DNA of 44,795 nucleotides, from positions 1-44,795 of IMG/VR virus record IMGVR_UViG_3300025154_000173. One strand, given 5' to 3'. This document shows, in pieces, positions 1 through 44,795 of this stretch. How positions within the stretch are numbered: the first letter of the stretch is position 1; every line of letters starts with the position of its first letter. The notes under the pieces are model-generated. The model saw only the letters and a program-made list of their open reading frames with translations, did no database searches and was not told the origin of the DNA. Origin of the DNA: a virus. The position numbers and the translations under genes were made by a program.

Positions 1-363
1 ATAGTTAACAAGGCTTATCTAAGAAGTGAACTGTCGAGTATAAATTTCCTTAATAATTTCAAAGATATTGACTTAGAGGTCTATAAAGCGTATATTGCAT
101 TAACAAGGATAGATGACGCCAACACCGCAGAGTTAATACATAGTGATCGAATTTCAGCGGTATTAAAGCATCTGGCAATTTCTGAAGATAGTCTTCTAGA
201 CAAAGCAATTGTTAAACAAGTCGAAGCGCTAAACAAGTATATCAAAGGTGTTAAACTTTTGTCGTATATTAATGGATACCACAGCGATTATACATATACC
301 AGCGAATTTAAGAAAATTTTAAAAGAATATATTGCCTATACTGGGCAAAAATTAACTGTCTAA
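1..363 (+). CDS. C-terminal part of an unrecognised protein (5' end outside window)
   Basis: An open frame runs from base 1 to a TAA at 361-363, giving about 120 residues of a mostly charged, helical-looking C-terminus ending in GQKLTV. I recognise no motif. It lies 14 bases upstream of the rIIB homologue on the same strand. In T4-like phages rIIA precedes rIIB, so an rIIA-like protein is possible by position only; the visible part does not prove it. The start codon is beyond the window edge. Confidence 0.7.
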   Translation: MVNKAYLRSELSSINFLNNFKDIDLEVYKAYIALTRIDDANTAELIHSDRISAVLKHLAISEDSLLDKAIVKQVEALNKYIKGVKLLSYINGYHSDYTYTSEFKKILKEYIAYTGQKLTV

Positions 364-377
364 TCAATGACAACAAA

Positions 378-1388
378 ATGAACTATTTAGTTTTTAAAGA
401 AGTACAAGACGGCGCGTATGTTATTGTCAATAACATACGAAGATACGTAAATAAAGATCACGCAAACTACACGCAGATTCATGATCTTGCTGTAGAATAT
501 AATGATACTAAAGACGTAGAAAGACGTGAAGCAATTCTAGATTCTATTGAAAATGCATTAGATACAAAAGTTTTAAGTACTTTTGCTAAAAATCCAGAAT
601 TTTCAATCGATACAGAAGGACGTCTGTACCTAATGGGAATTGATAAACCAATTCCTCAAAGGTTATCCGACTATATGCGTAAAGCTATGGAACAAGGAAT
701 AACATTAACACCGTATATTAACTTCTGGAAAAACCTTGTGTTAAATCCAGATCCTGCTTGTATCGGTGACTTATTTTCGTTCTTGGAACATAACGGACAT
801 CCTATCACTAAGAATGGATATTTTCTAGCTTACAAAGCTGTAGAGGTTAAAAGAAGATACGATAAAACTACAGGTAAAGAAGTTAAAACTATCGAATACG
901 ATGAAGAAACTGGTAATGAGGTAAAACAACCTTTTACACAAGAACTAGTGTACACATCTATTCACAAAGGTCCACACGGTGACGTTATTAAGGTTGGAGA
1001 GCCTGTAACTATGCCTAGAGCAGAATGCGATAATAATCCGCATCAAACCTGCTCACGTGGATTACATGTAGGAAGTATGGCGTATGTGAAAGACTTCGGA
1101 CGTGGAGAAAACAGTGCAATCCTAGAAGTTTTAGTTAACCCTAGAAATGTAGTGGCAATTCCCGCAGACTATAATAACACTAAAATGAGAGTATGCGAGT
1201 ACTATGTACTTTCTATCTCGAATGGTGAAAATTCCTCTGTGTATCTTGAGTCTGATTATATTAATTATGACAAACTTCAACTTGAAGCAGATATCAAAAA
1301 ATTTGAACAAATAAAAGACGAAGCAATAGCCAAACTTGAAAAAGAGTTAGAGCAACGGAAAATTGCGGCGGGCTTAATTAAGATTTAA
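378..1388 (+). CDS. rIIB: rIIB-like protein
   Basis: This 336-residue protein resembles the rIIB family. The most diagnostic block is near residues 215-275: a CSRGLHVGSM segment followed by ILEVLVNPRNVVAIP and a cysteine-containing R-V-C-E-Y-Y segment. The N-terminal half has the family's typical long helical stretch and an FLAYKAV segment near residue 155. In T4, rIIA and rIIB are membrane-associated proteins needed to resist exclusion by a prophage; their biochemical role is not settled. The gene ends in TAA and is followed at once by a strong terminator. The upstream gene may be its rIIA partner, but this rests only on order. Confidence 0.88.
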   Translation: MNYLVFKEVQDGAYVIVNNIRRYVNKDHANYTQIHDLAVEYNDTKDVERREAILDSIENALDTKVLSTFAKNPEFSIDTEGRLYLMGIDKPIPQRLSDYMRKAMEQGITLTPYINFWKNLVLNPDPACIGDLFSFLEHNGHPITKNGYFLAYKAVEVKRRYDKTTGKEVKTIEYDEETGNEVKQPFTQELVYTSIHKGPHGDVIKVGEPVTMPRAECDNNPHQTCSRGLHVGSMAYVKDFGRGENSAILEVLVNPRNVVAIPADYNNTKMRVCEYYVLSISNGENSSVYLESDYINYDKLQLEADIKKFEQIKDEAIAKLEKELEQRKIAAGLIKI

Positions 1389-1409
1389 TAAAATTCATTT
1401 ATCTTGACA

Positions 1410-1445
1410 AAAGCCGCACTAGTCTTGCGGCTTTTTGTTTTTATA
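1410..1445 (+). terminator. Intrinsic terminator after rIIB
   Basis: A 9-bp perfect stem (1410-1418 with 1426-1434) with a GC-rich core and a 7-base loop is followed by a T-rich tract. It separates rIIB from the isochorismatase-like gene. Confidence 0.85.
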
Positions 1446-1460
1446 CACTTTAGGTGACTC

Positions 1461-1955
1461 ATGCAAAAATCGGTTCTAGTTTTGATAGATTTACAGGTAT
1501 GCTTCGAAGCTGCTGTAGATGAAACGTATTTGAAAAAGTGTCTTTCTTATATTAAGACGGCGCAAAAAAATAATCAACTGATATTAGTTGTAACATATAA
1601 AGCATGGGGAAGTACTCCATCACACGTGCATACTAAAATAACAAAAGCACTAAAAGGTTACAAGAATATTAGTCATGTGCAGAAAGGTCAGAACGATGGT
1701 TCTAGAGAAATAGTTACTGCACTGCGAGCTGCAGGGTATGACTTGAAAAAGCGTACTATCTTAAATATCGGTGGCGTGAATACAAGTGCTTGTGTAGTAG
1801 ACACCGTCTATGGACTTGCGCAGTATAAATATAAATTTGTGCTAAACGTGCATAGCAAAGCCTGTAATGATGATTGCACTGGCATGCTATCGACAGAGAA
1901 GGTACGAAGGTATTTTAGGGAGTTTACGCGTAGCAAGAAAGTAATTGTAAAATAA
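1461..1955 (+). CDS. Isochorismatase/nicotinamidase-family cysteine hydrolase
   Basis: 164 residues. The N-terminal VLVLIDLQ segment carries the family's catalytic aspartate. A mid-protein GGVNTSACVVDTV segment matches the conserved glycine-rich turn and the nucleophilic cysteine (SAC). Members of this fold hydrolyse amides or vinyl ethers, including nicotinamide, so an NAD-metabolism role is possible but the substrate cannot be read here. The start is supported by an AGGTGA ribosome site 7 bases upstream. It ends in TAA, just before a tRNA cluster. Confidence 0.8.
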   Translation: MQKSVLVLIDLQVCFEAAVDETYLKKCLSYIKTAQKNNQLILVVTYKAWGSTPSHVHTKITKALKGYKNISHVQKGQNDGSREIVTALRAAGYDLKKRTILNIGGVNTSACVVDTVYGLAQYKYKFVLNVHSKACNDDCTGMLSTEKVRRYFREFTRSKKVIVK

Positions 1956-1962
1956 AATTTGT

Positions 1963-2033
1963 GGATCCAGTAGCTCAGAGGTAGAGCGGCCACGACGGTG
2001 AAGCGGTCGGAGGTTCGATTCCTTCCTGGGTCC
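1963..2033 (+). tRNA. tRNA-like gene with tRNA-His signature, aberrant anticodon arm
   Basis: A 7-bp acceptor pairs GATCCAG (1964-1970) with CTGGGTC (2026-2032). G1963 can pair with C2033, the G-1:C73 pair that marks tRNA-His. The D arm (GCTC/GAGC) and T arm (TTCGATT loop, 5-bp stem) are normal. The anticodon arm is not: the only pairing I find is CGGCC/GGTCG, which encloses 13 bases and uses up the variable region. GTG is present at 1998-2000 within that loop. It may be a histidine tRNA with an unusual arm, or a decayed gene. Confidence 0.5.
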
Positions 2034-2042
2034 ATTTTTTAT

Positions 2043-2118
2043 AGACTGTTAGCTCAGCCTGGTTCAGAGCGCTTGCCTTACAAGCAGGAGGTCAAAGGTT
2101 CAAATCCTTTACGGTCTA
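2043..2118 (+). tRNA. tRNA-Val (anticodon TAC)
   Basis: Cloverleaf with acceptor AGACTGT/ACGGTCT, D stem GCTC/GAGC, anticodon stem CTTGC/GCAGG around loop CTTACAA, and T arm with loop TTCAAAT. The anticodon TAC reads GTA (and other valine codons by wobble). Discriminator is A. Confidence 0.92.
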
Positions 2119-2140
2119 CTAACTAAGTAAAAGGTTATAT

Positions 2141-2428
2141 ATGAAATTTAGTCCTAACGAATATTGGCATATTAATAATTATGGTATTGACAGCGCAATT
2201 AGGTACTATCAACAAGAACTAAAAGACCAGACCAAAGCTATTATGGAGAATCCCATGATAAAGCAAGAAAAAAAGAAAATAGAAAAAATAAGCATGATAG
2301 CCTCTCTTACCTTTAATACTGAAAAGCGAATCGAGCAATTAAAAACAATGACTCGAGAAAAATATTTAGAAGAATACCATGCTAAACGTAAAGTAGAGGA
2401 CGAGAGCTGTGGTTTACTTTTTAATTAA
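2141..2428 (+). CDS. Hypothetical protein, charged and helical
   Basis: 95 residues, rich in K and E, likely mostly helical between residues 25 and 85. I recognise no family. It has an AAAGG ribosome site and sits between tRNA genes, ending in TAA a few bases before the next tRNA-like element. No membrane segment is seen. Confidence 0.65.
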   Translation: MKFSPNEYWHINNYGIDSAIRYYQQELKDQTKAIMENPMIKQEKKKIEKISMIASLTFNTEKRIEQLKTMTREKYLEEYHAKRKVEDESCGLLFN

Positions 2429-2431
2429 TAC

Positions 2432-2506
2432 GCTGGGGAAGCATAAAGTAGTATAAGCGCGGGGCTTATATCCTCGAGACAGTGGGTGCAAGTCCTACGC
2501 CCAGTA
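2432..2506 (+). tRNA. tRNA-Ile-like (anticodon TAT), degenerate D arm
   Basis: The anticodon arm is clear: CGGGG/CCTCG stem around loop CTTATAT, giving anticodon TAT for ATA codons. The T arm is GTGGG/CCTAC with a TGCAAGT loop. The acceptor pairs GCTGGGG with GCCCAGT except for a G7/G66 clash. Position 8 is A rather than T, and the D stem is only about two pairs plus mismatches. It could be functional but diverged, or decaying. Confidence 0.55.
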
Positions 2507-2510
2507 CAAA

Positions 2511-2605
2511 CATAAAGAAGGAAAGATATGGTAGTTTGTTATATGCAGTTTCGGACAATGCCGTAAGAAAGTGGGCAAAGAGTTATGAACTTATATCATA
2601 AATAC
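2511..2605 (+). other. Short noncoding gap between tRNA genes
   Basis: About 95 bases without a supported gene. It holds a 12-codon reading frame behind an AAGGAAAG box, and GATATGG/TTATATC can close the segment like an acceptor stem with two wobbles. No T arm is visible, so I do not call a tRNA. Confidence 0.3.
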
Positions 2606-2686
2606 GGGATGTTCGACTAGAGGCCCATGTCGCTTGCCTGTCACGCAAGTGGGAAACCATCGCAGGTTCGAATCCTGTACATCCCG
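2606..2686 (+). tRNA. tRNA with GTC (Asp) anticodon and a long variable arm
   Basis: Acceptor GGGATGT/ACATCCC, 3-bp D stem GAC/GTC with an 11-base loop, anticodon stem CTTGC/GCAAG with loop CTGTCAC, T arm GCAGG/CCTGT with loop TTCGAAT, discriminator G. The anticodon GTC reads aspartate codons. The variable region (2650-2661) is 12 bases and folds as TGG-GAAA-CCA, a class II-type arm that ordinary tRNA-Asp lacks. Confidence 0.8.
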
Positions 2687-2687
2687 C

Positions 2688-2712
2688 AAATATACAGATA
2701 GTCTGTATATTT
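2688..2712 (+). other. Perfect 11-bp hairpin between tRNA-Asp and RRM gene
   Basis: AAATATACAGA pairs perfectly with TCTGTATATTT across a 3-base TAG loop. It starts immediately after the tRNA and lies about 50 bases upstream of the RRM gene. It could be a weak terminator, an RNA-processing signal, or a site for the RRM protein; the sequence alone does not choose. Confidence 0.5.
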
Positions 2713-2762
2713 AACAGTAGCTGCTAGCTACTAATTTATTAACTTAATATTAGGTGTACAAT

Positions 2763-3020
2763 TTGAATTTATTTGTTAGAAACATTACGCGTAGCGTAAC
2801 TGAACAAGAACTTAAGAACTTGTTCGAAAAACATGGTGCAGTTAACTCCACCAAAATTATCACTGATCATGATACAAAAGTTTCGAAAGGCTACGGCTTT
2901 ATCGAAATGCCTGATGTGGCTGAAGCCCAGGCTGCTATTGAAAACTTAAACGACTATGAGTTCCAGGGTCGCCCGCTTGGTGTAAACGAAGCACGCCCCA
3001 GAGAACCACGTTCTTACTAA
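2763..3020 (+). CDS. RRM-domain RNA-binding protein
   Basis: A single RNA recognition motif fills the 85-residue protein. RNP2 is the N-terminal LNLFVRNI-like strand and RNP1 is KGYGFIEM near residue 40; the second helix contains AQAAIENLN. Such small RRM proteins are known from cyanobacteria and some other bacteria and bind single-stranded RNA. I choose the TTG at 2763, which gives the usual MNLFVRN start; an upstream in-frame GTG at 2754 is itself part of the AGGTG ribosome site. A hairpin-rich leader (2688-2735) precedes it and a strong terminator follows, so it is probably a monocistronic unit. Confidence 0.85.
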   Translation: MNLFVRNITRSVTEQELKNLFEKHGAVNSTKIITDHDTKVSKGYGFIEMPDVAEAQAAIENLNDYEFQGRPLGVNEARPREPRSY

Positions 3021-3035
3021 GAGTACCGTTCAACA

Positions 3036-3062
3036 AACCTGGGGCAACCCAGGTTTTTTTTA
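3036..3062 (+). terminator. Intrinsic terminator after RRM gene
   Basis: An 8-bp stem AACCTGGG/CCCAGGTT with a GCAA tetraloop is followed by an unbroken T tract. Confidence 0.9.
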
Positions 3063-3108
3063 AAACCTAGAAACAGACAACAGACATAAATATTAATCAA
3101 TATATTTT

Positions 3109-3417
3109 ATGACTGAGGTCGAAATTGTTCAACTTAAAGTTCACAACATTTTAGAAGGTTTTCTAGGACAACCAACAAAAACATCTATTGGCAAAATTAA
3201 AACAGAATGCGCCAACATAGTAAAAGAGCATCCAGCTATCCTAGCTCACGAACTTCATATTACAACTAGGTGGAAATCTTTTACGATACTGGAAAAATTT
3301 AAAGCTCTGGTCAAAGGCGAACTACGTTCATCCCAAAATCAGTTAAAAGTTAATTTGTACCTGTATCCAAAAAAAGAAATCAACAATATAGAATGTACCT
3401 CGAAATTATCGCAATAG
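3109..3417 (+). CDS. Hypothetical protein ending in TAG
   Basis: 102 residues, basic, no recognised domain. It ends with TAG at 3415-3417; if that codon were read by the amber suppressor tRNA the frame would stop two codons later at a TAA, so readthrough adds almost nothing. Its 3' end overlaps the start of the membrane protein gene at 3393 in another frame. Confidence 0.6.
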   Translation: MTEVEIVQLKVHNILEGFLGQPTKTSIGKIKTECANIVKEHPAILAHELHITTRWKSFTILEKFKALVKGELRSSQNQLKVNLYLYPKKEINNIECTSKLSQ

Positions 3418-3665
3418 CCGCGGTAACATTTGTAATAGATGTATTATGGGCAGTGTACATAAGCGAGATAGCAAAAAATAAACCTTTATCATCAGCTATT
3501 GCTGGAGGTTTTCTTTATACGCTAGGTGCCTTAGTTACAATTGCTTACGTTTCAAATCCTTGGATGATACTACCTGCTGTAATCGGTGGGTTTTTTGGGA
3601 CGTATTTCACAGTAAAAATCAATAAAAAACAAAATGAACGGAAAAATAGCAAAGTTTCTTCGTAA
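3393..3665 (+). CDS. Small membrane protein, three predicted helices
   Basis: 90 residues. Three hydrophobic stretches, about residues 3-25, 30-52 and 57-75, are joined by short loops, and the tail is strongly basic (KINKKQNERK). No family is recognised. It overlaps the preceding gene by 25 bases and the following small gene by about 30, so the trio is probably co-translated. Confidence 0.65.
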   Translation: MYLEIIAIAAVTFVIDVLWAVYISEIAKNKPLSSAIAGGFLYTLGALVTIAYVSNPWMILPAVIGGFFGTYFTVKINKKQNERKNSKVSS

Positions 3666-3801
3666 ACTTGCATATCCTGATGGATTTGAAAGAGTTACAT
3701 ATTATACAACTACCTCTGGTGGAGGCATAAAATGCTTGCATGAGCGTGGAAAGTTTCTTATGTTAAAACAAGAATACAAGCACGCTAAGAGGGGATACTA
3801 A
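3634..3801 (+). CDS. Small basic hypothetical protein (55 aa)
   Basis: ATG at 3634 to TAA at 3799-3801. The product is basic, with an N-terminal MNGKIAKFLRKLAYPDGF segment and a KHAKRGY tail. It overlaps the membrane protein gene upstream and its stop overlaps the ATG of the VWA gene (TAATG), which supports a real, coupled gene. Function unknown. Confidence 0.6.
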   Translation: MNGKIAKFLRKLAYPDGFERVTYYTTTSGGGIKCLHERGKFLMLKQEYKHAKRGY

Positions 3802-4436
3802 TGGCAAACAAAGATCTCACGCATATTGCATTTATCATAGATCGCTCGGGCTCCATGAATGATGTAGTTGAGTCTACTGTAAAAGGTTTTAACGAATTTA
3901 TGATAGAACAGAGAGGTGCAGCTGGTGAAGCCTTAATGACTGTAGTCCTGTTCGATGATAGATACGAAATCCTACATGACATGGTGGATGTAAAACTTGT
4001 ACCTGATATTGATGCTTCTTTAAACTTAGCTAGAGGAACAACTGCATTACGAGATGCAATTGGACGAACTATCCTTAAAGTTAAGGAACAGATTCAGAAC
4101 TTAGATGAAGACGATAGACCTGCAAAGGTTTTGTTTATTATTACAACTGATGGACAAGACAATGCTAGTACCGACTTCGATACGGACAAGTTACAGGCAG
4201 CTCTTACTTTCCAACGTGATGTGGATAAATGGGAATTTTTATTCACAGGTGCAGACGAAGCATTAATAACTACCGCACAGTCCTATGGGATTGCCAGAGG
4301 TAATATTGCTTTTTACGATAATAGCACAAAAGGTGTTATGGATAATTACGGAACAATTAGCTGTGCTACAGCTATGTACCGCTCTGCAGTTTCTGGTCAA
4401 GACTCTTCAAATCTAATGGATGACGCAAAATCGTAA
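3801..4436 (+). CDS. von Willebrand factor A domain protein
   Basis: 211 residues, nearly all one VWA domain. The metal-ion-dependent adhesion site is visible: DRSGSM near residue 14, a threonine in GTTALRD near residue 75, and an aspartate in TTDGQD near residue 115. VWA proteins bind ligands through a divalent metal and often act as adaptors, for example beside AAA+ ATPases. A second VWA protein lies at 34.1 kb beside a MoxR ATPase; this copy has no such neighbour. It ends in TAA, followed by a terminator and the second tRNA cluster. Confidence 0.85.
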   Translation: MANKDLTHIAFIIDRSGSMNDVVESTVKGFNEFMIEQRGAAGEALMTVVLFDDRYEILHDMVDVKLVPDIDASLNLARGTTALRDAIGRTILKVKEQIQNLDEDDRPAKVLFIITTDGQDNASTDFDTDKLQAALTFQRDVDKWEFLFTGADEALITTAQSYGIARGNIAFYDNSTKGVMDNYGTISCATAMYRSAVSGQDSSNLMDDAKS

Positions 4437-4450
4437 GTATTTTCGGAAAT

Positions 4451-4480
4451 GGCAAGTTTTTGCTTGCCTTTTCTTTTTTA
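4451..4480 (+). terminator. Intrinsic terminator after VWA gene
   Basis: GGCAAG pairs with CTTGCC across a T-rich loop and is followed by TTTTCTTTTTT. Confidence 0.8.
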
Positions 4481-4504
4481 ATGTCGTATATTTGTATTAT
4501 ACAT

Positions 4505-4580
4505 TTAGGTGTCGCCTAGTTGGCCTATGGCACTCCGTTTGGGGCGGAGAATAACGTTAGTTCGAATCTAACCACCTGAA
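4505..4580 (+). tRNA. tRNA-Pro (anticodon TGG)
   Basis: Acceptor TTAGGTG/CACCTGA, D stem GCC/GGC, anticodon stem CTCCG/CGGAG with loop TTTGGGG, T stem GTTAG/CTAAC with loop TTCGAAT, discriminator A. Anticodon TGG reads proline CCN codons. Confidence 0.9.
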
Positions 4581-4588
4581 CAATACAT

Positions 4589-4675
4589 TGCGGGTTCCCA
4601 TTAGAGGCCTAGATGGCGGGGCTCATAACCCCAGGGATCACAAGTCCATCACGAGTTCGAATCTCGTACCCGCTA
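4589..4675 (+). tRNA. tRNA with CAT anticodon, initiator-like features and a long variable arm
   Basis: The anticodon loop CTCATAA sits on a GGGG/CCCC stem; consecutive G:C pairs here are an initiator-tRNA trait. Acceptor positions 2-7 pair (GCGGGT/ACCCGC) but 1 and 72 are T and T, an unpaired end as in initiators. The D stem is CCAT/ATGG, T stem ACGAG/CTCGT, discriminator A. The variable region (4633-4650) is about 18 bases and can form a GGA/TCC stem, which no known tRNA-Met has. Either an unusual initiator/elongator or a class II tRNA with a changed anticodon. Confidence 0.7.
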
Positions 4676-4687
4676 CAAAATTTCAAC

Positions 4688-4760
4688 GCACGATTAACTC
4701 AGCGGTCTAGAGTGGCGATCTCTAAAATCGTTGTCATCGGTTCGAATCCGATATTGTGCA
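4688..4760 (+). tRNA. Amber suppressor tRNA (anticodon CTA)
   Basis: All arms pair well: acceptor GCACGAT/ATTGTGC, D stem ACTC/GAGT, anticodon stem GCGAT/ATCGT, T stem ATCGG/CCGAT. The 7-base anticodon loop is CTCTAAA, which places C4722, T4723 and A4724 at 34-36, so the anticodon is CTA and reads UAG. Discriminator is A. The charged amino acid cannot be deduced. A gene with an in-frame TAG (Pth2-like) begins 436 bases downstream. Confidence 0.9.
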
Positions 4761-4873
4761 CAAACAAACACTAAATATGGAACAAACTATGAAATAGGTA
4801 TACACAAGGGGTCCTTAAATTTTTCTTTTTGAAATTTATTTATAACATAAACTAACAAAAAGGAGAAATTAAA

Positions 4874-5203
4874 ATGAACCCTAAAATGATCGAGTTAAAA
4901 GAACGCATTAAATTGAATGCGGAGTATAGAAAATACAACAGACTAGCAGGTCATAAAAATGCAAGTGACGAACATAAAGCAAAGTTCACAGAGTTAAGAG
5001 AACAATTATTTACAAAAAGTCAGTATGGTTATTGGAGTTCTAATGCTAATTACTTCAGTGCTACAAGATTATACCACATTGCTTATAGTATGCTAAAAGG
5101 TCGAACCTACGAACAAATTGAGAATAAGGTAAAGCCTGGCAATGAACTGACCTCTTATGATTGGAAAGACATAGATAAAATAAAGGACAGCGTAAATGAA
5201 TAA
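4874..5203 (+). CDS. Hypothetical protein upstream of Pth2
   Basis: 109 residues with no recognised domain; basic and helical at the N-terminus, with an aromatic-rich centre (YGYWSSNANYFS). A strong AAGGAG ribosome site precedes the ATG. Its last codons overlap the start of the Pth2-like gene (ATGAATAA), so the two are coupled. Function unknown. Confidence 0.65.
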   Translation: MNPKMIELKERIKLNAEYRKYNRLAGHKNASDEHKAKFTELREQLFTKSQYGYWSSNANYFSATRLYHIAYSMLKGRTYEQIENKVKPGNELTSYDWKDIDKIKDSVNE

Positions 5204-5495
5204 AATGTATGTAATAACACGGAAAGACCTGGGAGCCATTTATAAAATGGTACAGGGAGCGCATGCATTAGCACAATATTTATTAACACAGCATTAGTTA
5301 GGACAGCTGTGGGGTAATGAATATCTTATTTTTCTAGAAGTACAGGACAAAGAAGGACTGACTAAACTGGCTGAGAAATTATCAATACAAGATATCAAGT
5401 TCAGTTTATTTTATGAACCTGATATAGAAGAGGTAACCGCTTTAGCTTGTTATTGTGAAGAAAAGCAGTTCAAAAATTATAAGGTAGCTACATAA
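5196..5495 (+). CDS. Pth2-like peptidyl-tRNA hydrolase with an in-frame amber codon
   Basis: The frame from ATG 5196 to TAA 5493-5495 has 99 codons, the 34th being TAG (5295-5297). Sequence on both sides reads as one Pth2-like protein: VITRKDLGAIYKMVQGAHA before the TAG, with the family's lysine and histidine, and LFYEPDIEEVTALACY near the end, with the conserved aspartate and threonine. Pth2 enzymes release peptides from peptidyl-tRNA. The TAG lies at the boundary between the first helix and the next strand, in a loop region. With the CTA tRNA encoded just upstream, full-length product is expected by suppression; without it only a 33-residue fragment would form. The start overlaps the previous gene. 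Confidence 0.82.
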
Positions 5496-5508
5496 GCTAC
5501 CTTTTTTT
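5481..5508 (+). terminator. Terminator overlapping the Pth2 stop codon
   Basis: AAGGTAGC pairs with GCTACCTT around a 7-base loop that contains the TAA stop, followed by a run of T. Confidence 0.85.
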
Positions 5509-5536
5509 ATAATATACATCATACTCAGAATCTTTA

Positions 5537-6496
5537 ATGTCTCATAAATTAACTTTGGAAGAATTTATTAATAGAGCAAATATACTACATGAAGGTTTAT
5601 ATGATTACTCCAAAGCAATATATATAAATAATAGGACTAAAGTAGAAATTATATGTCCTACACATGGAGCATTTTATCAAACCCCAAACCATCATTTACA
5701 GGGGCACGCCTGTAAAGAGTGCGGTTGGCTAAAAATAGGAGCAAACTTTGTTAGTAACTTACGAGAATTCTTAAGGAAAGCAGAAAAAAGGCACGACAAC
5801 TTTTATGAGTATACAAAAAGTGTGTATGTGAATGACCATACCTCTCTTATTATTACGTGTCCCACACATGGGGACTTTAAGCAGACACCTAATATGCATC
5901 TGCAAGGGCATGGTTGTAGAAAATGTGGTTTTGAAAAAGTTGCACAGTCGACCAGATGGACTACAGAGGAGTTTACACAAAAGGCTATAAAACAACATGG
6001 AGACCTGTATGATTACTCTATGGTTAACTATGTTAATTCAATAACTAATATAATGATAATATGTAAGAAGCATGGACCATTTTCTCAACAACCGCATGCT
6101 CATACAATAGGGGTTGGTTGCCCAGTCTGTAGTTATAGCAAAGCTGAAAAAGAATTATTGAAATACTTCGTAGATAGCCATATAAACAATAAACAACAGT
6201 ATAGTTTTAAAAACTTAGTTGGCCTTAACGGCGGGAGTCTAAAGTTTGATTTTGCCCTGTGCGACAAAGAAGATAATATACTATTTTTATTAGAGTATCA
6301 AGGACAACAACACTATAGATTAACTGGCTGGATGATGAACCAAGAAGAATTTGAAACTTTACAAAAACATGATAAGTTAAAATATGAGTACTGTAAAAAT
6401 AATAACATTCCATTGGAATATATTTCCTATAAAGACAATGCTGTTGAAATGTTTAAATCAATTTATAAAAAATACGAGAGGTTAGAATGGCAATGA
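5537..6496 (+). CDS. Free-standing endonuclease with three zinc-repeat units
   Basis: 319 residues. Three repeats of about 57 residues begin near 5, 70 and 135; each has a YDYS-like segment, then C-P-x-H-G-x-F-x-Q-x-P, an H, and a C-x-x-C pair, as in DUF723-type DNA-binding units. The C-terminal 120 residues look like a PD-(D/E)xK/Vsr-type nuclease: FDFAL, then LLEYQGQQHY, then a D-K-L-K-Y-E-Y-C helix. Such proteins are typically mobile homing-type nucleases. A shorter relative is encoded at 21942-22661. It ends in TGA, overlapping the next gene. Confidence 0.75.
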   Translation: MSHKLTLEEFINRANILHEGLYDYSKAIYINNRTKVEIICPTHGAFYQTPNHHLQGHACKECGWLKIGANFVSNLREFLRKAEKRHDNFYEYTKSVYVNDHTSLIITCPTHGDFKQTPNMHLQGHGCRKCGFEKVAQSTRWTTEEFTQKAIKQHGDLYDYSMVNYVNSITNIMIICKKHGPFSQQPHAHTIGVGCPVCSYSKAEKELLKYFVDSHINNKQQYSFKNLVGLNGGSLKFDFALCDKEDNILFLLEYQGQQHYRLTGWMMNQEEFETLQKHDKLKYEYCKNNNIPLEYISYKDNAVEMFKSIYKKYERLEWQ

Positions 6497-6717
6497 TTTT
6501 TTACACACAGTGCAAATTAAAACGTGGAACCTCTTGGATGGTTTCAATCATACCAGATCGCTACGCAGTTAAAGGTAAAATTTTAAAGTTGAAAGACGCT
6601 GAGGGTAATTGGGAAGATGGCTGGGAAGTTATGGATACGTATACTAAATTCCCTGAAGATGTTGCACTTCACAATGAAATGTTGTGGAGACACCACAGAG
6701 AAGCAACAGACATTTAA
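6487..6717 (+). CDS. Small hypothetical protein
   Basis: 76 residues starting MAMIFYTQCKLKRG, with a strand-rich centre (WMVSIIPDRYAVKGKILKLKD) that looks like a small beta barrel. No family recognised. Its ATG overlaps the end of the nuclease gene and it ends in TAA 8 bases before a tRNA. Confidence 0.6.
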   Translation: MAMIFYTQCKLKRGTSWMVSIIPDRYAVKGKILKLKDAEGNWEDGWEVMDTYTKFPEDVALHNEMLWRHHREATDI

Positions 6718-6724
6718 AAAAAAT

Positions 6725-6798
6725 GGGCCAGTAGCTCAATTGGGAGAGCACCTGATTTGCAATCAGGACGTTGTGAGTTCAAGCCTCACCTGTGTCCA
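6725..6798 (+). tRNA. tRNA-Ala (anticodon TGC) with a bulged acceptor stem
   Basis: Anticodon stem CCTGA/TCAGG with loop TTTGCAA gives TGC. D arm GCTC/GAGC and T arm GTGAG/CTCAC are normal. The acceptor GGGCCAG pairs fully with the 3' strand only if T6793 is bulged; then G3 pairs with T70, the alanine identity pair, and the discriminator is A. Confidence 0.8.
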
Positions 6799-6813
6799 CA
6801 AATATTATGATCT

Positions 6814-6888
6814 GCTCTCATCGTTCAATTGGATAGGACATTTGGCTACGAACCAAAAGATTTGAAGGTTCGACCCCTTCTGAGAGTA
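6814..6888 (+). tRNA. tRNA-Arg (anticodon ACG)
   Basis: Acceptor GCTCTCA/TGAGAGT, D stem GTTC/GGAC, anticodon stem TTTGG/CCAAA with loop CTACGAA, T stem GAAGG/CCTTC with loop TTCGACC, discriminator A. A34 would need deamination to inosine to read all of CGT, CGC and CGA. Confidence 0.9.
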
Positions 6889-6916
6889 CTTGTTAAACAA
6901 TAAAAAAGGAAAACAA

Positions 6917-7345
6917 ATGATTACATTCTTAATTGCAATTGCATGTTTAATAATAATTGAACTGCTTGCCTATAACTCGAAGTTCTGGGGTATTTTTGTT
7001 GTGTTGGTTGGGTTTACTGCTTATATGTGGACATTAACAAATTTATGGGTATTATTTATAGCAAACTTACAATTTATAATTGTTAGCCTGTTTGCCTATT
7101 TAATACTTGGAGCAATTTTTAGTGTGTTCAGATTTTATCGGTATGCAGCTAAATTTTACAAAGAAAACCCCAAAGAAGATAAAATATACGACCGAGGTAA
7201 TTTAATTACGGGTTGGATCTCTTGGTGGCCTTTTGTATTAATAGCTGATTTATTACATGATCCGATTGAAGCCCTGTATGAGTACTTATCAACAGTGTAT
7301 GATAAGATTGAAGAAAATGCTAGAATAAAAAACAAATTAAAATAA
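6917..7345 (+). CDS. Membrane protein of unknown function
   Basis: 142 residues from ATG 6917, which has an AAAGGA ribosome site; an upstream in-frame TTG is less likely. Hydrophobic segments at about 2-17, 22-40, 45-72 and 95-112 suggest three to four membrane helices, with an amphipathic charged C-terminus. No family recognised. It lies just upstream of the paralogue family cluster. Confidence 0.65.
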   Translation: MITFLIAIACLIIIELLAYNSKFWGIFVVLVGFTAYMWTLTNLWVLFIANLQFIIVSLFAYLILGAIFSVFRFYRYAAKFYKENPKEDKIYDRGNLITGWISWWPFVLIADLLHDPIEALYEYLSTVYDKIEENARIKNKLK

Positions 7346-7355
7346 GGAACCTATT

Positions 7356-7661
7356 TTGAAATATAAAAGTGATATTCTTAGTAACACTGGTAACTTCCGC
7401 ATCATGACGGAGTTGGAACTTATAGAAAAGCTTGGTAAACAATGGAACGCTAACATAGATGTTTCTGGGAACCATGATGGTGGCATGAATTATCTTTTCG
7501 GTCGCAACCTATCTACACTAAAAATACGAGATTCCCATCGTGGGTTTTCAGTCTGTAATGATAAGACTAGTGACTGGCAGTGGGAAATAAGCCTAGACGT
7601 GGTAGTTGAGGATACATTTAGTTTAATAGGTTACAAAAATTACTCTAGTATTTTATCGTGA
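7356..7661 (+). CDS. Paralogue family member 1 (FRxKTxxE...MDYLxGx...YxxYSxIL)
   Basis: 101 residues with a TTG start 6 bases after a GGAAC box. It shares with four neighbours an N-terminal F-R-x-x-T-E-x-E-x-x-x-x-x-G-x-x-W segment, a central M-N/D-Y-L-F/L-G segment, a W-x-I/L-S strand, and the terminal Y-K-N-Y-S-S-I-L. This is the most divergent of the five (MNYLFGRN). No function is known to me. It ends in TGA, overlapping the GTG of the phosphatase gene. Confidence 0.7.
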   Translation: MKYKSDILSNTGNFRIMTELELIEKLGKQWNANIDVSGNHDGGMNYLFGRNLSTLKIRDSHRGFSVCNDKTSDWQWEISLDVVVEDTFSLIGYKNYSSILS

Positions 7662-8077
7662 TACGAGCAACAAAAAATCAACTGGAGAACCTAAATAATT
7701 CCCATCAAGACCTCGAAAACTGTAAGAGAGTTCTATGTGTATGTAGTGCGGGCATGCTACGTTCTGCCTCAATGGCAATTGTATTTGCACAGAATTTTGG
7801 ATATAACACACGGTCAGCGGGAACTGAAGACTATGCCTTAATTCCTGTAACGGAAGCGCTAGTACGATGGGCAGATATTATTGTTTGTGCCGAACCCCTA
7901 CATAGACAACGAATATTATCAGACATATCGTATGACGAAGTTCTTGGAGAAGCTGTAGTATTTTTTGAGGAAACAGAACGTAAAATAATAGTACTAAACC
8001 TTCCAGACGATTTTGGTTACATGGATCAAACCTTAGTAAGACTAATATCTGAAAGATACAAAGCAACAATGAAATAA
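7658..8077 (+). CDS. Low-molecular-weight protein tyrosine phosphatase-like protein
   Basis: 139 residues. The P-loop signature C-x5-R-S is present as CSAGMLRS near residue 29, after a VLCV strand, and an aspartate-containing loop LPDDFGYMD near residue 113 could supply the general acid. The family dephosphorylates phosphotyrosine or arsenate-type substrates. The protein is short and the usual second aspartate-proline loop is altered, so substrate is uncertain. GTG start overlaps the previous stop. It ends in TAA just before a tRNA. Confidence 0.72.
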   Translation: MIRATKNQLENLNNSHQDLENCKRVLCVCSAGMLRSASMAIVFAQNFGYNTRSAGTEDYALIPVTEALVRWADIIVCAEPLHRQRILSDISYDEVLGEAVVFFEETERKIIVLNLPDDFGYMDQTLVRLISERYKATMK

Positions 8078-8082
8078 AATAT

Positions 8083-8163
8083 GCGTCGATGGCAGACAGG
8101 GATGCAGCAGTCTCCAAAACTGTGGTCGAAAGACTGATGAAGATTCGAATCCTTCTCGGCGCG
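8083..8163 (+). tRNA. tRNA-Trp (anticodon CCA) with a long variable arm
   Basis: Acceptor GCGTCGA/TCGGCGC, 3-bp D stem GCA/TGC, anticodon stem GCAGT/ACTGT with loop CTCCAAA, T arm GAAGA/CCTTC with one A-C clash, discriminator G as in tRNA-Trp. The variable region (8124-8138) is 15 bases and folds as GGTC-GAAA-GACT, a class II-type arm not found in ordinary tRNA-Trp. Confidence 0.8.
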
Positions 8164-8195
8164 CGGATAATTTAAAAACTAAAAAAGGAAATAGT

Positions 8196-8555
8196 ATGTC
8201 AAAGATAGCATACATTCTAGATAATAAAGAAAACTTTCGGTTTAAAACAGAGCAGGAATTTAAGGAAGACTACGGACCATCCTGGAGAAAGGCTCTTCCT
8301 GCTACTTGGCCCACTACTATGGATTATTTATTTAGCCAAGAACTTAATACGTTCCGTACGGACAACGCAGGAACGGAGTCTTTTTGGATAACTGATCATA
8401 TGCAGGGCGGGAATCGTTCTTGGAAAATAAATGTAGAGATGCTTCTCGAAAAGGGTGTATTTAGAACCGTAGACATTTCTTTACGCGGTGCTCCAGTTAT
8501 AGATACAACAAAGTTAACAGGTTATCGTGATTATTCATCAATATTAAAATTATGA
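8196..8555 (+). CDS. Paralogue family member 2
   Basis: 119 residues behind an AAAGGAAA ribosome site. Family blocks: FRFKTEQEFKEDYGPSW, then MDYLFSQELN, then WKINVEML, then GYRDYSSILKL. About 35 residues longer than member 3, with an insert between the central strand and the C-terminal block. It ends in TGA overlapping the next gene's ATG, so members 2 and 3 are coupled. Confidence 0.72.
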   Translation: MSKIAYILDNKENFRFKTEQEFKEDYGPSWRKALPATWPTTMDYLFSQELNTFRTDNAGTESFWITDHMQGGNRSWKINVEMLLEKGVFRTVDISLRGAPVIDTTKLTGYRDYSSILKL

Positions 8556-8815
8556 CTATAGAAGAAGTAAGAGCAAACCCAAACAAATTTAGATTTAAGA
8601 CAGAAGCTGAATTTATAACGGAGTTTGGCACAGACTGGAAAGACAGAGTACCATATAAGTGGAACTCAGATGGCGATATGGATTACCTGTTAGGAAAATC
8701 TTATTCCGAGGTATCTACAACAGGGTGGCTTATTAGTACTGATATGCTTATCCAAATAGGCACAAATCCCGAAGTATTAGCAGACTATAGAACCTATGGA
8801 AATATTTTACATTAA
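8552..8815 (+). CDS. Paralogue family member 3
   Basis: 87 residues. Blocks: FRFKTEAEFITEFGTDW, MDYLLGKS, WLISTDML and YRTYGNILH. This is the most compact version and so probably shows the minimal domain. Its TAA overlaps the ATG of the zinc-ribbon protein. Confidence 0.72.
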   Translation: MTIEEVRANPNKFRFKTEAEFITEFGTDWKDRVPYKWNSDGDMDYLLGKSYSEVSTTGWLISTDMLIQIGTNPEVLADYRTYGNILH

Positions 8816-9069
8816 TGAAAAAATTTAAACCCAGACCTGTAGGCTACCAAGAATATTGGACTGCCAAAGGCGAGTATGGTCTAGAACGGCTTCGCCGATA
8901 TAAAAAACGTCTAGACAAACGTAAACTAAAAGGTGGATGCCCTCGATGCCATCGTAACCCAAAAGAAGATCCTCATACGTGCCCATATGCTGAGGATATG
9001 CGGGGCGACCATGTAACTTTGTGCAGATGCTGTTATGACTGTAGGCATGAGTGTGCAATGGATATCTGA
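8815..9069 (+). CDS. Cysteine-rich zinc-ribbon protein
   Basis: 84 residues. Residues 1-40 are basic and helical; the rest has CPRCH, HTCPYAED and CRCCYDCRHEC, eight or more cysteines and histidines that could bind two zinc ions. Likely a nucleic-acid or protein adaptor, but no specific family is assigned. Start overlaps the previous stop; ends in TGA. Confidence 0.65.
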   Translation: MKKFKPRPVGYQEYWTAKGEYGLERLRRYKKRLDKRKLKGGCPRCHRNPKEDPHTCPYAEDMRGDHVTLCRCCYDCRHECAMDI

Positions 9070-9078
9070 TTTTAATTG

Positions 9079-9133
9079 TGGAGGTAGCTCAGTGGTAGAG
9101 CACTTAGTCGGAGAGTTCGATTCTTCCCCTCCA
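9079..9133 (+). pseudogene. tRNA remnant lacking the anticodon arm
   Basis: TGGAGG and CCTCCA form a 6-bp acceptor-like stem around a normal D arm (GCTC/GAGC) and a T-loop TTCGATT on a damaged stem. Between D and T arms only about 9 bases remain, so the anticodon stem-loop is missing. It looks like a tRNA gene after an internal deletion. Confidence 0.6.
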
Positions 9134-9146
9134 TACTTAATTTTTT

Positions 9147-9171
9147 TGGGTATAAGAATGATAGTAAATTT
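9147..9171 (+). promoter_or_regulatory. Phage-type promoter motif copy 1
   Basis: Contains TGGGTATAAGAATGATAG, closely matching the copy at 18426. It stands 26 bases before the paralogue 4 start codon. Confidence 0.6.
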
Positions 9172-9196
9172 TAGATTAATTATAAAGGAGTACATT

Positions 9197-9511
9197 ATGC
9201 TAGACTGCTCTGGTGGGCTAGATAAGGATCTCGTAAAACGTGGCCCGCTTCGTTTTAAAACAGCGGCGGAGTTCGAACAGGACTATGGGTCTACCTGGAG
9301 ACAGGACGTGCCAGGTCCATATTGTTGGGTATGTAGTATGGATAGCTTGCTGGGAAAACATTTAAGCGTATTTGGAGTTACAGATTTAGGAGATAGCTAT
9401 GGAGTAGCAGGTTGGAATATCTCTGAAAGCATGCTTACTCGCACCGAAATACACCCAGCACAGGTAGAGTCTTTGCCAAATTACAAAGATTACTCCACAA
9501 TTTTAAAATAA
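9197..9511 (+). CDS. Paralogue family member 4
   Basis: 104 residues from ATG 9197, chosen because AAGGAG lies 8 bases upstream; upstream in-frame starts would overlap the tRNA remnant. Blocks: LRFKTAAEFEQDYGSTWR, MDSLLGKHLS, WNISESML, YKDYSTILK. It is the first gene behind a phage-type promoter motif. It ends in TAA. Confidence 0.72.
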   Translation: MLDCSGGLDKDLVKRGPLRFKTAAEFEQDYGSTWRQDVPGPYCWVCSMDSLLGKHLSVFGVTDLGDSYGVAGWNISESMLTRTEIHPAQVESLPNYKDYSTILK

Positions 9512-9525
9512 ATGGAACAAGTAAT

Positions 9526-9813
9526 ATGATTAAATTTAAAGACATCTTAGAACATCCAGAACTATATAGATTCAAAACTCAAGAGGAACTAATAGCTGAG
9601 TATGGTGTTCACCACTGGCGCAGCTCCGTACTGGGCCAATGGATAGAGGATATGGATTACTTACTCGGTCAGCAAGTCTCGGAACATCTCATAAAAAGTA
9701 GTGGACCTAGCGATGTTCAGATAGACCGTACTTGGAACTCAGGAATAGAAGCATTTACACTAAACACATCATCTCTATTAAACTATAGAGATTATTCAAC
9801 AATCCTAAAATAA
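9526..9813 (+). CDS. Paralogue family member 5
   Basis: 95 residues. Blocks: YRFKTQEELIAEYGVHHWR, MDYLLGQQVS, FTLNTSSLL, YRDYSTILK. It follows member 4 by 14 bases and precedes a highly charged small protein, all probably on one transcript from the 9147 motif to the terminator at 10207. Confidence 0.72.
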   Translation: MIKFKDILEHPELYRFKTQEELIAEYGVHHWRSSVLGQWIEDMDYLLGQQVSEHLIKSSGPSDVQIDRTWNSGIEAFTLNTSSLLNYRDYSTILK

Positions 9814-9826
9814 GGAAACACAAAAC

Positions 9827-10186
9827 ATGGCTCAACAAGATCAAGACCTCACAGATTCCATCGTCGAATTACTTCATGGTAAACCTATCGACGCTGCTAA
9901 ACCTCTCTTCGACCAAATTTTCACCGCTCTCCCTCGAGACAAAAAAGGCTTTACCAAAACTATCGTTAAGAAAAGCCTGGTAAGAAAATTTAAAGAAGTG
10001 TGGGAAAAAGCCGAAGTGGCAAAAGAAAAATCGGAAGAATCCGTTATTAATTTCTTTGTCGATCCGCAAAACTTTGACGTATCTAAAGTTGTCGTTGCAC
10101 AAACAGAAGTACTTCGTGCTAACGAAATCCAAAGTATAGTTGAAAAACTATACGAGACTTACTTCGGTGAAAAACTGAACGGTTAA
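9827..10186 (+). CDS. Hypothetical protein, acidic/basic mixed, helical
   Basis: 119 residues behind AAGGAAA. Predicted all-helical; FVDPQNFDVSKVVVAQTEVLRANE is the only notable block. No family recognised. Its codons are more C-rich at third positions than neighbours early in the gene, which may indicate high expression. The stop is TAA directly followed by TAG, then a strong terminator. Confidence 0.65.
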   Translation: MAQQDQDLTDSIVELLHGKPIDAAKPLFDQIFTALPRDKKGFTKTIVKKSLVRKFKEVWEKAEVAKEKSEESVINFFVDPQNFDVSKVVVAQTEVLRANEIQSIVEKLYETYFGEKLNG

Positions 10187-10206
10187 TAGCTCTATTTTTT
10201 TTTACA

Positions 10207-10232
10207 GGGCTGGTTGATCCAGCCCAATTTTT
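10207..10232 (+). terminator. Intrinsic terminator before tRNA-Tyr
   Basis: GGGCTGG pairs with CCAGCCC around TTGAT and is followed by AATTTTT. Confidence 0.88.
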
Positions 10233-10234
10233 AT

Positions 10235-10317
10235 GCAAGTATCGAATAGCGGCAATTTCCGCTGCCTGTAGAGCAGCCGTCTAATAAACTTCGGTGGTTC
10301 GAGTCCATCTACTTGCA
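10235..10317 (+). tRNA. tRNA-Tyr (anticodon GTA)
   Basis: Acceptor GCAAGTA/TACTTGC, D stem GAA/TTC with a 10-base loop, anticodon stem GCTGC/GCAGC with loop CTGTAGA, T stem GGTGG/CCATC, discriminator A. The long variable region (about 15 bases) is normal for bacterial tRNA-Tyr. Confidence 0.88.
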
Positions 10318-10320
10318 CTT

Positions 10321-10472
10321 ATCCTCGCTCCAGAACACGAACCTTCGGTTCGAAGACTTTACAGAGATCGCTGTTCGACAGGTGATGCTGAAATAATCCC
10401 CGATGATATTGGGTGTAAATATTAAACTGCATCATTCTAGGCTGTAACCTAGACGAGGATTTTATTTTTTTT
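10321..10472 (+). ncRNA. Structured RNA candidate A (array unit 1)
   Basis: Closed by ATCCTCG/CGAGGAT (10321-10327 with 10454-10460) and followed by a T-rich tail. Inside are CGAACC/GGTTCG (10338-10352), TGATGC/GCATCA (10383-10388 with 10429-10434) and CTAGG/CCTAG (10437-10452), whose loop includes the GCTGTAAC motif shared with units 2 and 3. It starts 3 bases after tRNA-Tyr, and no credible reading frame is present. Function unknown. Confidence 0.6.
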
Positions 10473-10590
10473 ATGTACCATGCATGCCTTGGTAAATCTC
10501 TGAGGATTGGGTGCACGTTGCTGTAACACAGGCGATTGTTAACTGCTAGCGAGTTAACTTGTAAAGTGTTATATGGTGCATAGAGTTTTT
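10471..10590 (+). ncRNA. Structured RNA candidate B (array unit 2)
   Basis: Closed by TTATGTACCA (10471-10480) with TGGTGCATAG (10574-10583), about 10 pairs including wobbles, then a T tract. A 7-bp hairpin GTTAACT/AGTTAAC (10538-10558) with a GCTAGCG loop lies near the 3' side. GCTGTAAC occurs at 10520-10527, 46 bases after the start of the TGTACCA strand, the same offset as in unit 3. No T-arm, so not a tRNA. Confidence 0.6.
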
Positions 10591-10720
10591 ATGTATCATG
10601 CAGGACCTATGCAAAGTAGGTACGGGCATTTGGACGCTGTAACATAAACCGAGTGGTTTTTTTCATAGACGTATTCTATTGAATTACACACCTAAGGGTT
10701 GTTATATGATACATATATTT
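10590..10720 (+). ncRNA. Structured RNA candidate C (array unit 3)
   Basis: Closed by the perfect 10-bp pair TATGTATCAT (10590-10599) and ATGATACATA (10706-10715), then a T tract. Inside are ACCTA/TAGGT (10605-10621), ATAGA/TCTAT (near 10667-10681) and GCTGTAAC at 10636-10643. Layout and motif spacing match unit 2, suggesting a duplicated RNA. Confidence 0.6.
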
Positions 10721-10839
10721 TTGGGTGGCGAAGACGTGTCTTTGATCGGGCTATGTTAGTAGTCATCCAGGGTGAAAAGCAGCCCGAGCCGCTAGTTGAT
10801 CTCTAGTAGACAGGGCAGCCCAGTAACCCAAATTTTTTT
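10719..10839 (+). ncRNA. Structured RNA candidate D (array unit 4)
   Basis: TTTGGGT pairs with ACCCAAA and is followed by seven T. An inner 7-bp stem TCGGGCT/AGCCCGA (10746-10752 with 10791-10797) and an AGAC/GTCT hairpin are visible. It lacks the GCTGTAAC motif of units 1-3, so it may be a different RNA or the terminator-bearing end of the array. Confidence 0.55.
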
Positions 10840-10857
10840 AATAAACAAAGGTACATC

Positions 10858-10989
10858 ATGAAAACAGTAAAAAGTATGAAAACTGAAGAAGTAATAAGAG
10901 TAACCGATGAAGAAGCTAATAAATTAGTTTCAGCAAAAACACATCAATATGTTTCAAAGTCTGAGTATAAAAAGTTAAAAAAAGGTTAA
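10858..10989 (+). CDS. Small hypothetical protein (43 aa)
   Basis: ATG 10858 to TAA 10987-10989, behind an AAAGGT box. The product is short and lysine-rich (MKTVKSMKTEEVIRV start, KKLKKG end). It is the first gene after the RNA array and is followed after 2 bases by the next gene, which argues for translation. Function unknown. Confidence 0.55.
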   Translation: MKTVKSMKTEEVIRVTDEEANKLVSAKTHQYVSKSEYKKLKKG

Positions 10990-10991
10990 GT

Positions 10992-11267
10992 ATGTATGTA
11001 AGTCAGTCTGGTAAGATAATAAACGAAGAACTTACAGATGAACTTCTTAGTTTATTCGAGGTAAGAAATATGTTTTATAGAGAACCTCTAGTCGGAGTAC
11101 AACAGATGATTGACTTTGCGGAAATGCAAAAGGACACAATGAGAGATGCTATAAAACAAAAGTTTGAAGAAACGCTGTTCATACACAAATATCCTGAAGA
11201 GAAGTTGTTAAAAATATATGACACAACTCGCTGGGAACTTTATCAATACTATAAAACCAGTTTTTAA
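10992..11267 (+). CDS. Hypothetical protein, helical
   Basis: 91 residues, mostly helical and acidic, with a C-terminal W-E-L-Y-Q-Y-Y-K segment. No recognised domain. Its TAA is 2 bases from the next ATG, so it belongs to the 10.86-12.8 kb operon of small genes. Confidence 0.6.
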   Translation: MYVSQSGKIINEELTDELLSLFEVRNMFYREPLVGVQQMIDFAEMQKDTMRDAIKQKFEETLFIHKYPEEKLLKIYDTTRWELYQYYKTSF

Positions 11268-11269
11268 TA

Positions 11270-11713
11270 ATGCTAAGATACTTACGAGCACTTTTTTACG
11301 CGCTTCGTCCTAAACATAGAAAACTACGAGAAATGTACTACGATGATTTGGCATACACCATTACATACCTACAACAGGTAACTGCTGGAGAAGTCATTAA
11401 TTATGGTAATATATTTAAAACTGTTTGCAACATCACAACGGTAGTTAGACTAAAAAATCTTACGATTTATAAGTTGTCTATCTATAAACATTGGGATTTT
11501 CAAAAAGAATTCTTACCAACAGATATCGCATGGATGGCTGTTGACGGGAATCACCATCTAAAACTATTATCATTTGATAAAGATTTATTTTACCATATGC
11601 TTATCAGTGAGATGAATACGCATGCATTTATTGAAAAACATTCTACCACAAATCCTGAAATACACAATGCAACAAAAGAAAATCAGCAAGAATTATTTAG
11701 TAGCTATATATGA
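11270..11713 (+). CDS. Hypothetical protein
   Basis: 147 residues. Basic N-terminus (LRYLRALFYALRPKHRKLREMYYDD) that looks like an amphipathic helix, then a strand-rich region. No family recognised. Ends in TGA; the next gene begins inside it in another frame. Confidence 0.6.
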   Translation: MLRYLRALFYALRPKHRKLREMYYDDLAYTITYLQQVTAGEVINYGNIFKTVCNITTVVRLKNLTIYKLSIYKHWDFQKEFLPTDIAWMAVDGNHHLKLLSFDKDLFYHMLISEMNTHAFIEKHSTTNPEIHNATKENQQELFSSYI

Positions 11714-11930
11714 AAATAATTACCCCAATCCTGGGGGAATAGCTACGCTCGTCGGTATATATCCAACTCACCCTGAAGCTGCTTTTATAAGCAAAGCTGT
11801 CAAGGATAGAAATAAGTTACCATTCTTTCCTATAATTGAACCAACCGATTACCCTCCAACAACCATGTCGGTCGCAAACCATTTGGAGAGAATGCGTGAA
11901 GACAGAAAAGATCGTACTCCAAAAGATTGA
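11667..11930 (+). CDS. Hypothetical protein
   Basis: 87 residues if started at ATG 11667, overlapping the end of the previous gene by 47 bases. The non-overlapping part (NPGGIATLVGIYPTHPEAAF onward) has protein-like composition and ends in TGA. A start upstream at 11622 is open but would lengthen the overlap. No domain recognised. Confidence 0.5.
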   Translation: MQQKKISKNYLVAIYENNYPNPGGIATLVGIYPTHPEAAFISKAVKDRNKLPFFPIIEPTDYPPTTMSVANHLERMREDRKDRTPKD

Positions 11931-12210
11931 TCATAGAAAAGTACGTATACCTAAAACAGGAATAAAAGTTAATAAGCAGATTGACACAATGTTTTGGAAT
12001 ATATGGGTACAGTTCGGTATCAAGCGCAACGTAGTTGGAATACCTAGGAGTATGGTAAAGGAATATGAATGGACCTCTATCGCAAGAACAGAGTTTTATG
12101 CTGTACCATTTCATAAAAAACTACTTAAACTTTTAGAAAAAAGAAAACTTCGTACAAGTTGGATCATAGATTGTGAGCCACTTGAAACTAACAACATAAA
12201 ACAAAAATAA
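11896..12210 (+). CDS. Hypothetical basic protein
   Basis: I choose GTG 11896 because GGAGAG lies 8 bases upstream; the product (MKTEKIVLQKIDHRKVRIPK...) then has 104 residues and overlaps the preceding gene by 35 bases. It is basic with a C-terminal KKLLKLLEKRKLRTSW segment. No family recognised. Ends in TAA. Confidence 0.55.
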   Translation: MKTEKIVLQKIDHRKVRIPKTGIKVNKQIDTMFWNIWVQFGIKRNVVGIPRSMVKEYEWTSIARTEFYAVPFHKKLLKLLEKRKLRTSWIIDCEPLETNNIKQK

Positions 12211-12213
12211 CTA

Positions 12214-12372
12214 ATGAAAACAACAAAAGTATTCTATCCAAAATCAGAATGGGTATACGGCTCTTTTAAAAAGAATAAGGCTATGCGCGGTTCTGAACAA
12301 AATGCAAATCTATCCAACATTGGAAGTAAGATCAGCATGTTAATAGATGACAAAAGTACACGGTACTCCTGA
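12214..12372 (+). CDS. Small hypothetical protein (52 aa)
   Basis: ATG 12214 follows the previous stop by 3 bases; ends in TGA at 12370-12372. The product starts MKTTKVFYPKSEWVYGSF and is basic. The following gene begins 26 bases before its end, typical of this operon. Function unknown. Confidence 0.5.
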   Translation: MKTTKVFYPKSEWVYGSFKKNKAMRGSEQNANLSNIGSKISMLIDDKSTRYS

Positions 12373-12643
12373 AGAACGGAGATGCTTGGTAAACGTTTAT
12401 CAGATTACTTACTCAGATTTACATATCAATGTTGTATTTAGAAAAGTAACTCCTTTAAAACATAAACTATGGATTCGTCAATGGCTAATCGCAAATAATT
12501 TTAGCTTTAGAGATAAACCATATGTATGGAAAGAGGGAGTTTCTACTTCTACAAAACAAATTGGTTTGGGTCCTTGGTCAAAAAAACCTTGGGCAAATGG
12601 AAAGAATGCACATAGCACTAAAGCAACTTGGAATCAAAAATAA
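12347..12643 (+). CDS. Hypothetical basic protein
   Basis: 98 residues starting MTKVHGTPEERRC. Tryptophan- and lysine-rich towards the C-terminus (GPWSKKPWANGKNAH). No recognised domain. Four bases separate its TAA from the cold-shock gene ATG. Confidence 0.6.
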   Translation: MTKVHGTPEERRCLVNVYQITYSDLHINVVFRKVTPLKHKLWIRQWLIANNFSFRDKPYVWKEGVSTSTKQIGLGPWSKKPWANGKNAHSTKATWNQK

Positions 12644-12646
12644 AAA

Positions 12647-12844
12647 ATGATCGGGAAGGTTAGATGGTTTAACCCTGCATGGGGGTATGGTTTTATTACG
12701 TCTGGAAAGACTGATTACTTCGTGTTCTATAAAGCAATTAAAATGAAAGGTTTTCGGAAGCTGGAGCCTGGCCAGAAAGTTTCATTTAAAATTAAAGTAT
12801 ATCAAGGACATAAACAAGCTAATCAAGTTAAACAGTACAAATGA
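12647..12844 (+). CDS. Cold-shock-domain protein
   Basis: 65 residues, one cold-shock OB fold. GKVRWFNPAWGYGFIT matches the family's GxVKWFNxxKGYGFI RNP1 strand, and TDYFVFYKAI corresponds to the usual D-x-F-V-H RNP2, with the histidine replaced by tyrosine. EPGQKVSFKI matches the fourth strand. Such proteins bind single-stranded RNA or DNA. Its TGA overlaps the ATG of the ClpP-like gene. Confidence 0.85.
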   Translation: MIGKVRWFNPAWGYGFITSGKTDYFVFYKAIKMKGFRKLEPGQKVSFKIKVYQGHKQANQVKQYK

Positions 12845-13443
12845 TAAAAAATCAAGAGATCACTATTGAAGAATTAACACTTCCTCAAAAAAAAGTAGAT
12901 TCCGCACCCATTCCTTTTTTACAGCTTACTGAAGATATAGACATAAAAAATAGGAAGATATACGTTACAAATATTGACGTGTATACTCCTGCATTTATTC
13001 AACAAAGAGCAGATGTGATATATCAAATGTCTGGAGACGATACTACACCACTCACGCTATCAATTAGCAGCTTTGGTGGAGATGCATATGCAATGTTCGG
13101 AATAGTTGATGTTATGAAACTACTTCCCAGCAAAGTAAATACTCTCGGAGTGGGAACTGCACAATCTGCAGCGGCCACTCTTTTAGTCGCGGGCACAGGA
13201 CAGAGAACTATCACAGAGAATACTTTTGTGATGATTCATCAAATTAGCACCTGGTTAGGTGGACAGGCTGATGATATCGCAGTCGAGGCAAAGCATACTA
13301 AGGAGTTACAGACAAAACTGTATAAACTTCTAGCAAGCAAATCTAAAAAACCTGCAGATTTCTGGAAAAAACAAACGAAATCTAATTTATACTTACCAGC
13401 AGAAAAATGCTTAGAGTATGGTTTAGTAGATGTTGTCATTTAA
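12841..13443 (+). CDS. ClpP-like serine protease
   Basis: 200 residues. The ClpP/crotonase fold is clear: SISSFGGDAYAMFGIVD matches the substrate-cleft strand, GTAQSAAATLLVAGT carries the catalytic serine, and FVMIHQ carries the catalytic histidine. The acidic member is probably in the helix after LASKSKK. Length matches ClpP. Phage ClpP-like proteins often act in head maturation or replace host ClpP; none of the neighbours here is a capsid gene, so the role is open. ATGA overlap with the cold-shock gene. Confidence 0.85.
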   Translation: MIKNQEITIEELTLPQKKVDSAPIPFLQLTEDIDIKNRKIYVTNIDVYTPAFIQQRADVIYQMSGDDTTPLTLSISSFGGDAYAMFGIVDVMKLLPSKVNTLGVGTAQSAAATLLVAGTGQRTITENTFVMIHQISTWLGGQADDIAVEAKHTKELQTKLYKLLASKSKKPADFWKKQTKSNLYLPAEKCLEYGLVDVVI

Positions 13444-13450
13444 GATGATT

Positions 13451-13476
13451 GGGAGAGGGAAACCTCTCCCATCTTA
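13451..13476 (+). terminator. Terminator after ClpP-like gene
   Basis: GGGAGAGG-GAAA-CCTCTCCC hairpin followed by ATCTTATT. A near-identical hairpin recurs at 15017. Confidence 0.7.
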
Positions 13477-13503
13477 TTAATATTTAGTGGAGGCAAAAAT
13501 GTA

Positions 13504-13923
13504 TTGGGGAAAGAAGAGAAAGTATTAATAGCAAACGATGACTTCAAGGTTGTCGTAGTTGATTGTGGTGGTTTGGATGCGCATGTTGTAGAGAGTGGTT
13601 TTATATTCATTATAAAGCAAGGTAAAGCAGAAATAGCTATTGAGCCAAATGCTGACAGAAAGAAAATACTTTGTAAAATATACGAACAAAACGGCTCTAG
13701 CAAGAATTTTGAATTTACAGCTACGCAATTCAAACAGATATTATCTTCCAACACAACAAAGCGGGCTATAAAATCCGAGGAGGAAGAGATTCATGAAAAA
13801 GCAGCAAAAGGAAAAACTGAGCGAGAATCAGCAGAAATTACTGATCCTAGCCAACCTATTAAAAGACGTAGATCAAGCATTAAAACCAAAAAGACCCGTA
13901 AGTCTTCTAAAAAAGGTAAGTAA
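13504..13923 (+). CDS. Hypothetical protein with basic tail
   Basis: 139 residues from a TTG at 13504, about 10 bases after GGAGG. An ATG at 13499 is in a frame that stops after nine codons. The first 85 residues are strand-rich; residues 95-139 are extremely basic (RRRSSIKTKKTRKSSKKGK), fit for nucleic-acid binding. The tail region overlaps the next gene by 131 bases in another frame. Ends in TAA. Confidence 0.6.
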   Translation: MGKEEKVLIANDDFKVVVVDCGGLDAHVVESGFIFIIKQGKAEIAIEPNADRKKILCKIYEQNGSSKNFEFTATQFKQILSSNTTKRAIKSEEEEIHEKAAKGKTERESAEITDPSQPIKRRRSSIKTKKTRKSSKKGK

Positions 13924-14020
13924 CTTGGTTGAGACCGTACTAACAAAACATAACGTAGCTATTACAGATGAAATTAAAATTGAAATCGAAGATGCCTTCG
14001 AGAAAGAAATGTTAAAATAA
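13793..14020 (+). CDS. Hypothetical helical protein
   Basis: 75 residues, helical, behind a GAGGAAGAG ribosome site. It overlaps the preceding gene by 131 bases; both frames look protein-like, which is unusual. Its TAA overlaps the ATG of the DHH-type gene. Confidence 0.55.
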   Translation: MKKQQKEKLSENQQKLLILANLLKDVDQALKPKRPVSLLKKVSNLVETVLTKHNVAITDEIKIEIEDAFEKEMLK

Positions 14021-14817
14021 TGATTTTATACACGCATTACTCCCTGGACCTAGATGCTGCATCAACTCTGGCACTAGCCTTTATGGTAACAGGTGCACTT
14101 AGAGTAAAATATATAAGTGCAGACATCACAAAAAAAGAATTTACTAGTCTGCATTACATTGAAGAAGATTTTTTAATGTTAGACATAGACTGCGAAGGTT
14201 TAGGGATTAAAGGCAAGAAAATAGTAAAGGATGGACAAACATACATCCTATCTGCATTTAGTTCTTATCTAGCATTACAAACTGAAGACTACAAAGAAGC
14301 CTTCAAAGATCTTGCGTTATTTATAGACCAAGTTGATTCTGGAAATAAACTTCCAGCTGCAAGTCTATATGGTAATTGGCTAACTATATTTTTAGCCATA
14401 AAGCGAAAAATTAGTACTGATCCTGAAGTTCTTGAAGCGTGGTTTGTTATACTAGAAGGACACTACAAAAATTATGTAGCTATGTTTGTTGCTCAAGAAG
14501 AAGCTGAGCAGGCTGTTTGGAGATATAGAAATATTGCATACATAAAGAATCCAAAGGAACACTCTACTATTAAGTTTTTAATGAAGAAGGGTGCAGATTT
14601 TGTAATCTATGAAGATGGTAATAACATGGGCATAGTAATCAGTGATACTGTAGCAAGAGCAGTTGCGCCAGAGTTAGGAAGAGCCTTACCTGGATGGTTT
14701 GTACATGCTTCTGGATTTTTAGTGGCATGGGGTACAAAGAAAGCACAGAAGGAAGTACCTTCTGGGTTTAAGTTAAAAGAGATCGCAGACATAATCAATG
14801 GAGTTTACAATGAATAA
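14020..14817 (+). CDS. DHH-type phosphoesterase-like protein
   Basis: 265 residues. Motifs in order resemble the DHH family: THYSLDLDAASTLALA near residue 5 (metal-binding H and D residues), FLMLDIDCEG near 53, FIDQVDSGN near 105, and a C-terminal FVHASGFLVAWGTKKA block like the DHHA1 substrate-binding G-G-G-H region. Related enzymes cleave short oligonucleotides or cyclic dinucleotides with manganese. The central DHH triplet itself is not conserved as such, so activity is inferred. Coupled by overlap to genes on both sides. Confidence 0.65.
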   Translation: MILYTHYSLDLDAASTLALAFMVTGALRVKYISADITKKEFTSLHYIEEDFLMLDIDCEGLGIKGKKIVKDGQTYILSAFSSYLALQTEDYKEAFKDLALFIDQVDSGNKLPAASLYGNWLTIFLAIKRKISTDPEVLEAWFVILEGHYKNYVAMFVAQEEAEQAVWRYRNIAYIKNPKEHSTIKFLMKKGADFVIYEDGNNMGIVISDTVARAVAPELGRALPGWFVHASGFLVAWGTKKAQKEVPSGFKLKEIADIINGVYNE

Positions 14818-15010
14818 ATTAATTAACGAACTAGAGGAACGCCTTACTGATCAAGCTTCGGCAAAGATAGTACAGGAACGTTTTCATTTTGATGATCTAG
14901 GCATTAAGAAATTGCTGGATAACATGGTAAATGCACAAAACAAAGAAGTGTTTGATGATAACAAAGAACTATTAATATTAGATCTAGAATTGCTTGCTGA
15001 ACCCTTGTAG
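14810..15010 (+). CDS. Small hypothetical acidic protein ending in TAG
   Basis: 66 residues from ATG 14810 (GGAG 8 bases upstream), overlapping the DHH-type gene's stop. Acidic and helical. It ends in TAG, directly followed by a terminator; reading through would translate the terminator hairpin, so here TAG is evidently a true stop. Confidence 0.6.
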   Translation: MNKLINELEERLTDQASAKIVQERFHFDDLGIKKLLDNMVNAQNKEVFDDNKELLILDLELLAEPL

Positions 15011-15016
15011 GTTTTT

Positions 15017-15042
15017 GGAGAGGGAAACCTCTCCCTATTTTT
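15017..15042. terminator. Terminator between convergent operons
   Basis: GGAGAGG-GAAA-CCTCTCC hairpin with CTATTTTT on the plus side. It lies between plus-strand and minus-strand genes that converge here. Confidence 0.8.
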
Positions 15043-15532
15043 ACCTTAGATTTGGAGACTTAAAAATATGTGTAGCAGATTCTAGATCACGGGTTAACTT
15101 ATAGTCAATCTCTGCGGCTCTAGAAAGACCAGCTTTTACTTCCTGTGTGAACGTAGTTTTTTTCGGGGGTTTAATTGTAGTGTGAACGGTGTTTTCTTTT
15201 TTTATCTTAAAATTTTGTTCAAGTACTTTTACAAGTGTGAAGTTGTTCATACGAATATACTCTGTAAGATCTTCCTCTAGTACTACTGTGATAAACATCT
15301 GCGGCTTATCTGGCATACTGCTAGTTTTGGAACCATACGCATCCCATACAATATCAATATACCCTTCCAGTAATGGCGTAGCTGTGTATGACCATTTAGA
15401 ATCTGGAGTGTGTTTTAGTGCGGTACACTTAGCAGTATCTTCTAGTTTGGTAAGCTTTCCATCAAGTGCTTCTGCATTATATTCGTGTTGTCTGGAGACA
15501 ACTGTTAGTAAATTGTTTTCCCTGAATAGCAT
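15041..15532 (-). CDS. Hypothetical protein
   Basis: 163 residues, no recognised domain; strand-rich first half and a basic, threonine-rich region near residues 110-130. Last gene of the 18.4-15.0 kb minus-strand operon; one base separates its ATG from the stop of the gene upstream. Ends in TAA. Confidence 0.65.
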   Translation of the reverse strand: MLFRENNLLTVVSRQHEYNAEALDGKLTKLEDTAKCTALKHTPDSKWSYTATPLLEGYIDIVWDAYGSKTSSMPDKPQMFITVVLEEDLTEYIRMNNFTLVKVLEQNFKIKKENTVHTTIKPPKKTTFTQEVKAGLSRAAEIDYKLTRDLESATHIFKSPNLR

Positions 15533-15533
15533 T

Positions 15534-16046
15534 TTAATTCCTTAGGTATTTCACAAAATCAATGTCCAATAAAATTAGAGAATCTATTTTTTCCACTGCT
15601 TCTGGACTAAGCTGGTGCGCAAATTTAGCCCTTCCGCCCATCCACCAACTTTTAAAATTAGGGAAGTTTAAACCGCTAACTTTCATATTAGCCTTGTTTA
15701 CTGCATACCAATCTGCAACACTTTCTAGTTCACTGTCTACGGACTTATTAAAACCATGATGACCAGGTTCGTCCAAAAAATGTTGAACCCTTGAGGCTTT
15801 GTAATCCAAGTAAATTGGTCTTTCATTACTACCAGAAATGCCCTGTGACCCATAAAAATAATCACGGTGTGCATCCCACGTACCTGGTCTCATCTTAGAC
15901 CAATCGTGGGCTATAATTGTAGTCGCGGGTAAATTTAGTTTTATACCTGCTTCTGCTACGCCAAGTTTATGCTTAAGCAGGTAATTCGCATAATGTAAAT
16001 CTTGTATGCGACGGTCGAAAAAAGAGTCTTCTGCTATCTTAAACAT
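15534..16046 (-). CDS. DUF5662-like protein
   Basis: 170 residues. IIAHDWSKMRPGTW near residue 45, DAHRDYFYG, and later VQHFLDEPGHHGF match the H-D-x-S-K and H-H pattern of DUF5662-type phage proteins, a possible metal-binding helical fold. It starts MFKIAEDSFFDRR; the (L/I)AE near the N-terminus recurs in neighbours. Its ATG overlaps the stop of the 2H phosphoesterase gene. Confidence 0.65.
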   Translation of the reverse strand: MFKIAEDSFFDRRIQDLHYANYLLKHKLGVAEAGIKLNLPATTIIAHDWSKMRPGTWDAHRDYFYGSQGISGSNERPIYLDYKASRVQHFLDEPGHHGFNKSVDSELESVADWYAVNKANMKVSGLNFPNFKSWWMGGRAKFAHQLSPEAVEKIDSLILLDIDFVKYLRN

Positions 16047-16762
16047 TAAAATAACCCACTAAAGAATGATTTAATTTTATCTATGATACCTTCGGATTGC
16101 AAAGGAAATTGTGCAACAGGTACGTATCTACCTTGTTCAATTTTGTATAAAACTACTGAACGAACTTCAACTTCAACAGGAGCGCCGCTAGGAACAAAAT
16201 CACTGCCGACTGTCATATGTGGTTTGTATTCTGTAAATGCAGAAGCAGTTCCAATACTACTCATTACTTTATCGTAAAGAGCAAGAGCACGTTCATTTGT
16301 TTTAAAACTTAAGTGCGGCGCATGTCCATTAAATGAAGAGTACCCAGAGGACTGTAAACTGAACTCTGTTGTACCTTTTGTCAGCTCATATAGCTTTAAT
16401 TTAATACTCTCTATTTCAGACTCGGTTTTGTTTCCTAAGAAAGAAACTGTAATATGTAACTCTCTAGGATCTCTAAAACTAGGTACTGCCTCAGTCGCTT
16501 GGCTACTAGGTACTATTGCTATAAAATACGTATTAGACTCTTCTGCTCGTTTTACCATAGGCCAATAAACTTCCTTACGAACATTAGGATATACAGGAGG
16601 ACGATCTCTCCACTCAGCCGCAAGCATGTCTATAGCCTGTGATGTAGGTATATTTTTTATGTGCTTATACACAGGTTCTTCCCCACCAAAATTCTTAATC
16701 GTGGGTACTTGAGTAGAAGAAATCTCTTTGTGGTCAAGTATGTATTCTGCTAATTTGAACAT
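16046..16762 (-). CDS. 2H phosphoesterase (LigT/2',5'-ligase fold)
   Basis: 238 residues. The two hallmark H-x-T/S motifs are present as LHITVSFLG near residue 103 and PHMTVGSD near residue 180, with the spacing of the LigT/2H family. These enzymes cleave cyclic phosphates or 2'-5' linkages; phage examples include inhibitors of 2'-5' or cyclic-nucleotide defence signals and tRNA-repair helpers. The first 75 residues are an extra N-terminal region starting MFKLAEYIL. Substrate is not readable here. Confidence 0.78.
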   Translation of the reverse strand: MFKLAEYILDHKEISSTQVPTIKNFGGEEPVYKHIKNIPTSQAIDMLAAEWRDRPPVYPNVRKEVYWPMVKRAEESNTYFIAIVPSSQATEAVPSFRDPRELHITVSFLGNKTESEIESIKLKLYELTKGTTEFSLQSSGYSSFNGHAPHLSFKTNERALALYDKVMSSIGTASAFTEYKPHMTVGSDFVPSGAPVEVEVRSVVLYKIEQGRYVPVAQFPLQSEGIIDKIKSFFSGLF

Positions 16763-17433
16763 TAGAATTTTACCTCGTCTTTCACAATATGCCCGCCAAC
16801 TGCGCCTAATATCGGATTACCTAAAAAGGCACCACCTAGGTAAGTTCCAAACGCAGGAGTTAGTATTGAGCTGTCTAGATCATTTTCCTTTAGATATTTA
16901 CCTGCTCTCCTTGATGCCGCATATTCCCTAATCAAATAAAATGGAGGAATACTTGTTCCTATATTATATAAAAATGGGTGTTTTTTTGAAGCATAGTCTG
17001 CTGAATGTCCAAACTCATGTGCGGCAATAGCAGGTATGTTTGAACGCAGCACTACACTATTAGTTGCTGGATTGTAATGATCTCCACCAGATATTTTTGA
17101 GCTTAGAATTTCCATAGCGTTAAAAGGAGCAAACAGTGTACGAGCTACAGGATGTTTAAAAATTATTCCTTTTCCTTCCAGACCGCGTCTTAGTTCTGCG
17201 AACATAGGTGAATGACCTACATATACCTTAACATTGTCGTGTTTTGAAGATAAATCATGTATAACTTCTAAAGTTTTTTTATCGAAATCTTTCGAGGAAC
17301 GAACACTAACTTCTTTATCCCACAGTACTAACTTTCCTGCCCATCTATTTGGAATGGATACAGTTTTTTCTATAAGATTTGGTTCCTTAACTACCACCAT
17401 TTCTTCTGCTAATTTCGTAAAAAATTTTCCCAT
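16762..17433 (-). CDS. HExxH metallopeptidase-like protein
   Basis: 223 residues. AAHEFGHSAD near residue 137 is a zincin HExxH motif, and REYAASRRAGKYL about 30 residues later supplies a possible third ligand. The C-terminus has two hydrophobic glycine-rich stretches (AFGTYLGGAFLGNP, GAVGGHIV). It begins MGKFFTKLAEEM, the clearest example of the shared N-terminal tag. Likely a virion-associated or maturation protease, by inference from neighbours. Confidence 0.68.
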   Translation of the reverse strand: MGKFFTKLAEEMVVVKEPNLIEKTVSIPNRWAGKLVLWDKEVSVRSSKDFDKKTLEVIHDLSSKHDNVKVYVGHSPMFAELRRGLEGKGIIFKHPVARTLFAPFNAMEILSSKISGGDHYNPATNSVVLRSNIPAIAAHEFGHSADYASKKHPFLYNIGTSIPPFYLIREYAASRRAGKYLKENDLDSSILTPAFGTYLGGAFLGNPILGAVGGHIVKDEVKF

Positions 17434-17437
17434 TATT

Positions 17438-18025
17438 TTAGAACTCCGTCACGTTATTTGTTGCCCTACCAAGAGGTCTCATTTGCTTGTCGTAGTTGAC
17501 GTCGACAAATCCACCAGGAAAATCCTGCATCGGAGTATTATACTGAAGCATGGGTGCTAACTTTGCAATATTTAATTTCTTCTTCATGCTAAAGCCAGCA
17601 TACGCCTGTTCTAGCAGAGCTAGTTGTTCTGGAGATACGTAGTTTGCTGATTCTGAATTCTGCACAGTCTCTTTAGGGGCAAGCATTGCAAACTCTTGTT
17701 CTTTCTGTTTAGCTTGTATTTGTGCTTTGATTTGTTCTTCTTGTAAAGCTAATTGCGCGCGTTGTGCTGTTAAAGCATCCGCAGGTTTGTAATATTTTTG
17801 TGCTAATATCTTTTCAAGATTTTTTGCAATTTGAGCTTGCATGTTGGCTTGATATTGCTGTTGTTGATAGACTCCTTGCATAACTTGCGCACTCGGAGGA
17901 GCAGGCATCCCAGACGCCTTGGTCGCAACTGCAACAGTTTGTTGGGCTTGTTGGTCCGCAACCATTGCTTGCTCTTTTTCGTTTAAAATTCGTTGAATGG
18001 TTTTTACCATTGCGGGCTTTCCCAT
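17438..18025 (-). CDS. Gln/Ala-rich coiled-coil protein
   Basis: 195 residues, with glutamine and alanine dominating residues 20-125 in a helical, coiled-coil-like pattern. The C-terminal third (NIAKLAPMLQYNTPMQDFPGG) is different and may be globular. No family recognised; a structural or scaffold role is plausible. AAGGAGATAACTA precedes the ATG. Ends in TAA. Confidence 0.6.
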   Translation of the reverse strand: MGKPAMVKTIQRILNEKEQAMVADQQAQQTVAVATKASGMPAPPSAQVMQGVYQQQQYQANMQAQIAKNLEKILAQKYYKPADALTAQRAQLALQEEQIKAQIQAKQKEQEFAMLAPKETVQNSESANYVSPEQLALLEQAYAGFSMKKKLNIAKLAPMLQYNTPMQDFPGGFVDVNYDKQMRPLGRATNNVTEF

Positions 18026-18036
18026 TAGTTATCTCC

Positions 18037-18114
18037 TTATAAATCTATTGATTCTATTTTAGTATCTGGCAGGGGACTAAAGAACTTACCTGTATATTTT
18101 TTAAGGCCGCGTCC
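18037..18114 (-). other. Open continuation of the 18115 gene beyond an in-frame TAA
   Basis: Past the TAA at 18115-18117 the same frame stays open for 25 codons (GRGLKKYTGKFFSPLPDTKI...) and matches the end of the 21677-21955 protein (LMYEGHGLKKFKGKFNF), where GAA stands in place of the TAA. It is either a lost C-terminus or a readthrough extension. Confidence 0.55.
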
Positions 18115-18384
18115 TTAATACATCAGTCTTTTACTTCCATCACTTTTACCTATGAAAGTTTTGCCTACGTTCTTTTTTTTAATGTTGTTAAGTGCATACC
18201 ACATTTTATCTGTGAATGGTACTACACTTCCTTCTGCATATTTGTCAAACACAAATTCAGCTTTCTTGAAAAATTCCATTTGTTGCAACCTCTTATTGGC
18301 CTTAGTCTCTGTATCGTACGGTCCGCCCATATGTTTGCCTTTCTCAGAGTATACATGCCAACCATCTTCTAGCTTCTTTTTCAT
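18115..18384 (-). CDS. Small phage protein with a W-x-V-Y-S-E-K-G-K domain, probably truncated
   Basis: 89 residues. WHVYSEKGKHMGGPYDTET followed by KRLQQMEFFKK is a domain seen in phage structural proteins. The frame stops at LMY-TAA, but continues open afterwards with similarity to a paralogue. A KYAEG segment near residue 50 recalls the (L/I)xE motif of the neighbours. The sigma70-like promoter upstream has its -10 box only 5 bases from the ATG, so the message may be leaderless or a later start is used. Confidence 0.6.
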   Translation of the reverse strand: MKKKLEDGWHVYSEKGKHMGGPYDTETKANKRLQQMEFFKKAEFVFDKYAEGSVVPFTDKMWYALNNIKKKNVGKTFIGKSDGSKRLMY

Positions 18385-18389
18385 ACTAT

Positions 18390-18418
18390 AATATAGTAAT
18401 TATATCAATAAATATCAA
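18390..18418 (-). promoter_or_regulatory. Sigma70-like promoter, minus strand
   Basis: On the minus strand TTGATA (18413-18418) and TATATT (18390-18395) are separated by exactly 17 bases. A perfect TATAAT also lies inside the spacer. It faces the 18.4-15.0 kb operon. Confidence 0.6.
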
Positions 18419-18425
18419 GTTAAAC

Positions 18426-18450
18426 TGGGTATAAGAATATTAGTAACTTT
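18426..18450 (+). promoter_or_regulatory. Phage-type promoter motif copy 2
   Basis: TGGGTATAAGAATATTAG, 30 bases or so upstream of the plus-strand gene at 18480; nearly identical to the 9147 copy over 24 bases. Confidence 0.65.
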
Positions 18451-18479
18451 AACATTTTTTAACCAATTTAGAGGACAAT

Positions 18480-19517
18480 ATGTTCAATTTAGGAATTAAA
18501 GTAGAAAATGGCTATGAAGGGGTAGTAAAGAATCTCTTCGTACAGCACAGTTTTTCACTGAAAGACATAAGCAAGCATGAAGTATTTCAGGCTGTTTTTG
18601 ATATCCTAGTTGGTGCCAAAAAAGCTAGGATTGGACCAAGACCTAATGCTTTCCACTCTGGAGCACTTATTGCTGTAATAACAAGTAGTATTGAGAATGG
18701 AGATCCTATACAACTGTTAGTACCATGGGGAAGTAAGAAACCTGTTCCTGGTACTGAGCTAGACCTTGCAGAAGTTTTTGCTATACAGGGATTAATAGAA
18801 CTCAATGAACAAGTTAAAGCTGTGTATCCTCCAGGAGTCCATTTTACGTTCAGAGTAGAAGACTACTCTGGGTACATAGCGTTTAAAAGACTAGTGCAGG
18901 TTGAGACAGATACTACGTTGTATACGGCCTCATTGCGTAAGTTGATACAACTTATGGAAGCACCTATAACTACAAACCTTGAATCAGAAGCGGCTGAAAG
19001 TATTTTGTACAGCTTTGACAACATATTTGAGGTAGTAAAGCCTATTATGAAAAGCGTACTAGATGGTATAACTCCCATAGACCGTTTGTATGAACACGGC
19101 TGGAAAGGAAATATTCCAACGGAACAACGGGAGTATTACATAAATGCTTACCGAAGGTTATACCCCGACGCTGATGCAGATGAATACAATGATCTGTTAG
19201 CTGATTATTTAACTATGGCTTTGGCGCGAGCAAGATCTGGGCTAACCCTTGCACCAAAGACGAATCATATAAAACTGTCTTTTGTGCAACCGATACCAGG
19301 AGCAGATTGGGTAACAGCTTTATATCGTAGAACTGTTGCAGATACAATGTGTCGTACGCATATTCCAGCCTGGAGAGCCTATGCAAGCATTCATATTAAC
19401 AAAGGGGACACTGAGTTAAAACTTCGAAACTGTAGGGAAGAAGGACAAGAAGCTGAGCTAACATTGACTGGAAAAGAGCAGCAGTTAGTTTTACATACAG
19501 TAGTAGTAGACGAGTAG
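18480..19517 (+). CDS. Unrecognised 345-residue protein
   Basis: It stands alone between a phage-type promoter motif and a terminator. A central block (LLVPWGSKKPVPGTELDLAE, then YPPGVHFTFRVEDYSG) faintly recalls the PvcA/Dit1 isocyanide synthase layout, where a K-x-P-x-K region and a Y-P-P-G strand occur, but this is too weak to assign. Residues 200-345 contain many charged helices. It ends in TAG immediately before the terminator. Function unknown. Confidence 0.7.
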   Translation: MFNLGIKVENGYEGVVKNLFVQHSFSLKDISKHEVFQAVFDILVGAKKARIGPRPNAFHSGALIAVITSSIENGDPIQLLVPWGSKKPVPGTELDLAEVFAIQGLIELNEQVKAVYPPGVHFTFRVEDYSGYIAFKRLVQVETDTTLYTASLRKLIQLMEAPITTNLESEAAESILYSFDNIFEVVKPIMKSVLDGITPIDRLYEHGWKGNIPTEQREYYINAYRRLYPDADADEYNDLLADYLTMALARARSGLTLAPKTNHIKLSFVQPIPGADWVTALYRRTVADTMCRTHIPAWRAYASIHINKGDTELKLRNCREEGQEAELTLTGKEQQLVLHTVVVDE

Positions 19518-19523
19518 TACTGG

Positions 19524-19549
19524 AAAAGAAGGGCCCCTGCCTTCTTTTT
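19524..19549. terminator. Bidirectional terminator between convergent genes
   Basis: AAAAGAAGG pairs with CCTTCTTTT around GCCCCTG, giving a T tract on both strands. It serves the 18480 gene and the minus-strand helicase gene. Confidence 0.85.
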
Positions 19550-19552
19550 ATA

Positions 19553-20947
19553 CTATTTTTTACCCTCTTCTTTTAATAGATTTAAAAACAGTCCATTAAT
19601 TTTCTCTTTATTTTTGCTAACATTGTACAAATACTCATCTGCGGTAACTCTGTTAGACCTAGCGGTGGTTATACCAACTTCACTCAAAAGTGTAGGCTCA
19701 TCTGGGAATTTACTTAAATACTTGTAAACTTCCACATTTCGATCTTTTTTAGGTAAAGCAGAGTGAGACTTATATCTAATGGCGCGCCCTATGACTTGGT
19801 CTAATTTTGGGTTATTCCAGTGTGGCTCTAAAATGTGAACGGCTATGGTATTTTTCAGGTCTAGACCTTCCCCACCAGACGAGGATACTAATAGAGCTTT
19901 TAATTTTCCTGAATTATAGTCATTTACTAGTGCTTGCTTTTTTGTACTATCTAATTCACCAGTATATAATCCATATGGTATGCCTTCTTTGTCCATTGCG
20001 TCCGCAATTGGGTACACCCCGCTTTCTAAGTAATTAGAATATATCAGGGAAGGACCTTTTGTTTTTCGTACAGCGTCCATGACTTTTTGTACCTTGGGAG
20101 TTGCATCGACCCTGCCAAATCTAGTATTAGTATTACTTATCTGCCTAGTGGCTGATAGAAAAGCATTAAGTTTATTTGCCTCGGTACCTGTAAGAGGTCC
20201 CAACGTGGTTAATTTTCTGCGTAGATTTATTGGTAACTTCTGTTCATAGAAATTATATGAATTTACTTGGTCAGGAGTCATGTTTACGGTTACACTCGTT
20301 TCATTAACGACTGGGTAGTCTCCAAGGTTTTCACTAGCATCCTTATAGTCTACTAATCCTGCAATTTGTTGCTGTAAAAACTTTTTATTTTTTAAAGAAA
20401 CCACATGTTTAGGTTTTGCATTTTCAAATATGCGTGCGTAAGCTGTTGGATAGTCAGTGTAACTGTTAATAAACATTTTATTAAAGGTCTTGGCATCTGT
20501 AGGTAATCGCTCTTCACCGCTTGCAATATTTACTAACGACGCCAGTTCACTGGGTTTATCTTGAATAGGTGTTCCTGTCAGTAAAACTCTTTTTCCAAAG
20601 GATCTAGAAACAGCATTTAACTTTTTTGCACGTGAAGTGTCTGGATTTCTCAGTTTGTGCGCTTCATCGAGTATAAGCATATCATGGAACTTAGACTTTG
20701 GATCTCTTATATATTTATCGTATGATCTAACGTCGAAGTTATTCGAATCAGATCTAGACCCCTTTACTTCTTTACTAAAGTTTTCTTGCAAGGAAGCAGG
20801 AGTTATTACTGTAGCGTTAAGACCTAATTCATTAGCAGCATTGATAGCTCCATAAGTTTTACCACTACCAAGCCCCCAATATAAAATTTGGCCGTTCTGT
20901 TTTTCAAGCTTCTTAGCAATACGTTTTTGGTGGTCTTTTGGTTTCAT
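19553..20947 (-). CDS. SNF2-like superfamily 2 helicase/ATPase
   Basis: 464 residues. Motif I is GLGSGKT near residue 27, motif II LILDEAHK near 93, motif III LLTGTPIQ near 122, and motifs V-VI SSSGGEGLDLKN and QVIGRAIRYKSHS near 355-395. The set and order match SNF2-type DNA translocases; T4 UvsW is a functional comparison only. Such proteins remodel DNA or displace proteins during replication, repair or transcription. It ends in TAG at the shared terminator. Confidence 0.88.
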   Translation of the reverse strand: MKPKDHQKRIAKKLEKQNGQILYWGLGSGKTYGAINAANELGLNATVITPASLQENFSKEVKGSRSDSNNFDVRSYDKYIRDPKSKFHDMLILDEAHKLRNPDTSRAKKLNAVSRSFGKRVLLTGTPIQDKPSELASLVNIASGEERLPTDAKTFNKMFINSYTDYPTAYARIFENAKPKHVVSLKNKKFLQQQIAGLVDYKDASENLGDYPVVNETSVTVNMTPDQVNSYNFYEQKLPINLRRKLTTLGPLTGTEANKLNAFLSATRQISNTNTRFGRVDATPKVQKVMDAVRKTKGPSLIYSNYLESGVYPIADAMDKEGIPYGLYTGELDSTKKQALVNDYNSGKLKALLVSSSGGEGLDLKNTIAVHILEPHWNNPKLDQVIGRAIRYKSHSALPKKDRNVEVYKYLSKFPDEPTLLSEVGITTARSNRVTADEYLYNVSKNKEKINGLFLNLLKEEGKK

Positions 20948-20959
20948 ATTTTATATATT

Positions 20960-20984
20960 ATGGTATAAGAATATTAATATAAGG
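20960..20984 (+). promoter_or_regulatory. Phage-type promoter motif copy 3
   Basis: ATGGTATAAGAATATTAATA, followed by AAGGAG and a 26-codon gene. It lies in the short gap after the helicase start. Confidence 0.65.
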
Positions 20985-20993
20985 AGAATTAAA

Positions 20994-21074
20994 ATGAGAT
21001 TTTTGAGAATTATTCAAATTCACTTGATGATGATCTTTGGTCGTAGAGATCATAGAAAAATTATTGAAAAGTAA
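20994..21074 (+). CDS. Very small basic protein (26 aa)
   Basis: ATG 20994 to TAA 21072-21074, preceded by a perfect AAGGAG 8 bases upstream and a phage-type promoter motif, and followed by a terminator. The product (MRFLRIIQIHLMMIFGRRDH...) is amphipathic and basic. A complete private transcription unit for so small a frame supports a real gene, but function is unknown. Confidence 0.55.
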   Translation: MRFLRIIQIHLMMIFGRRDHRKIIEK

Positions 21075-21098
21075 CAAGAACCTCTCTTGTTATTTTTT
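21073..21098. terminator. Terminator between convergent genes
   Basis: AACAAGA pairs with TCTTGTT around ACCTC and is followed by ATTTTTT. It overlaps the stop codons of the tiny gene and, nearly, the RelA/SpoT-like gene. Confidence 0.85.
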
Positions 21099-21677
21099 AC
21101 CTAAAAATTCCAACCATTCAGGCTTTTTAGCAATTCCTTTATCTACAAGCCATCTACCTATTTTATCTGCTTTATCTTTATCCCAATCAGTATAACCTGT
21201 AGGAGGTTTGTAAGAGTCGTGCTGTAGGATCTGTCCAAAATTTGCGCGGTACCCAGGAGACACCTGCACTTCAGTTTCAACACCATGCAGTTTCCCAGAA
21301 ATATTCGCACCGACATATCCAGGTTTGTTCATACGTTTAACTCGAAACCCTTCTCCCCCTCCTTGTTTGAATATATTCTCTAAGTGTTCAATGTATTGTT
21401 GAGGTTTTCGTGAGTATATCTGCATACCAAGCAAATCTCCTATCTGCTTATTTTTAGTAAGGTTAGCTTGTATTGAGTCTGGAGATTTAATTCTGGCTCT
21501 AAATGGGTTAACTGCACTCTTAACTTGCTCAAATACTTGTTTGGCTTTAGTGCGATCTTCAAACATTATCCCAGGTTTAATTTTTACTTTTTCTGTACCA
21601 ATTAATACCTCTTTTCCAGCTTTTGCAATACTTCGAAAGAGTCTATACGACCCTTCTTTTATAAAGTATTTTCCCAT
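21090..21677 (-). CDS. RelA/SpoT-like nucleotidyltransferase-fold protein
   Basis: 195 residues. DLLGMQIYSRKPQQYIEHL near residue 80 matches the R/DxxGxRI strand and following helix of the Rel/Spo synthetase fold, and KPGYVGANISGKLHGVETEV followed by QVSPGYRAN matches its K-x-x-G-Y-x-x-x-H/N and E-x-Q block. These folds pyrophosphorylate GTP/GDP, ATP, ADP or tRNA. The protein starts MGKYFIKEGSYRL, the shared tag. Catalytic competence cannot be judged; last gene of the 32.4-21.1 kb operon. Confidence 0.6.
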   Translation of the reverse strand: MGKYFIKEGSYRLFRSIAKAGKEVLIGTEKVKIKPGIMFEDRTKAKQVFEQVKSAVNPFRARIKSPDSIQANLTKNKQIGDLLGMQIYSRKPQQYIEHLENIFKQGGGEGFRVKRMNKPGYVGANISGKLHGVETEVQVSPGYRANFGQILQHDSYKPPTGYTDWDKDKADKIGRWLVDKGIAKKPEWLEFLGKK

Positions 21678-21955
21678 TATAAGTTTGCTCCAATGTCATG
21701 ATCTTTTTTAATAATCCCTTTTACAGTTGGCGTGAAATTGAACTTACCTTTAAATTTTTTTAATCCATGTCCTTCATACATCAGTGTTAACATTGGGTTA
21801 TCTTCTCCTAACTGTATAAATTTTCCTGCATCGACCGCATCATTGTGTATTTTAGTAATTTTTTTAATATAGCTCTCACCGACATGGTATTGTTGGTCCG
21901 TGCCAGATTTAGCATTAGTTACTGCATCATCTTTAAAAAAGTTAAACTTTCCCAA
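21677..21955 (-). CDS. Small phage protein, paralogue of the 18115 C-terminus
   Basis: I choose a TTG at 21955, which yields MGKFNFFKDD and so the MGKF start found in neighbours; an upstream in-frame ATG would lengthen the overlap with the endonuclease gene. 92 residues. LMYEGHGLKKFKGKFNF is the block that the 18115 gene lost behind a TAA. Unknown function, probably virion-associated. Confidence 0.6.
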   Translation of the reverse strand: MGKFNFFKDDAVTNAKSGTDQQYHVGESYIKKITKIHNDAVDAGKFIQLGEDNPMLTLMYEGHGLKKFKGKFNFTPTVKGIIKKDHDIGANL

Positions 21956-22661
21956 GGGCTGCCTCCAACTTTGTGCAGATATTTTCATCAAAACGAATAC
22001 GAACTAATTTTATATTATTTACTTCACAGTAATTGTTTTTTAAAACATCATAACTTTGCAATTCTTTAAACTTTGACATGGTCATCATGTGCGGGACGTG
22101 CCAGAAATGCTGACCTCCATCAAACTCTATTAAACAAGAAAGTCTGTGATTATTAAATATAGCAAAATCAAATCGTAACGGGTTACCCTTGTGGCTACAC
22201 AGGTCAGCAAAACTGTATTCAACTCTGTATTGCACGCCAAGTTCGTTTAGTAGGTTACTTATGATCATTTCTCCTTTTGAATGCTTACATTCTGGACAAC
22301 CTCTTCCACGTAAGTGGTTATTGGGGGACACTAAGAACTCTCCGTGAGCACGACAAGTTACAACAAGTTTTTTATGAGAACTACGATAAACAGTTTTAGA
22401 GTAGTCGTATGTATTATCATGTACAAGCTTTGATCGCAATATAAACTCTTTGGTGAGTAATGGAGCATTCTTTGAGCACTTACCGCAACCTCTACCGTTT
22501 AAATGCGAGTTTGGATTTTGTAAAAATTCTCCATGTTCGCTACAGACTATTTTTACCTTTTGTATAGCTGTTTTATAAATAGTTTTAGTATAGTCATATT
22601 TAAAATTGTGCACTAAATTAGCTTTAGCAATAAATTCCACGGTTGTTGAATTTTTACTCAT
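21942..22661 (-). CDS. Endonuclease with two zinc-repeat units
   Basis: 239 residues from ATG 22661 (MSKNSTTVEF), chosen because it overlaps the ligase stop in the usual ATGAGTAA way. Two DUF723-like repeats (C-S-E-H-G-E-F-L-Q-N-P-N-S-H-L, then C-x-x-C; second with CRAHGEFLVSPNNHLRG) precede a nuclease-like domain with RFDFAIFNNHR and CLIEFDGGQHF. It is a shorter relative of the 5537-6496 nuclease and is likely a mobile gene inserted in the operon. Confidence 0.75.
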   Translation of the reverse strand: MSKNSTTVEFIAKANLVHNFKYDYTKTIYKTAIQKVKIVCSEHGEFLQNPNSHLNGRGCGKCSKNAPLLTKEFILRSKLVHDNTYDYSKTVYRSSHKKLVVTCRAHGEFLVSPNNHLRGRGCPECKHSKGEMIISNLLNELGVQYRVEYSFADLCSHKGNPLRFDFAIFNNHRLSCLIEFDGGQHFWHVPHMMTMSKFKELQSYDVLKNNYCEVNNIKLVRIRFDENICTKLEAALGKV

Positions 22662-23970
22662 TTGTACTTCCTTTATCAAGGTGCCATGTTATAAACGAAG
22701 GCGACCGTAGCTTTCCGCTAGGATGTTGCTCCATAGCACTAATTTTTGCCACTCTGCCTACATACTCATCAGGATTTTTTAGCATATCTTGCAACTCTAG
22801 ATGGGTAAATCCCGTTCCTACTTTCGTAGTAACCCCAGTGGCCGCGTCATAGGCAATAATTCCTCCAGCTCTGGGGATTCCTTTTTTAATAGTGGCAGGA
22901 AAAACACTTTGAACAGCATAATCATACTCGGGTTTGTATTTTAATTTGTATGGGAGACCATTTTTCCATATAACTTTACCTTCTTTAAATTTTATTTTTT
23001 TCTGGAGCTCAAGAGGATCATCAAGATAGTTAAGCTGTTTGGTAAGTCCACGTATTAAGTCATATTTAGCTTTTGGGGTCAGGTTGGTTGTGTCTTTACC
23101 ATTATATTTAACAACATCTGTAACTGCCAATCTTAAGGGAGTACCTGCACTTCTTTGCATGTCACGACTTTTCCAAACATTCGCATTAAGCATGCCACCT
23201 AATAAACGATTAGGTACCTCGTTGCCCTGTCTGTCTACTGCGTAAACTTCAGTACGTAAAACGGTATTCCCTAAGGATTTCGGAACACGTCCACCTATAA
23301 TATCGTATAATTTAGCCGTATACTCAATAGGTAACCCTGTTTTTTTACTTAGTCGTGAAGATAAAACTATGGGGGTTTTGTTGGGTCGGAGTATAGTAGT
23401 TGCGTAGGCACCATCTATCTTAGGGGTTATGAAGTCTTGTTCCTGCGGAACATAAGCCTGATCTAACTCTTTCATTTTATATTTAGATGTGCTAGCAAAA
23501 TATTTACCAAGTTCACCAGAGGATGTATGATTAAGTAAAAGCCATTGATCTCCACCTGTTCTTATTAAACTAAATTTTTCAGTGTTGCCACCTTTGTACT
23601 TGTAAAAGGTTATTTTGTCAGGACTGGATTTTATGATTTCCACCTGGTCACGATCTGCTATACCAACATGCCCTTTACCATATCCAGATTCAATGCTTCC
23701 CTTAAAATCCATATATTTAACTGTGTGTGTAGGTTGTTGTACAGCTAAAACTTTCTCACCAGATTTTGGCCAACTACGTACTACAAAACTATGGGCAAAC
23801 CCTGTTGTAGGATCTCCAAGTCTCAAATCGAAATGCTGCCCAGCTCGCTCAGCGTCGTGCGAATGGAGTACAAATTCCCATTTCTGGGGGTTTGTAAAGT
23901 TAGGTAAACTAGCTTTTACACCTCTGTCTGGGATGCCAGGGGCAAACTCGGAATCTAAAAACTTACCCAT
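22654..23970 (-). CDS. LigD-type 3'-phosphoesterase plus ATP-dependent DNA ligase
   Basis: 438 residues from ATG 23970 (MGKFLDSEFAPG). Residues 25-150 are a LigD-type phosphoesterase domain: HSHDAERAGQHFDLRL with the catalytic histidines. Residues 170-370 are a nucleotidyltransferase: motif I TPKIDGAYA (lysine nucleophile), SSRLSKKTG, RTEVYAVD, and EGKVIWK with a motif V KLKYKPE. The rest looks like an OB fold ending R-S-P-S-F. Such fusions repair double-strand breaks with Ku in bacteria; here no Ku is seen. The start overlaps the stop of the cytidylyltransferase gene. Confidence 0.82.
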   Translation of the reverse strand: MGKFLDSEFAPGIPDRGVKASLPNFTNPQKWEFVLHSHDAERAGQHFDLRLGDPTTGFAHSFVVRSWPKSGEKVLAVQQPTHTVKYMDFKGSIESGYGKGHVGIADRDQVEIIKSSPDKITFYKYKGGNTEKFSLIRTGGDQWLLLNHTSSGELGKYFASTSKYKMKELDQAYVPQEQDFITPKIDGAYATTILRPNKTPIVLSSRLSKKTGLPIEYTAKLYDIIGGRVPKSLGNTVLRTEVYAVDRQGNEVPNRLLGGMLNANVWKSRDMQRSAGTPLRLAVTDVVKYNGKDTTNLTPKAKYDLIRGLTKQLNYLDDPLELQKKIKFKEGKVIWKNGLPYKLKYKPEYDYAVQSVFPATIKKGIPRAGGIIAYDAATGVTTKVGTGFTHLELQDMLKNPDEYVGRVAKISAMEQHPSGKLRSPSFITWHLDKGSTNE

Positions 23971-24349
23971 TGTCTGCAATCTCTAATGTTGTAGTTGATA
24001 TACCAGGAGTTCTTTTTATAAAAATTGTACTCGGATAGTCAAAGGGTCTCATATTCTTTTGGTCGTCTCCTTTAAACCAAACGTCAACCATTTGTAAATA
24101 CTGACTCATATCAAGCGTGTCTAGAATAATAATTTTATCTGATAATCCTGAGTTACGCAGATTTACTAAACGATAAGATAACGGATCAATAGGACGGTTC
24201 TTGCCTTTTTGAACAGTAACCCAATAATCAGTCATAATTCCAACATGTAAATAGTCGCAATGTTTTCTGCATTCTTTTAACATATTGATATGCCCCTCAT
24301 GAAACAAATCCCACACACCTACTGTGAAACCTAATTTAGTTTTATCCAT
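23963..24349 (-). CDS. Cytidylyltransferase (TagD/glycerol-3-phosphate type)
   Basis: 128 residues from ATG 24349. GVWDLFHEGHINML is the HxGH signature of nucleotidyltransferases, and PGISTTTLEI near the C-terminus matches the E-G-I-S-T-T segment of TagD-type enzymes. They make CDP-glycerol or similar CDP-alcohols. Beside LicD-like and glycosyltransferase genes, this suggests building a phosphodiester-linked surface modification. Starts 2 bases after the previous stop. Confidence 0.82.
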   Translation of the reverse strand: MDKTKLGFTVGVWDLFHEGHINMLKECRKHCDYLHVGIMTDYWVTVQKGKNRPIDPLSYRLVNLRNSGLSDKIIILDTLDMSQYLQMVDVWFKGDDQKNMRPFDYPSTIFIKRTPGISTTTLEIADNG

Positions 24350-24350
24350 A

Positions 24351-24869
24351 TTATTTTTGCAGAAGAAATCTACATTCAATGCCATTTTCGTCATCTCGCC
24401 ACGTTCCAGTTTGCTGCGATACTACATTAAAACCAGAATGTTTAAATAAATGCAACCAGCCGTGTAAATCTAGCACAGTAAAATGATAATCATATTTTGA
24501 CCACATCTCAGTTAATTTTGGAACCACCACAACTATATAACCTTTTTCATTAAGGTACTCATGTATTCTTACAAGAGGTAACATTGGAATAGGACTATGT
24601 TCAAGAACATGTCGTAGTATAACCGCATCACATTTAATATCAAATTTATGCATATCATGCTCTGGCAGATTATATCCAGAAACTGTAAGATTGCAGGAAG
24701 CGTACGCGGGTTCATACGCTTCTACATAACCTATATCAATAACATGTTTAATAGACGGCGGGAACATAGTTAACGCTTCTTCCATGGCTTTTATTTTTAA
24801 AGGTCCTACAGCAGCATGTAAAGTTTGTAGACTATTGCACTTGTTTATTAACTCTTGTATATCAATCAT
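24351..24869 (-). CDS. Class I methyltransferase-like protein, degenerate motif I
   Basis: 172 residues. VIDIGYVEAYEPAY replaces the usual V-L-D-I-G-x-G-x-G, and DAVILRHVLEHSPIPM matches motif IV with the H-x-L-E-H common to small-molecule methyltransferases. GWLHLFKHSGFNV completes the fold. The missing glycines may reduce AdoMet binding. Overlaps the LicD-like gene by 8 bases. Confidence 0.65.
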   Translation of the reverse strand: MIDIQELINKCNSLQTLHAAVGPLKIKAMEEALTMFPPSIKHVIDIGYVEAYEPAYASCNLTVSGYNLPEHDMHKFDIKCDAVILRHVLEHSPIPMLPLVRIHEYLNEKGYIVVVVPKLTEMWSKYDYHFTVLDLHGWLHLFKHSGFNVVSQQTGTWRDDENGIECRFLLQK

Positions 24870-25497
24870 TAAACTCGTAAATTTGATTAGTTTCAGTATT
24901 TACTTTACTGTTCCAGTCGGCTACTGTCATAGGAACATTCCAAGCTTTACCGTACCGCATTTTACAGAACTCTACTGGATTATTAGGCGCCCAATAGTTT
25001 ATATTCTCAAACTTTACAGGAATAAGGGTTTCTATAAAACTAAAAGGAAAATGTTTACCTTTTTTAGCATCTGGCGATATAGGTCCCTCATCTAAATAGT
25101 TACGACGCTTCATCAGATTCCCTTCTCTATACCACGCAAAGATATCAATATGACAACGATTTATTGAACTATAGCGTAACCCTAGAAAAGAAGAACCTTC
25201 ATTTATAAGTGGGTTATCATATAATTCATAACCGTAAGAATTATTAGTTAATATTGTTCTTACCTTCTCTTCATCTTCTAAGAGAATTGATATATCGCAA
25301 TCGTCGTCCCATGCAATTTGTCCACCTTCTCTAACTGCACCTAATAAGGTACCGTAGTCTAACCAATATTTGATTTTATTATTTTCTAGAACATCTGTAA
25401 CAAATTTAAGTAACTCTACCAGATGTTCCTTACAACAAGACTGAATAGGTGTGTAGTCATGAGTTTTGGTACAACGAATAGTATCTTTTGTACACAT
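24862..25497 (-). CDS. LicD-family nucleotidyltransferase-fold protein
   Basis: 211 residues. YWLDYGTLLGAVREGGQIAW followed by DDDCDISIL is the LicD signature with the metal-binding D-D-D-x-D. LicD proteins transfer phosphocholine or other phospho-alcohols from CDP carriers to glycans. With the neighbouring CDP-alcohol synthesis gene this forms a plausible two-step pathway. Ends in TGA. Confidence 0.8.
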   Translation of the reverse strand: MCTKDTIRCTKTHDYTPIQSCCKEHLVELLKFVTDVLENNKIKYWLDYGTLLGAVREGGQIAWDDDCDISILLEDEEKVRTILTNNSYGYELYDNPLINEGSSFLGLRYSSINRCHIDIFAWYREGNLMKRRNYLDEGPISPDAKKGKHFPFSFIETLIPVKFENINYWAPNNPVEFCKMRYGKAWNVPMTVADWNSKVNTETNQIYEFND

Positions 25498-25518
25498 ATT
25501 TATAGCCCATCTTGCTGC

Positions 25519-25719
25519 TTAAAAAAGTTTCCCATCATATGCCTCTAAATACACTGCGTCTATAATCGGCTTAAGGTCTGCTTCCTCCAAGTAATCAATT
25601 TCAATTTTTCTACTATTAACATTTATATATATAATTTTATTTTGTTCTTTGCATACTTCATTGACTCTCTTTAAAAAGGCAGTTCTGTCTGTTATAGTAA
25701 TAAATTCATATATTATCAT
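25519..25719 (-). CDS. Small hypothetical protein
   Basis: 66 residues, strand-helix pattern, with IIYINVNSRKIEIDYLEEADL; no family recognised. Its ATG overlaps the TGA of the next gene upstream. Confidence 0.6.
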   Translation of the reverse strand: MIIYEFITITDRTAFLKRVNEVCKEQNKIIYINVNSRKIEIDYLEEADLKPIIDAVYLEAYDGKLF

Positions 25720-26009
25720 TTTTTAATAACCTCTTTTAATTCATTACGTCTCTTCCAAACCGCTTGTCCGAGTCCTGTTAATGCATCTACGCCAATACCT
25801 GCAGCGATGCCTTTAGTTATATTTATAGGTCTTAGGTCCCCACGCTCATCTTTAATACCACCTGTTATAGCAGTAGTGGCAAGTCCTGCCGCTCCACCAA
25901 TTACAATACCAGGCCCTATAAAGTCTTTTCTAGCTTTCGCCCAATCAAGTTTCTTTGCCGCATCGAGGAGTTCTGCGGAAACACCAGCATTCTTAAAAAA
26001 TTTTCCCAT
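25716..26009 (-). CDS. Small glycine-rich membrane-like protein with MGKFF tag
   Basis: 97 residues. Begins MGKFFKNAGVSAELLDAA; a hydrophobic glycine-rich stretch (GPGIVIGGAAGLATTAITGG, residues 32-51) and a second one (GIAAGIGVDALTGLGQAV) suggest membrane contact or a packed helical hairpin. Unknown function; probably virion-associated by its tag and neighbours. Confidence 0.65.
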   Translation of the reverse strand: MGKFFKNAGVSAELLDAAKKLDWAKARKDFIGPGIVIGGAAGLATTAITGGIKDERGDLRPINITKGIAAGIGVDALTGLGQAVWKRRNELKEVIKK

Positions 26010-26010
26010 G

Positions 26011-26193
26011 CTAGTTCACCATGTTATTGCGCTTAGCAAAAGCATTAATATTATTTTTTTTAGTTTTCTCCAAAAGTGTAACCATTTCCAGAGTTTTTAC
26101 AGGATCTTTTATTGCATTTTTGCTTTCCAGTACTCCCTTAATTTGTTTATCCTGCGCTCCTAATATAGCCAGTTCTTTAAAAAATTTTCCCAT
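26011..26193 (-). CDS. Small helical protein with MGKFF tag, ends in TAG
   Basis: 60 residues from ATG 26193, chosen because GGAGAT lies 7 bases upstream and the product then begins MGKFFKELAILG; an ATG at 26205 is also in frame. Charged and helical. It ends in TAG; suppression would add six residues before a TAA. Confidence 0.6.
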   Translation of the reverse strand: MGKFFKELAILGAQDKQIKGVLESKNAIKDPVKTLEMVTLLEKTKKNNINAFAKRNNMVN

Positions 26194-26362
26194 TAGAATC
26201 TCCATAGGTTAGTATACTAATATACGCTAAAAGCTGTGGGTAGTAAAGTATCTGCGCATTATCACAGCCATCACAGGACACTTTCCAGCGTAACCTGCAA
26301 ATCTTCTTTGCGGTAATTGTCCCTTTTTTACATTTATCGCAAGATATATGATCTTCGTTCAT
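26177..26362 (-). CDS. Small zinc-ribbon protein
   Basis: 61 residues with C-D-K-C-K-K-G near residue 8 and C-D-G-C-D near residue 30, two C-x-x-C knuckles of a zinc ribbon. Its ATG overlaps the stop of the RNA polymerase gene (TAATG), so it is co-translated with it. A transcription accessory role would fit the position but is only inference. Confidence 0.65.
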   Translation of the reverse strand: MNEDHISCDKCKKGTITAKKICRLRWKVSCDGCDNAQILYYPQLLAYISILTYGDSNGKIF

Positions 26363-29300
26363 TAATAAAACTCCCCTTTCTCGAAATCTGTGTTTCTTCC
26401 AAAGTTCTCGCCGTACAAATACGCAGGCACTGGATCTTTGCCTTTAATATTTGCATATTGTCCTTTCGAAGCACCGATGGTTAAACCTGCTTTAACACGA
26501 TTAGTGGTTATACGAGTCATCCAGTCATCTGAATCAGTGTTTAAGGTGTCTATTGATTTAAAGTAAGGTTTATAGGTTATTAACTCTAGCCCATCTTTTT
26601 TACGTTTTCTATTTACATTATCAATGTAGGATATGCTAACCTTATCGCCCCGATAGGCACCTGAGTCGTCAGGGGCGGTTGTTATTTCTGCATTATCAGA
26701 TATTCCACGTAAAACAGTTTCAAAAGTTTTATCGTAAAACTGACCTTCGTAAACTTTACCTAACTCTTTTACTATATGTTGTTGAGCTGCTAAGTGTGTA
26801 GTAAGTTCTCCAAGTTCTTGTGGTTTTACAACACCGTCTGATAATGGATCGCCCTGTTTAACTCTCTGACCTATCGTAACAACTGGTGTACGTCCTGGTG
26901 CAATTACATAGTTTTTTGTGTTAACTTTAACAAAGTACCCACCAGTTACATTCTTTGTAATCTCTCCAACTAGTCCGTCTTCTTCTGCAAGTGTTGCTTT
27001 TCCGCCTAACTTTTCTGGAACTTTAAGTAACTGCTCTATTCTAGGAAAACCTGCAGCGATTCCACCTCCACCTAAAGCACTTCCGCCTGAGTGAAAAGTT
27101 TTCATGGTTAACTGGGTAGAGCGTTCTGTAACAGCCTGTGCTTCACTTACACCAACATTTTCCCCTACAGGTGCAAGTTGTCCGTTTGGAAGAAGTCCGT
27201 AACACATTTGACAAACGCCTTCAACTGAATGACATGTCAGCGGAGAACGTACTTTGAGGGTAACCAGTCCTTTTTGTTTAGCTTTTTGGATAACTATGTT
27301 GTCGACAATGTCATTACGTTTTCCTATACCTGCTATACTGTGTAGCAAAGCACGATCCATAACATTCTTATCATTTATTTCAAACTCTAAACCTTCGTCA
27401 GTTCCGCAATCTATCTCGATTACTAGTAAGCGTCTATTTACATTTAACAGAGATTTATTTAGTGCACCTGACTCTTGTGTATTTACCGCACGATCCACAG
27501 TACCTTTACGTACTGCATACAGTGAGTTCCAGTAAGAAGCTGTGTCGAGTCCTTCGCCGTAAGATTTTAGTACTGGTATTTCTAACGGTGCCCCGTTAAT
27601 ATCTGTAAGAACACCAGGCATAGAAAGAATTTGTCTAATGGAATCTTTTTTACTGAATGATCCAGACGCGGCCATTTTACCTAAATTGTTTTCACTTTTT
27701 TCAAGAAGTACGTTTTGAGCATCTTGTACCTTGAGTGTTAATGTGTTTAGGGCCTCAATTCTCTTATCACCTTTTAGTTTATTTATGGCTGGAAGTTCTG
27801 CCTTTAACAGTCTGTCTCTGTATCCTTTATCTCCGATGAAATCCGTGATAGAAATTGTATGACCTTTAAGGTAAGAATAAGTAGCTCCCAAATTTTTCCA
27901 TGTGTTGATTACATTAGGAAAGTGCTGAGGCTGGTCTTTGCCAATTTCAGTTAATAGTTTTTCTGCAGTTTTAGAAGTTAAAACTCTTGTGTAATCTCTA
28001 TATTTATCTGGAAGATCAGAATTAATCATATACTGACCAATGGTCATAGGTTTTCCATTAAGCTTAAACTCTTCTGTCCATTTGAGTCCAGACTGTTTTG
28101 CCTCATCTATAGATTTAAAACTCTTACCAGACTTACTAGTAGTTTTGCTAAGTTCCCACAAACCAAAAATATAATCTTTAGTTAAGTCAGGCATTAACTG
28201 ATTATCGCCGTGCTTGAATAATATTTTACTTGGCATCATGTTTTTAGCTTCTTCTACAGCTTCACGACTAATAGGCACCATCATACTCATTGTATCACCA
28301 TCAAAGTCAGCATTAAACCCTTTAATAATAAGTGGGTTTAGCCGTATAGACTTACCCTTCATCAACACTGGATTAAATGCTTGTACAGAATGTTTATGCA
28401 AACTTGGCGCCCTGTTTAGTATAATAGGACGAGTTTTTATAACTTCACTAAGTGCATTTTTGGCGATTGGACTTTCTTCATCGTAATATTTCTTTGCATC
28501 AGTTACTTTTATACCAGACTGTTTCATCTCTCTCATTATAAACGGTTTATACATAGTATATGCCATGTCAATAGGTACGCCTACTTGGTCTAACCCTAAA
28601 TCGGGTTCTACTGTAATTGTAGAACGTCCAGAAAGATCTTGTGGTTTAGTCCAAAGAACTCCCTGTATCAAACCTGATTTCATTTGTCCAAGTTCTTTAA
28701 TAAAACCTTTATACTTGTCTTTTGAAAAAGTCATTGGGTCGGTGAAACCTTGTAAAGCTTTAACAGAGTTATATAAAGCAACTTGGCTTTCAACTTTGTC
28801 TTTATCGCTTAACTCGGAGTACATACTCTTAAGACTCTGATTTATCAAACCTACGTCACGATAATGTTTGTTAATATCACTAACCATTAAATCACCAGAC
28901 GGCAATGGATATATAGTTCTGAACTGTGGTGGAACAACTGGTACTTTTGACATAGTATAAGCATCTGCTGCTTTCATGTCTAAGTCTTTAAGTGCAAGCA
29001 TGTATTTTAATTTCGTGTTTAATTTATTTACATTAGTAGGAGGAGCTGTTTTTAACTCTGCCTTTAAAGTTTTTATTTGCGCGTTTACGTCAATGTTGTT
29101 AAGACCTGCTATAAGTGCAATTACTCCTGTTTTAGAATTTAATTCTTTTTTACCGTGCAGTACATTTTCAAAATCTGCTTCTGTTAGATTTAGGGCTTTC
29201 ATAATTGCGTCTTCATACATTGGATTAGGAATACGTTCTACTAGATCTAAGTGTGACCAGTTAGTTCCTTTTACTCCACCTGTAATAACAGGATCAAACA

Positions 29301-32300
29301 ACCCACCTTTACGGGTAGCAAGATTTTTACCTATAAGCATTGCGCCTGGATCAGTGAGTTCCCCTGCGGACATCTTCGTTACATCAGCATCGGTTAAAGG
29401 AAAAATTCGTAAGTTGTTTCCTTTCTTCTCAACATTTATTCCAGATCCTTTTAAGTATGCAGTCATTTTTTCAAATACAAAGTTACGATTTGGCTTTCCA
29501 GGAGGAAGTCCAAACTGCAAATCTCTCCAGTACTCATCATTTTTTCTACCTTTTACTTCTGCCATTTCACGTAGATTTGTTTTAGCTCCGTGAGATAGGT
29601 ACGAATAAGCATCTAATATTCCAATCTTTTGAACCCCTTTTCCAGTAGGCTGTTCATCTGTATCATAAGAACCAAATGAGTGCACACCTTGTTTCTTCTT
29701 AACAATGTGTCTAAGTTTCATAATATATTGTTTACCTACAAAGATAGGAGTCTCAATTGGAATCCCTGTCTTACCATCTACGAGGGTTTCATTTGCCTCA
29801 AGTCCATTAGCTTTTAAATCGTCATAAACTTGTTTTGCTGAATCTATTTCTGGTTGTTGAAAATTATTTACAACATAGGTTTTCCCTTGCTTCTCTGCTA
29901 TTTTCCCAGCAGCTGTTTCTAGTAGTTGTCCAATATTCATACGACCTGGTACACCTTCAGGAGATAATAAAATATCAATAGGCTTACCATTGGCTCTATG
30001 TGGAGCATCCGCATCAGGAATTAATTTAGTAATAATAGATTTATTACCATAACGTCCTGCAATTTTATCTCCCTCTTTTAATGGATGCTTTGCTTTGATG
30101 TATATATCTACATTTCTGCCAACGACGCGTACATCTGTTACAACGCCTGGATCTTCTTCATCCCAACGAGTTACATTTTTAGAATAGTTATTAAAGGTAT
30201 ACTTATCTAGTTTCTTTAAGGTCTGTTCAATGTCATCCATTTCTTTTTCGATAAGCAGTGCACAGACTATTTCATCTGGATGAATAGTTTCTCCTACTTT
30301 TATAATTCCTTTATCATCCAGCTTATTAAAGTTCTCTTGAGACATGAGATCAGGAAACCAAGCATTAAACTTACGTTTGTCGAACACCGTTAGCTTAGGA
30401 GAATAATAGACGTTAATTCTATGCAACATCGTGTGTGCCATGCGTTGTGCAGCGCTCTCCGTCATTACAGCGCCGTCCTCAAAGTTATAACCTTTGTAGG
30501 ACATGTATGCAACATCTAAATTTTTACCTAATGCAAGAGTTTGATTGTCCGAGTAATTATTATCCGCGATAAAAGATTCAGGTACTACTGAATCTCCAGC
30601 TTTTACTAAAACGTTAGATTGTAAATACCCATCTTGATTTAATGGAAAGTTATTATAGAGTCCGACTTTTTTGGTTTTACCTTCGTCGGTTTTTATTTCA
30701 ACGTAGTTGTCATCTACCTTAGTAACGATACCAGTTGCTCCAGCACGTTGGTTAAGAAATGCTCCCATTACGTGTTCATAGGTAGAATTTTTATCGCGGT
30801 ACACCTGAACAAGCGGAGCTTCTTTTTCATCAATGGCTAACGCTTGGGTAATCATTCTGGCTCCAGTGGCTGCACGGTTTCCCTGAGTACTGTGCATGAA
30901 AGGCACTAAATTTGCTTGGTATGAAAACATACTTCGTGGAGATCTTAAATAATACTTAACTTCATCTTTGGGAAATTCTTTTGATTCCCCTTTATACATA
31001 CTCTTTATACTATCATATCTAGGCATTACATTTTTAGCTTCGTCCCTTACGTACTGGTCAGGGAATCCAATTATGTTTTCAAAAAATTGAATCGGAGTGA
31101 ACCAGTGTATTTTTCCTGTCAAATCAAATACAGGAGTTACAAGGTCATTGCCAGACTTTCTTACTTCCGAAGATAACCCAACAGTAATTCCTACTTTTAA
31201 AGATTCTGGGGTGCTCAAAGGGTCAAGAAATCCAAGGTGGGTAGGTTGTATATCTCTCGCATCTGTAGTAATAGCATGTGAACTTTGAATACCGCCTGTA
31301 CCCATAGGAGTAGTTTTACGCCACTCGGCTGCGATTGTAACAGGGTTAGTTTGAGGAGGAGTAGTAGATAAGTCTCCTACAGTAAAGAAGCGCTTAATTG
31401 GTTCTCCAAAAGTAGCTGCGGAAATAACTTCACGAACTTGATCTTTAAGACCTAAAGTTCGCTCTAATTTCTTTTTGATCTGTGGGGCGAGTTTGTCAAA
31501 GTAACTTACAAGTAAATCATCGGTAGAAAACACACGTTTATAAACTAGTGAATCGCGCTCATCTGCTAAACCTTCCCCTCGGTTAATTGCAAGTAATTTT
31601 TTACTGGCGGCTAACATTGCAGGTCCGTTCGCGCTGCTGAAAGATTCACCTAGGGTTAGTTTGGTTGTGTCTGGGTCGACCTCTGTGCCTTCATTAAAAT
31701 ACTTTTGTAATCCAGATATTACTTCTTTGTAGTCTTTAGGGTCCTTGTTATAAAGTTTCTTGTAAATACTCGTCATTTCAGATACTTCAGTATTTAAAGC
31801 ACCTTTTTTATTCAGTTCTAGGAGCTCATCTCCCCAAGCTGTACGTATCTCTGCATCAGGTGTACCAATGGTATTAAGCAAAGTCCACAAACGATATTTA
31901 CGGTTCTCAAACATTATAACAAAATGCTGGTTATTTATATCTAACTGCATTTTAAAATTTTGACCTTTGGACAAGTTAAATTCGGATTCAAGTTCACCAT
32001 TACGTTTTATTCTAGAATAAATACCAGACTTTCTACGAATTTGGTTTACAGTTTGGTACTCATTACCATCGATTATCGTAGTAAAGCGATTTGTAATCTT
32101 AGGAATATTGCCAATTTTAACATTTTTAGCGCTGCTTAGTTGTCTCCCAGACTCTATATCTACGATATTAAAGTCGGCAATGATTGGATTTTGCCACGAT
32201 TTTCTATCAAGTTTTACTTCTTTTTGCTCTGGAAAGTTCATATCATCCAAAGTATCATCGAATCGTAGATTAGACATAATCATTCGTCTTCCTTGATTCT

Positions 32301-32385
32301 CCAAAGGAAATACAGATTTAATCGAGGTTACGAGAGCATCTTGTAGTTGGGTATTTTGTATTTTTTGACTTAAGCCACTATCCAT
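26362..32385 (-). CDS. rpoBC: Single-chain beta-beta' DNA-dependent RNA polymerase
   Basis: 2007 residues in one frame. The beta part (about 1-1000) has IQPTHLGFLDPLSTPES near 378, GYNFEDGAVMTES near 634, GRYGNKSIITK near 780, the GVPGRMNIGQLLE block, and MKLRHIVKKKQGVHS near 892. The beta' part (about 1000-2007) has KGGLFDPV near 1028, SGRSTITVEPDLGLDQVG, LNRAPSLHKHSVQAF, the catalytic NADFDGDTMSM near 1360, CHSVEGVCQMCYG near 1723 and TQLTMKTFHSGG near 1765. All three magnesium-binding aspartates are intact. The beta' N-terminal zinc finger is not seen, and no alpha, omega or sigma gene is visible in this window. Bacterial beta-beta' fusions are known in Helicobacter and Wolbachia; jumbo phiKZ-like phages have split subunits instead. 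First gene of its operon, behind a sigma70-like promoter and GGAG. Confidence 0.93.
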   Translation of the reverse strand: MDSGLSQKIQNTQLQDALVTSIKSVFPLENQGRRMIMSNLRFDDTLDDMNFPEQKEVKLDRKSWQNPIIADFNIVDIESGRQLSSAKNVKIGNIPKITNRFTTIIDGNEYQTVNQIRRKSGIYSRIKRNGELESEFNLSKGQNFKMQLDINNQHFVIMFENRKYRLWTLLNTIGTPDAEIRTAWGDELLELNKKGALNTEVSEMTSIYKKLYNKDPKDYKEVISGLQKYFNEGTEVDPDTTKLTLGESFSSANGPAMLAASKKLLAINRGEGLADERDSLVYKRVFSTDDLLVSYFDKLAPQIKKKLERTLGLKDQVREVISAATFGEPIKRFFTVGDLSTTPPQTNPVTIAAEWRKTTPMGTGGIQSSHAITTDARDIQPTHLGFLDPLSTPESLKVGITVGLSSEVRKSGNDLVTPVFDLTGKIHWFTPIQFFENIIGFPDQYVRDEAKNVMPRYDSIKSMYKGESKEFPKDEVKYYLRSPRSMFSYQANLVPFMHSTQGNRAATGARMITQALAIDEKEAPLVQVYRDKNSTYEHVMGAFLNQRAGATGIVTKVDDNYVEIKTDEGKTKKVGLYNNFPLNQDGYLQSNVLVKAGDSVVPESFIADNNYSDNQTLALGKNLDVAYMSYKGYNFEDGAVMTESAAQRMAHTMLHRINVYYSPKLTVFDKRKFNAWFPDLMSQENFNKLDDKGIIKVGETIHPDEIVCALLIEKEMDDIEQTLKKLDKYTFNNYSKNVTRWDEEDPGVVTDVRVVGRNVDIYIKAKHPLKEGDKIAGRYGNKSIITKLIPDADAPHRANGKPIDILLSPEGVPGRMNIGQLLETAAGKIAEKQGKTYVVNNFQQPEIDSAKQVYDDLKANGLEANETLVDGKTGIPIETPIFVGKQYIMKLRHIVKKKQGVHSFGSYDTDEQPTGKGVQKIGILDAYSYLSHGAKTNLREMAEVKGRKNDEYWRDLQFGLPPGKPNRNFVFEKMTAYLKGSGINVEKKGNNLRIFPLTDADVTKMSAGELTDPGAMLIGKNLATRKGGLFDPVITGGVKGTNWSHLDLVERIPNPMYEDAIMKALNLTEADFENVLHGKKELNSKTGVIALIAGLNNIDVNAQIKTLKAELKTAPPTNVNKLNTKLKYMLALKDLDMKAADAYTMSKVPVVPPQFRTIYPLPSGDLMVSDINKHYRDVGLINQSLKSMYSELSDKDKVESQVALYNSVKALQGFTDPMTFSKDKYKGFIKELGQMKSGLIQGVLWTKPQDLSGRSTITVEPDLGLDQVGVPIDMAYTMYKPFIMREMKQSGIKVTDAKKYYDEESPIAKNALSEVIKTRPIILNRAPSLHKHSVQAFNPVLMKGKSIRLNPLIIKGFNADFDGDTMSMMVPISREAVEEAKNMMPSKILFKHGDNQLMPDLTKDYIFGLWELSKTTSKSGKSFKSIDEAKQSGLKWTEEFKLNGKPMTIGQYMINSDLPDKYRDYTRVLTSKTAEKLLTEIGKDQPQHFPNVINTWKNLGATYSYLKGHTISITDFIGDKGYRDRLLKAELPAINKLKGDKRIEALNTLTLKVQDAQNVLLEKSENNLGKMAASGSFSKKDSIRQILSMPGVLTDINGAPLEIPVLKSYGEGLDTASYWNSLYAVRKGTVDRAVNTQESGALNKSLLNVNRRLLVIEIDCGTDEGLEFEINDKNVMDRALLHSIAGIGKRNDIVDNIVIQKAKQKGLVTLKVRSPLTCHSVEGVCQMCYGLLPNGQLAPVGENVGVSEAQAVTERSTQLTMKTFHSGGSALGGGGIAAGFPRIEQLLKVPEKLGGKATLAEEDGLVGEITKNVTGGYFVKVNTKNYVIAPGRTPVVTIGQRVKQGDPLSDGVVKPQELGELTTHLAAQQHIVKELGKVYEGQFYDKTFETVLRGISDNAEITTAPDDSGAYRGDKVSISYIDNVNRKRKKDGLELITYKPYFKSIDTLNTDSDDWMTRITTNRVKAGLTIGASKGQYANIKGKDPVPAYLYGENFGRNTDFEKGEFY

Positions 32386-32400
32386 GGGATCTCCTTAAAA

Positions 32401-32422
32401 TTTGGTATAAGAACTATGTGAA
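32401..32422 (+). promoter_or_regulatory. Phage-type promoter motif copy 4
   Basis: TTTGGTATAAGAACTATG, facing the plus-strand MoxR operon about 180 bases downstream. It lies in the untranslated leader of the minus-strand polymerase transcript. Confidence 0.6.
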
Positions 32423-32439
32423 GATGGAATTACTGTCTT

Positions 32440-32468
32440 AATATAACACATTAACATTTAAAAATCAA
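32440..32468 (-). promoter_or_regulatory. Sigma70-like promoter of the RNA polymerase operon
   Basis: On the minus strand TTGATT (32463-32468) and TATATT (32440-32445) are separated by exactly 17 bases, about 55 bases upstream of the polymerase ATG. The same hexamer pair and spacing occur at 18390-18418. Confidence 0.65.
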
Positions 32469-32594
32469 ATAGGATCGATTGTTGGAAGAACTTCCTGACG
32501 ACTAATAAATTTTGACGATTTTATTTTTTAAATAAGACAAGCGGGGATATGTGCAATGCTACACAAATCCCACCCCGCTCCTTTTGAGGATACT

Positions 32595-32957
32595 ATGAAA
32601 AGGCTAAAAACATTGCTGGAAACGGCGTACAAAATACAAGAAATTGATGACAACTCGTGTGTTATCCAGGGGACAGAGCAGTACATAAAGTACGTAGCTA
32701 TTTCTTTACATTATAATTTCTTAGGCATTAAAAGCATTAATATGAGCTATAGCGCTACTATGCCATTCCATGAGCAAATTACTGAAGTTTATGAGGTAAT
32801 ATTGCCTGGCTCTTTTACTACAGAGGTCGACTTTTTAACACGTTTGGCTATAAAAGAAAAGTTGGCAAACACCACTATTACACTACTTATAAGTGAGTAT
32901 AACGCCAGACTGGCGCAATATTCACTATTTAACCCTGATACACAGGAAACTACATAA
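32595..32957 (+). CDS. Hypothetical protein upstream of MoxR
   Basis: 120 residues from ATG 32595, chosen for GAGGA 5-9 bases upstream; an earlier in-frame ATG at 32556 lacks one. Alternating strands and helices, no recognised family. Its TAA overlaps the MoxR ATG, so it is probably part of the MoxR-VWA unit. Confidence 0.6.
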   Translation: MKRLKTLLETAYKIQEIDDNSCVIQGTEQYIKYVAISLHYNFLGIKSINMSYSATMPFHEQITEVYEVILPGSFTTEVDFLTRLAIKEKLANTTITLLISEYNARLAQYSLFNPDTQETT

Positions 32958-34111
32958 TGATCACAATGGCTCTTGTTGACAAACTCCTAAAAATAAAAGA
33001 TGTCTTAGATGACAATTTTGTGGAGCGCGGTGACGAAACACACGGCTTAAACTTAGCTACTATAACAGGTTTAAATATTTTACTGTTAGGTCCCCCTGGC
33101 ACAGCCAAATCTAACCTAGTTATAGCTTACCAGTCGTTATTCAAACAGACAACTAGATTTGAAAAACTTCTAACCAAATTCACAACCCCCGAAGAAGTAT
33201 TTGGTCCTTATTCCCTAAAGGGACTCGAGAACGACGAATACTATCGTCAGATAAAAGGGTACTTGGCAGATTGCCACTTTGCTTTTATTGATGAGACTTT
33301 TAAAAGTTCATCGGCACTATTAAATTCTTTACTAACCGTAATGAATGAACGCAAATTTACAAATGGCAATGAGGTGCTGGACATTCCTTTGGTAACTCTA
33401 GTAGGCGCCTCCAACGAAATTCCAGAAAACTCCGATGGACTAACAGCTCTATTTGACAGGTTTCATTTAAAGTTTGTCGTTAAACCAGTGCAAGAACGTT
33501 CTAACAGAATTAAAATGCTAATGGCTAGCATGACACAAGTAAAACCGATAATTACTTTGGATGAACTAGAACAGGTTAAAAAAGAAGTATCACAAGTAAA
33601 GTTCTCTGATGAGATGGCAGATGTGTATGCTAACATAATAGACAGCCTGCACAAGGAAGGAATTCCTGCAACAGATCGTACTTATAAAATGTCTGTGCAG
33701 ATATTAAAAGCAGAAGCTTATCTACACAAAAGGGAAGAAGTAAACGAAGACGACTTCGATATTTTACAATTTGTTCTTTGGACAGATCCAGATCAAAAGA
33801 AAAAATTGTATACTACTATCTTGAATCTGGTTAATCCTGAAAAGAATCAAATTCTAAAATTGTGGGAAACCGCTAATGAAGTATTTGAAAAAATCACGGA
33901 AACTACAGATAAAAACGAGCAGATGAAGTACGGCGTAGAAGCTGCGAATAAACTAAAAGATATTAAAAACAAATTACATGAATATTATACAAGTCATCAA
34001 AAACTTAATAAAAATGTAACTGAAATCAAAAAATACGAGGACGGCGTCGATTCTATGCTTGCACGAGTATTTAAAGTGCATCTAGGGATGGGTGCTTCTA
34101 CTTTCTTATGA
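32957..34111 (+). CDS. MoxR/RavA-type AAA+ ATPase
   Basis: 384 residues. Walker A LLLGPPGTAKSN near residue 45, Walker B FAFIDETFKSSS near 110, sensor 1 LVGASNEIP near 150, and an arginine-finger-like LFDRFHLKF follow in the MoxR order. MoxR ATPases act as chaperones with VWA-domain partners, and the next gene encodes one; ATGA overlap links them. The C-terminal 100 residues are helical and charged. In phages such pairs are widespread but their substrate is unknown. Confidence 0.85.
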   Translation: MITMALVDKLLKIKDVLDDNFVERGDETHGLNLATITGLNILLLGPPGTAKSNLVIAYQSLFKQTTRFEKLLTKFTTPEEVFGPYSLKGLENDEYYRQIKGYLADCHFAFIDETFKSSSALLNSLLTVMNERKFTNGNEVLDIPLVTLVGASNEIPENSDGLTALFDRFHLKFVVKPVQERSNRIKMLMASMTQVKPIITLDELEQVKKEVSQVKFSDEMADVYANIIDSLHKEGIPATDRTYKMSVQILKAEAYLHKREEVNEDDFDILQFVLWTDPDQKKKLYTTILNLVNPEKNQILKLWETANEVFEKITETTDKNEQMKYGVEAANKLKDIKNKLHEYYTSHQKLNKNVTEIKKYEDGVDSMLARVFKVHLGMGASTFL

Positions 34112-35188
34112 GAGACTTAAGCAAAAAAAGAAAACTTCTTAACGACGATATAAGAATAGGAAAAAATACCATCGATCAAGATGCATATGATATTTTTCTG
34201 TTTGACGAAATTAAGAAGAATAATCCAAAGATTAAAAATACTGAAACGGATGGTACCAAAGGTTACGCACCATTTAAAGAATTGCATCAAGATTTATTTG
34301 ACGCTCTTTTTAAATATGCCCCTAAACAAGTACCAGAGAATCAAATCATGTACTCGCATTTATTAAATTCAGAAATAATGTCTGAGATACTTAAATCGCC
34401 ACAGTACAAAGAATTACGAAACTTGACTCGTCTAGATTCCATAGCTGCAACAGTTGGTACAGAAATAATGGGCGAGCAAGTACAAGAGTTGATAAAAGAC
34501 TTAAAAGAGAAGTTTGACGAGTTGGTAAAACAACTTGAACAGGCTGCTAAAGATGCGGCAGACGCACAAAAAGGTGAAGGTCCTGGCGAGGGTGAAGAAG
34601 GTGGACCAGGTGGTGATAAAACTCCTGGTAAAGAAAAAATAAAATATGCAGAGGCTCAAAAAAGATTAGAGGAACATCTAAAACAGGTGAAAGCCCTAGT
34701 CAACAAAAAAGAAATTCGGGCTATTAACAAAATACTGGAAAACGCCGTCAATGAATCTAGAGCTACTTCTGATTTAATTACGAATTGGGGACTAGACGCA
34801 TCTGATACCTTTACAAAAAGCAGCTATCAAGAAAAATTAAAATTACTAGAACGACTTAGAAATTCCACGAAACTTAAACAGATCGCTGAGTTAGCAGGCC
34901 GTTACAAACGAATGGCTATACAAACTCAACGTGAAAAAGTTAAGAGAGGAATGGATGAGGTGTATGACATTATCCCTGGAAGAGACTTAGGAAAGTTACT
35001 CGCTAGTGAGAAGATGAAACTTTTACATCCGATTACTAAACTGCTTTTCAAGAAGGATTTTCTAGAGGGTAAAACACTTCAGTATGAAACTTCTGGTAAA
35101 GAGAAAAAACAAAAAGGACCTGTGATTATCTGTATAGACGATTCAGGATCGATGAGTGGCCAAAATGAGATCATTTTGGCTTCTCAGT
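34108..35188 (+). CDS. VWA-domain partner of MoxR, exon 1
   Basis: About 360 codons, N-terminal half charged and helical with a G-E-G-rich linker near residues 150-175, then the start of a VWA domain: VIICIDDSGSMSGQNEI, the first metal-site motif. The frame then runs into an intron and stops at 35203-35205 if unspliced. The exact 5' splice site is not settled; T35188, just after a CAG codon, is my best guess. Together with the exon at 36137 it rebuilds a complete VWA domain. Confidence 0.75.
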
Positions 35189-36136
35189 TTAATGTGCTAT
35201 ATTAACATATTAATTTAATCAGCACTTAAAATGCAATATAAAGAAAAAACTTGTACTAAATGTAAACAAACAAAACTTCCTGAGGACTTTAATAAAAGAT
35301 CTGGCGGAAAGTGGTTAATGTCGTTGTGTAAAAAATGTGATACTATTGGAAGACGTGAACGTAAGGAAAAACAATTAGGTAGAAAAATGAGGAGAATAGT
35401 AGGAGCGTACACTCAGAAAGAAGAACAAAAATTATTTGACATGTATGTAAACAATTATTCTTACGCAGATATACTAAAAGAATTTCCTGGACGTTCACAA
35501 CATACTATTGAATCAAAACTACATTCAATGGGTATTACTAAAAAGTATAAAAAATATAGAAGAGTACAAACAAAAGCAGAACTTGAAGTAGAGAATATAC
35601 TAATTCAATTGGAAGTAGGTTACATTAAAGAATACCCAATTTCTAAATATGTAGTAGACTTCTTTGTTAATGGATTAATTATTGAAGTTCAAGGTGCTTT
35701 TTGGCATTGTGACCCTTTATTATTTCCAAATGGTCCGAAGTACGATAACCAAAAAATTATTGTACAGAAGGATAAAAATAAAAAAGAGTTACTACTTTCA
35801 ATGGGATATTCAATTCTATATATTTGGGAAACTGACATTAAATTTAGAAAACAAGAATTAATAGAAAGTCTACAAGTCGTCCTTAATAGTAATATTAAGG
35901 AGTATGATCGAGCAATATCGGTGGAGGTCCTAAGGGATGATACCGAGATAAATAAGTTAATTACGAAAGGTAACTTATCATCGTAACGCGTAGGTAGTGA
36001 ATAAATATAATCTACCCAAGAGTGCTCGATACCCTATTATTAAGTTAAGGGTAAAAATGTACGCTGACCTATACGTAATGGTATAGAAGTTAAGATAAAA
36101 AGCTTAATGATAACAACTGTTGGGCCAAGAGTGTTG
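35189..36136 (+). mobile_element. Group I-type intron with endonuclease gene
   Basis: The insertion separates two halves of one VWA domain and contains an endonuclease gene. Intron-like pairings: GTGCT/AGCAC near the 5' end, an 8-bp ATCGAGCA/TGCTCGAT (about 35907 and 36023) that could be P3, and hairpins TACCC/GGGTA, CTATAC/GTATAG and TTAAG/CTTAA near the 3' end. I do not see a textbook P7, so the class is probable rather than certain. The 3' end is either G36133 or G36136. Confidence 0.65.
35231..35986 (+). CDS. Intron-encoded Vsr-like homing endonuclease
   Basis: 251 residues. Residues 5-45 have two C-x-x-C pairs (CTKCKQ, CKKCD), residues 65-110 a SANT/Myb-like helix-turn-helix (TQKEEQKLFDMYVNN), and residues 120-220 a very-short-patch-repair-type nuclease: VDFFVNGLIIEVQGAFWHCD and GYSILYIWETDI. 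This is the EDxHD/Vsr class of homing enzymes. It sits inside the VWA gene intron and its 3' end overlaps likely intron-core pairings. Confidence 0.8.
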   Translation: MQYKEKTCTKCKQTKLPEDFNKRSGGKWLMSLCKKCDTIGRRERKEKQLGRKMRRIVGAYTQKEEQKLFDMYVNNYSYADILKEFPGRSQHTIESKLHSMGITKKYKKYRRVQTKAELEVENILIQLEVGYIKEYPISKYVVDFFVNGLIIEVQGAFWHCDPLLFPNGPKYDNQKIIVQKDKNKKELLLSMGYSILYIWETDIKFRKQELIESLQVVLNSNIKEYDRAISVEVLRDDTEINKLITKGNLSS

Positions 36137-36594
36137 CAATGGGTGTGTTGGAGATTACGAGAATACAAAAGCGTGACCTCTATGTAATACACTTCGATGC
36201 ATCGCCGAAAGAACATTTACATTGTAATTACTTCCCAAAAAATAATTACAACATAGAAGATATAATAGACATGGCCGAGTACTTCTCAGGAGGAGGAACG
36301 CAATTCCAACCTCCGTTGGATCTGGCTAGGGATAAAATAGATTTAATGAAAAACTTCTCTAAAGCAGACATCTTGTTCATTACAGATGGTGAATGTGCTG
36401 CAACAGAAGGGTGGCTTAAATCTTATTTAAAATGGAAAAAAGATAATAACGTAAATATCACATCAATCTTGATTGATACTTATGACAATTCAGACTCCTG
36501 TGTCAAAACCTTTTCTGACACCGTAGAAAAACTATGGTGCCTTAAAAAAAATAATTCAGACGATTTAGCAATAAATCTATTTTCAAACATTTAA
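36137..36594 (+). CDS. VWA-domain partner of MoxR, exon 2
   Basis: About 152 codons in the frame MGVLEITRIQKRDLYVIHFD, the helix and strand that follow the first metal motif of VWA domains. GGGTQFQPPL supplies the threonine motif and FITDGECAA the aspartate motif. Spliced to exon 1 it gives a protein of about 510 residues. Ends in TAA, directly upstream of the retron RNA region. Confidence 0.75.
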
Positions 36595-36599
36595 AAATA

Positions 36600-36749
36600 A
36601 ATTTTGCAGAAAAAGTATATAAGATTATTATACTACCAGAATGAAACGTTCTGGGATTTAATTTATTAACGTGCCCCCGAAAACAATAAGAAACTTGAGG
36701 ACAGTGCCTACCATGGCATAAACGCCAAAAGGATCACATGTGCAAAATT
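36600..36749 (+). ncRNA. Candidate retron msr-msd RNA
   Basis: AATTTTGCA (36600-36608) and TGCAAAATT (36741-36749) form a perfect 9-bp a1/a2 pair that encloses 132 bases just upstream of the reverse transcriptase. Inside, AGTATA/TATACT and CCAGAA/TTCTGG make two consecutive hairpins as in an msr, followed by a less structured G/C-rich stretch with TGCC/GGCA. The branching guanosine and msd limits cannot be fixed by eye. Confidence 0.6.
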
Positions 36750-36751
36750 AT

Positions 36752-36774
36752 AAAGGGGAGAACTCTCCCCTTTT
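36752..36774 (+). terminator. Hairpin terminator between retron RNA and RT
   Basis: AAAGGGGAG-AACT-CTCCCCTTT plus T. It would end the RNA after a2 and limit expression of the reverse transcriptase. Confidence 0.7.
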
Positions 36775-36796
36775 AACTTTTAACCAGTAAGCAAAT

Positions 36797-37690
36797 TTGA
36801 CAATTTATGATTTAACAGGATTTTCAAAAACAGTGGTAGATGAAGTAGCCAATAATATAGAAAATTATTACATGTCATTTCCTATAAAAAAGGCTAGTGG
36901 TAAACTTCGATGGATAGATGCTCCACAAGAGCCCCTAAAAGAAATTCAGAGTAATATTCTAAAAAACTTAGTATACAAATTTAGGGCACATCCGTGTGCT
37001 TTTGGATTTATCAAAGGTAAAAGCGTGAGAGATGGTGCAGCGATGCACGTACAAAGTAAAGTACTTCTATGTGTAGATGTTTCAAATTTCTTCGGCTCTA
37101 TCAAAGTTAATGAAGTCTTTAGGTTGCTTACATACCTATTGAATAATTGTAAAGATCCCATACCTTATACTAAGGAAGAACTTGAAATACTAACAGCCTT
37201 GTTAACATACAAAGGTGGCTTACCGCAGGGTTCTCCTGCAAGTCCAGCACTTGCCAACATGTTCTGTATGAAATTAGATCAGCATATGTACAATCTCGCA
37301 AAGATAAATAACTTGCGCTATACACGATACGCAGATGATATCAGTTTTAGCAGCAAAAATTTTGACTTCATGATGTTTACTATTCTCCCAGACATTAATA
37401 AGGAATTAATAACATGGGGGTTTAAGATGAATCCGAATAAGACCAGGATACTAAGACCTCACAGAAGAATGATAGTGACTGGCGTAGTTGTTAATAGCAG
37501 ACTAGGCACCCCTAAATGGGTGTGGAAGAACTTAAGAGCAAGATTACACAATTTACTGGTACAGACGGGTAGTTTATCTACAGCTGAGTATCAAAAACTC
37601 CGAGGCCAAATTGAATGGATAAGAACATTACATCACAAGCGTGGCGAACAATTACTAGCAGCGCTTGGGAAGATAACTTTAAAGAATTAA
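36797..37690 (+). CDS. Retron-type reverse transcriptase
   Basis: 297 residues from a TTG at 36797. Motifs in order: RWIDAPQEPLKEIQ (domain 1), FGFIKGKSVRDGAAMH (the N-A-x-x-H-like retron segment), LLCVDVSNFFGSI (catalytic Asp), GGLPQGSPASPALANM, YTRYADDISFS (catalytic YADD), GFKMNPNKTR and MIVTGVVVN, the VTG triplet typical of retrons. A candidate msr-msd lies upstream. Retrons are usually bacterial anti-phage systems; one in a phage may serve competition or be a passenger. Length is near the retron norm. Confidence 0.88.
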   Translation: MTIYDLTGFSKTVVDEVANNIENYYMSFPIKKASGKLRWIDAPQEPLKEIQSNILKNLVYKFRAHPCAFGFIKGKSVRDGAAMHVQSKVLLCVDVSNFFGSIKVNEVFRLLTYLLNNCKDPIPYTKEELEILTALLTYKGGLPQGSPASPALANMFCMKLDQHMYNLAKINNLRYTRYADDISFSSKNFDFMMFTILPDINKELITWGFKMNPNKTRILRPHRRMIVTGVVVNSRLGTPKWVWKNLRARLHNLLVQTGSLSTAEYQKLRGQIEWIRTLHHKRGEQLLAALGKITLKN

Positions 37691-37701
37691 TAAAAATAAA
37701 A

Positions 37702-38058
37702 ATGAGTTTTTCTGGTATAAACTTTATAAGTATTTATATACCATTTGCTGTAACGAATAGTAAACCAGCGCTCTTTGTGGATACGCGCAGTGCCGTTCAT
37801 CTGTACGGTCTTTACGATATTATGACTCTTTATATAAGAGAAGAGCACAATAAAAAGGTATGTGGTATGAAGTTAAGCTTTCCAGGAAAGTACAAAGAAC
37901 AGAGAACTACACGTTTACCTAACTACTTTTATAAATGGAATAAAGCAGAAGTAACAATTACTAAACTAATTGCAACGGTAAACACGGCAGATATAGAGAA
38001 GCAAGCATTAGAATTGTTTACAGAATGTAGACGATTTAATTTTATGTATTGCGAATAA
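37702..38058 (+). CDS. Hypothetical protein downstream of the retron RT
   Basis: 118 residues from ATG 37702, 12 bases after the RT stop. Strand-rich start (INFISIYIPFAVT), then a basic region (GKYKEQRTTRLPNYFYKW). No recognised effector domain. By position it could be the retron's partner or an unrelated phage gene. Ends in TAA. Confidence 0.6.
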   Translation: MSFSGINFISIYIPFAVTNSKPALFVDTRSAVHLYGLYDIMTLYIREEHNKKVCGMKLSFPGKYKEQRTTRLPNYFYKWNKAEVTITKLIATVNTADIEKQALELFTECRRFNFMYCE

Positions 38059-38081
38059 ACCTTAAATCCAGGTAAATAAGT

Positions 38082-38174
38082 ATGTGGGGATTAGCAGCAC
38101 AAGTACTAATTGCCGTAGCAGAAGCCGCTTTAATAGCAGCCGCAGCAGCAGCAAGTGAAAACAGACCGCGCTAA
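38082..38174 (+). CDS. Tiny alanine-rich hydrophobic peptide (30 aa)
   Basis: ATG 38082 to TAA 38172-38174. One hydrophobic alanine-rich segment runs from residue 3 to 24, then SENRPR. It could be a membrane peptide. An AGGT box lies 9 bases upstream. Real expression is uncertain. Confidence 0.4.
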   Translation: MWGLAAQVLIAVAEAALIAAAAAASENRPR

Positions 38175-38207
38175 GAAAACCTACAACTTGATAACTAGGA
38201 GTAGAAA

Positions 38208-38414
38208 ATGGAACATTTTAGAGTAACGTTGGAAACAGGTAAGCATAGTAGCACTTCGCGTGTACTTTATGTACGAGCAGAGAATATTATGGATGCATAT
38301 ATCGTAGGAAATAAGGTTAGATACGGTAAGTTAAAAAAAGTTACACCTATTACATATGAAGAATATATGAAAGGTGTAGATAAAAAATACAGTTCGAGCA
38401 CACGAAAACTATAA
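38208..38414 (+). CDS. Small hypothetical protein
   Basis: 68 residues behind AGGAG. Starts MEHFRVTLETGKHSSTSRVL and resembles small phage proteins with a beta hairpin followed by a helix (AENIMDAYIVGNKVRYG) and a K-V-T-P-I-T-Y-E-E strand. No function known. Ends in TAA 23 bases before exon 1 of the Gp88-like gene. Confidence 0.6.
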   Translation: MEHFRVTLETGKHSSTSRVLYVRAENIMDAYIVGNKVRYGKLKKVTPITYEEYMKGVDKKYSSSTRKL

Positions 38415-38437
38415 ACGAGCAACCAGCACAAAGATAA

Positions 38438-38521
38438 TTGAAAACTCAGTTATTCACTTATAACAATAAAACATTGATAAGCGTGGATTTTGACAGAACC
38501 CACACATGCCCACAAATCTGT
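38438..38521 (+). CDS. Gp88-like CxxxCxxC protein, exon 1
   Basis: 28 codons from a TTG at 38438 (an in-frame TAA precedes it). The segment LISVDFDRTHTCPQIC ends in the middle of a cysteine motif. Joined at T38521 to the exon at 39524 it reads CPQICNYCYVEN, that is C-x3-C-x2-C, the iron-sulfur motif of radical-SAM-type proteins. No good ribosome site is seen. The rest of the protein is in exon 2. Confidence 0.75.
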
Positions 38522-39523
38522 AAATAATTGCAGCATTAGGTAGTGATGCCTAATGAAAACCGAGAGAATTGCAGGGAAGAGTTAATAATAACTTTATCTG
38601 CAGCCGAGCCTGACTTAGGATAAAGGAGACAGGAAGGTTCAGAGACTAGGGGATGATCCTAACAATAAGCCCCACAGCACTCGGTATCTTTATAAATTTT
38701 TACTCAAAAAAAATATACATGGAATGGACCAATGATGAAGTTGAATATTTAAAAATCAACTATCCATTTGGAACGCGTGCAACTCTTTGTAGTAAGTTAA
38801 ATAGAGCGTTTAGTACGATACAGTGCAAAGCCAAAAGACTAAAAATACAAAGGCAACGACACAATACTTTTGATTTAGATTTTAAATACTTTGATAAAAT
38901 AGACTCAAACAGTAAGGCCTACATATTAGGTCTTCTGTGGAGTGATGGTTGCTTAACAAACAAAGATAAAGTAATATCTATATCTTTAATTGATAGGGAA
39001 CCTATAGAGTATATTAAAAAAGAACTGAAGTACACGGGTCCCATCTTTACTAAAAGTTATAAAACAAAAGTATCAAAAATAATAAAACAAAAATATGTTT
39101 TAAGACTATCTTCTACATATTTAGTATACGCGTTAAAAGTACTGGGCTTGCATGCAGATAAATCTTCTTCTATAACTTTTCCTAAGTTACACAAGAGCTA
39201 CAACTCTGCATTTATATCTGGTATATTTGACGGTGATGGCTATATACATATGCCAACACTATTAAAAAAGTGGAGAACGAGTCGAAAAATTGGATTTGCT
39301 GGTAATTACGCTATGATGGAAACCATAAAAAGTATCTTAATAGAAAAAGGGTTTCCAAATGTAATGATCCAAAAAAACGATAAACACTCTACAACTTATA
39401 GAATAATATATGTATGCAAGTATGTTGAATTATTTTGGAAAAAGGTTTACTCTAAAGCACCTTTCAGAATACTGCGTAAAGAAACTAAATTTATAATAGA
39501 TAATGAAATAGTCCAAAATAACG
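38522..39523 (+). mobile_element. Group I intron in the Gp88-like gene
   Basis: The 5' exon ends in T and the intron ends in G, as group I introns require, and the join keeps frame. CTGT at the exon end can pair with GCAG at 38530-38533 with U-G at the splice site (P1). The core contains GAATTGCAGGGAA, CTGCAGCCGAGCC and TTCAGAGACTA (about 38637), the classic P7 segment. A LAGLIDADG gene occupies the 3' part and runs past the 3' splice site. Splice sites are inferred, not tested. Confidence 0.88.
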
Positions 39524-39570
39524 AATTATTGCTACGTAGAAAACCTAGAAAGAATCTACAAAGCATATAG
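38719..39570 (+). CDS. Intron-encoded LAGLIDADG homing endonuclease
   Basis: 283 residues from ATG 38719, placed after the intron core; an upstream in-frame ATG lies inside P7. Residues 1-45 look like a SANT/helix-turn-helix domain (EWTNDEVEYLKINYPFG). The two LAGLIDADG helices are YILGLLWSDG near residue 72 and FISGIFDGDG near 170, each ending in the metal-binding acid. The last 15 codons overlap exon 2 of the host gene in another frame, and the stop is TAG. Confidence 0.88.
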   Translation: MEWTNDEVEYLKINYPFGTRATLCSKLNRAFSTIQCKAKRLKIQRQRHNTFDLDFKYFDKIDSNSKAYILGLLWSDGCLTNKDKVISISLIDREPIEYIKKELKYTGPIFTKSYKTKVSKIIKQKYVLRLSSTYLVYALKVLGLHADKSSSITFPKLHKSYNSAFISGIFDGDGYIHMPTLLKKWRTSRKIGFAGNYAMMETIKSILIEKGFPNVMIQKNDKHSTTYRIIYVCKYVELFWKKVYSKAPFRILRKETKFIIDNEIVQNNELLLRRKPRKNLQSI

Positions 39571-40150
39571 TAAGAAGATACAAGCGAACTATGAAATAGC
39601 ACTTGCAACTCCTGAACTATTTGGGGCACAACTTAACAATGAATATAGAAAACTGAGAAACTCGAAATCTGACAAATGGAAACGACTTGGAAAGTTACCT
39701 GTACGGATCTATGGATCTGGAGATTACATTCCTGGTCACTTGAAATTCTTAAATATTTTAAACTTTAAATTCTACCTAATAAGCAAATCTCTAACTTCCC
39801 CGCTTATGGAGAACCAATTAAATGAGTTACTTAAATTGGTTCTCCATAAGCGGGGAAGTTAGAGATTTGATGAAAAAAATCTAAAACATTACGCACACGC
39901 TGTTAAGTTCTTTGGGAAGGATAGAATAACATTTGCTTTCACAGGGAAGCCAAAAGAGTTCGAAGTCCTGAAAGAAAAATTTAACATCTTTTTTAATACT
40001 AGCGATAAAAAGCTAGATAAGATTTATACTAGAAAATTTAAAGAACAGTGTCCTTGCGACTCAGGTGTACTCGCATCAAAGGAGGCTTGCTCACATTGTA
40101 ATAAATGTTGGCGGTCTAGCCTGACTTCTGGTCACACATGGAACACTTAA
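39524..40150 (+). CDS. Gp88-like protein, exon 2, with in-frame TAG
   Basis: 208 codons plus TAA, starting NYCYVENLERIYKAYSKK. PVRIYGSGDYIPGHLKFLN and FYLISKSLT match the phage Gp88 family's V-R-I-x-x-S-G-D and Y-x-x-S-x-S strands, and CPCDSGVL...CSHCNKCWRSS supplies a C-terminal cysteine cluster. A TAG stands in frame at 39860-39862 inside the right arm of a 36-bp inverted repeat; FDEKNLKHY follows in the same frame. Spliced and suppressed, the protein has 236 residues. Gp88 function is unknown. Confidence 0.75.
39784..39869. repeat. 36-bp perfect inverted repeat inside the Gp88-like exon
   Basis: 39784-39819 and 39834-39869 are exact reverse complements (36 of 36), separated by 14 bases. 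The left arm fits the protein family sequence (KSLTSPLMENQ); the right arm introduces the in-frame TAG. It would form a very stable RNA hairpin. Origin by template switching, a mobile palindrome, or assembly error cannot be told apart here. Confidence 0.9.
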
Positions 40151-40165
40151 GTTTTTTTTAATTTT

Positions 40166-40190
40166 GTGGTATAAGAAAAACGTAGTAGAG
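40166..40190 (+). promoter_or_regulatory. Phage-type promoter motif copy 5
   Basis: GTGGTATAAGAAAAACGTAG, directly upstream of the long structured noncoding region. Confidence 0.65.
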
Positions 40191-40958
40191 GCAATAGCTT
40201 CTTTTTTAAACTACAAATGGTAGGATGTTCGTAGATCAATTTATTTCCTACCAAACTTTCTTTGGTATTATGGCTAGCGTATCGCTAGCCTCCAAAGGTA
40301 CGAATTCTATGGGATGCCAATTCCTTCGGAATCGGGAGAAACACTGAAAAACACAGACACCCGATTCATCCAGGAATTGGGGAGCCATAGAATTCGAAAC
40401 AAAACTGCATGCATATGCAACCCGAGCTGCTACTAGATCTAACAACGTTAGCGCCGCCGCGGCACTGGGACCAGATCCAGCACGCGTTCGAAACCCGCGG
40501 ACCATCACGGCCAGAGCATGGCCAGAGCTCATCATGATAAGGACCAGCGCTCCGATTTAAAGACGTCCTTAAGAGACCACTAAGGGATAGGATCCTGAGG
40601 CATCGCACGGGCAGGACCAGAAGTCATCGATGGGAGCAACCGAAGCTAGCCTTCAGGACACAGTACTATACTGGGTAACACACGCAGCATACCTTCTATT
40701 TAAAAGAAAAGAGTACGAACATCAATTTCAGTTCAAAAAATAAACATTAGAAATATAAAAAATAGAGGACTGCCAGCGGTCCTCTCTTCTTCTAGTTAAT
40801 GAAAAATTAAGCCTCTCGCCAACTGCATACATCTATGGTTTTGCGTAATCTTTCAGAAGATTCCGACAAACCCACCGATTTCTGCACTTGACTCAAGGGC
40901 ATGTAATGTTTACGAAAGAAAAGGGCAACCTTTTCTTTCTTTTTTATGTTAGTTTTCG
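40180..40958 (+). ncRNA. Large structured noncoding RNA (about 780 bases)
   Basis: No protein-like frame on either strand. GC content is clearly higher than in surrounding genes between about 40270 and 40680. Nested long stems: GGTAGGA/TCCTACC (40219/40246); CTTTGG/CCAAAG (40260/40292) enclosing an 8-bp hairpin with a TAT loop; CGAATTCTATGG/CCATAGAATTCG (40301-40312/40385-40396), inside it CCAATTCC/GGAATTGG and GAATCGGG/CCCGATTC; then TGCAT/ATGCA, CTAAC/GTTAG, CCGCGG/CCGCGG, CCTTA/TAAGG, TCCTGAGGC/GCC(T)TCAGGA and CAGTA/TACTG. A hairpin AGAGGAC/GTCCTCT (40764-40785) may end a shorter form. Size, structure and phage setting recall ornate RNAs such as GOLLD and ROOL, but I cannot confirm a family. 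Confidence 0.72.
40914..40946 (+). terminator. Strong terminator of the large RNA
   Basis: Perfect 11-bp stem GAAAGAAAAGG/CCTTTTCTTTC with a GCAA loop and a seven-T tail. Confidence 0.92.
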
Positions 40959-40990
40959 TATATTGATATATAATATAATCAAAAGTTAAA

Positions 40991-42283
40991 ATGAAGCCTA
41001 AACTTCTAATTTGGTCCGACTTCGTAGCACCTACAGGTTTTGGAAATGTTGCAAAAAACCTATTCGATAAGATGCACGAACGTTTTGACGTTTCAGTGGT
41101 TGCTATTAACTACTATGGCAACTCCCGCTATGACTCCAGTAAATACTTCGTGTACTCCGCATCGAAGGATGATCTATTTAATAAACGAACTCTTTTTAAA
41201 GTTATTAAGGAAGATAAACCCGATTTAATAATTTTATTTCAAGATAGTTTTAATATTGCAGAAATCTTACCTACGATAAAAAACTTAAGTCCTGCTTCAA
41301 AAATAATTTCCTACTTTCCTGTAGATGCTCCAGACTTCTCTCCTGCATGGCAGGGTGTTTTGTTGCTATCTGATGCTGTAATTACTTATACGGACTGGGC
41401 AATAAATGTTGTAAAAAATACTGTGCCTGGATATATAAAAGAGATTTTTAAATTATATCATGGTGTAGATCAAGATGTTTTTAAACCTACTTCAGAGGAT
41501 CGTATAGATAATTTACGCAAAGAAGCTGGATGGGAGAATAAGTTTGTTATATGTAATGTAAACAGATTTCAACCGCGTAAAGCAGTTCCACTTTCTGTGA
41601 GAGCCTTTTCAATGTTTGCATTTGGTTATAAAGTTTGTAAGTGTGGTAATTGGTATCCAATACACAGAACTACCTGTGATATGAACGGGTGTTTAGAGTC
41701 AGATGTTCTAAAGGTGGTAAATGATGTCAAAACAGATGTGTACTACTACTTACATATGAACGCTAGCGAGCATGGAATGGGTCTATCACGCACAGACTCT
41801 TTACAACATCACTTAATTGTATCAGGTTTCAAGGATGCACATTATAATAAACTAATAGGTATTAATTCTCGTGATCTTTATGTAGACCCTGTAGAAGAGT
41901 CTGTTATAAACGATATATACAATTGTAGTAATGTTAACATTACAACGACTAGTGGAGAAGGGTTTGGTTTGTCGCTTATTGAAGCAGCAGCTACAGGAAC
42001 TCGTTCTATTGCTCCTAATAATTCTGCAATCCCAGAGGTATTAAAAGGTACTGGGCATTTAGTTAATAACGTGGCAGTTTTTAGCCATCAACTTGATAAT
42101 GCGTTTATGAGACCAGTCGTAGACGTGAGAGGAGTAGTAATAGCACTTAACAAAGAGTATGAGCTATGGAAAGAAAACGGTAAGAAAAAGGTTTTAGATT
42201 TTAATTGCCTTGCGTTAGTTAAAGAGCATTACGATTGGAATAAGATAAGAGAGCAGTTAAATAAAATCATTAATGAACTATAA
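40991..42283 (+). CDS. GT4-type glycosyltransferase with zinc insert
   Basis: 430 residues, GT-B fold. The N-terminal Rossmann half has SDFVAPTGFGNVAKNL, and the C-terminal half NVNRFQPRKAVPLSVRAF and TTTSGEGFGLSLIEAAATG, the E-x7-E region of family 4 transferases. Between them a C-K-C-G-N-W...C-D-M-N-G-C segment near residue 215 looks like an inserted zinc knuckle. It probably glycosylates virion or host-surface targets. Its stop overlaps the next ATG. Confidence 0.82.
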   Translation: MKPKLLIWSDFVAPTGFGNVAKNLFDKMHERFDVSVVAINYYGNSRYDSSKYFVYSASKDDLFNKRTLFKVIKEDKPDLIILFQDSFNIAEILPTIKNLSPASKIISYFPVDAPDFSPAWQGVLLLSDAVITYTDWAINVVKNTVPGYIKEIFKLYHGVDQDVFKPTSEDRIDNLRKEAGWENKFVICNVNRFQPRKAVPLSVRAFSMFAFGYKVCKCGNWYPIHRTTCDMNGCLESDVLKVVNDVKTDVYYYLHMNASEHGMGLSRTDSLQHHLIVSGFKDAHYNKLIGINSRDLYVDPVEESVINDIYNCSNVNITTTSGEGFGLSLIEAAATGTRSIAPNNSAIPEVLKGTGHLVNNVAVFSHQLDNAFMRPVVDVRGVVIALNKEYELWKENGKKKVLDFNCLALVKEHYDWNKIREQLNKIINEL

Positions 42284-42474
42284 TGGAAGAGGTATTTAGA
42301 ATAGATAGCAGAGGTAATATTGGGCTTGGAACTGTTAACCCAACCGCAAAACTTTATGTATCCTCCAGACCTTTCTATGCTACACGTGCAGATTTAAACG
42401 ACGTATGTGAAGTAATTATAAACATGATAAAATTATTACAAGATGAAATCAGAGAAATTAATGGACATGGATAA
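42283..42474 (+). CDS. Small tail-fibre-like protein
   Basis: 63 residues. RIDSRGNIGLGTVNPTAKLYV is close to the G-N-x-G-I-G-T-x-x-P-x-x-K-L-x-V repeat common in tail-fibre proteins just before chaperone domains. The C-terminus is a helix (IINMIKLLQDEIREI) that could trimerise. Coupled to the glycosyltransferase by TAATG. Confidence 0.65.
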   Translation: MEEVFRIDSRGNIGLGTVNPTAKLYVSSRPFYATRADLNDVCEVIINMIKLLQDEIREINGHG

Positions 42475-42685
42475 AGGTGGAATAACTTTTCCCAGCGAAG
42501 GTGGTTTGACTATAAAAGGGAATACAAGCTATGCAAACTCAAATATATTCGTACCTCCTCCTAAAGTCGTAACCGAACCTATCTCAGCAGAGGAATTCAA
42601 AAAAGTGTTAGATCCCATACTGGCTATGCTAACGTTGTTATATGATGAACTACAAGAACTTAAAAAGAAAAAAGAGGACATTTAG
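42461..42685 (+). CDS. Small fibre- or neck-like protein ending in TAG
   Basis: 74 residues from ATG 42461 (GAGA upstream); an in-frame ATG at 42443 is also possible. Glycine-rich start (GGITFPSEGGLTIKGN), then a C-terminal helix (FKKVLDPILAMLTLLYDEL) similar in style to the previous protein. Ends in TAG within a terminator loop; the overlap with convergent sequence argues that TAG stops here. Confidence 0.6.
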   Translation: MDMDKGGITFPSEGGLTIKGNTSYANSNIFVPPPKVVTEPISAEEFKKVLDPILAMLTLLYDELQELKKKKEDI

Positions 42686-42692
42686 TCCTCTT
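42672..42692. terminator. Bidirectional terminator between convergent genes
   Basis: AAGAGGAC pairs with GTCCTCTT around ATTTA, which carries the end of one gene and the TAA of the other. Confidence 0.8.
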
Positions 42693-42861
42693 CTTCATAC
42701 CAAATAGTTGTAACAGCCCTACCTAATCGATCATATGCGAATTCCTCGCGTGTGACGATGTACTTAGGGTTGTTTATTATATGCTCGTACTTCTCACGTT
42801 CTTCAGTTTCATCAAGGATGAACTTACGAACCCGCTTTAACGTCGAATCCTTTACCTTCAT
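42682..42861 (-). CDS. Small hypothetical protein
   Basis: 59 residues from ATG 42861, behind AGAGGAAGATA on the minus strand. Charged, helix then a strand pair (EFAYDRLGRAVTTIWYEEED). Starts inside the end of the gene upstream. Resembles small phage neighbours of portal genes only in position. Confidence 0.6.
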   Translation of the reverse strand: MKVKDSTLKRVRKFILDETEEREKYEHIINNPKYIVTREEFAYDRLGRAVTTIWYEEED

Positions 42862-43012
42862 TATCTTCCTCTGGTTCCTTATCAATTAATTCCCATTCTA
42901 GTGAATTTGCAGTTTTAACCATTTCTTCTTGGTCTGCAAGTGGAACGCGCTTGATCTCGCTTGTTTCCACATTTTTAAATATATTGTAAGTTCCGTATTT
43001 CTCCATGCTCAT
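42824..43012 (-). CDS. Small acidic hypothetical protein
   Basis: 62 residues with KYGTYNIFKNVETSEIKRVPLADQEE, a pattern of small phage proteins with one beta sheet, and an acidic C-terminus (KEPEEDNEGKGFD). AAGG lies 12 bases upstream of the ATG. Ends in TAA. Confidence 0.6.
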   Translation of the reverse strand: MSMEKYGTYNIFKNVETSEIKRVPLADQEEMVKTANSLEWELIDKEPEEDNEGKGFDVKAGS

Positions 43013-43039
43013 ATTTTTTTACCTTAAAAATTTTGATAT

Positions 43040-44795
43040 TTACACTGAACCTTTTGTAGGCCCATGCTTTTTCTTACTATCATCTTTAGTTTGTTTTACT
43101 TTATCGCCTTCACGTTTTCCAGGTCCTTTATGATTAGGAGCTTTCCCATTCTTGGGTTTACCTTGTCCTTGTGGTTGTGCAAGCTCTGGCATCATTTGCA
43201 TCATCTGCGCTTGATACATTGTCATACGTTCCATTACCATTGTAAAGGTAATTGGCATTTTTTTCTGTAGTTCCATTAGTTTCTGTTGTTGGAATTCTAC
43301 TGGTAAGTTAAGGAGTTCTATAGCATACTTGTCAATAAGTCTATAAGGATCTTCTGGAATGCTTCCATTTTCTTGAGCTATCTCATTCTCGAATAACTCT
43401 GCCTTAGCTCTGAACTGTTCATCAGTCATAGCTTTTTGAGCACGCGCTTGGTAAACGGCAAGTATAACTTGTGCCTTACCTTGACCTTCCGCTTGTTTCT
43501 CTGAGTCTTTAACCATGTCTTCCAGAGAGGATAACCTGCTCTTACGAAGTGTTTCATTCTCTTCTTCTGAGTCATAACCAAATTCGTCAAGTAGTTTAGG
43601 ATCAGATATTTTACCAGTTGCATTAAGTTGTATCGCGAGTTGTTTAGCTTCGCTATCATCTGCCATTTTAAATTTCTTAAATGAAACTTTGACTTCTGGA
43701 TACCCAAGTAGTCCTGTAAGTTTAGGTAGTAAAAAGTAATTCAAGAAATCACCAAGAAACTCTCGATAGTTTATAAAACCATTTTCGATAATTCTTAGTG
43801 AGACTGATGAGCCAGTCCAACTAGCTCCCCCTTTAATAAATTCAAGAGGAACACCTAACGAGTTAATAATACTTTCTTCCGTGAATTTCATTTCAGGAGT
43901 AACCATTAACATTTTAGCATTGCCGCCTAATTCTTGATACTGCATTGGAATAGGAAATATCGCTATATGGTTAGGGTCAAGCTTCCATTTTTTAATGGTC
44001 TGCTCAACTTCCCCTCTCCACTTGCCAAGATTCATTTGCGTGAAGGGGTCCATCGTAGCTGTATTTGCTGGGCTAATAGTTTTTTTAGGAACCATATGGT
44101 CATTAGCAATAGCTTCATTACCTTTTCTAAGAATCTGTAAATAGTAAATTTCTTTTAATGCAGGTAATATCATCGGGATACCAAATCCCATGTCTTCTTC
44201 GGCAAGGCTCGGATATTTAATATGATACAGGTTATCAGGTTCTAGTTCTATCTTCTGATTCTTTTTTAAAGCTTCTAAGAACACAAGTGGCGTATCTTTA
44301 AGAATAACAGTATTGCCTGCTATTATTTGTGCTTTAATCTTATTTGGAATTGAATAGTAGTATGTAGCTGATCCTGTAATTGGATTGAAATCTATGTCTA
44401 TATTATCAGGTGACCATCTAACCAGTCTAAAATTATTAATAGATTTTATAGGCTCGTCAATTGCTGTAAAGAAAACATTATCTTTTCCACAAACAGGGCA
44501 ATTTCCATGAAACTCGTAGTTACGAAGTTTCAGTTTTTTTACAGACTCATATTGGTTCTGTTCTCCACATGCTGAACATTTTAAGAATCTTTTTGTTTTT
44601 AAGAACGTAGAAATAAAAACGTTACCATAGGTATAATAATCCAACCCAACTTCTATAAGAAAAGATTTAATACGAAGTTTATTATTTAAAACTTCTGACA
44701 ATTCTTTTTTAGTTTTTTGATCTATGCTGGAATCAAATAATAAGTCTGTTATTGGATACGTAGCTAACTTAGTTATTACATTACGTAACCAGCCA
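43040..44795 (-). CDS. Portal protein, N-terminus beyond the window
   Basis: The frame is open to the window edge (GWLRNVITKLATYPITDLLF...), so the start lies outside; an internal TTG at 44701 is not needed as start. Features: GLDYYTYGNVFISTF, a zinc-knuckle-like CSACG...CPVCG near the visible N-terminal third, FGIPMILPALKEIYYLQILRKGNEA, LGVPLEFIKGGASWTGSSVSLRI and NGFINYREFLGDFLNYFLLPKL, the order seen in myovirus-type portals. The C-terminus is glutamine-, then lysine-rich. Portals form the dodecameric DNA channel of the head. Confidence 0.82.
   Translation of the reverse strand, partial: GWLRNVITKLATYPITDLLFDSSIDQKTKKELSEVLNNKLRIKSFLIEVGLDYYTYGNVFISTFLKTKRFLKCSACGEQNQYESVKKLKLRNYEFHGNCPVCGKDNVFFTAIDEPIKSINNFRLVRWSPDNIDIDFNPITGSATYYYSIPNKIKAQIIAGNTVILKDTPLVFLEALKKNQKIELEPDNLYHIKYPSLAEEDMGFGIPMILPALKEIYYLQILRKGNEAIANDHMVPKKTISPANTATMDPFTQMNLGKWRGEVEQTIKKWKLDPNHIAIFPIPMQYQELGGNAKMLMVTPEMKFTEESIINSLGVPLEFIKGGASWTGSSVSLRIIENGFINYREFLGDFLNYFLLPKLTGLLGYPEVKVSFKKFKMADDSEAKQLAIQLNATGKISDPKLLDEFGYDSEEENETLRKSRLSSLEDMVKDSEKQAEGQGKAQVILAVYQARAQKAMTDEQFRAKAELFENEIAQENGSIPEDPYRLIDKYAIELLNLPVEFQQQKLMELQKKMPITFTMVMERMTMYQAQMMQMMPELAQPQGQGKPKNGKAPNHKGPGKREGDKVKQTKDDSKKKHGPTKGSV

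Follow-up and report, generated by a model that had tools for sequence, protein, structure and literature searches.

A Pth2-like gene with an in-frame amber codon linked to suppressor tRNAs: a candidate gating module in phages

Our analysis suggests that phages carry a conserved module in which a suppressor tRNA gates a small Pth2-like factor, whose output in turn reports amber suppression, and we consider this the likely reading of the comparisons below. It is exemplified by a 44,795-base linear IMG/VR record, IMGVR_UViG_3300025154_000173, which we call the window (Table 1).

Table 1. Features of the tRNA and Pth2-like locus in the window.
Feature	Position	Strand	Basis
Amber suppressor tRNA gene, anticodon CTA	4688..4761	+	ARAGORN and cloverleaf read from sequence
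Putative leader mini-ORF, ATG GAA CAA ACT ATG AAA TAG GTA TAC ACA AGG GGT CCT TAA	4777..4818	+	Three-sequence comparison
109-aa ORF overlapping the Pth2 start, no assigned function	4874..5203	+	Kept in the two nearest relatives
Pth2-like gene, 99 codons, single in-frame TAG	5196..5495	+	Reading frame, profile, model and structure matches
In-frame TAG, codon 34	5295..5297	+	Sequence and model position
Terminator-like hairpin (AAGGTAGC / GCTACCTT, then a T run), overlapping the stop codon	5481..5508	+	Read from sequence alone

The well-paired CTA tRNA described in the initial annotation was recovered by ARAGORN at the same place and folds into a full cloverleaf, with stems of 7 bp (acceptor), 4 bp (D), 5 bp (anticodon) and 5 bp (T) and the anticodon loop CTCTAAA; it could be aligned with CTA tRNAs from 11 other phages. 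ARAGORN labels it tRNA-Pyl, which mirrors the anticodon only. The PylT shape combines a 6-bp anticodon stem with a tiny D loop, and neither is seen in the window tRNA, where the sequence gives a normal D arm and an anticodon stem of five pairs. The spacing of 436 bases given earlier between tRNA and gene needs a small correction, since on recounting there are 434 bases from the tRNA end to the ATG. Directly after the Pth2-like gene, and still within the tRNA cluster, lies an HNH/homing endonuclease-like gene (5537-6496).

The Pth2-like frame reads MNKMYVITRKDLGAIYKMVQGAHALAQYLLTQH-TAG-LGQLWGNEYLIFLEV and onwards, and stays open after the TAG until a TAA, so that the amber does stand in frame at codon 34, as had been claimed. 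The further claim that the two halves form one Pth2-like protein also held: the 99-residue read-through protein matches PTH2 (PF01981) with E 3.7e-4 and 21.1 bits, just below the curated cut-off of 23, and its AlphaFold model has a pLDDT of 96.5 and finds its best structural matches, all of them Pth2, in 2zv3, 1q7s and 1xty (TM 0.74-0.82). At E<=0.001 there are 14 PDB matches, and each is a chain already known to have the Pth2 fold (TM 0.72-0.82). Among 56 relatives 28 match PTH2 at E<=0.01, and the family profile finds archaeal Pth2 2zv3 with E 2.6e-7. In the model the TAG falls at the junction between a helix spanning residues 14-31 and a second spanning 33-39, at the start of the latter, and therefore the unsuppressed product of 33 residues is predicted to lack most of the Pth2 fold.

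We speak of a Pth2-like protein rather than of a Pth2 enzyme because the phage family does not conserve the Gly-Lys segment that canonically precedes the Gln..His motif (GKGKMVAQ against psyqavQ in the alignment to 2zv3), which makes hydrolase activity uncertain. Some records carry a second, canonical PTH2 gene beside the small one (G010 22585-22974, - strand; G015 27688-28089, + strand; LR756511.1 219212-219580, - strand), a hint that the small form does something different. In some loci the Pth2-like domain is fused to a conserved domain with an RHFPNHA motif (L142 about 3953-4900, L019:7515-8300, L141:3461-4300), which precedes it in XacN1 and RAS14 and follows it in pT24. A TGA stands at a conserved Trp of Pth2 in L039 (about 6106), where TGA is perhaps read as Trp by the phage.

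How widespread is the pairing of gene and tRNA? Alignment-based scans together with an annotated phage collection yielded 135 loci in 89 clusters at 75% identity; these loci share descent, and the A3, A6 and A7 queries were derived from earlier matches. ARAGORN found stop-anticodon tRNAs (62 CTA, 4 TTA, 2 TCA) in the flank of 64 clusters, and after a covariance model was added one was present in the fetched flank of 70 of the 89, and within 1 kb in 58, many of these tRNAs sitting within 50 bases 3' of pth2. The model, built from CTA tRNAs, recovers odd ones that have a long D loop or reduced D arm and the loop CTCTAAA. CTA tRNAs of this kind missed by ARAGORN lie at L210:17528-17609 (L123 record), L173:16153-16226 (- strand, L132 record) and L117:5687-5753, and the model found further odd ones in L120, L126, L127 and L139. 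In 57 of 77 loci the tRNA closest to Pth2 reads a stop codon, as against 68 stop readers among all 665 tRNAs (10%), an enrichment for which p would be 6e-40 if the loci were independent; they are not, and p is only indicative.

In seven loci (L057, L085, L147, L017, L018, L121 and L076) TCA or TTA tRNAs replace CTA next to the Pth2-like gene, and in L076 the codon-34 site holds TAA. Isolated phages are included: in Tenacibaculum phage pT24 the Pth2 gene starts ATG AAA TAG and a tRNA-Sup lies 2.5 kb upstream, and the mycobacteriophages I3 and Myrna (M. smegmatis) show the pairing of tRNA and Pth2 without a sure in-frame TAG. In L010 and I3 tmRNA genes lie close to the module, which fits a theme of peptidyl-tRNA clearing and proves nothing. 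Contig scans with the patterns used found no relative in cellular genomes.

In-frame ambers occur in about 35 of the 89 clusters, or about two fifths, and fall into two classes. In 24 clusters the TAG stands at codon 2-9, mostly at codons 3-5, with no ATG, GTG or TTG after it (ATG AAG TAG ATT and ATG AAT AAC TAG are examples); in 12 it stands further in, mostly at codons 32-34, which form the loop after helix 1, and two clusters show both classes. Translation of the N-terminal class may alternatively begin at an unconventional start downstream of the TAG; in L020, L021 and L109 a Shine-Dalgarno-like GGAG suits the ATG before the TAG and not the codon after it. The TAG label changes at least 11 times on the tree, with 6 changes forced by supported branches, for a tree built from few columns, and a tree comparison of TAG against tRNA presence offers few differing pairs. 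A purine after an amber is a context that favours its suppression, and a purine follows the in-frame TAG in 34 of 36 cases, against 72 of 143 for terminal TAGs (p 3e-7). Two loci differ in arrangement, with Pth2 lying in frame behind an ORF of ~150 codons via a TAG and no start after it (L044:5530-6273; L058 about 5520-6270), so Pth2 is possibly the read-through tail of the upstream ORF there. As judged from these sequences, gating is not universal, since the majority of clusters do without an in-frame TAG though most of these still have the tRNA. In loci without an in-frame TAG, TAG serves as the upstream in-frame stop in 19 of 55 cases against a background of 162 of 753, a mild excess only.

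Could the TAG instead act as a constant damper, which lets basal near-cognate read-through make only little of the Pth2-like protein while the linked tRNA serves another purpose? LR745206.1 would suit such a picture, since it has a TAG at codon 4 and no stop-anticodon tRNA was found in it when all 634,780 bp were searched with ARAGORN, the covariance model and a descriptor (in other records this descriptor failed to pick up two CTA tRNAs that the covariance model recovered). However, a damper does not predict that the nearest tRNA should so often be a stop reader, and 29 of the 36 TAG-bearing clusters do have a suppressor nearby, with none in the fetched flank of seven, so that we think this explanation unlikely. 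The same record qualifies the proposal of the initial annotation that the phage must supply its own suppressor for full-length Pth2 to be made. Comparative support for that dependence is strong, as it comes from the same-site TAG in a relative, from repeated ambers in one gene across distant phages, from the linkage to stop-anticodon tRNAs, from the purine context and from the lack of general recoding, but LR745206.1 has its early TAG without a detectable suppressor.

A second possibility is that the short frames act as minigenes, in which ATG followed by one to three codons and TAG causes drop-off of peptidyl-tRNA that Pth then clears, so that Pth activity rather than suppression would be sensed. 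The frames would then behave like the bar minigenes of lambda, and both the clustering of N-terminal TAGs at codons 3-5 and the ATG AAA TAG within the window leader are in keeping with the idea. Since it leaves the codon-34 class and the tRNA linkage unexplained, we give it only a slim chance.

We regard it as very unlikely that TAG is a mere sense codon of phages recoded to genetic code 15. Recoded phages usually carry a CTA tRNA (PMC13037316), and many in-frame TAGs are indeed present in Lak phages and, within our set, in L057 and L085. However, across eight records of about 1.93 Mb in total, among them the window and the complete pT24 and LR745206.1, code 15 does not raise coding density in any, and TAG ends 1.9-11.7% of ORFs of at least 100 codons. 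Greedy calling gave 59 ORFs of 60 codons or more in the window itself, and 7 of them end in TAG, which agrees with the earlier count of at least seven genes. Counting in-frame against terminal TAGs, as had been proposed, over the eight records gave the same picture, with TAG an ordinary terminator and supported in-frame cases practically confined to Pth2. Homology supports an in-frame TAG in 8 of 842 non-overlapping homologous ORFs (~226,000 aligned codons), only 10 of the testable ORFs being in the window; six of the eight are Pth2, and in the other two an ATG coincides with or adjoins the codon that follows the TAG. An overlap filter had taken out 127 non-Pth2 matches of the raw scan, mostly shadow frames, and the TAG of pT24, too close to the start for the homology test, was seen directly in the sequence. 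Pth2 thus appears as the only convincing gene with an in-frame TAG among the 842, and genome-wide recoding was rejected for the eight records.

The nearest relatives of the window bear on the remaining alternative. With the read-through protein as query we obtained a 140-kb contig, L002 (IMGVR_UViG_3300036715_001290), whose protein is 65% identical and likewise has TAG as codon 34, although the codons around it differ (CAG CAT TAG TTA against AAT ACG TAG CTT); a CTA tRNA lies 0.9 kb upstream, and the overlapping upstream ORF is the same. In L005 (177 kb) tRNA-CTA, upstream ORF and Pth2 follow in the order of the window, and the TAG position holds AAA (Lys). One base change could create a TAG, and L005 has a sense codon there, yet a sequencing error or a mutation in a decaying, non-functional pth2 has next to no chance of being right and was rejected, because the independent L002 shares the codon-34 TAG with a conserved protein and an intact frame after it, and TAGs turn up again in or near the loop after helix 1 in several further lineages.

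All three leaders have a TAG, exactly four codons and GGT CCN TAA in frame with an ATG; in the window the TAG is at 4795-4797 and the read-through peptide ends Gly-Pro-stop. This motif, which was defined from the same three sequences on which the leader mini-ORF hypothesis rests, has 3 occurrences among 3.86 Mb when eight records are read on both strands, and two of those records contain these copies. By its sequence, the leader amber of L005 would be the sole amber there. More broadly, TAG-ended mini-ORFs upstream of TAG-less Pth2 genes are not enriched (14 of 69 against 114 of 436).

How would a module of a suppressor tRNA and a Pth2-like factor work? We propose that a stop-anticodon tRNA, usually CUA, is linked to the small factor, whose ambers would stand, depending on lineage, at codon 2-9, at codon ~32-34, at a gene junction or possibly in a leader mini-ORF. 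Without suppression the ribosome would halt at the amber and give a fragment only; with the suppressor expressed and charged, full-length protein would be made. Since full-length protein would appear only under suppression, the gene would report how much amber suppression takes place in an infected cell. Read-through of stops would also carry ribosomes past gene ends and leave peptidyl-tRNA and stalled complexes, so that a clearing factor would be needed just then, and the Pth2-like protein probably clears such peptidyl-tRNA and stalled products. Negative feedback on the suppressor would be equally allowed. The linkage, the conservation and recurrence of the ambers, their restriction to Pth2 and the use of TAG as a stop elsewhere are read from the sequences, and from these we infer that read-through by the linked tRNA would make the protein conditional on suppression.

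A broader version could as well prove wrong as right. In it, the amber suppressor tRNA of standard-code phages would be retained chiefly alongside the Pth2-like factor as a natural suppression rheostat, in which ambers in the mRNA, at lineage-specific spots, sense suppression; these spots would be a leader mini-ORF, codon 3-5, codon ~34 or the read-through tail of an upstream gene. If this is true, the circuit would be a natural one in which a suppressor tRNA serves a specific gene, and it would account for many phage suppressor tRNAs to which no target has been assigned.

Phage suppressor tRNAs and the Pth2 of jumbo phages are already known, each separately. Recoded phages (code 15; crAss-like, Lak, jumbo) likewise combine a phage-encoded CUA tRNA with in-frame TAG, but they read TAG in many genes, whereas here one gene is concerned and TAG is still a stop elsewhere. 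Suppressor tRNAs without genome-wide recoding also occur in XacN1, whose authors found no target (PMC5852040), and in the Zeta crAss-like phages, for which it was asked why phages keep 'non-functioning' suppressor tRNAs (PMC12386605). XacN1 also has a Pth, its own Pth2 being without an in-frame TAG; what differs from both papers is that a recurrent target is named here. The PTH2-type hydrolase of jumbo phages has been proposed for ribosome rescue in a paper that mentions neither a suppressor tRNA link nor an in-frame TAG (PMC7824862).

In its logic the module would be comparable to the programmed frameshift of prfB (RF2), as outlined in PMC12421855, where a stop codon lying in frame close to the beginning of a translation-factor gene senses how it is decoded; both would be self-sensing stop codons in translation-factor genes, with a dedicated suppressor tRNA in place of a frameshift and a Pth2-like protein here. 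Control of expression by an amber codon and a suppressor tRNA has been engineered as a feed-forward gate, synthetic as outlined in PMC7969014, of which the phage module would be a natural counterpart. In the literature searched, with Borges et al. 2022 outside its scope, we found no paper joining phage suppressor tRNAs to Pth2.

The Pth2-like gene is a recurrent and testable candidate target for the suppressor tRNAs of standard-code phages, and since it occurs in phages of culturable hosts, with the amber in Tenacibaculum phage pT24 and as the pairing lacking a sure in-frame TAG in I3 and Myrna, the question can be tested directly. Annotation calls for some care, as gene callers lose the start of the gene (the RefSeq Pth2 gene of pT24 begins late, at L142:4082, so that its N terminus is missed) and ARAGORN overlooks some suppressor tRNAs.

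Elsewhere in the window, five related small ORFs in a row (7356-9813) share the motif FRFKT..EF..EYG and form a tandem paralogue family. The gene at 18480-19517 is weakly similar to DIT1/PvcA of pyoverdine/dityrosine biosynthesis, which is odd for a phage, and on the - strand at 22654-23979 a LigD-type 3'-phosphoesterase domain and an ATP-dependent ligase-like C terminus are combined in one protein.

Follow-up and report, generated by a model that had tools for sequence, protein, structure and literature searches.

The question raised by this locus is what fills the 539-nt gap (positions 10319 to 10857) between a tRNA-Tyr gene and a small open reading frame (ORF) in an uncultured phage. The window, i.e., the whole stretch of DNA that was analyzed, comprises the 44,795 nt of virus record IMGVR_UViG_3300025154_000173 (~44.8 kb) and represents a fragment of the genome of a large uncultured phage. 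It encodes a single-chain β-β′ RNA polymerase, a portal protein, and a ClpP-like protease, and at least 12 tRNA genes lie within its first 10.3 kb (ARAGORN and Rfam). In the polymerase, the β and β′ regions are fused in one 2007-aa ORF (26362 to 32385, minus strand), and at least 80 viral contigs encode relatives of it. The closest contigs by polymerase (57 to 61% identity) include two records of ~205 and ~210 kb, here termed G001 and G004, whose tRNA clusters hold some 30 tRNAs and a tmRNA. The array that occupies the gap is flanked by the following features:

10207 to 10230, plus strand: terminator-like hairpin with a T run, upstream of tRNA-Tyr (consensus scan)
10235 to 10318, plus strand: tRNA-Tyr(gta) without encoded CCA, directly 5′ of the array (ARAGORN; Rfam tRNA, 43.6 bits)
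10858 to 10986, plus strand: 43-aa ORF (MKTVKSMKTEEVIRVTDEEANKLV...), 3′ of the array, synteny anchor (tblastn)
12841 to 13443, plus strand: gene of the ClpP-like protease, a marker 3′ of the array that also lies near the tRNA cluster in relatives

The hairpin at 10207 to 10230 would separate a unit made up of tRNA-Tyr and the array from the preceding gene. The window further encodes an RRM-like small protein (2754 to 3020, judged from sequence) and a cold-shock protein (12647 to 12844). Just upstream of the array lie four consecutive small paralogous ORFs (8196 to 9813) of the type RFKTE.EF..YG..W...DYLLG...DY..ILK, with a possible fifth paralogue at 7356 to 7661; the one that was searched (9526 to 9813) matched no PHROG or Pfam family. 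A near-perfect 86-nt palindrome (90.7% self-complementary) is located at 39784 to 39869 in a 677-nt spacer. Positions 36797 to 37690 encode a retron-type reverse transcriptase (PADLOC retron RT models, E values down to 1e-67), just upstream of which the inverted repeat AATTTTGCA/TGCAAAATT (36600 to 36749) may mark an msr-msd noncoding RNA. An assignment of the array itself as a retron noncoding RNA was rejected, as this reverse transcriptase has its own candidate inverted repeat and lies 26 kb from the array.

Four closed-stem units between tRNA-Tyr and the 43-aa ORF

The gap is filled by four consecutive noncoding units, U1 to U4, each closed by the pairing of its own ends:

10321 to 10460, plus strand: U1, end stem 10321 to 10327/10454 to 10460 (AUCCUCG/CGAGGAU, 7 bp), T-rich tract 10460 to 10472; several hairpins inside, of which the 3′ hairpin (CUAGG-CUGUAA-CCUAG) adjoins the closing stem
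10473 to 10581, plus strand: U2, end stem AUGUACCAU/AUGGUGCAU (9 bp), T tract 10586 to 10590
10591 to 10714, plus strand: U3, end stem AUGUAUCAU/AUGAUACAU (9 bp), T run 10718 to 10722
10720 to 10832, plus strand: U4, end stem 10720 to 10726/10826 to 10832 (UUUGGGU/ACCCAAA, 7 bp), T tract 10833 to 10839

A scan for closed stems next to a T run returned these four nonoverlapping units, which cover 496 of the 539 bases of the gap. When the gap was replaced by dinucleotide shuffles (n = 500), the numbers of cases with zero, one, two, and three units were 236, 230, 32, and 2, respectively, and four units were never obtained. The four consecutive closed-stem units with T tracts noticed in the initial annotation were thus borne out, with stems of 7 to 9 bp. 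The same scan found no such units on the opposite strand of the gap, and the other spacers of the tRNA region of the window, like most spacers of the relatives, contain none or one. Folding of each unit was better than that of its own shuffles, with z-scores from −2.0 to −2.8. For U4, the most stable predicted fold (−40.0 kcal/mol) has another pairing in place of the end stem; a fold that keeps the stem reaches −35.7 kcal/mol. No pairing joins the two ends of the array as a whole.

U2 and U3 have a paired shell in common

The score of the local alignment between U2 and U3 was reached by none of 1,000 shuffles, and none of the other unit pairs among U1 to U4 rose convincingly above chance by the same comparison; no sequence common to all four units was found. 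U2 and U3 have ATGTAYCATGCA, GCTGTAACA, and TGTTATATG in common and can be divided into corresponding parts:

U2: P1, 10473 to 10481/10573 to 10581; P2, 10487 to 10492/10500 to 10505; GCUGUAACA, 10520 to 10528; P3, 10523 to 10528/10567 to 10572; variable core, 10529 to 10566
U3: P1, 10591 to 10599/10706 to 10714; P2, 10605 to 10610/10616 to 10621; GCUGUAACA, 10636 to 10644; P3, 10639 to 10644/10700 to 10705; variable core, 10645 to 10699

The structure present in both units consists of the 9-bp helix P1, the 6-bp hairpin P2, and the helix P3 (GUAACA/UGUUAU), which stacks directly on P1 at its 3′ strand. The likeness resides in this shell, i.e., in the segment that ends with GCUGUAACA on the 5′ side and the one that starts at UGUUAU on the 3′ side (0 of 1,000 shuffles for each), and the enclosed cores of 38 and 55 nt are unrelated, with 777 of 1,000 shuffles scoring as well. 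All 21 shell pairs are standard in both units; seven of them vary, four on both sides, and controls with slid partners gave only 21 to 55% pairing. A shuffle control reached this pair conservation in 26 of 500 cases, a modest result that reflects the comparison of two sequences only. The minimum-energy fold of U2 includes the P1/P3 shell, and in U3 the fold with P3 costs 2.4 kcal/mol relative to the best fold. Since all 21 pairs are kept through change, changes occur on both sides, and sliding destroys the pairing, the data argue for selection on RNA structure after the duplication; the covariation comes from two paralogues, because no homologue was found outside the window. Their sequences identify U2 and U3 as paralogues that have diverged from each other, members of a small RNA family absent from the databases searched. 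The restriction of similarity to the shell and the pairs changed on both sides therefore support the earlier proposal that two or more units arose by duplication within one small RNA family. The offset of GCTGTAAC from the closing stem, which had been given as 46 bases in both, is alike but not identical (47 in U2, from 10473 to 10520, versus 45 in U3, from 10591 to 10636).

U1 and U4 follow the same plan of closed stem and T tract as U2 and U3 but have no sequence in common with them. GCTGTAAC does occur in U1 to U3, as initially noted, but the copy in U1 is placed elsewhere, in the loop of the 3′ hairpin adjoining the closing stem. Because sharing of an 8-mer is at chance level (U1 and U2, 62 of 400 shuffles; U1 and U3, 106 of 400), this copy is no evidence of family membership. 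The array appears best described as four units, two of them demonstrably kin.

Searches for homologues

Rfam searches of positions 10190 to 10870 at E values up to 5 returned tRNAs only and no match for U1 to U4, in agreement with the initial annotation, which recognized no known class. In a blastn search against annotated phages, the array region matched by its tRNA-Tyr only. A covariance model built from U2 and U3 (R1) was run on 81 related records, 86 further loci, and the pattern hits and found nothing credible; altogether, neither ~160 records and loci from relatives nor the pattern scans yielded a U2/U3 homologue, in collections that may leave out records very near the window's own genome. 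Several candidates were discarded as chance matches, namely, those of a shell-only pattern in viral and genome contigs, which had no closing stem (2 to 4 bp), three related matches of the pattern ATGTAYCATGCA...GCTGTAAC in apparent antisense coding sequence, and short blastn matches of the array in 40 relative records. Relatives suggested by the upstream 119-aa protein were false friends (a long repetitive ORF), and the downstream 91-aa protein as a query yielded none. With respect to conserved structure in related phages, on which the initial annotation had made its reading depend, the outcome is mixed: U2 and U3 were not found there, but a syntenic array of the same anatomy is present in G004.

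A syntenic array with permuted tRNAs in a related phage

The 43-aa ORF at 10858 to 10986 has a homologue in G004 (43% identity over 42 aa; tblastn, E value about 1e-8). G004 is the one relative found with the same downstream ORF, and there, too, a tandem closed-stem array directly precedes it:

L091 13603 to 12038, minus strand: array of G004 (IMGVR_UViG_3300038361_000164), eight units of 87 to 141 nt

The G004 units are composed of an outer 6-bp helix, an internal loop (CUAU/GAUUU), an inner 7-bp helix, and CUUCCUUCUA, followed by a variable core. Their outer stem has changed on both sides (GUUUGG/CCAAAC, GAAAGG/CCUUUC, and GUCUGG/CUAGAC), and their inner helix differs in nearly every unit while keeping seven of seven pairs in seven of the eight; swapping the partners between units left a mean of 3.8 pairs. 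At least four T follow six of the eight units. At default settings, ARAGORN recognized three of the cores as tRNAs when the units were doubled, which allows for circular permutation, but not in linear form. They correspond to Gln(ttg), Glu(ttc), and a tRNA with an 8-base anticodon loop and have the 3′ half first, then a short loop (UUCG in two of them) and the 5′ half, the molecule being opened in the anticodon loop. Two units also scored with the Rfam YrlA model (43.2 and 42.3 bits; E values, 8e-8 and 1.4e-7), below its 69-bit cutoff. Since most control genomes also contain matches to this model, presumably at tandem tRNAs, the scores carry less weight. Two long stretches within the same array (L091 ~13390 to 13130 and ~12740 to 12470, minus strand) have similar ends, CTTTTACTAGAYCGTTTAATA ... 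TTTTAGTAGTAA, and diverged middles and gave no Rfam match. Position and plan, but not sequence, are common to the arrays of G004 and the window, and replacement by an unrelated RNA cassette could have occurred.

Shell motifs and further RNAs in relatives

The shell motif of G004, GGCUAU-N7-CUUCCUUCUA, was found in 95 stretches of phage contigs with the scan pattern GGCTATN{6,8}CTTCCTTCTA (loci L200 to L279). Among the 80 stretches listed there are 122 copies, often two to five in tandem and many near tRNA genes; by a strict test, 14 of the 122 listed copies have a matching 3′ arm before GATTT or GACTT. The motif may be a phage RNA element that is widespread but not represented in Rfam; some of the matches may be due to chance. 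A reading of this motif as Ro60/Y RNA was rejected, as TROVE is uncommon among the phages that carry it (1 of 47).

A further closed-stem RNA, F_B, is common to G001 and G004, where it ends a run of tRNA-like genes. Its shells are identical at 41 of 47 and 28 of 36 positions (87 and 78%) and its core at 24 of 61 (39%). The atypical tRNA-like genes that precede F_B were missed by ARAGORN and are syntenic in G001 and G004 (L089 ~12800 to 13050; L092 ~12400 to 12700, minus strand). Separately, a spacer RNA candidate of ~265 nt between tRNA-Leu(taa) and tRNA-Gln(ttg) (L089 6680 to 6960; L092 2352 to 2629, minus strand) is kept in both genomes, with 79% identity over 157 nt and the ends GAAAAGACCTAT/ATAGGTCTTTTC; it had no Rfam match. 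A conserved paired shell around a diverged core thus occurs in three cases in this clade, i.e., in U2/U3, the eight G004 units, and F_B, which supports the view that the array of the window belongs to a broader class of modular tRNA-cluster-linked RNAs, defined by anatomy and position without proven common descent.

Discussion

We hold with about even confidence that the array would represent tRNA-linked small noncoding RNA genes of the phage, with a constant shell and a variable core as seen in U2/U3. A different role, that of a cis-acting leader made up of structured elements in tandem, either riboswitch-like or attenuators, by which the 43-aa ORF and later genes would be controlled, would suit the location of the array directly 5′ of a same-strand ORF (10858) and the tandem copies U2 and U3, as in tandem riboswitches. 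It is nevertheless unlikely, given that the array contains no local intrinsic terminator, consists of four different units with T tracts, matches no riboswitch family in Rfam, and has tRNA-containing units at the same place in G004. Fortuitous stems in an AT-rich spacer with one local duplication would fit the moderate z-scores of folding and the lack of homologues found; that chance alone made the array is very improbable, however, as four tiling units arose in none of 500 shuffles and the similarity of U2 and U3 is confined to a paired shell with all pairs kept.

Both remaining alternatives draw on G004. Decay of a G004-like array into degenerate, highly derived, or permuted tRNA genes is suggested by the synteny with the permuted tRNAs and by U1, in which a hairpin directly adjoins the 3′ strand of the 7-bp closing stem, in the manner of the acceptor and T arm of a tRNA. 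We consider such an origin rather improbable: U1 to U4 gave no linear tRNA call at default settings, doubling them produced weak calls only, at a lowered threshold and as for other RNAs, no T-loop consensus is present, and compensating changes keep the U2/U3 pairs. Closed stems, T-tract ends, and modular cores are traits of Y RNAs, so that U1 to U4 might be bound via the closed stem by a Ro60 (TROVE) protein of phage or host. TROVE proteins are reported from a subset of jumbo phages (PMC7824862), a Listeria phage has been proposed to carry candidate Y RNAs near a gene resembling Rsr (PMC12282133), TROVE genes were found in 3 of 45 records searched, and the syntenic G004 array scores with YrlA (43 bits, E value 8e-8, under the 69-bit cutoff). 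Against this stand the lack of a YrlA match for U1 to U4 at E values up to 5, the lack of a TROVE gene in the window and in G004, the occurrence of the G004 shell motif mostly in phages without TROVE, and the matching of the YrlA model in most control genomes, which make Ro60 binding a rather remote prospect as well.

For tRNA-linked small RNA genes, the simplest reading is cotranscription and processing, as a terminator-like hairpin precedes tRNA-Tyr and promoter-like sites in the array region were not above chance. The array would probably be cotranscribed with tRNA-Tyr and then released as separate RNAs, and the initial suggestion that the units are perhaps processed with the tRNA is compatible with this. 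Paired RNA ends protect from exonucleases, and those of the released RNAs would do the same. The shell of U2/U3 (P1, P2, the GCUGUAACA strand, and P3) would be constant and the core free to change; its conservation suggests one binding partner, and the shell would most likely stabilize the RNA and be recognized by a single RNA-binding protein or processing enzyme of phage or host, candidates being the RRM-like protein (2754 to 3020) and the cold-shock protein (12647 to 12844). The cores would serve as interchangeable effector parts. In the relative with the same downstream ORF, where an array of the same plan has a different shell and some cores appear as permuted tRNAs, these cores are probably tRNA mimics, decoys, or substrates for tRNA-binding enzymes, and those of the window phage are perhaps structured decoys. 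Given the tRNA mimics in the syntenic array, the role that we consider most likely is to decoy tRNA-acting enzymes or to feed them, and we extend it to the window's own cores with low confidence.

More speculatively, the phage clade may keep a cassette array in its tRNA cluster, with a shell recognized by one protein and exchangeable cores, some of them permuted tRNAs in the relative, the version in the window having a new shell (U2/U3) and non-tRNA cores; we regard this as possible but doubtful. If true, the cassette array would add a new type of RNA system to those of viruses, providing tRNA mimicry or a decoy for tRNA-targeting host defenses. We conclude that the array is real, that it includes a new small RNA family with two members, and that a wider class of modular RNAs is plausible in this setting. 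The usual view of phage tRNA clusters is that they consist of tRNAs and spacer. If the spacers encode modular arrays of RNAs with paired ends, some with permuted tRNAs, phages would possess RNA tools in addition to tRNAs and tmRNA, with host tRNA nucleases or RNA quality control as possible targets.

Comparison with known RNAs

None of U1 to U4 qualifies as a Y RNA, tRNA, or tmRNA. By anatomy, Y RNAs are the closest known kind: like YrlA (Rfam RF02553), a small RNA closed by its own ends, the units have end stems (7 to 9 bp; 0 of 500 shuffles) and modular cores, and a permuted tRNA-like module occurs in the G004 array. Unlike YrlA, U1 to U4 have no recognizable tRNA-like module; ARAGORN found none in doubled U2 and U3 and, at a lowered threshold, weak ones in doubled U1 and U4, of a kind that also arises for other RNAs. 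The YrlA covariance model had no match in 10190 to 10870 at E values up to 5, and its sole weak match in the window lies at tRNA genes (2001 to 2074). No TROVE/Ro60 gene is present in the window, a fragment of the phage genome, or in G004. The three records with TROVE (Ro60) genes over the cutoff (L184, L185, and L186 in G075, G084, and G080) are relatives as judged by polymerase or ClpP, and the TROVE gene of G075 lies next to repeated sequences of the type GGGCCGG/CACGCCC.

A cloverleaf, anticodon, and T arm were not detected in U1 to U4, for which linear calls at default settings were negative. Circularly permuted tRNA genes are found in some algae and archaea. The three G004 cores resemble them in having the 3′ half before the 5′ half and being opened in the anticodon loop, whereas the window's units hold no recognizable tRNA, so that the likeness is that of G004 only. 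The tmRNA of G004 (RF00023) lies on the ClpP side of its tRNA cluster, near the place of the array, but the window has no tmRNA match and the ends of its whole array do not pair; an assignment as tmRNA was rejected for want of a tRNA-like domain and a tag reading frame (ARAGORN and Rfam). A search of the available literature on permuted tRNAs or introns in phages and on T4 stable RNAs found no matching paper. The tRNA cluster of phage T4 contains the stable RNAs C and D, single RNAs of unknown function. Like these, the units of the array would be small stable non-tRNA RNAs beside phage tRNA genes; by description, RNAs C and D differ in being single, whereas the window has tandem paralogues with a common shell.
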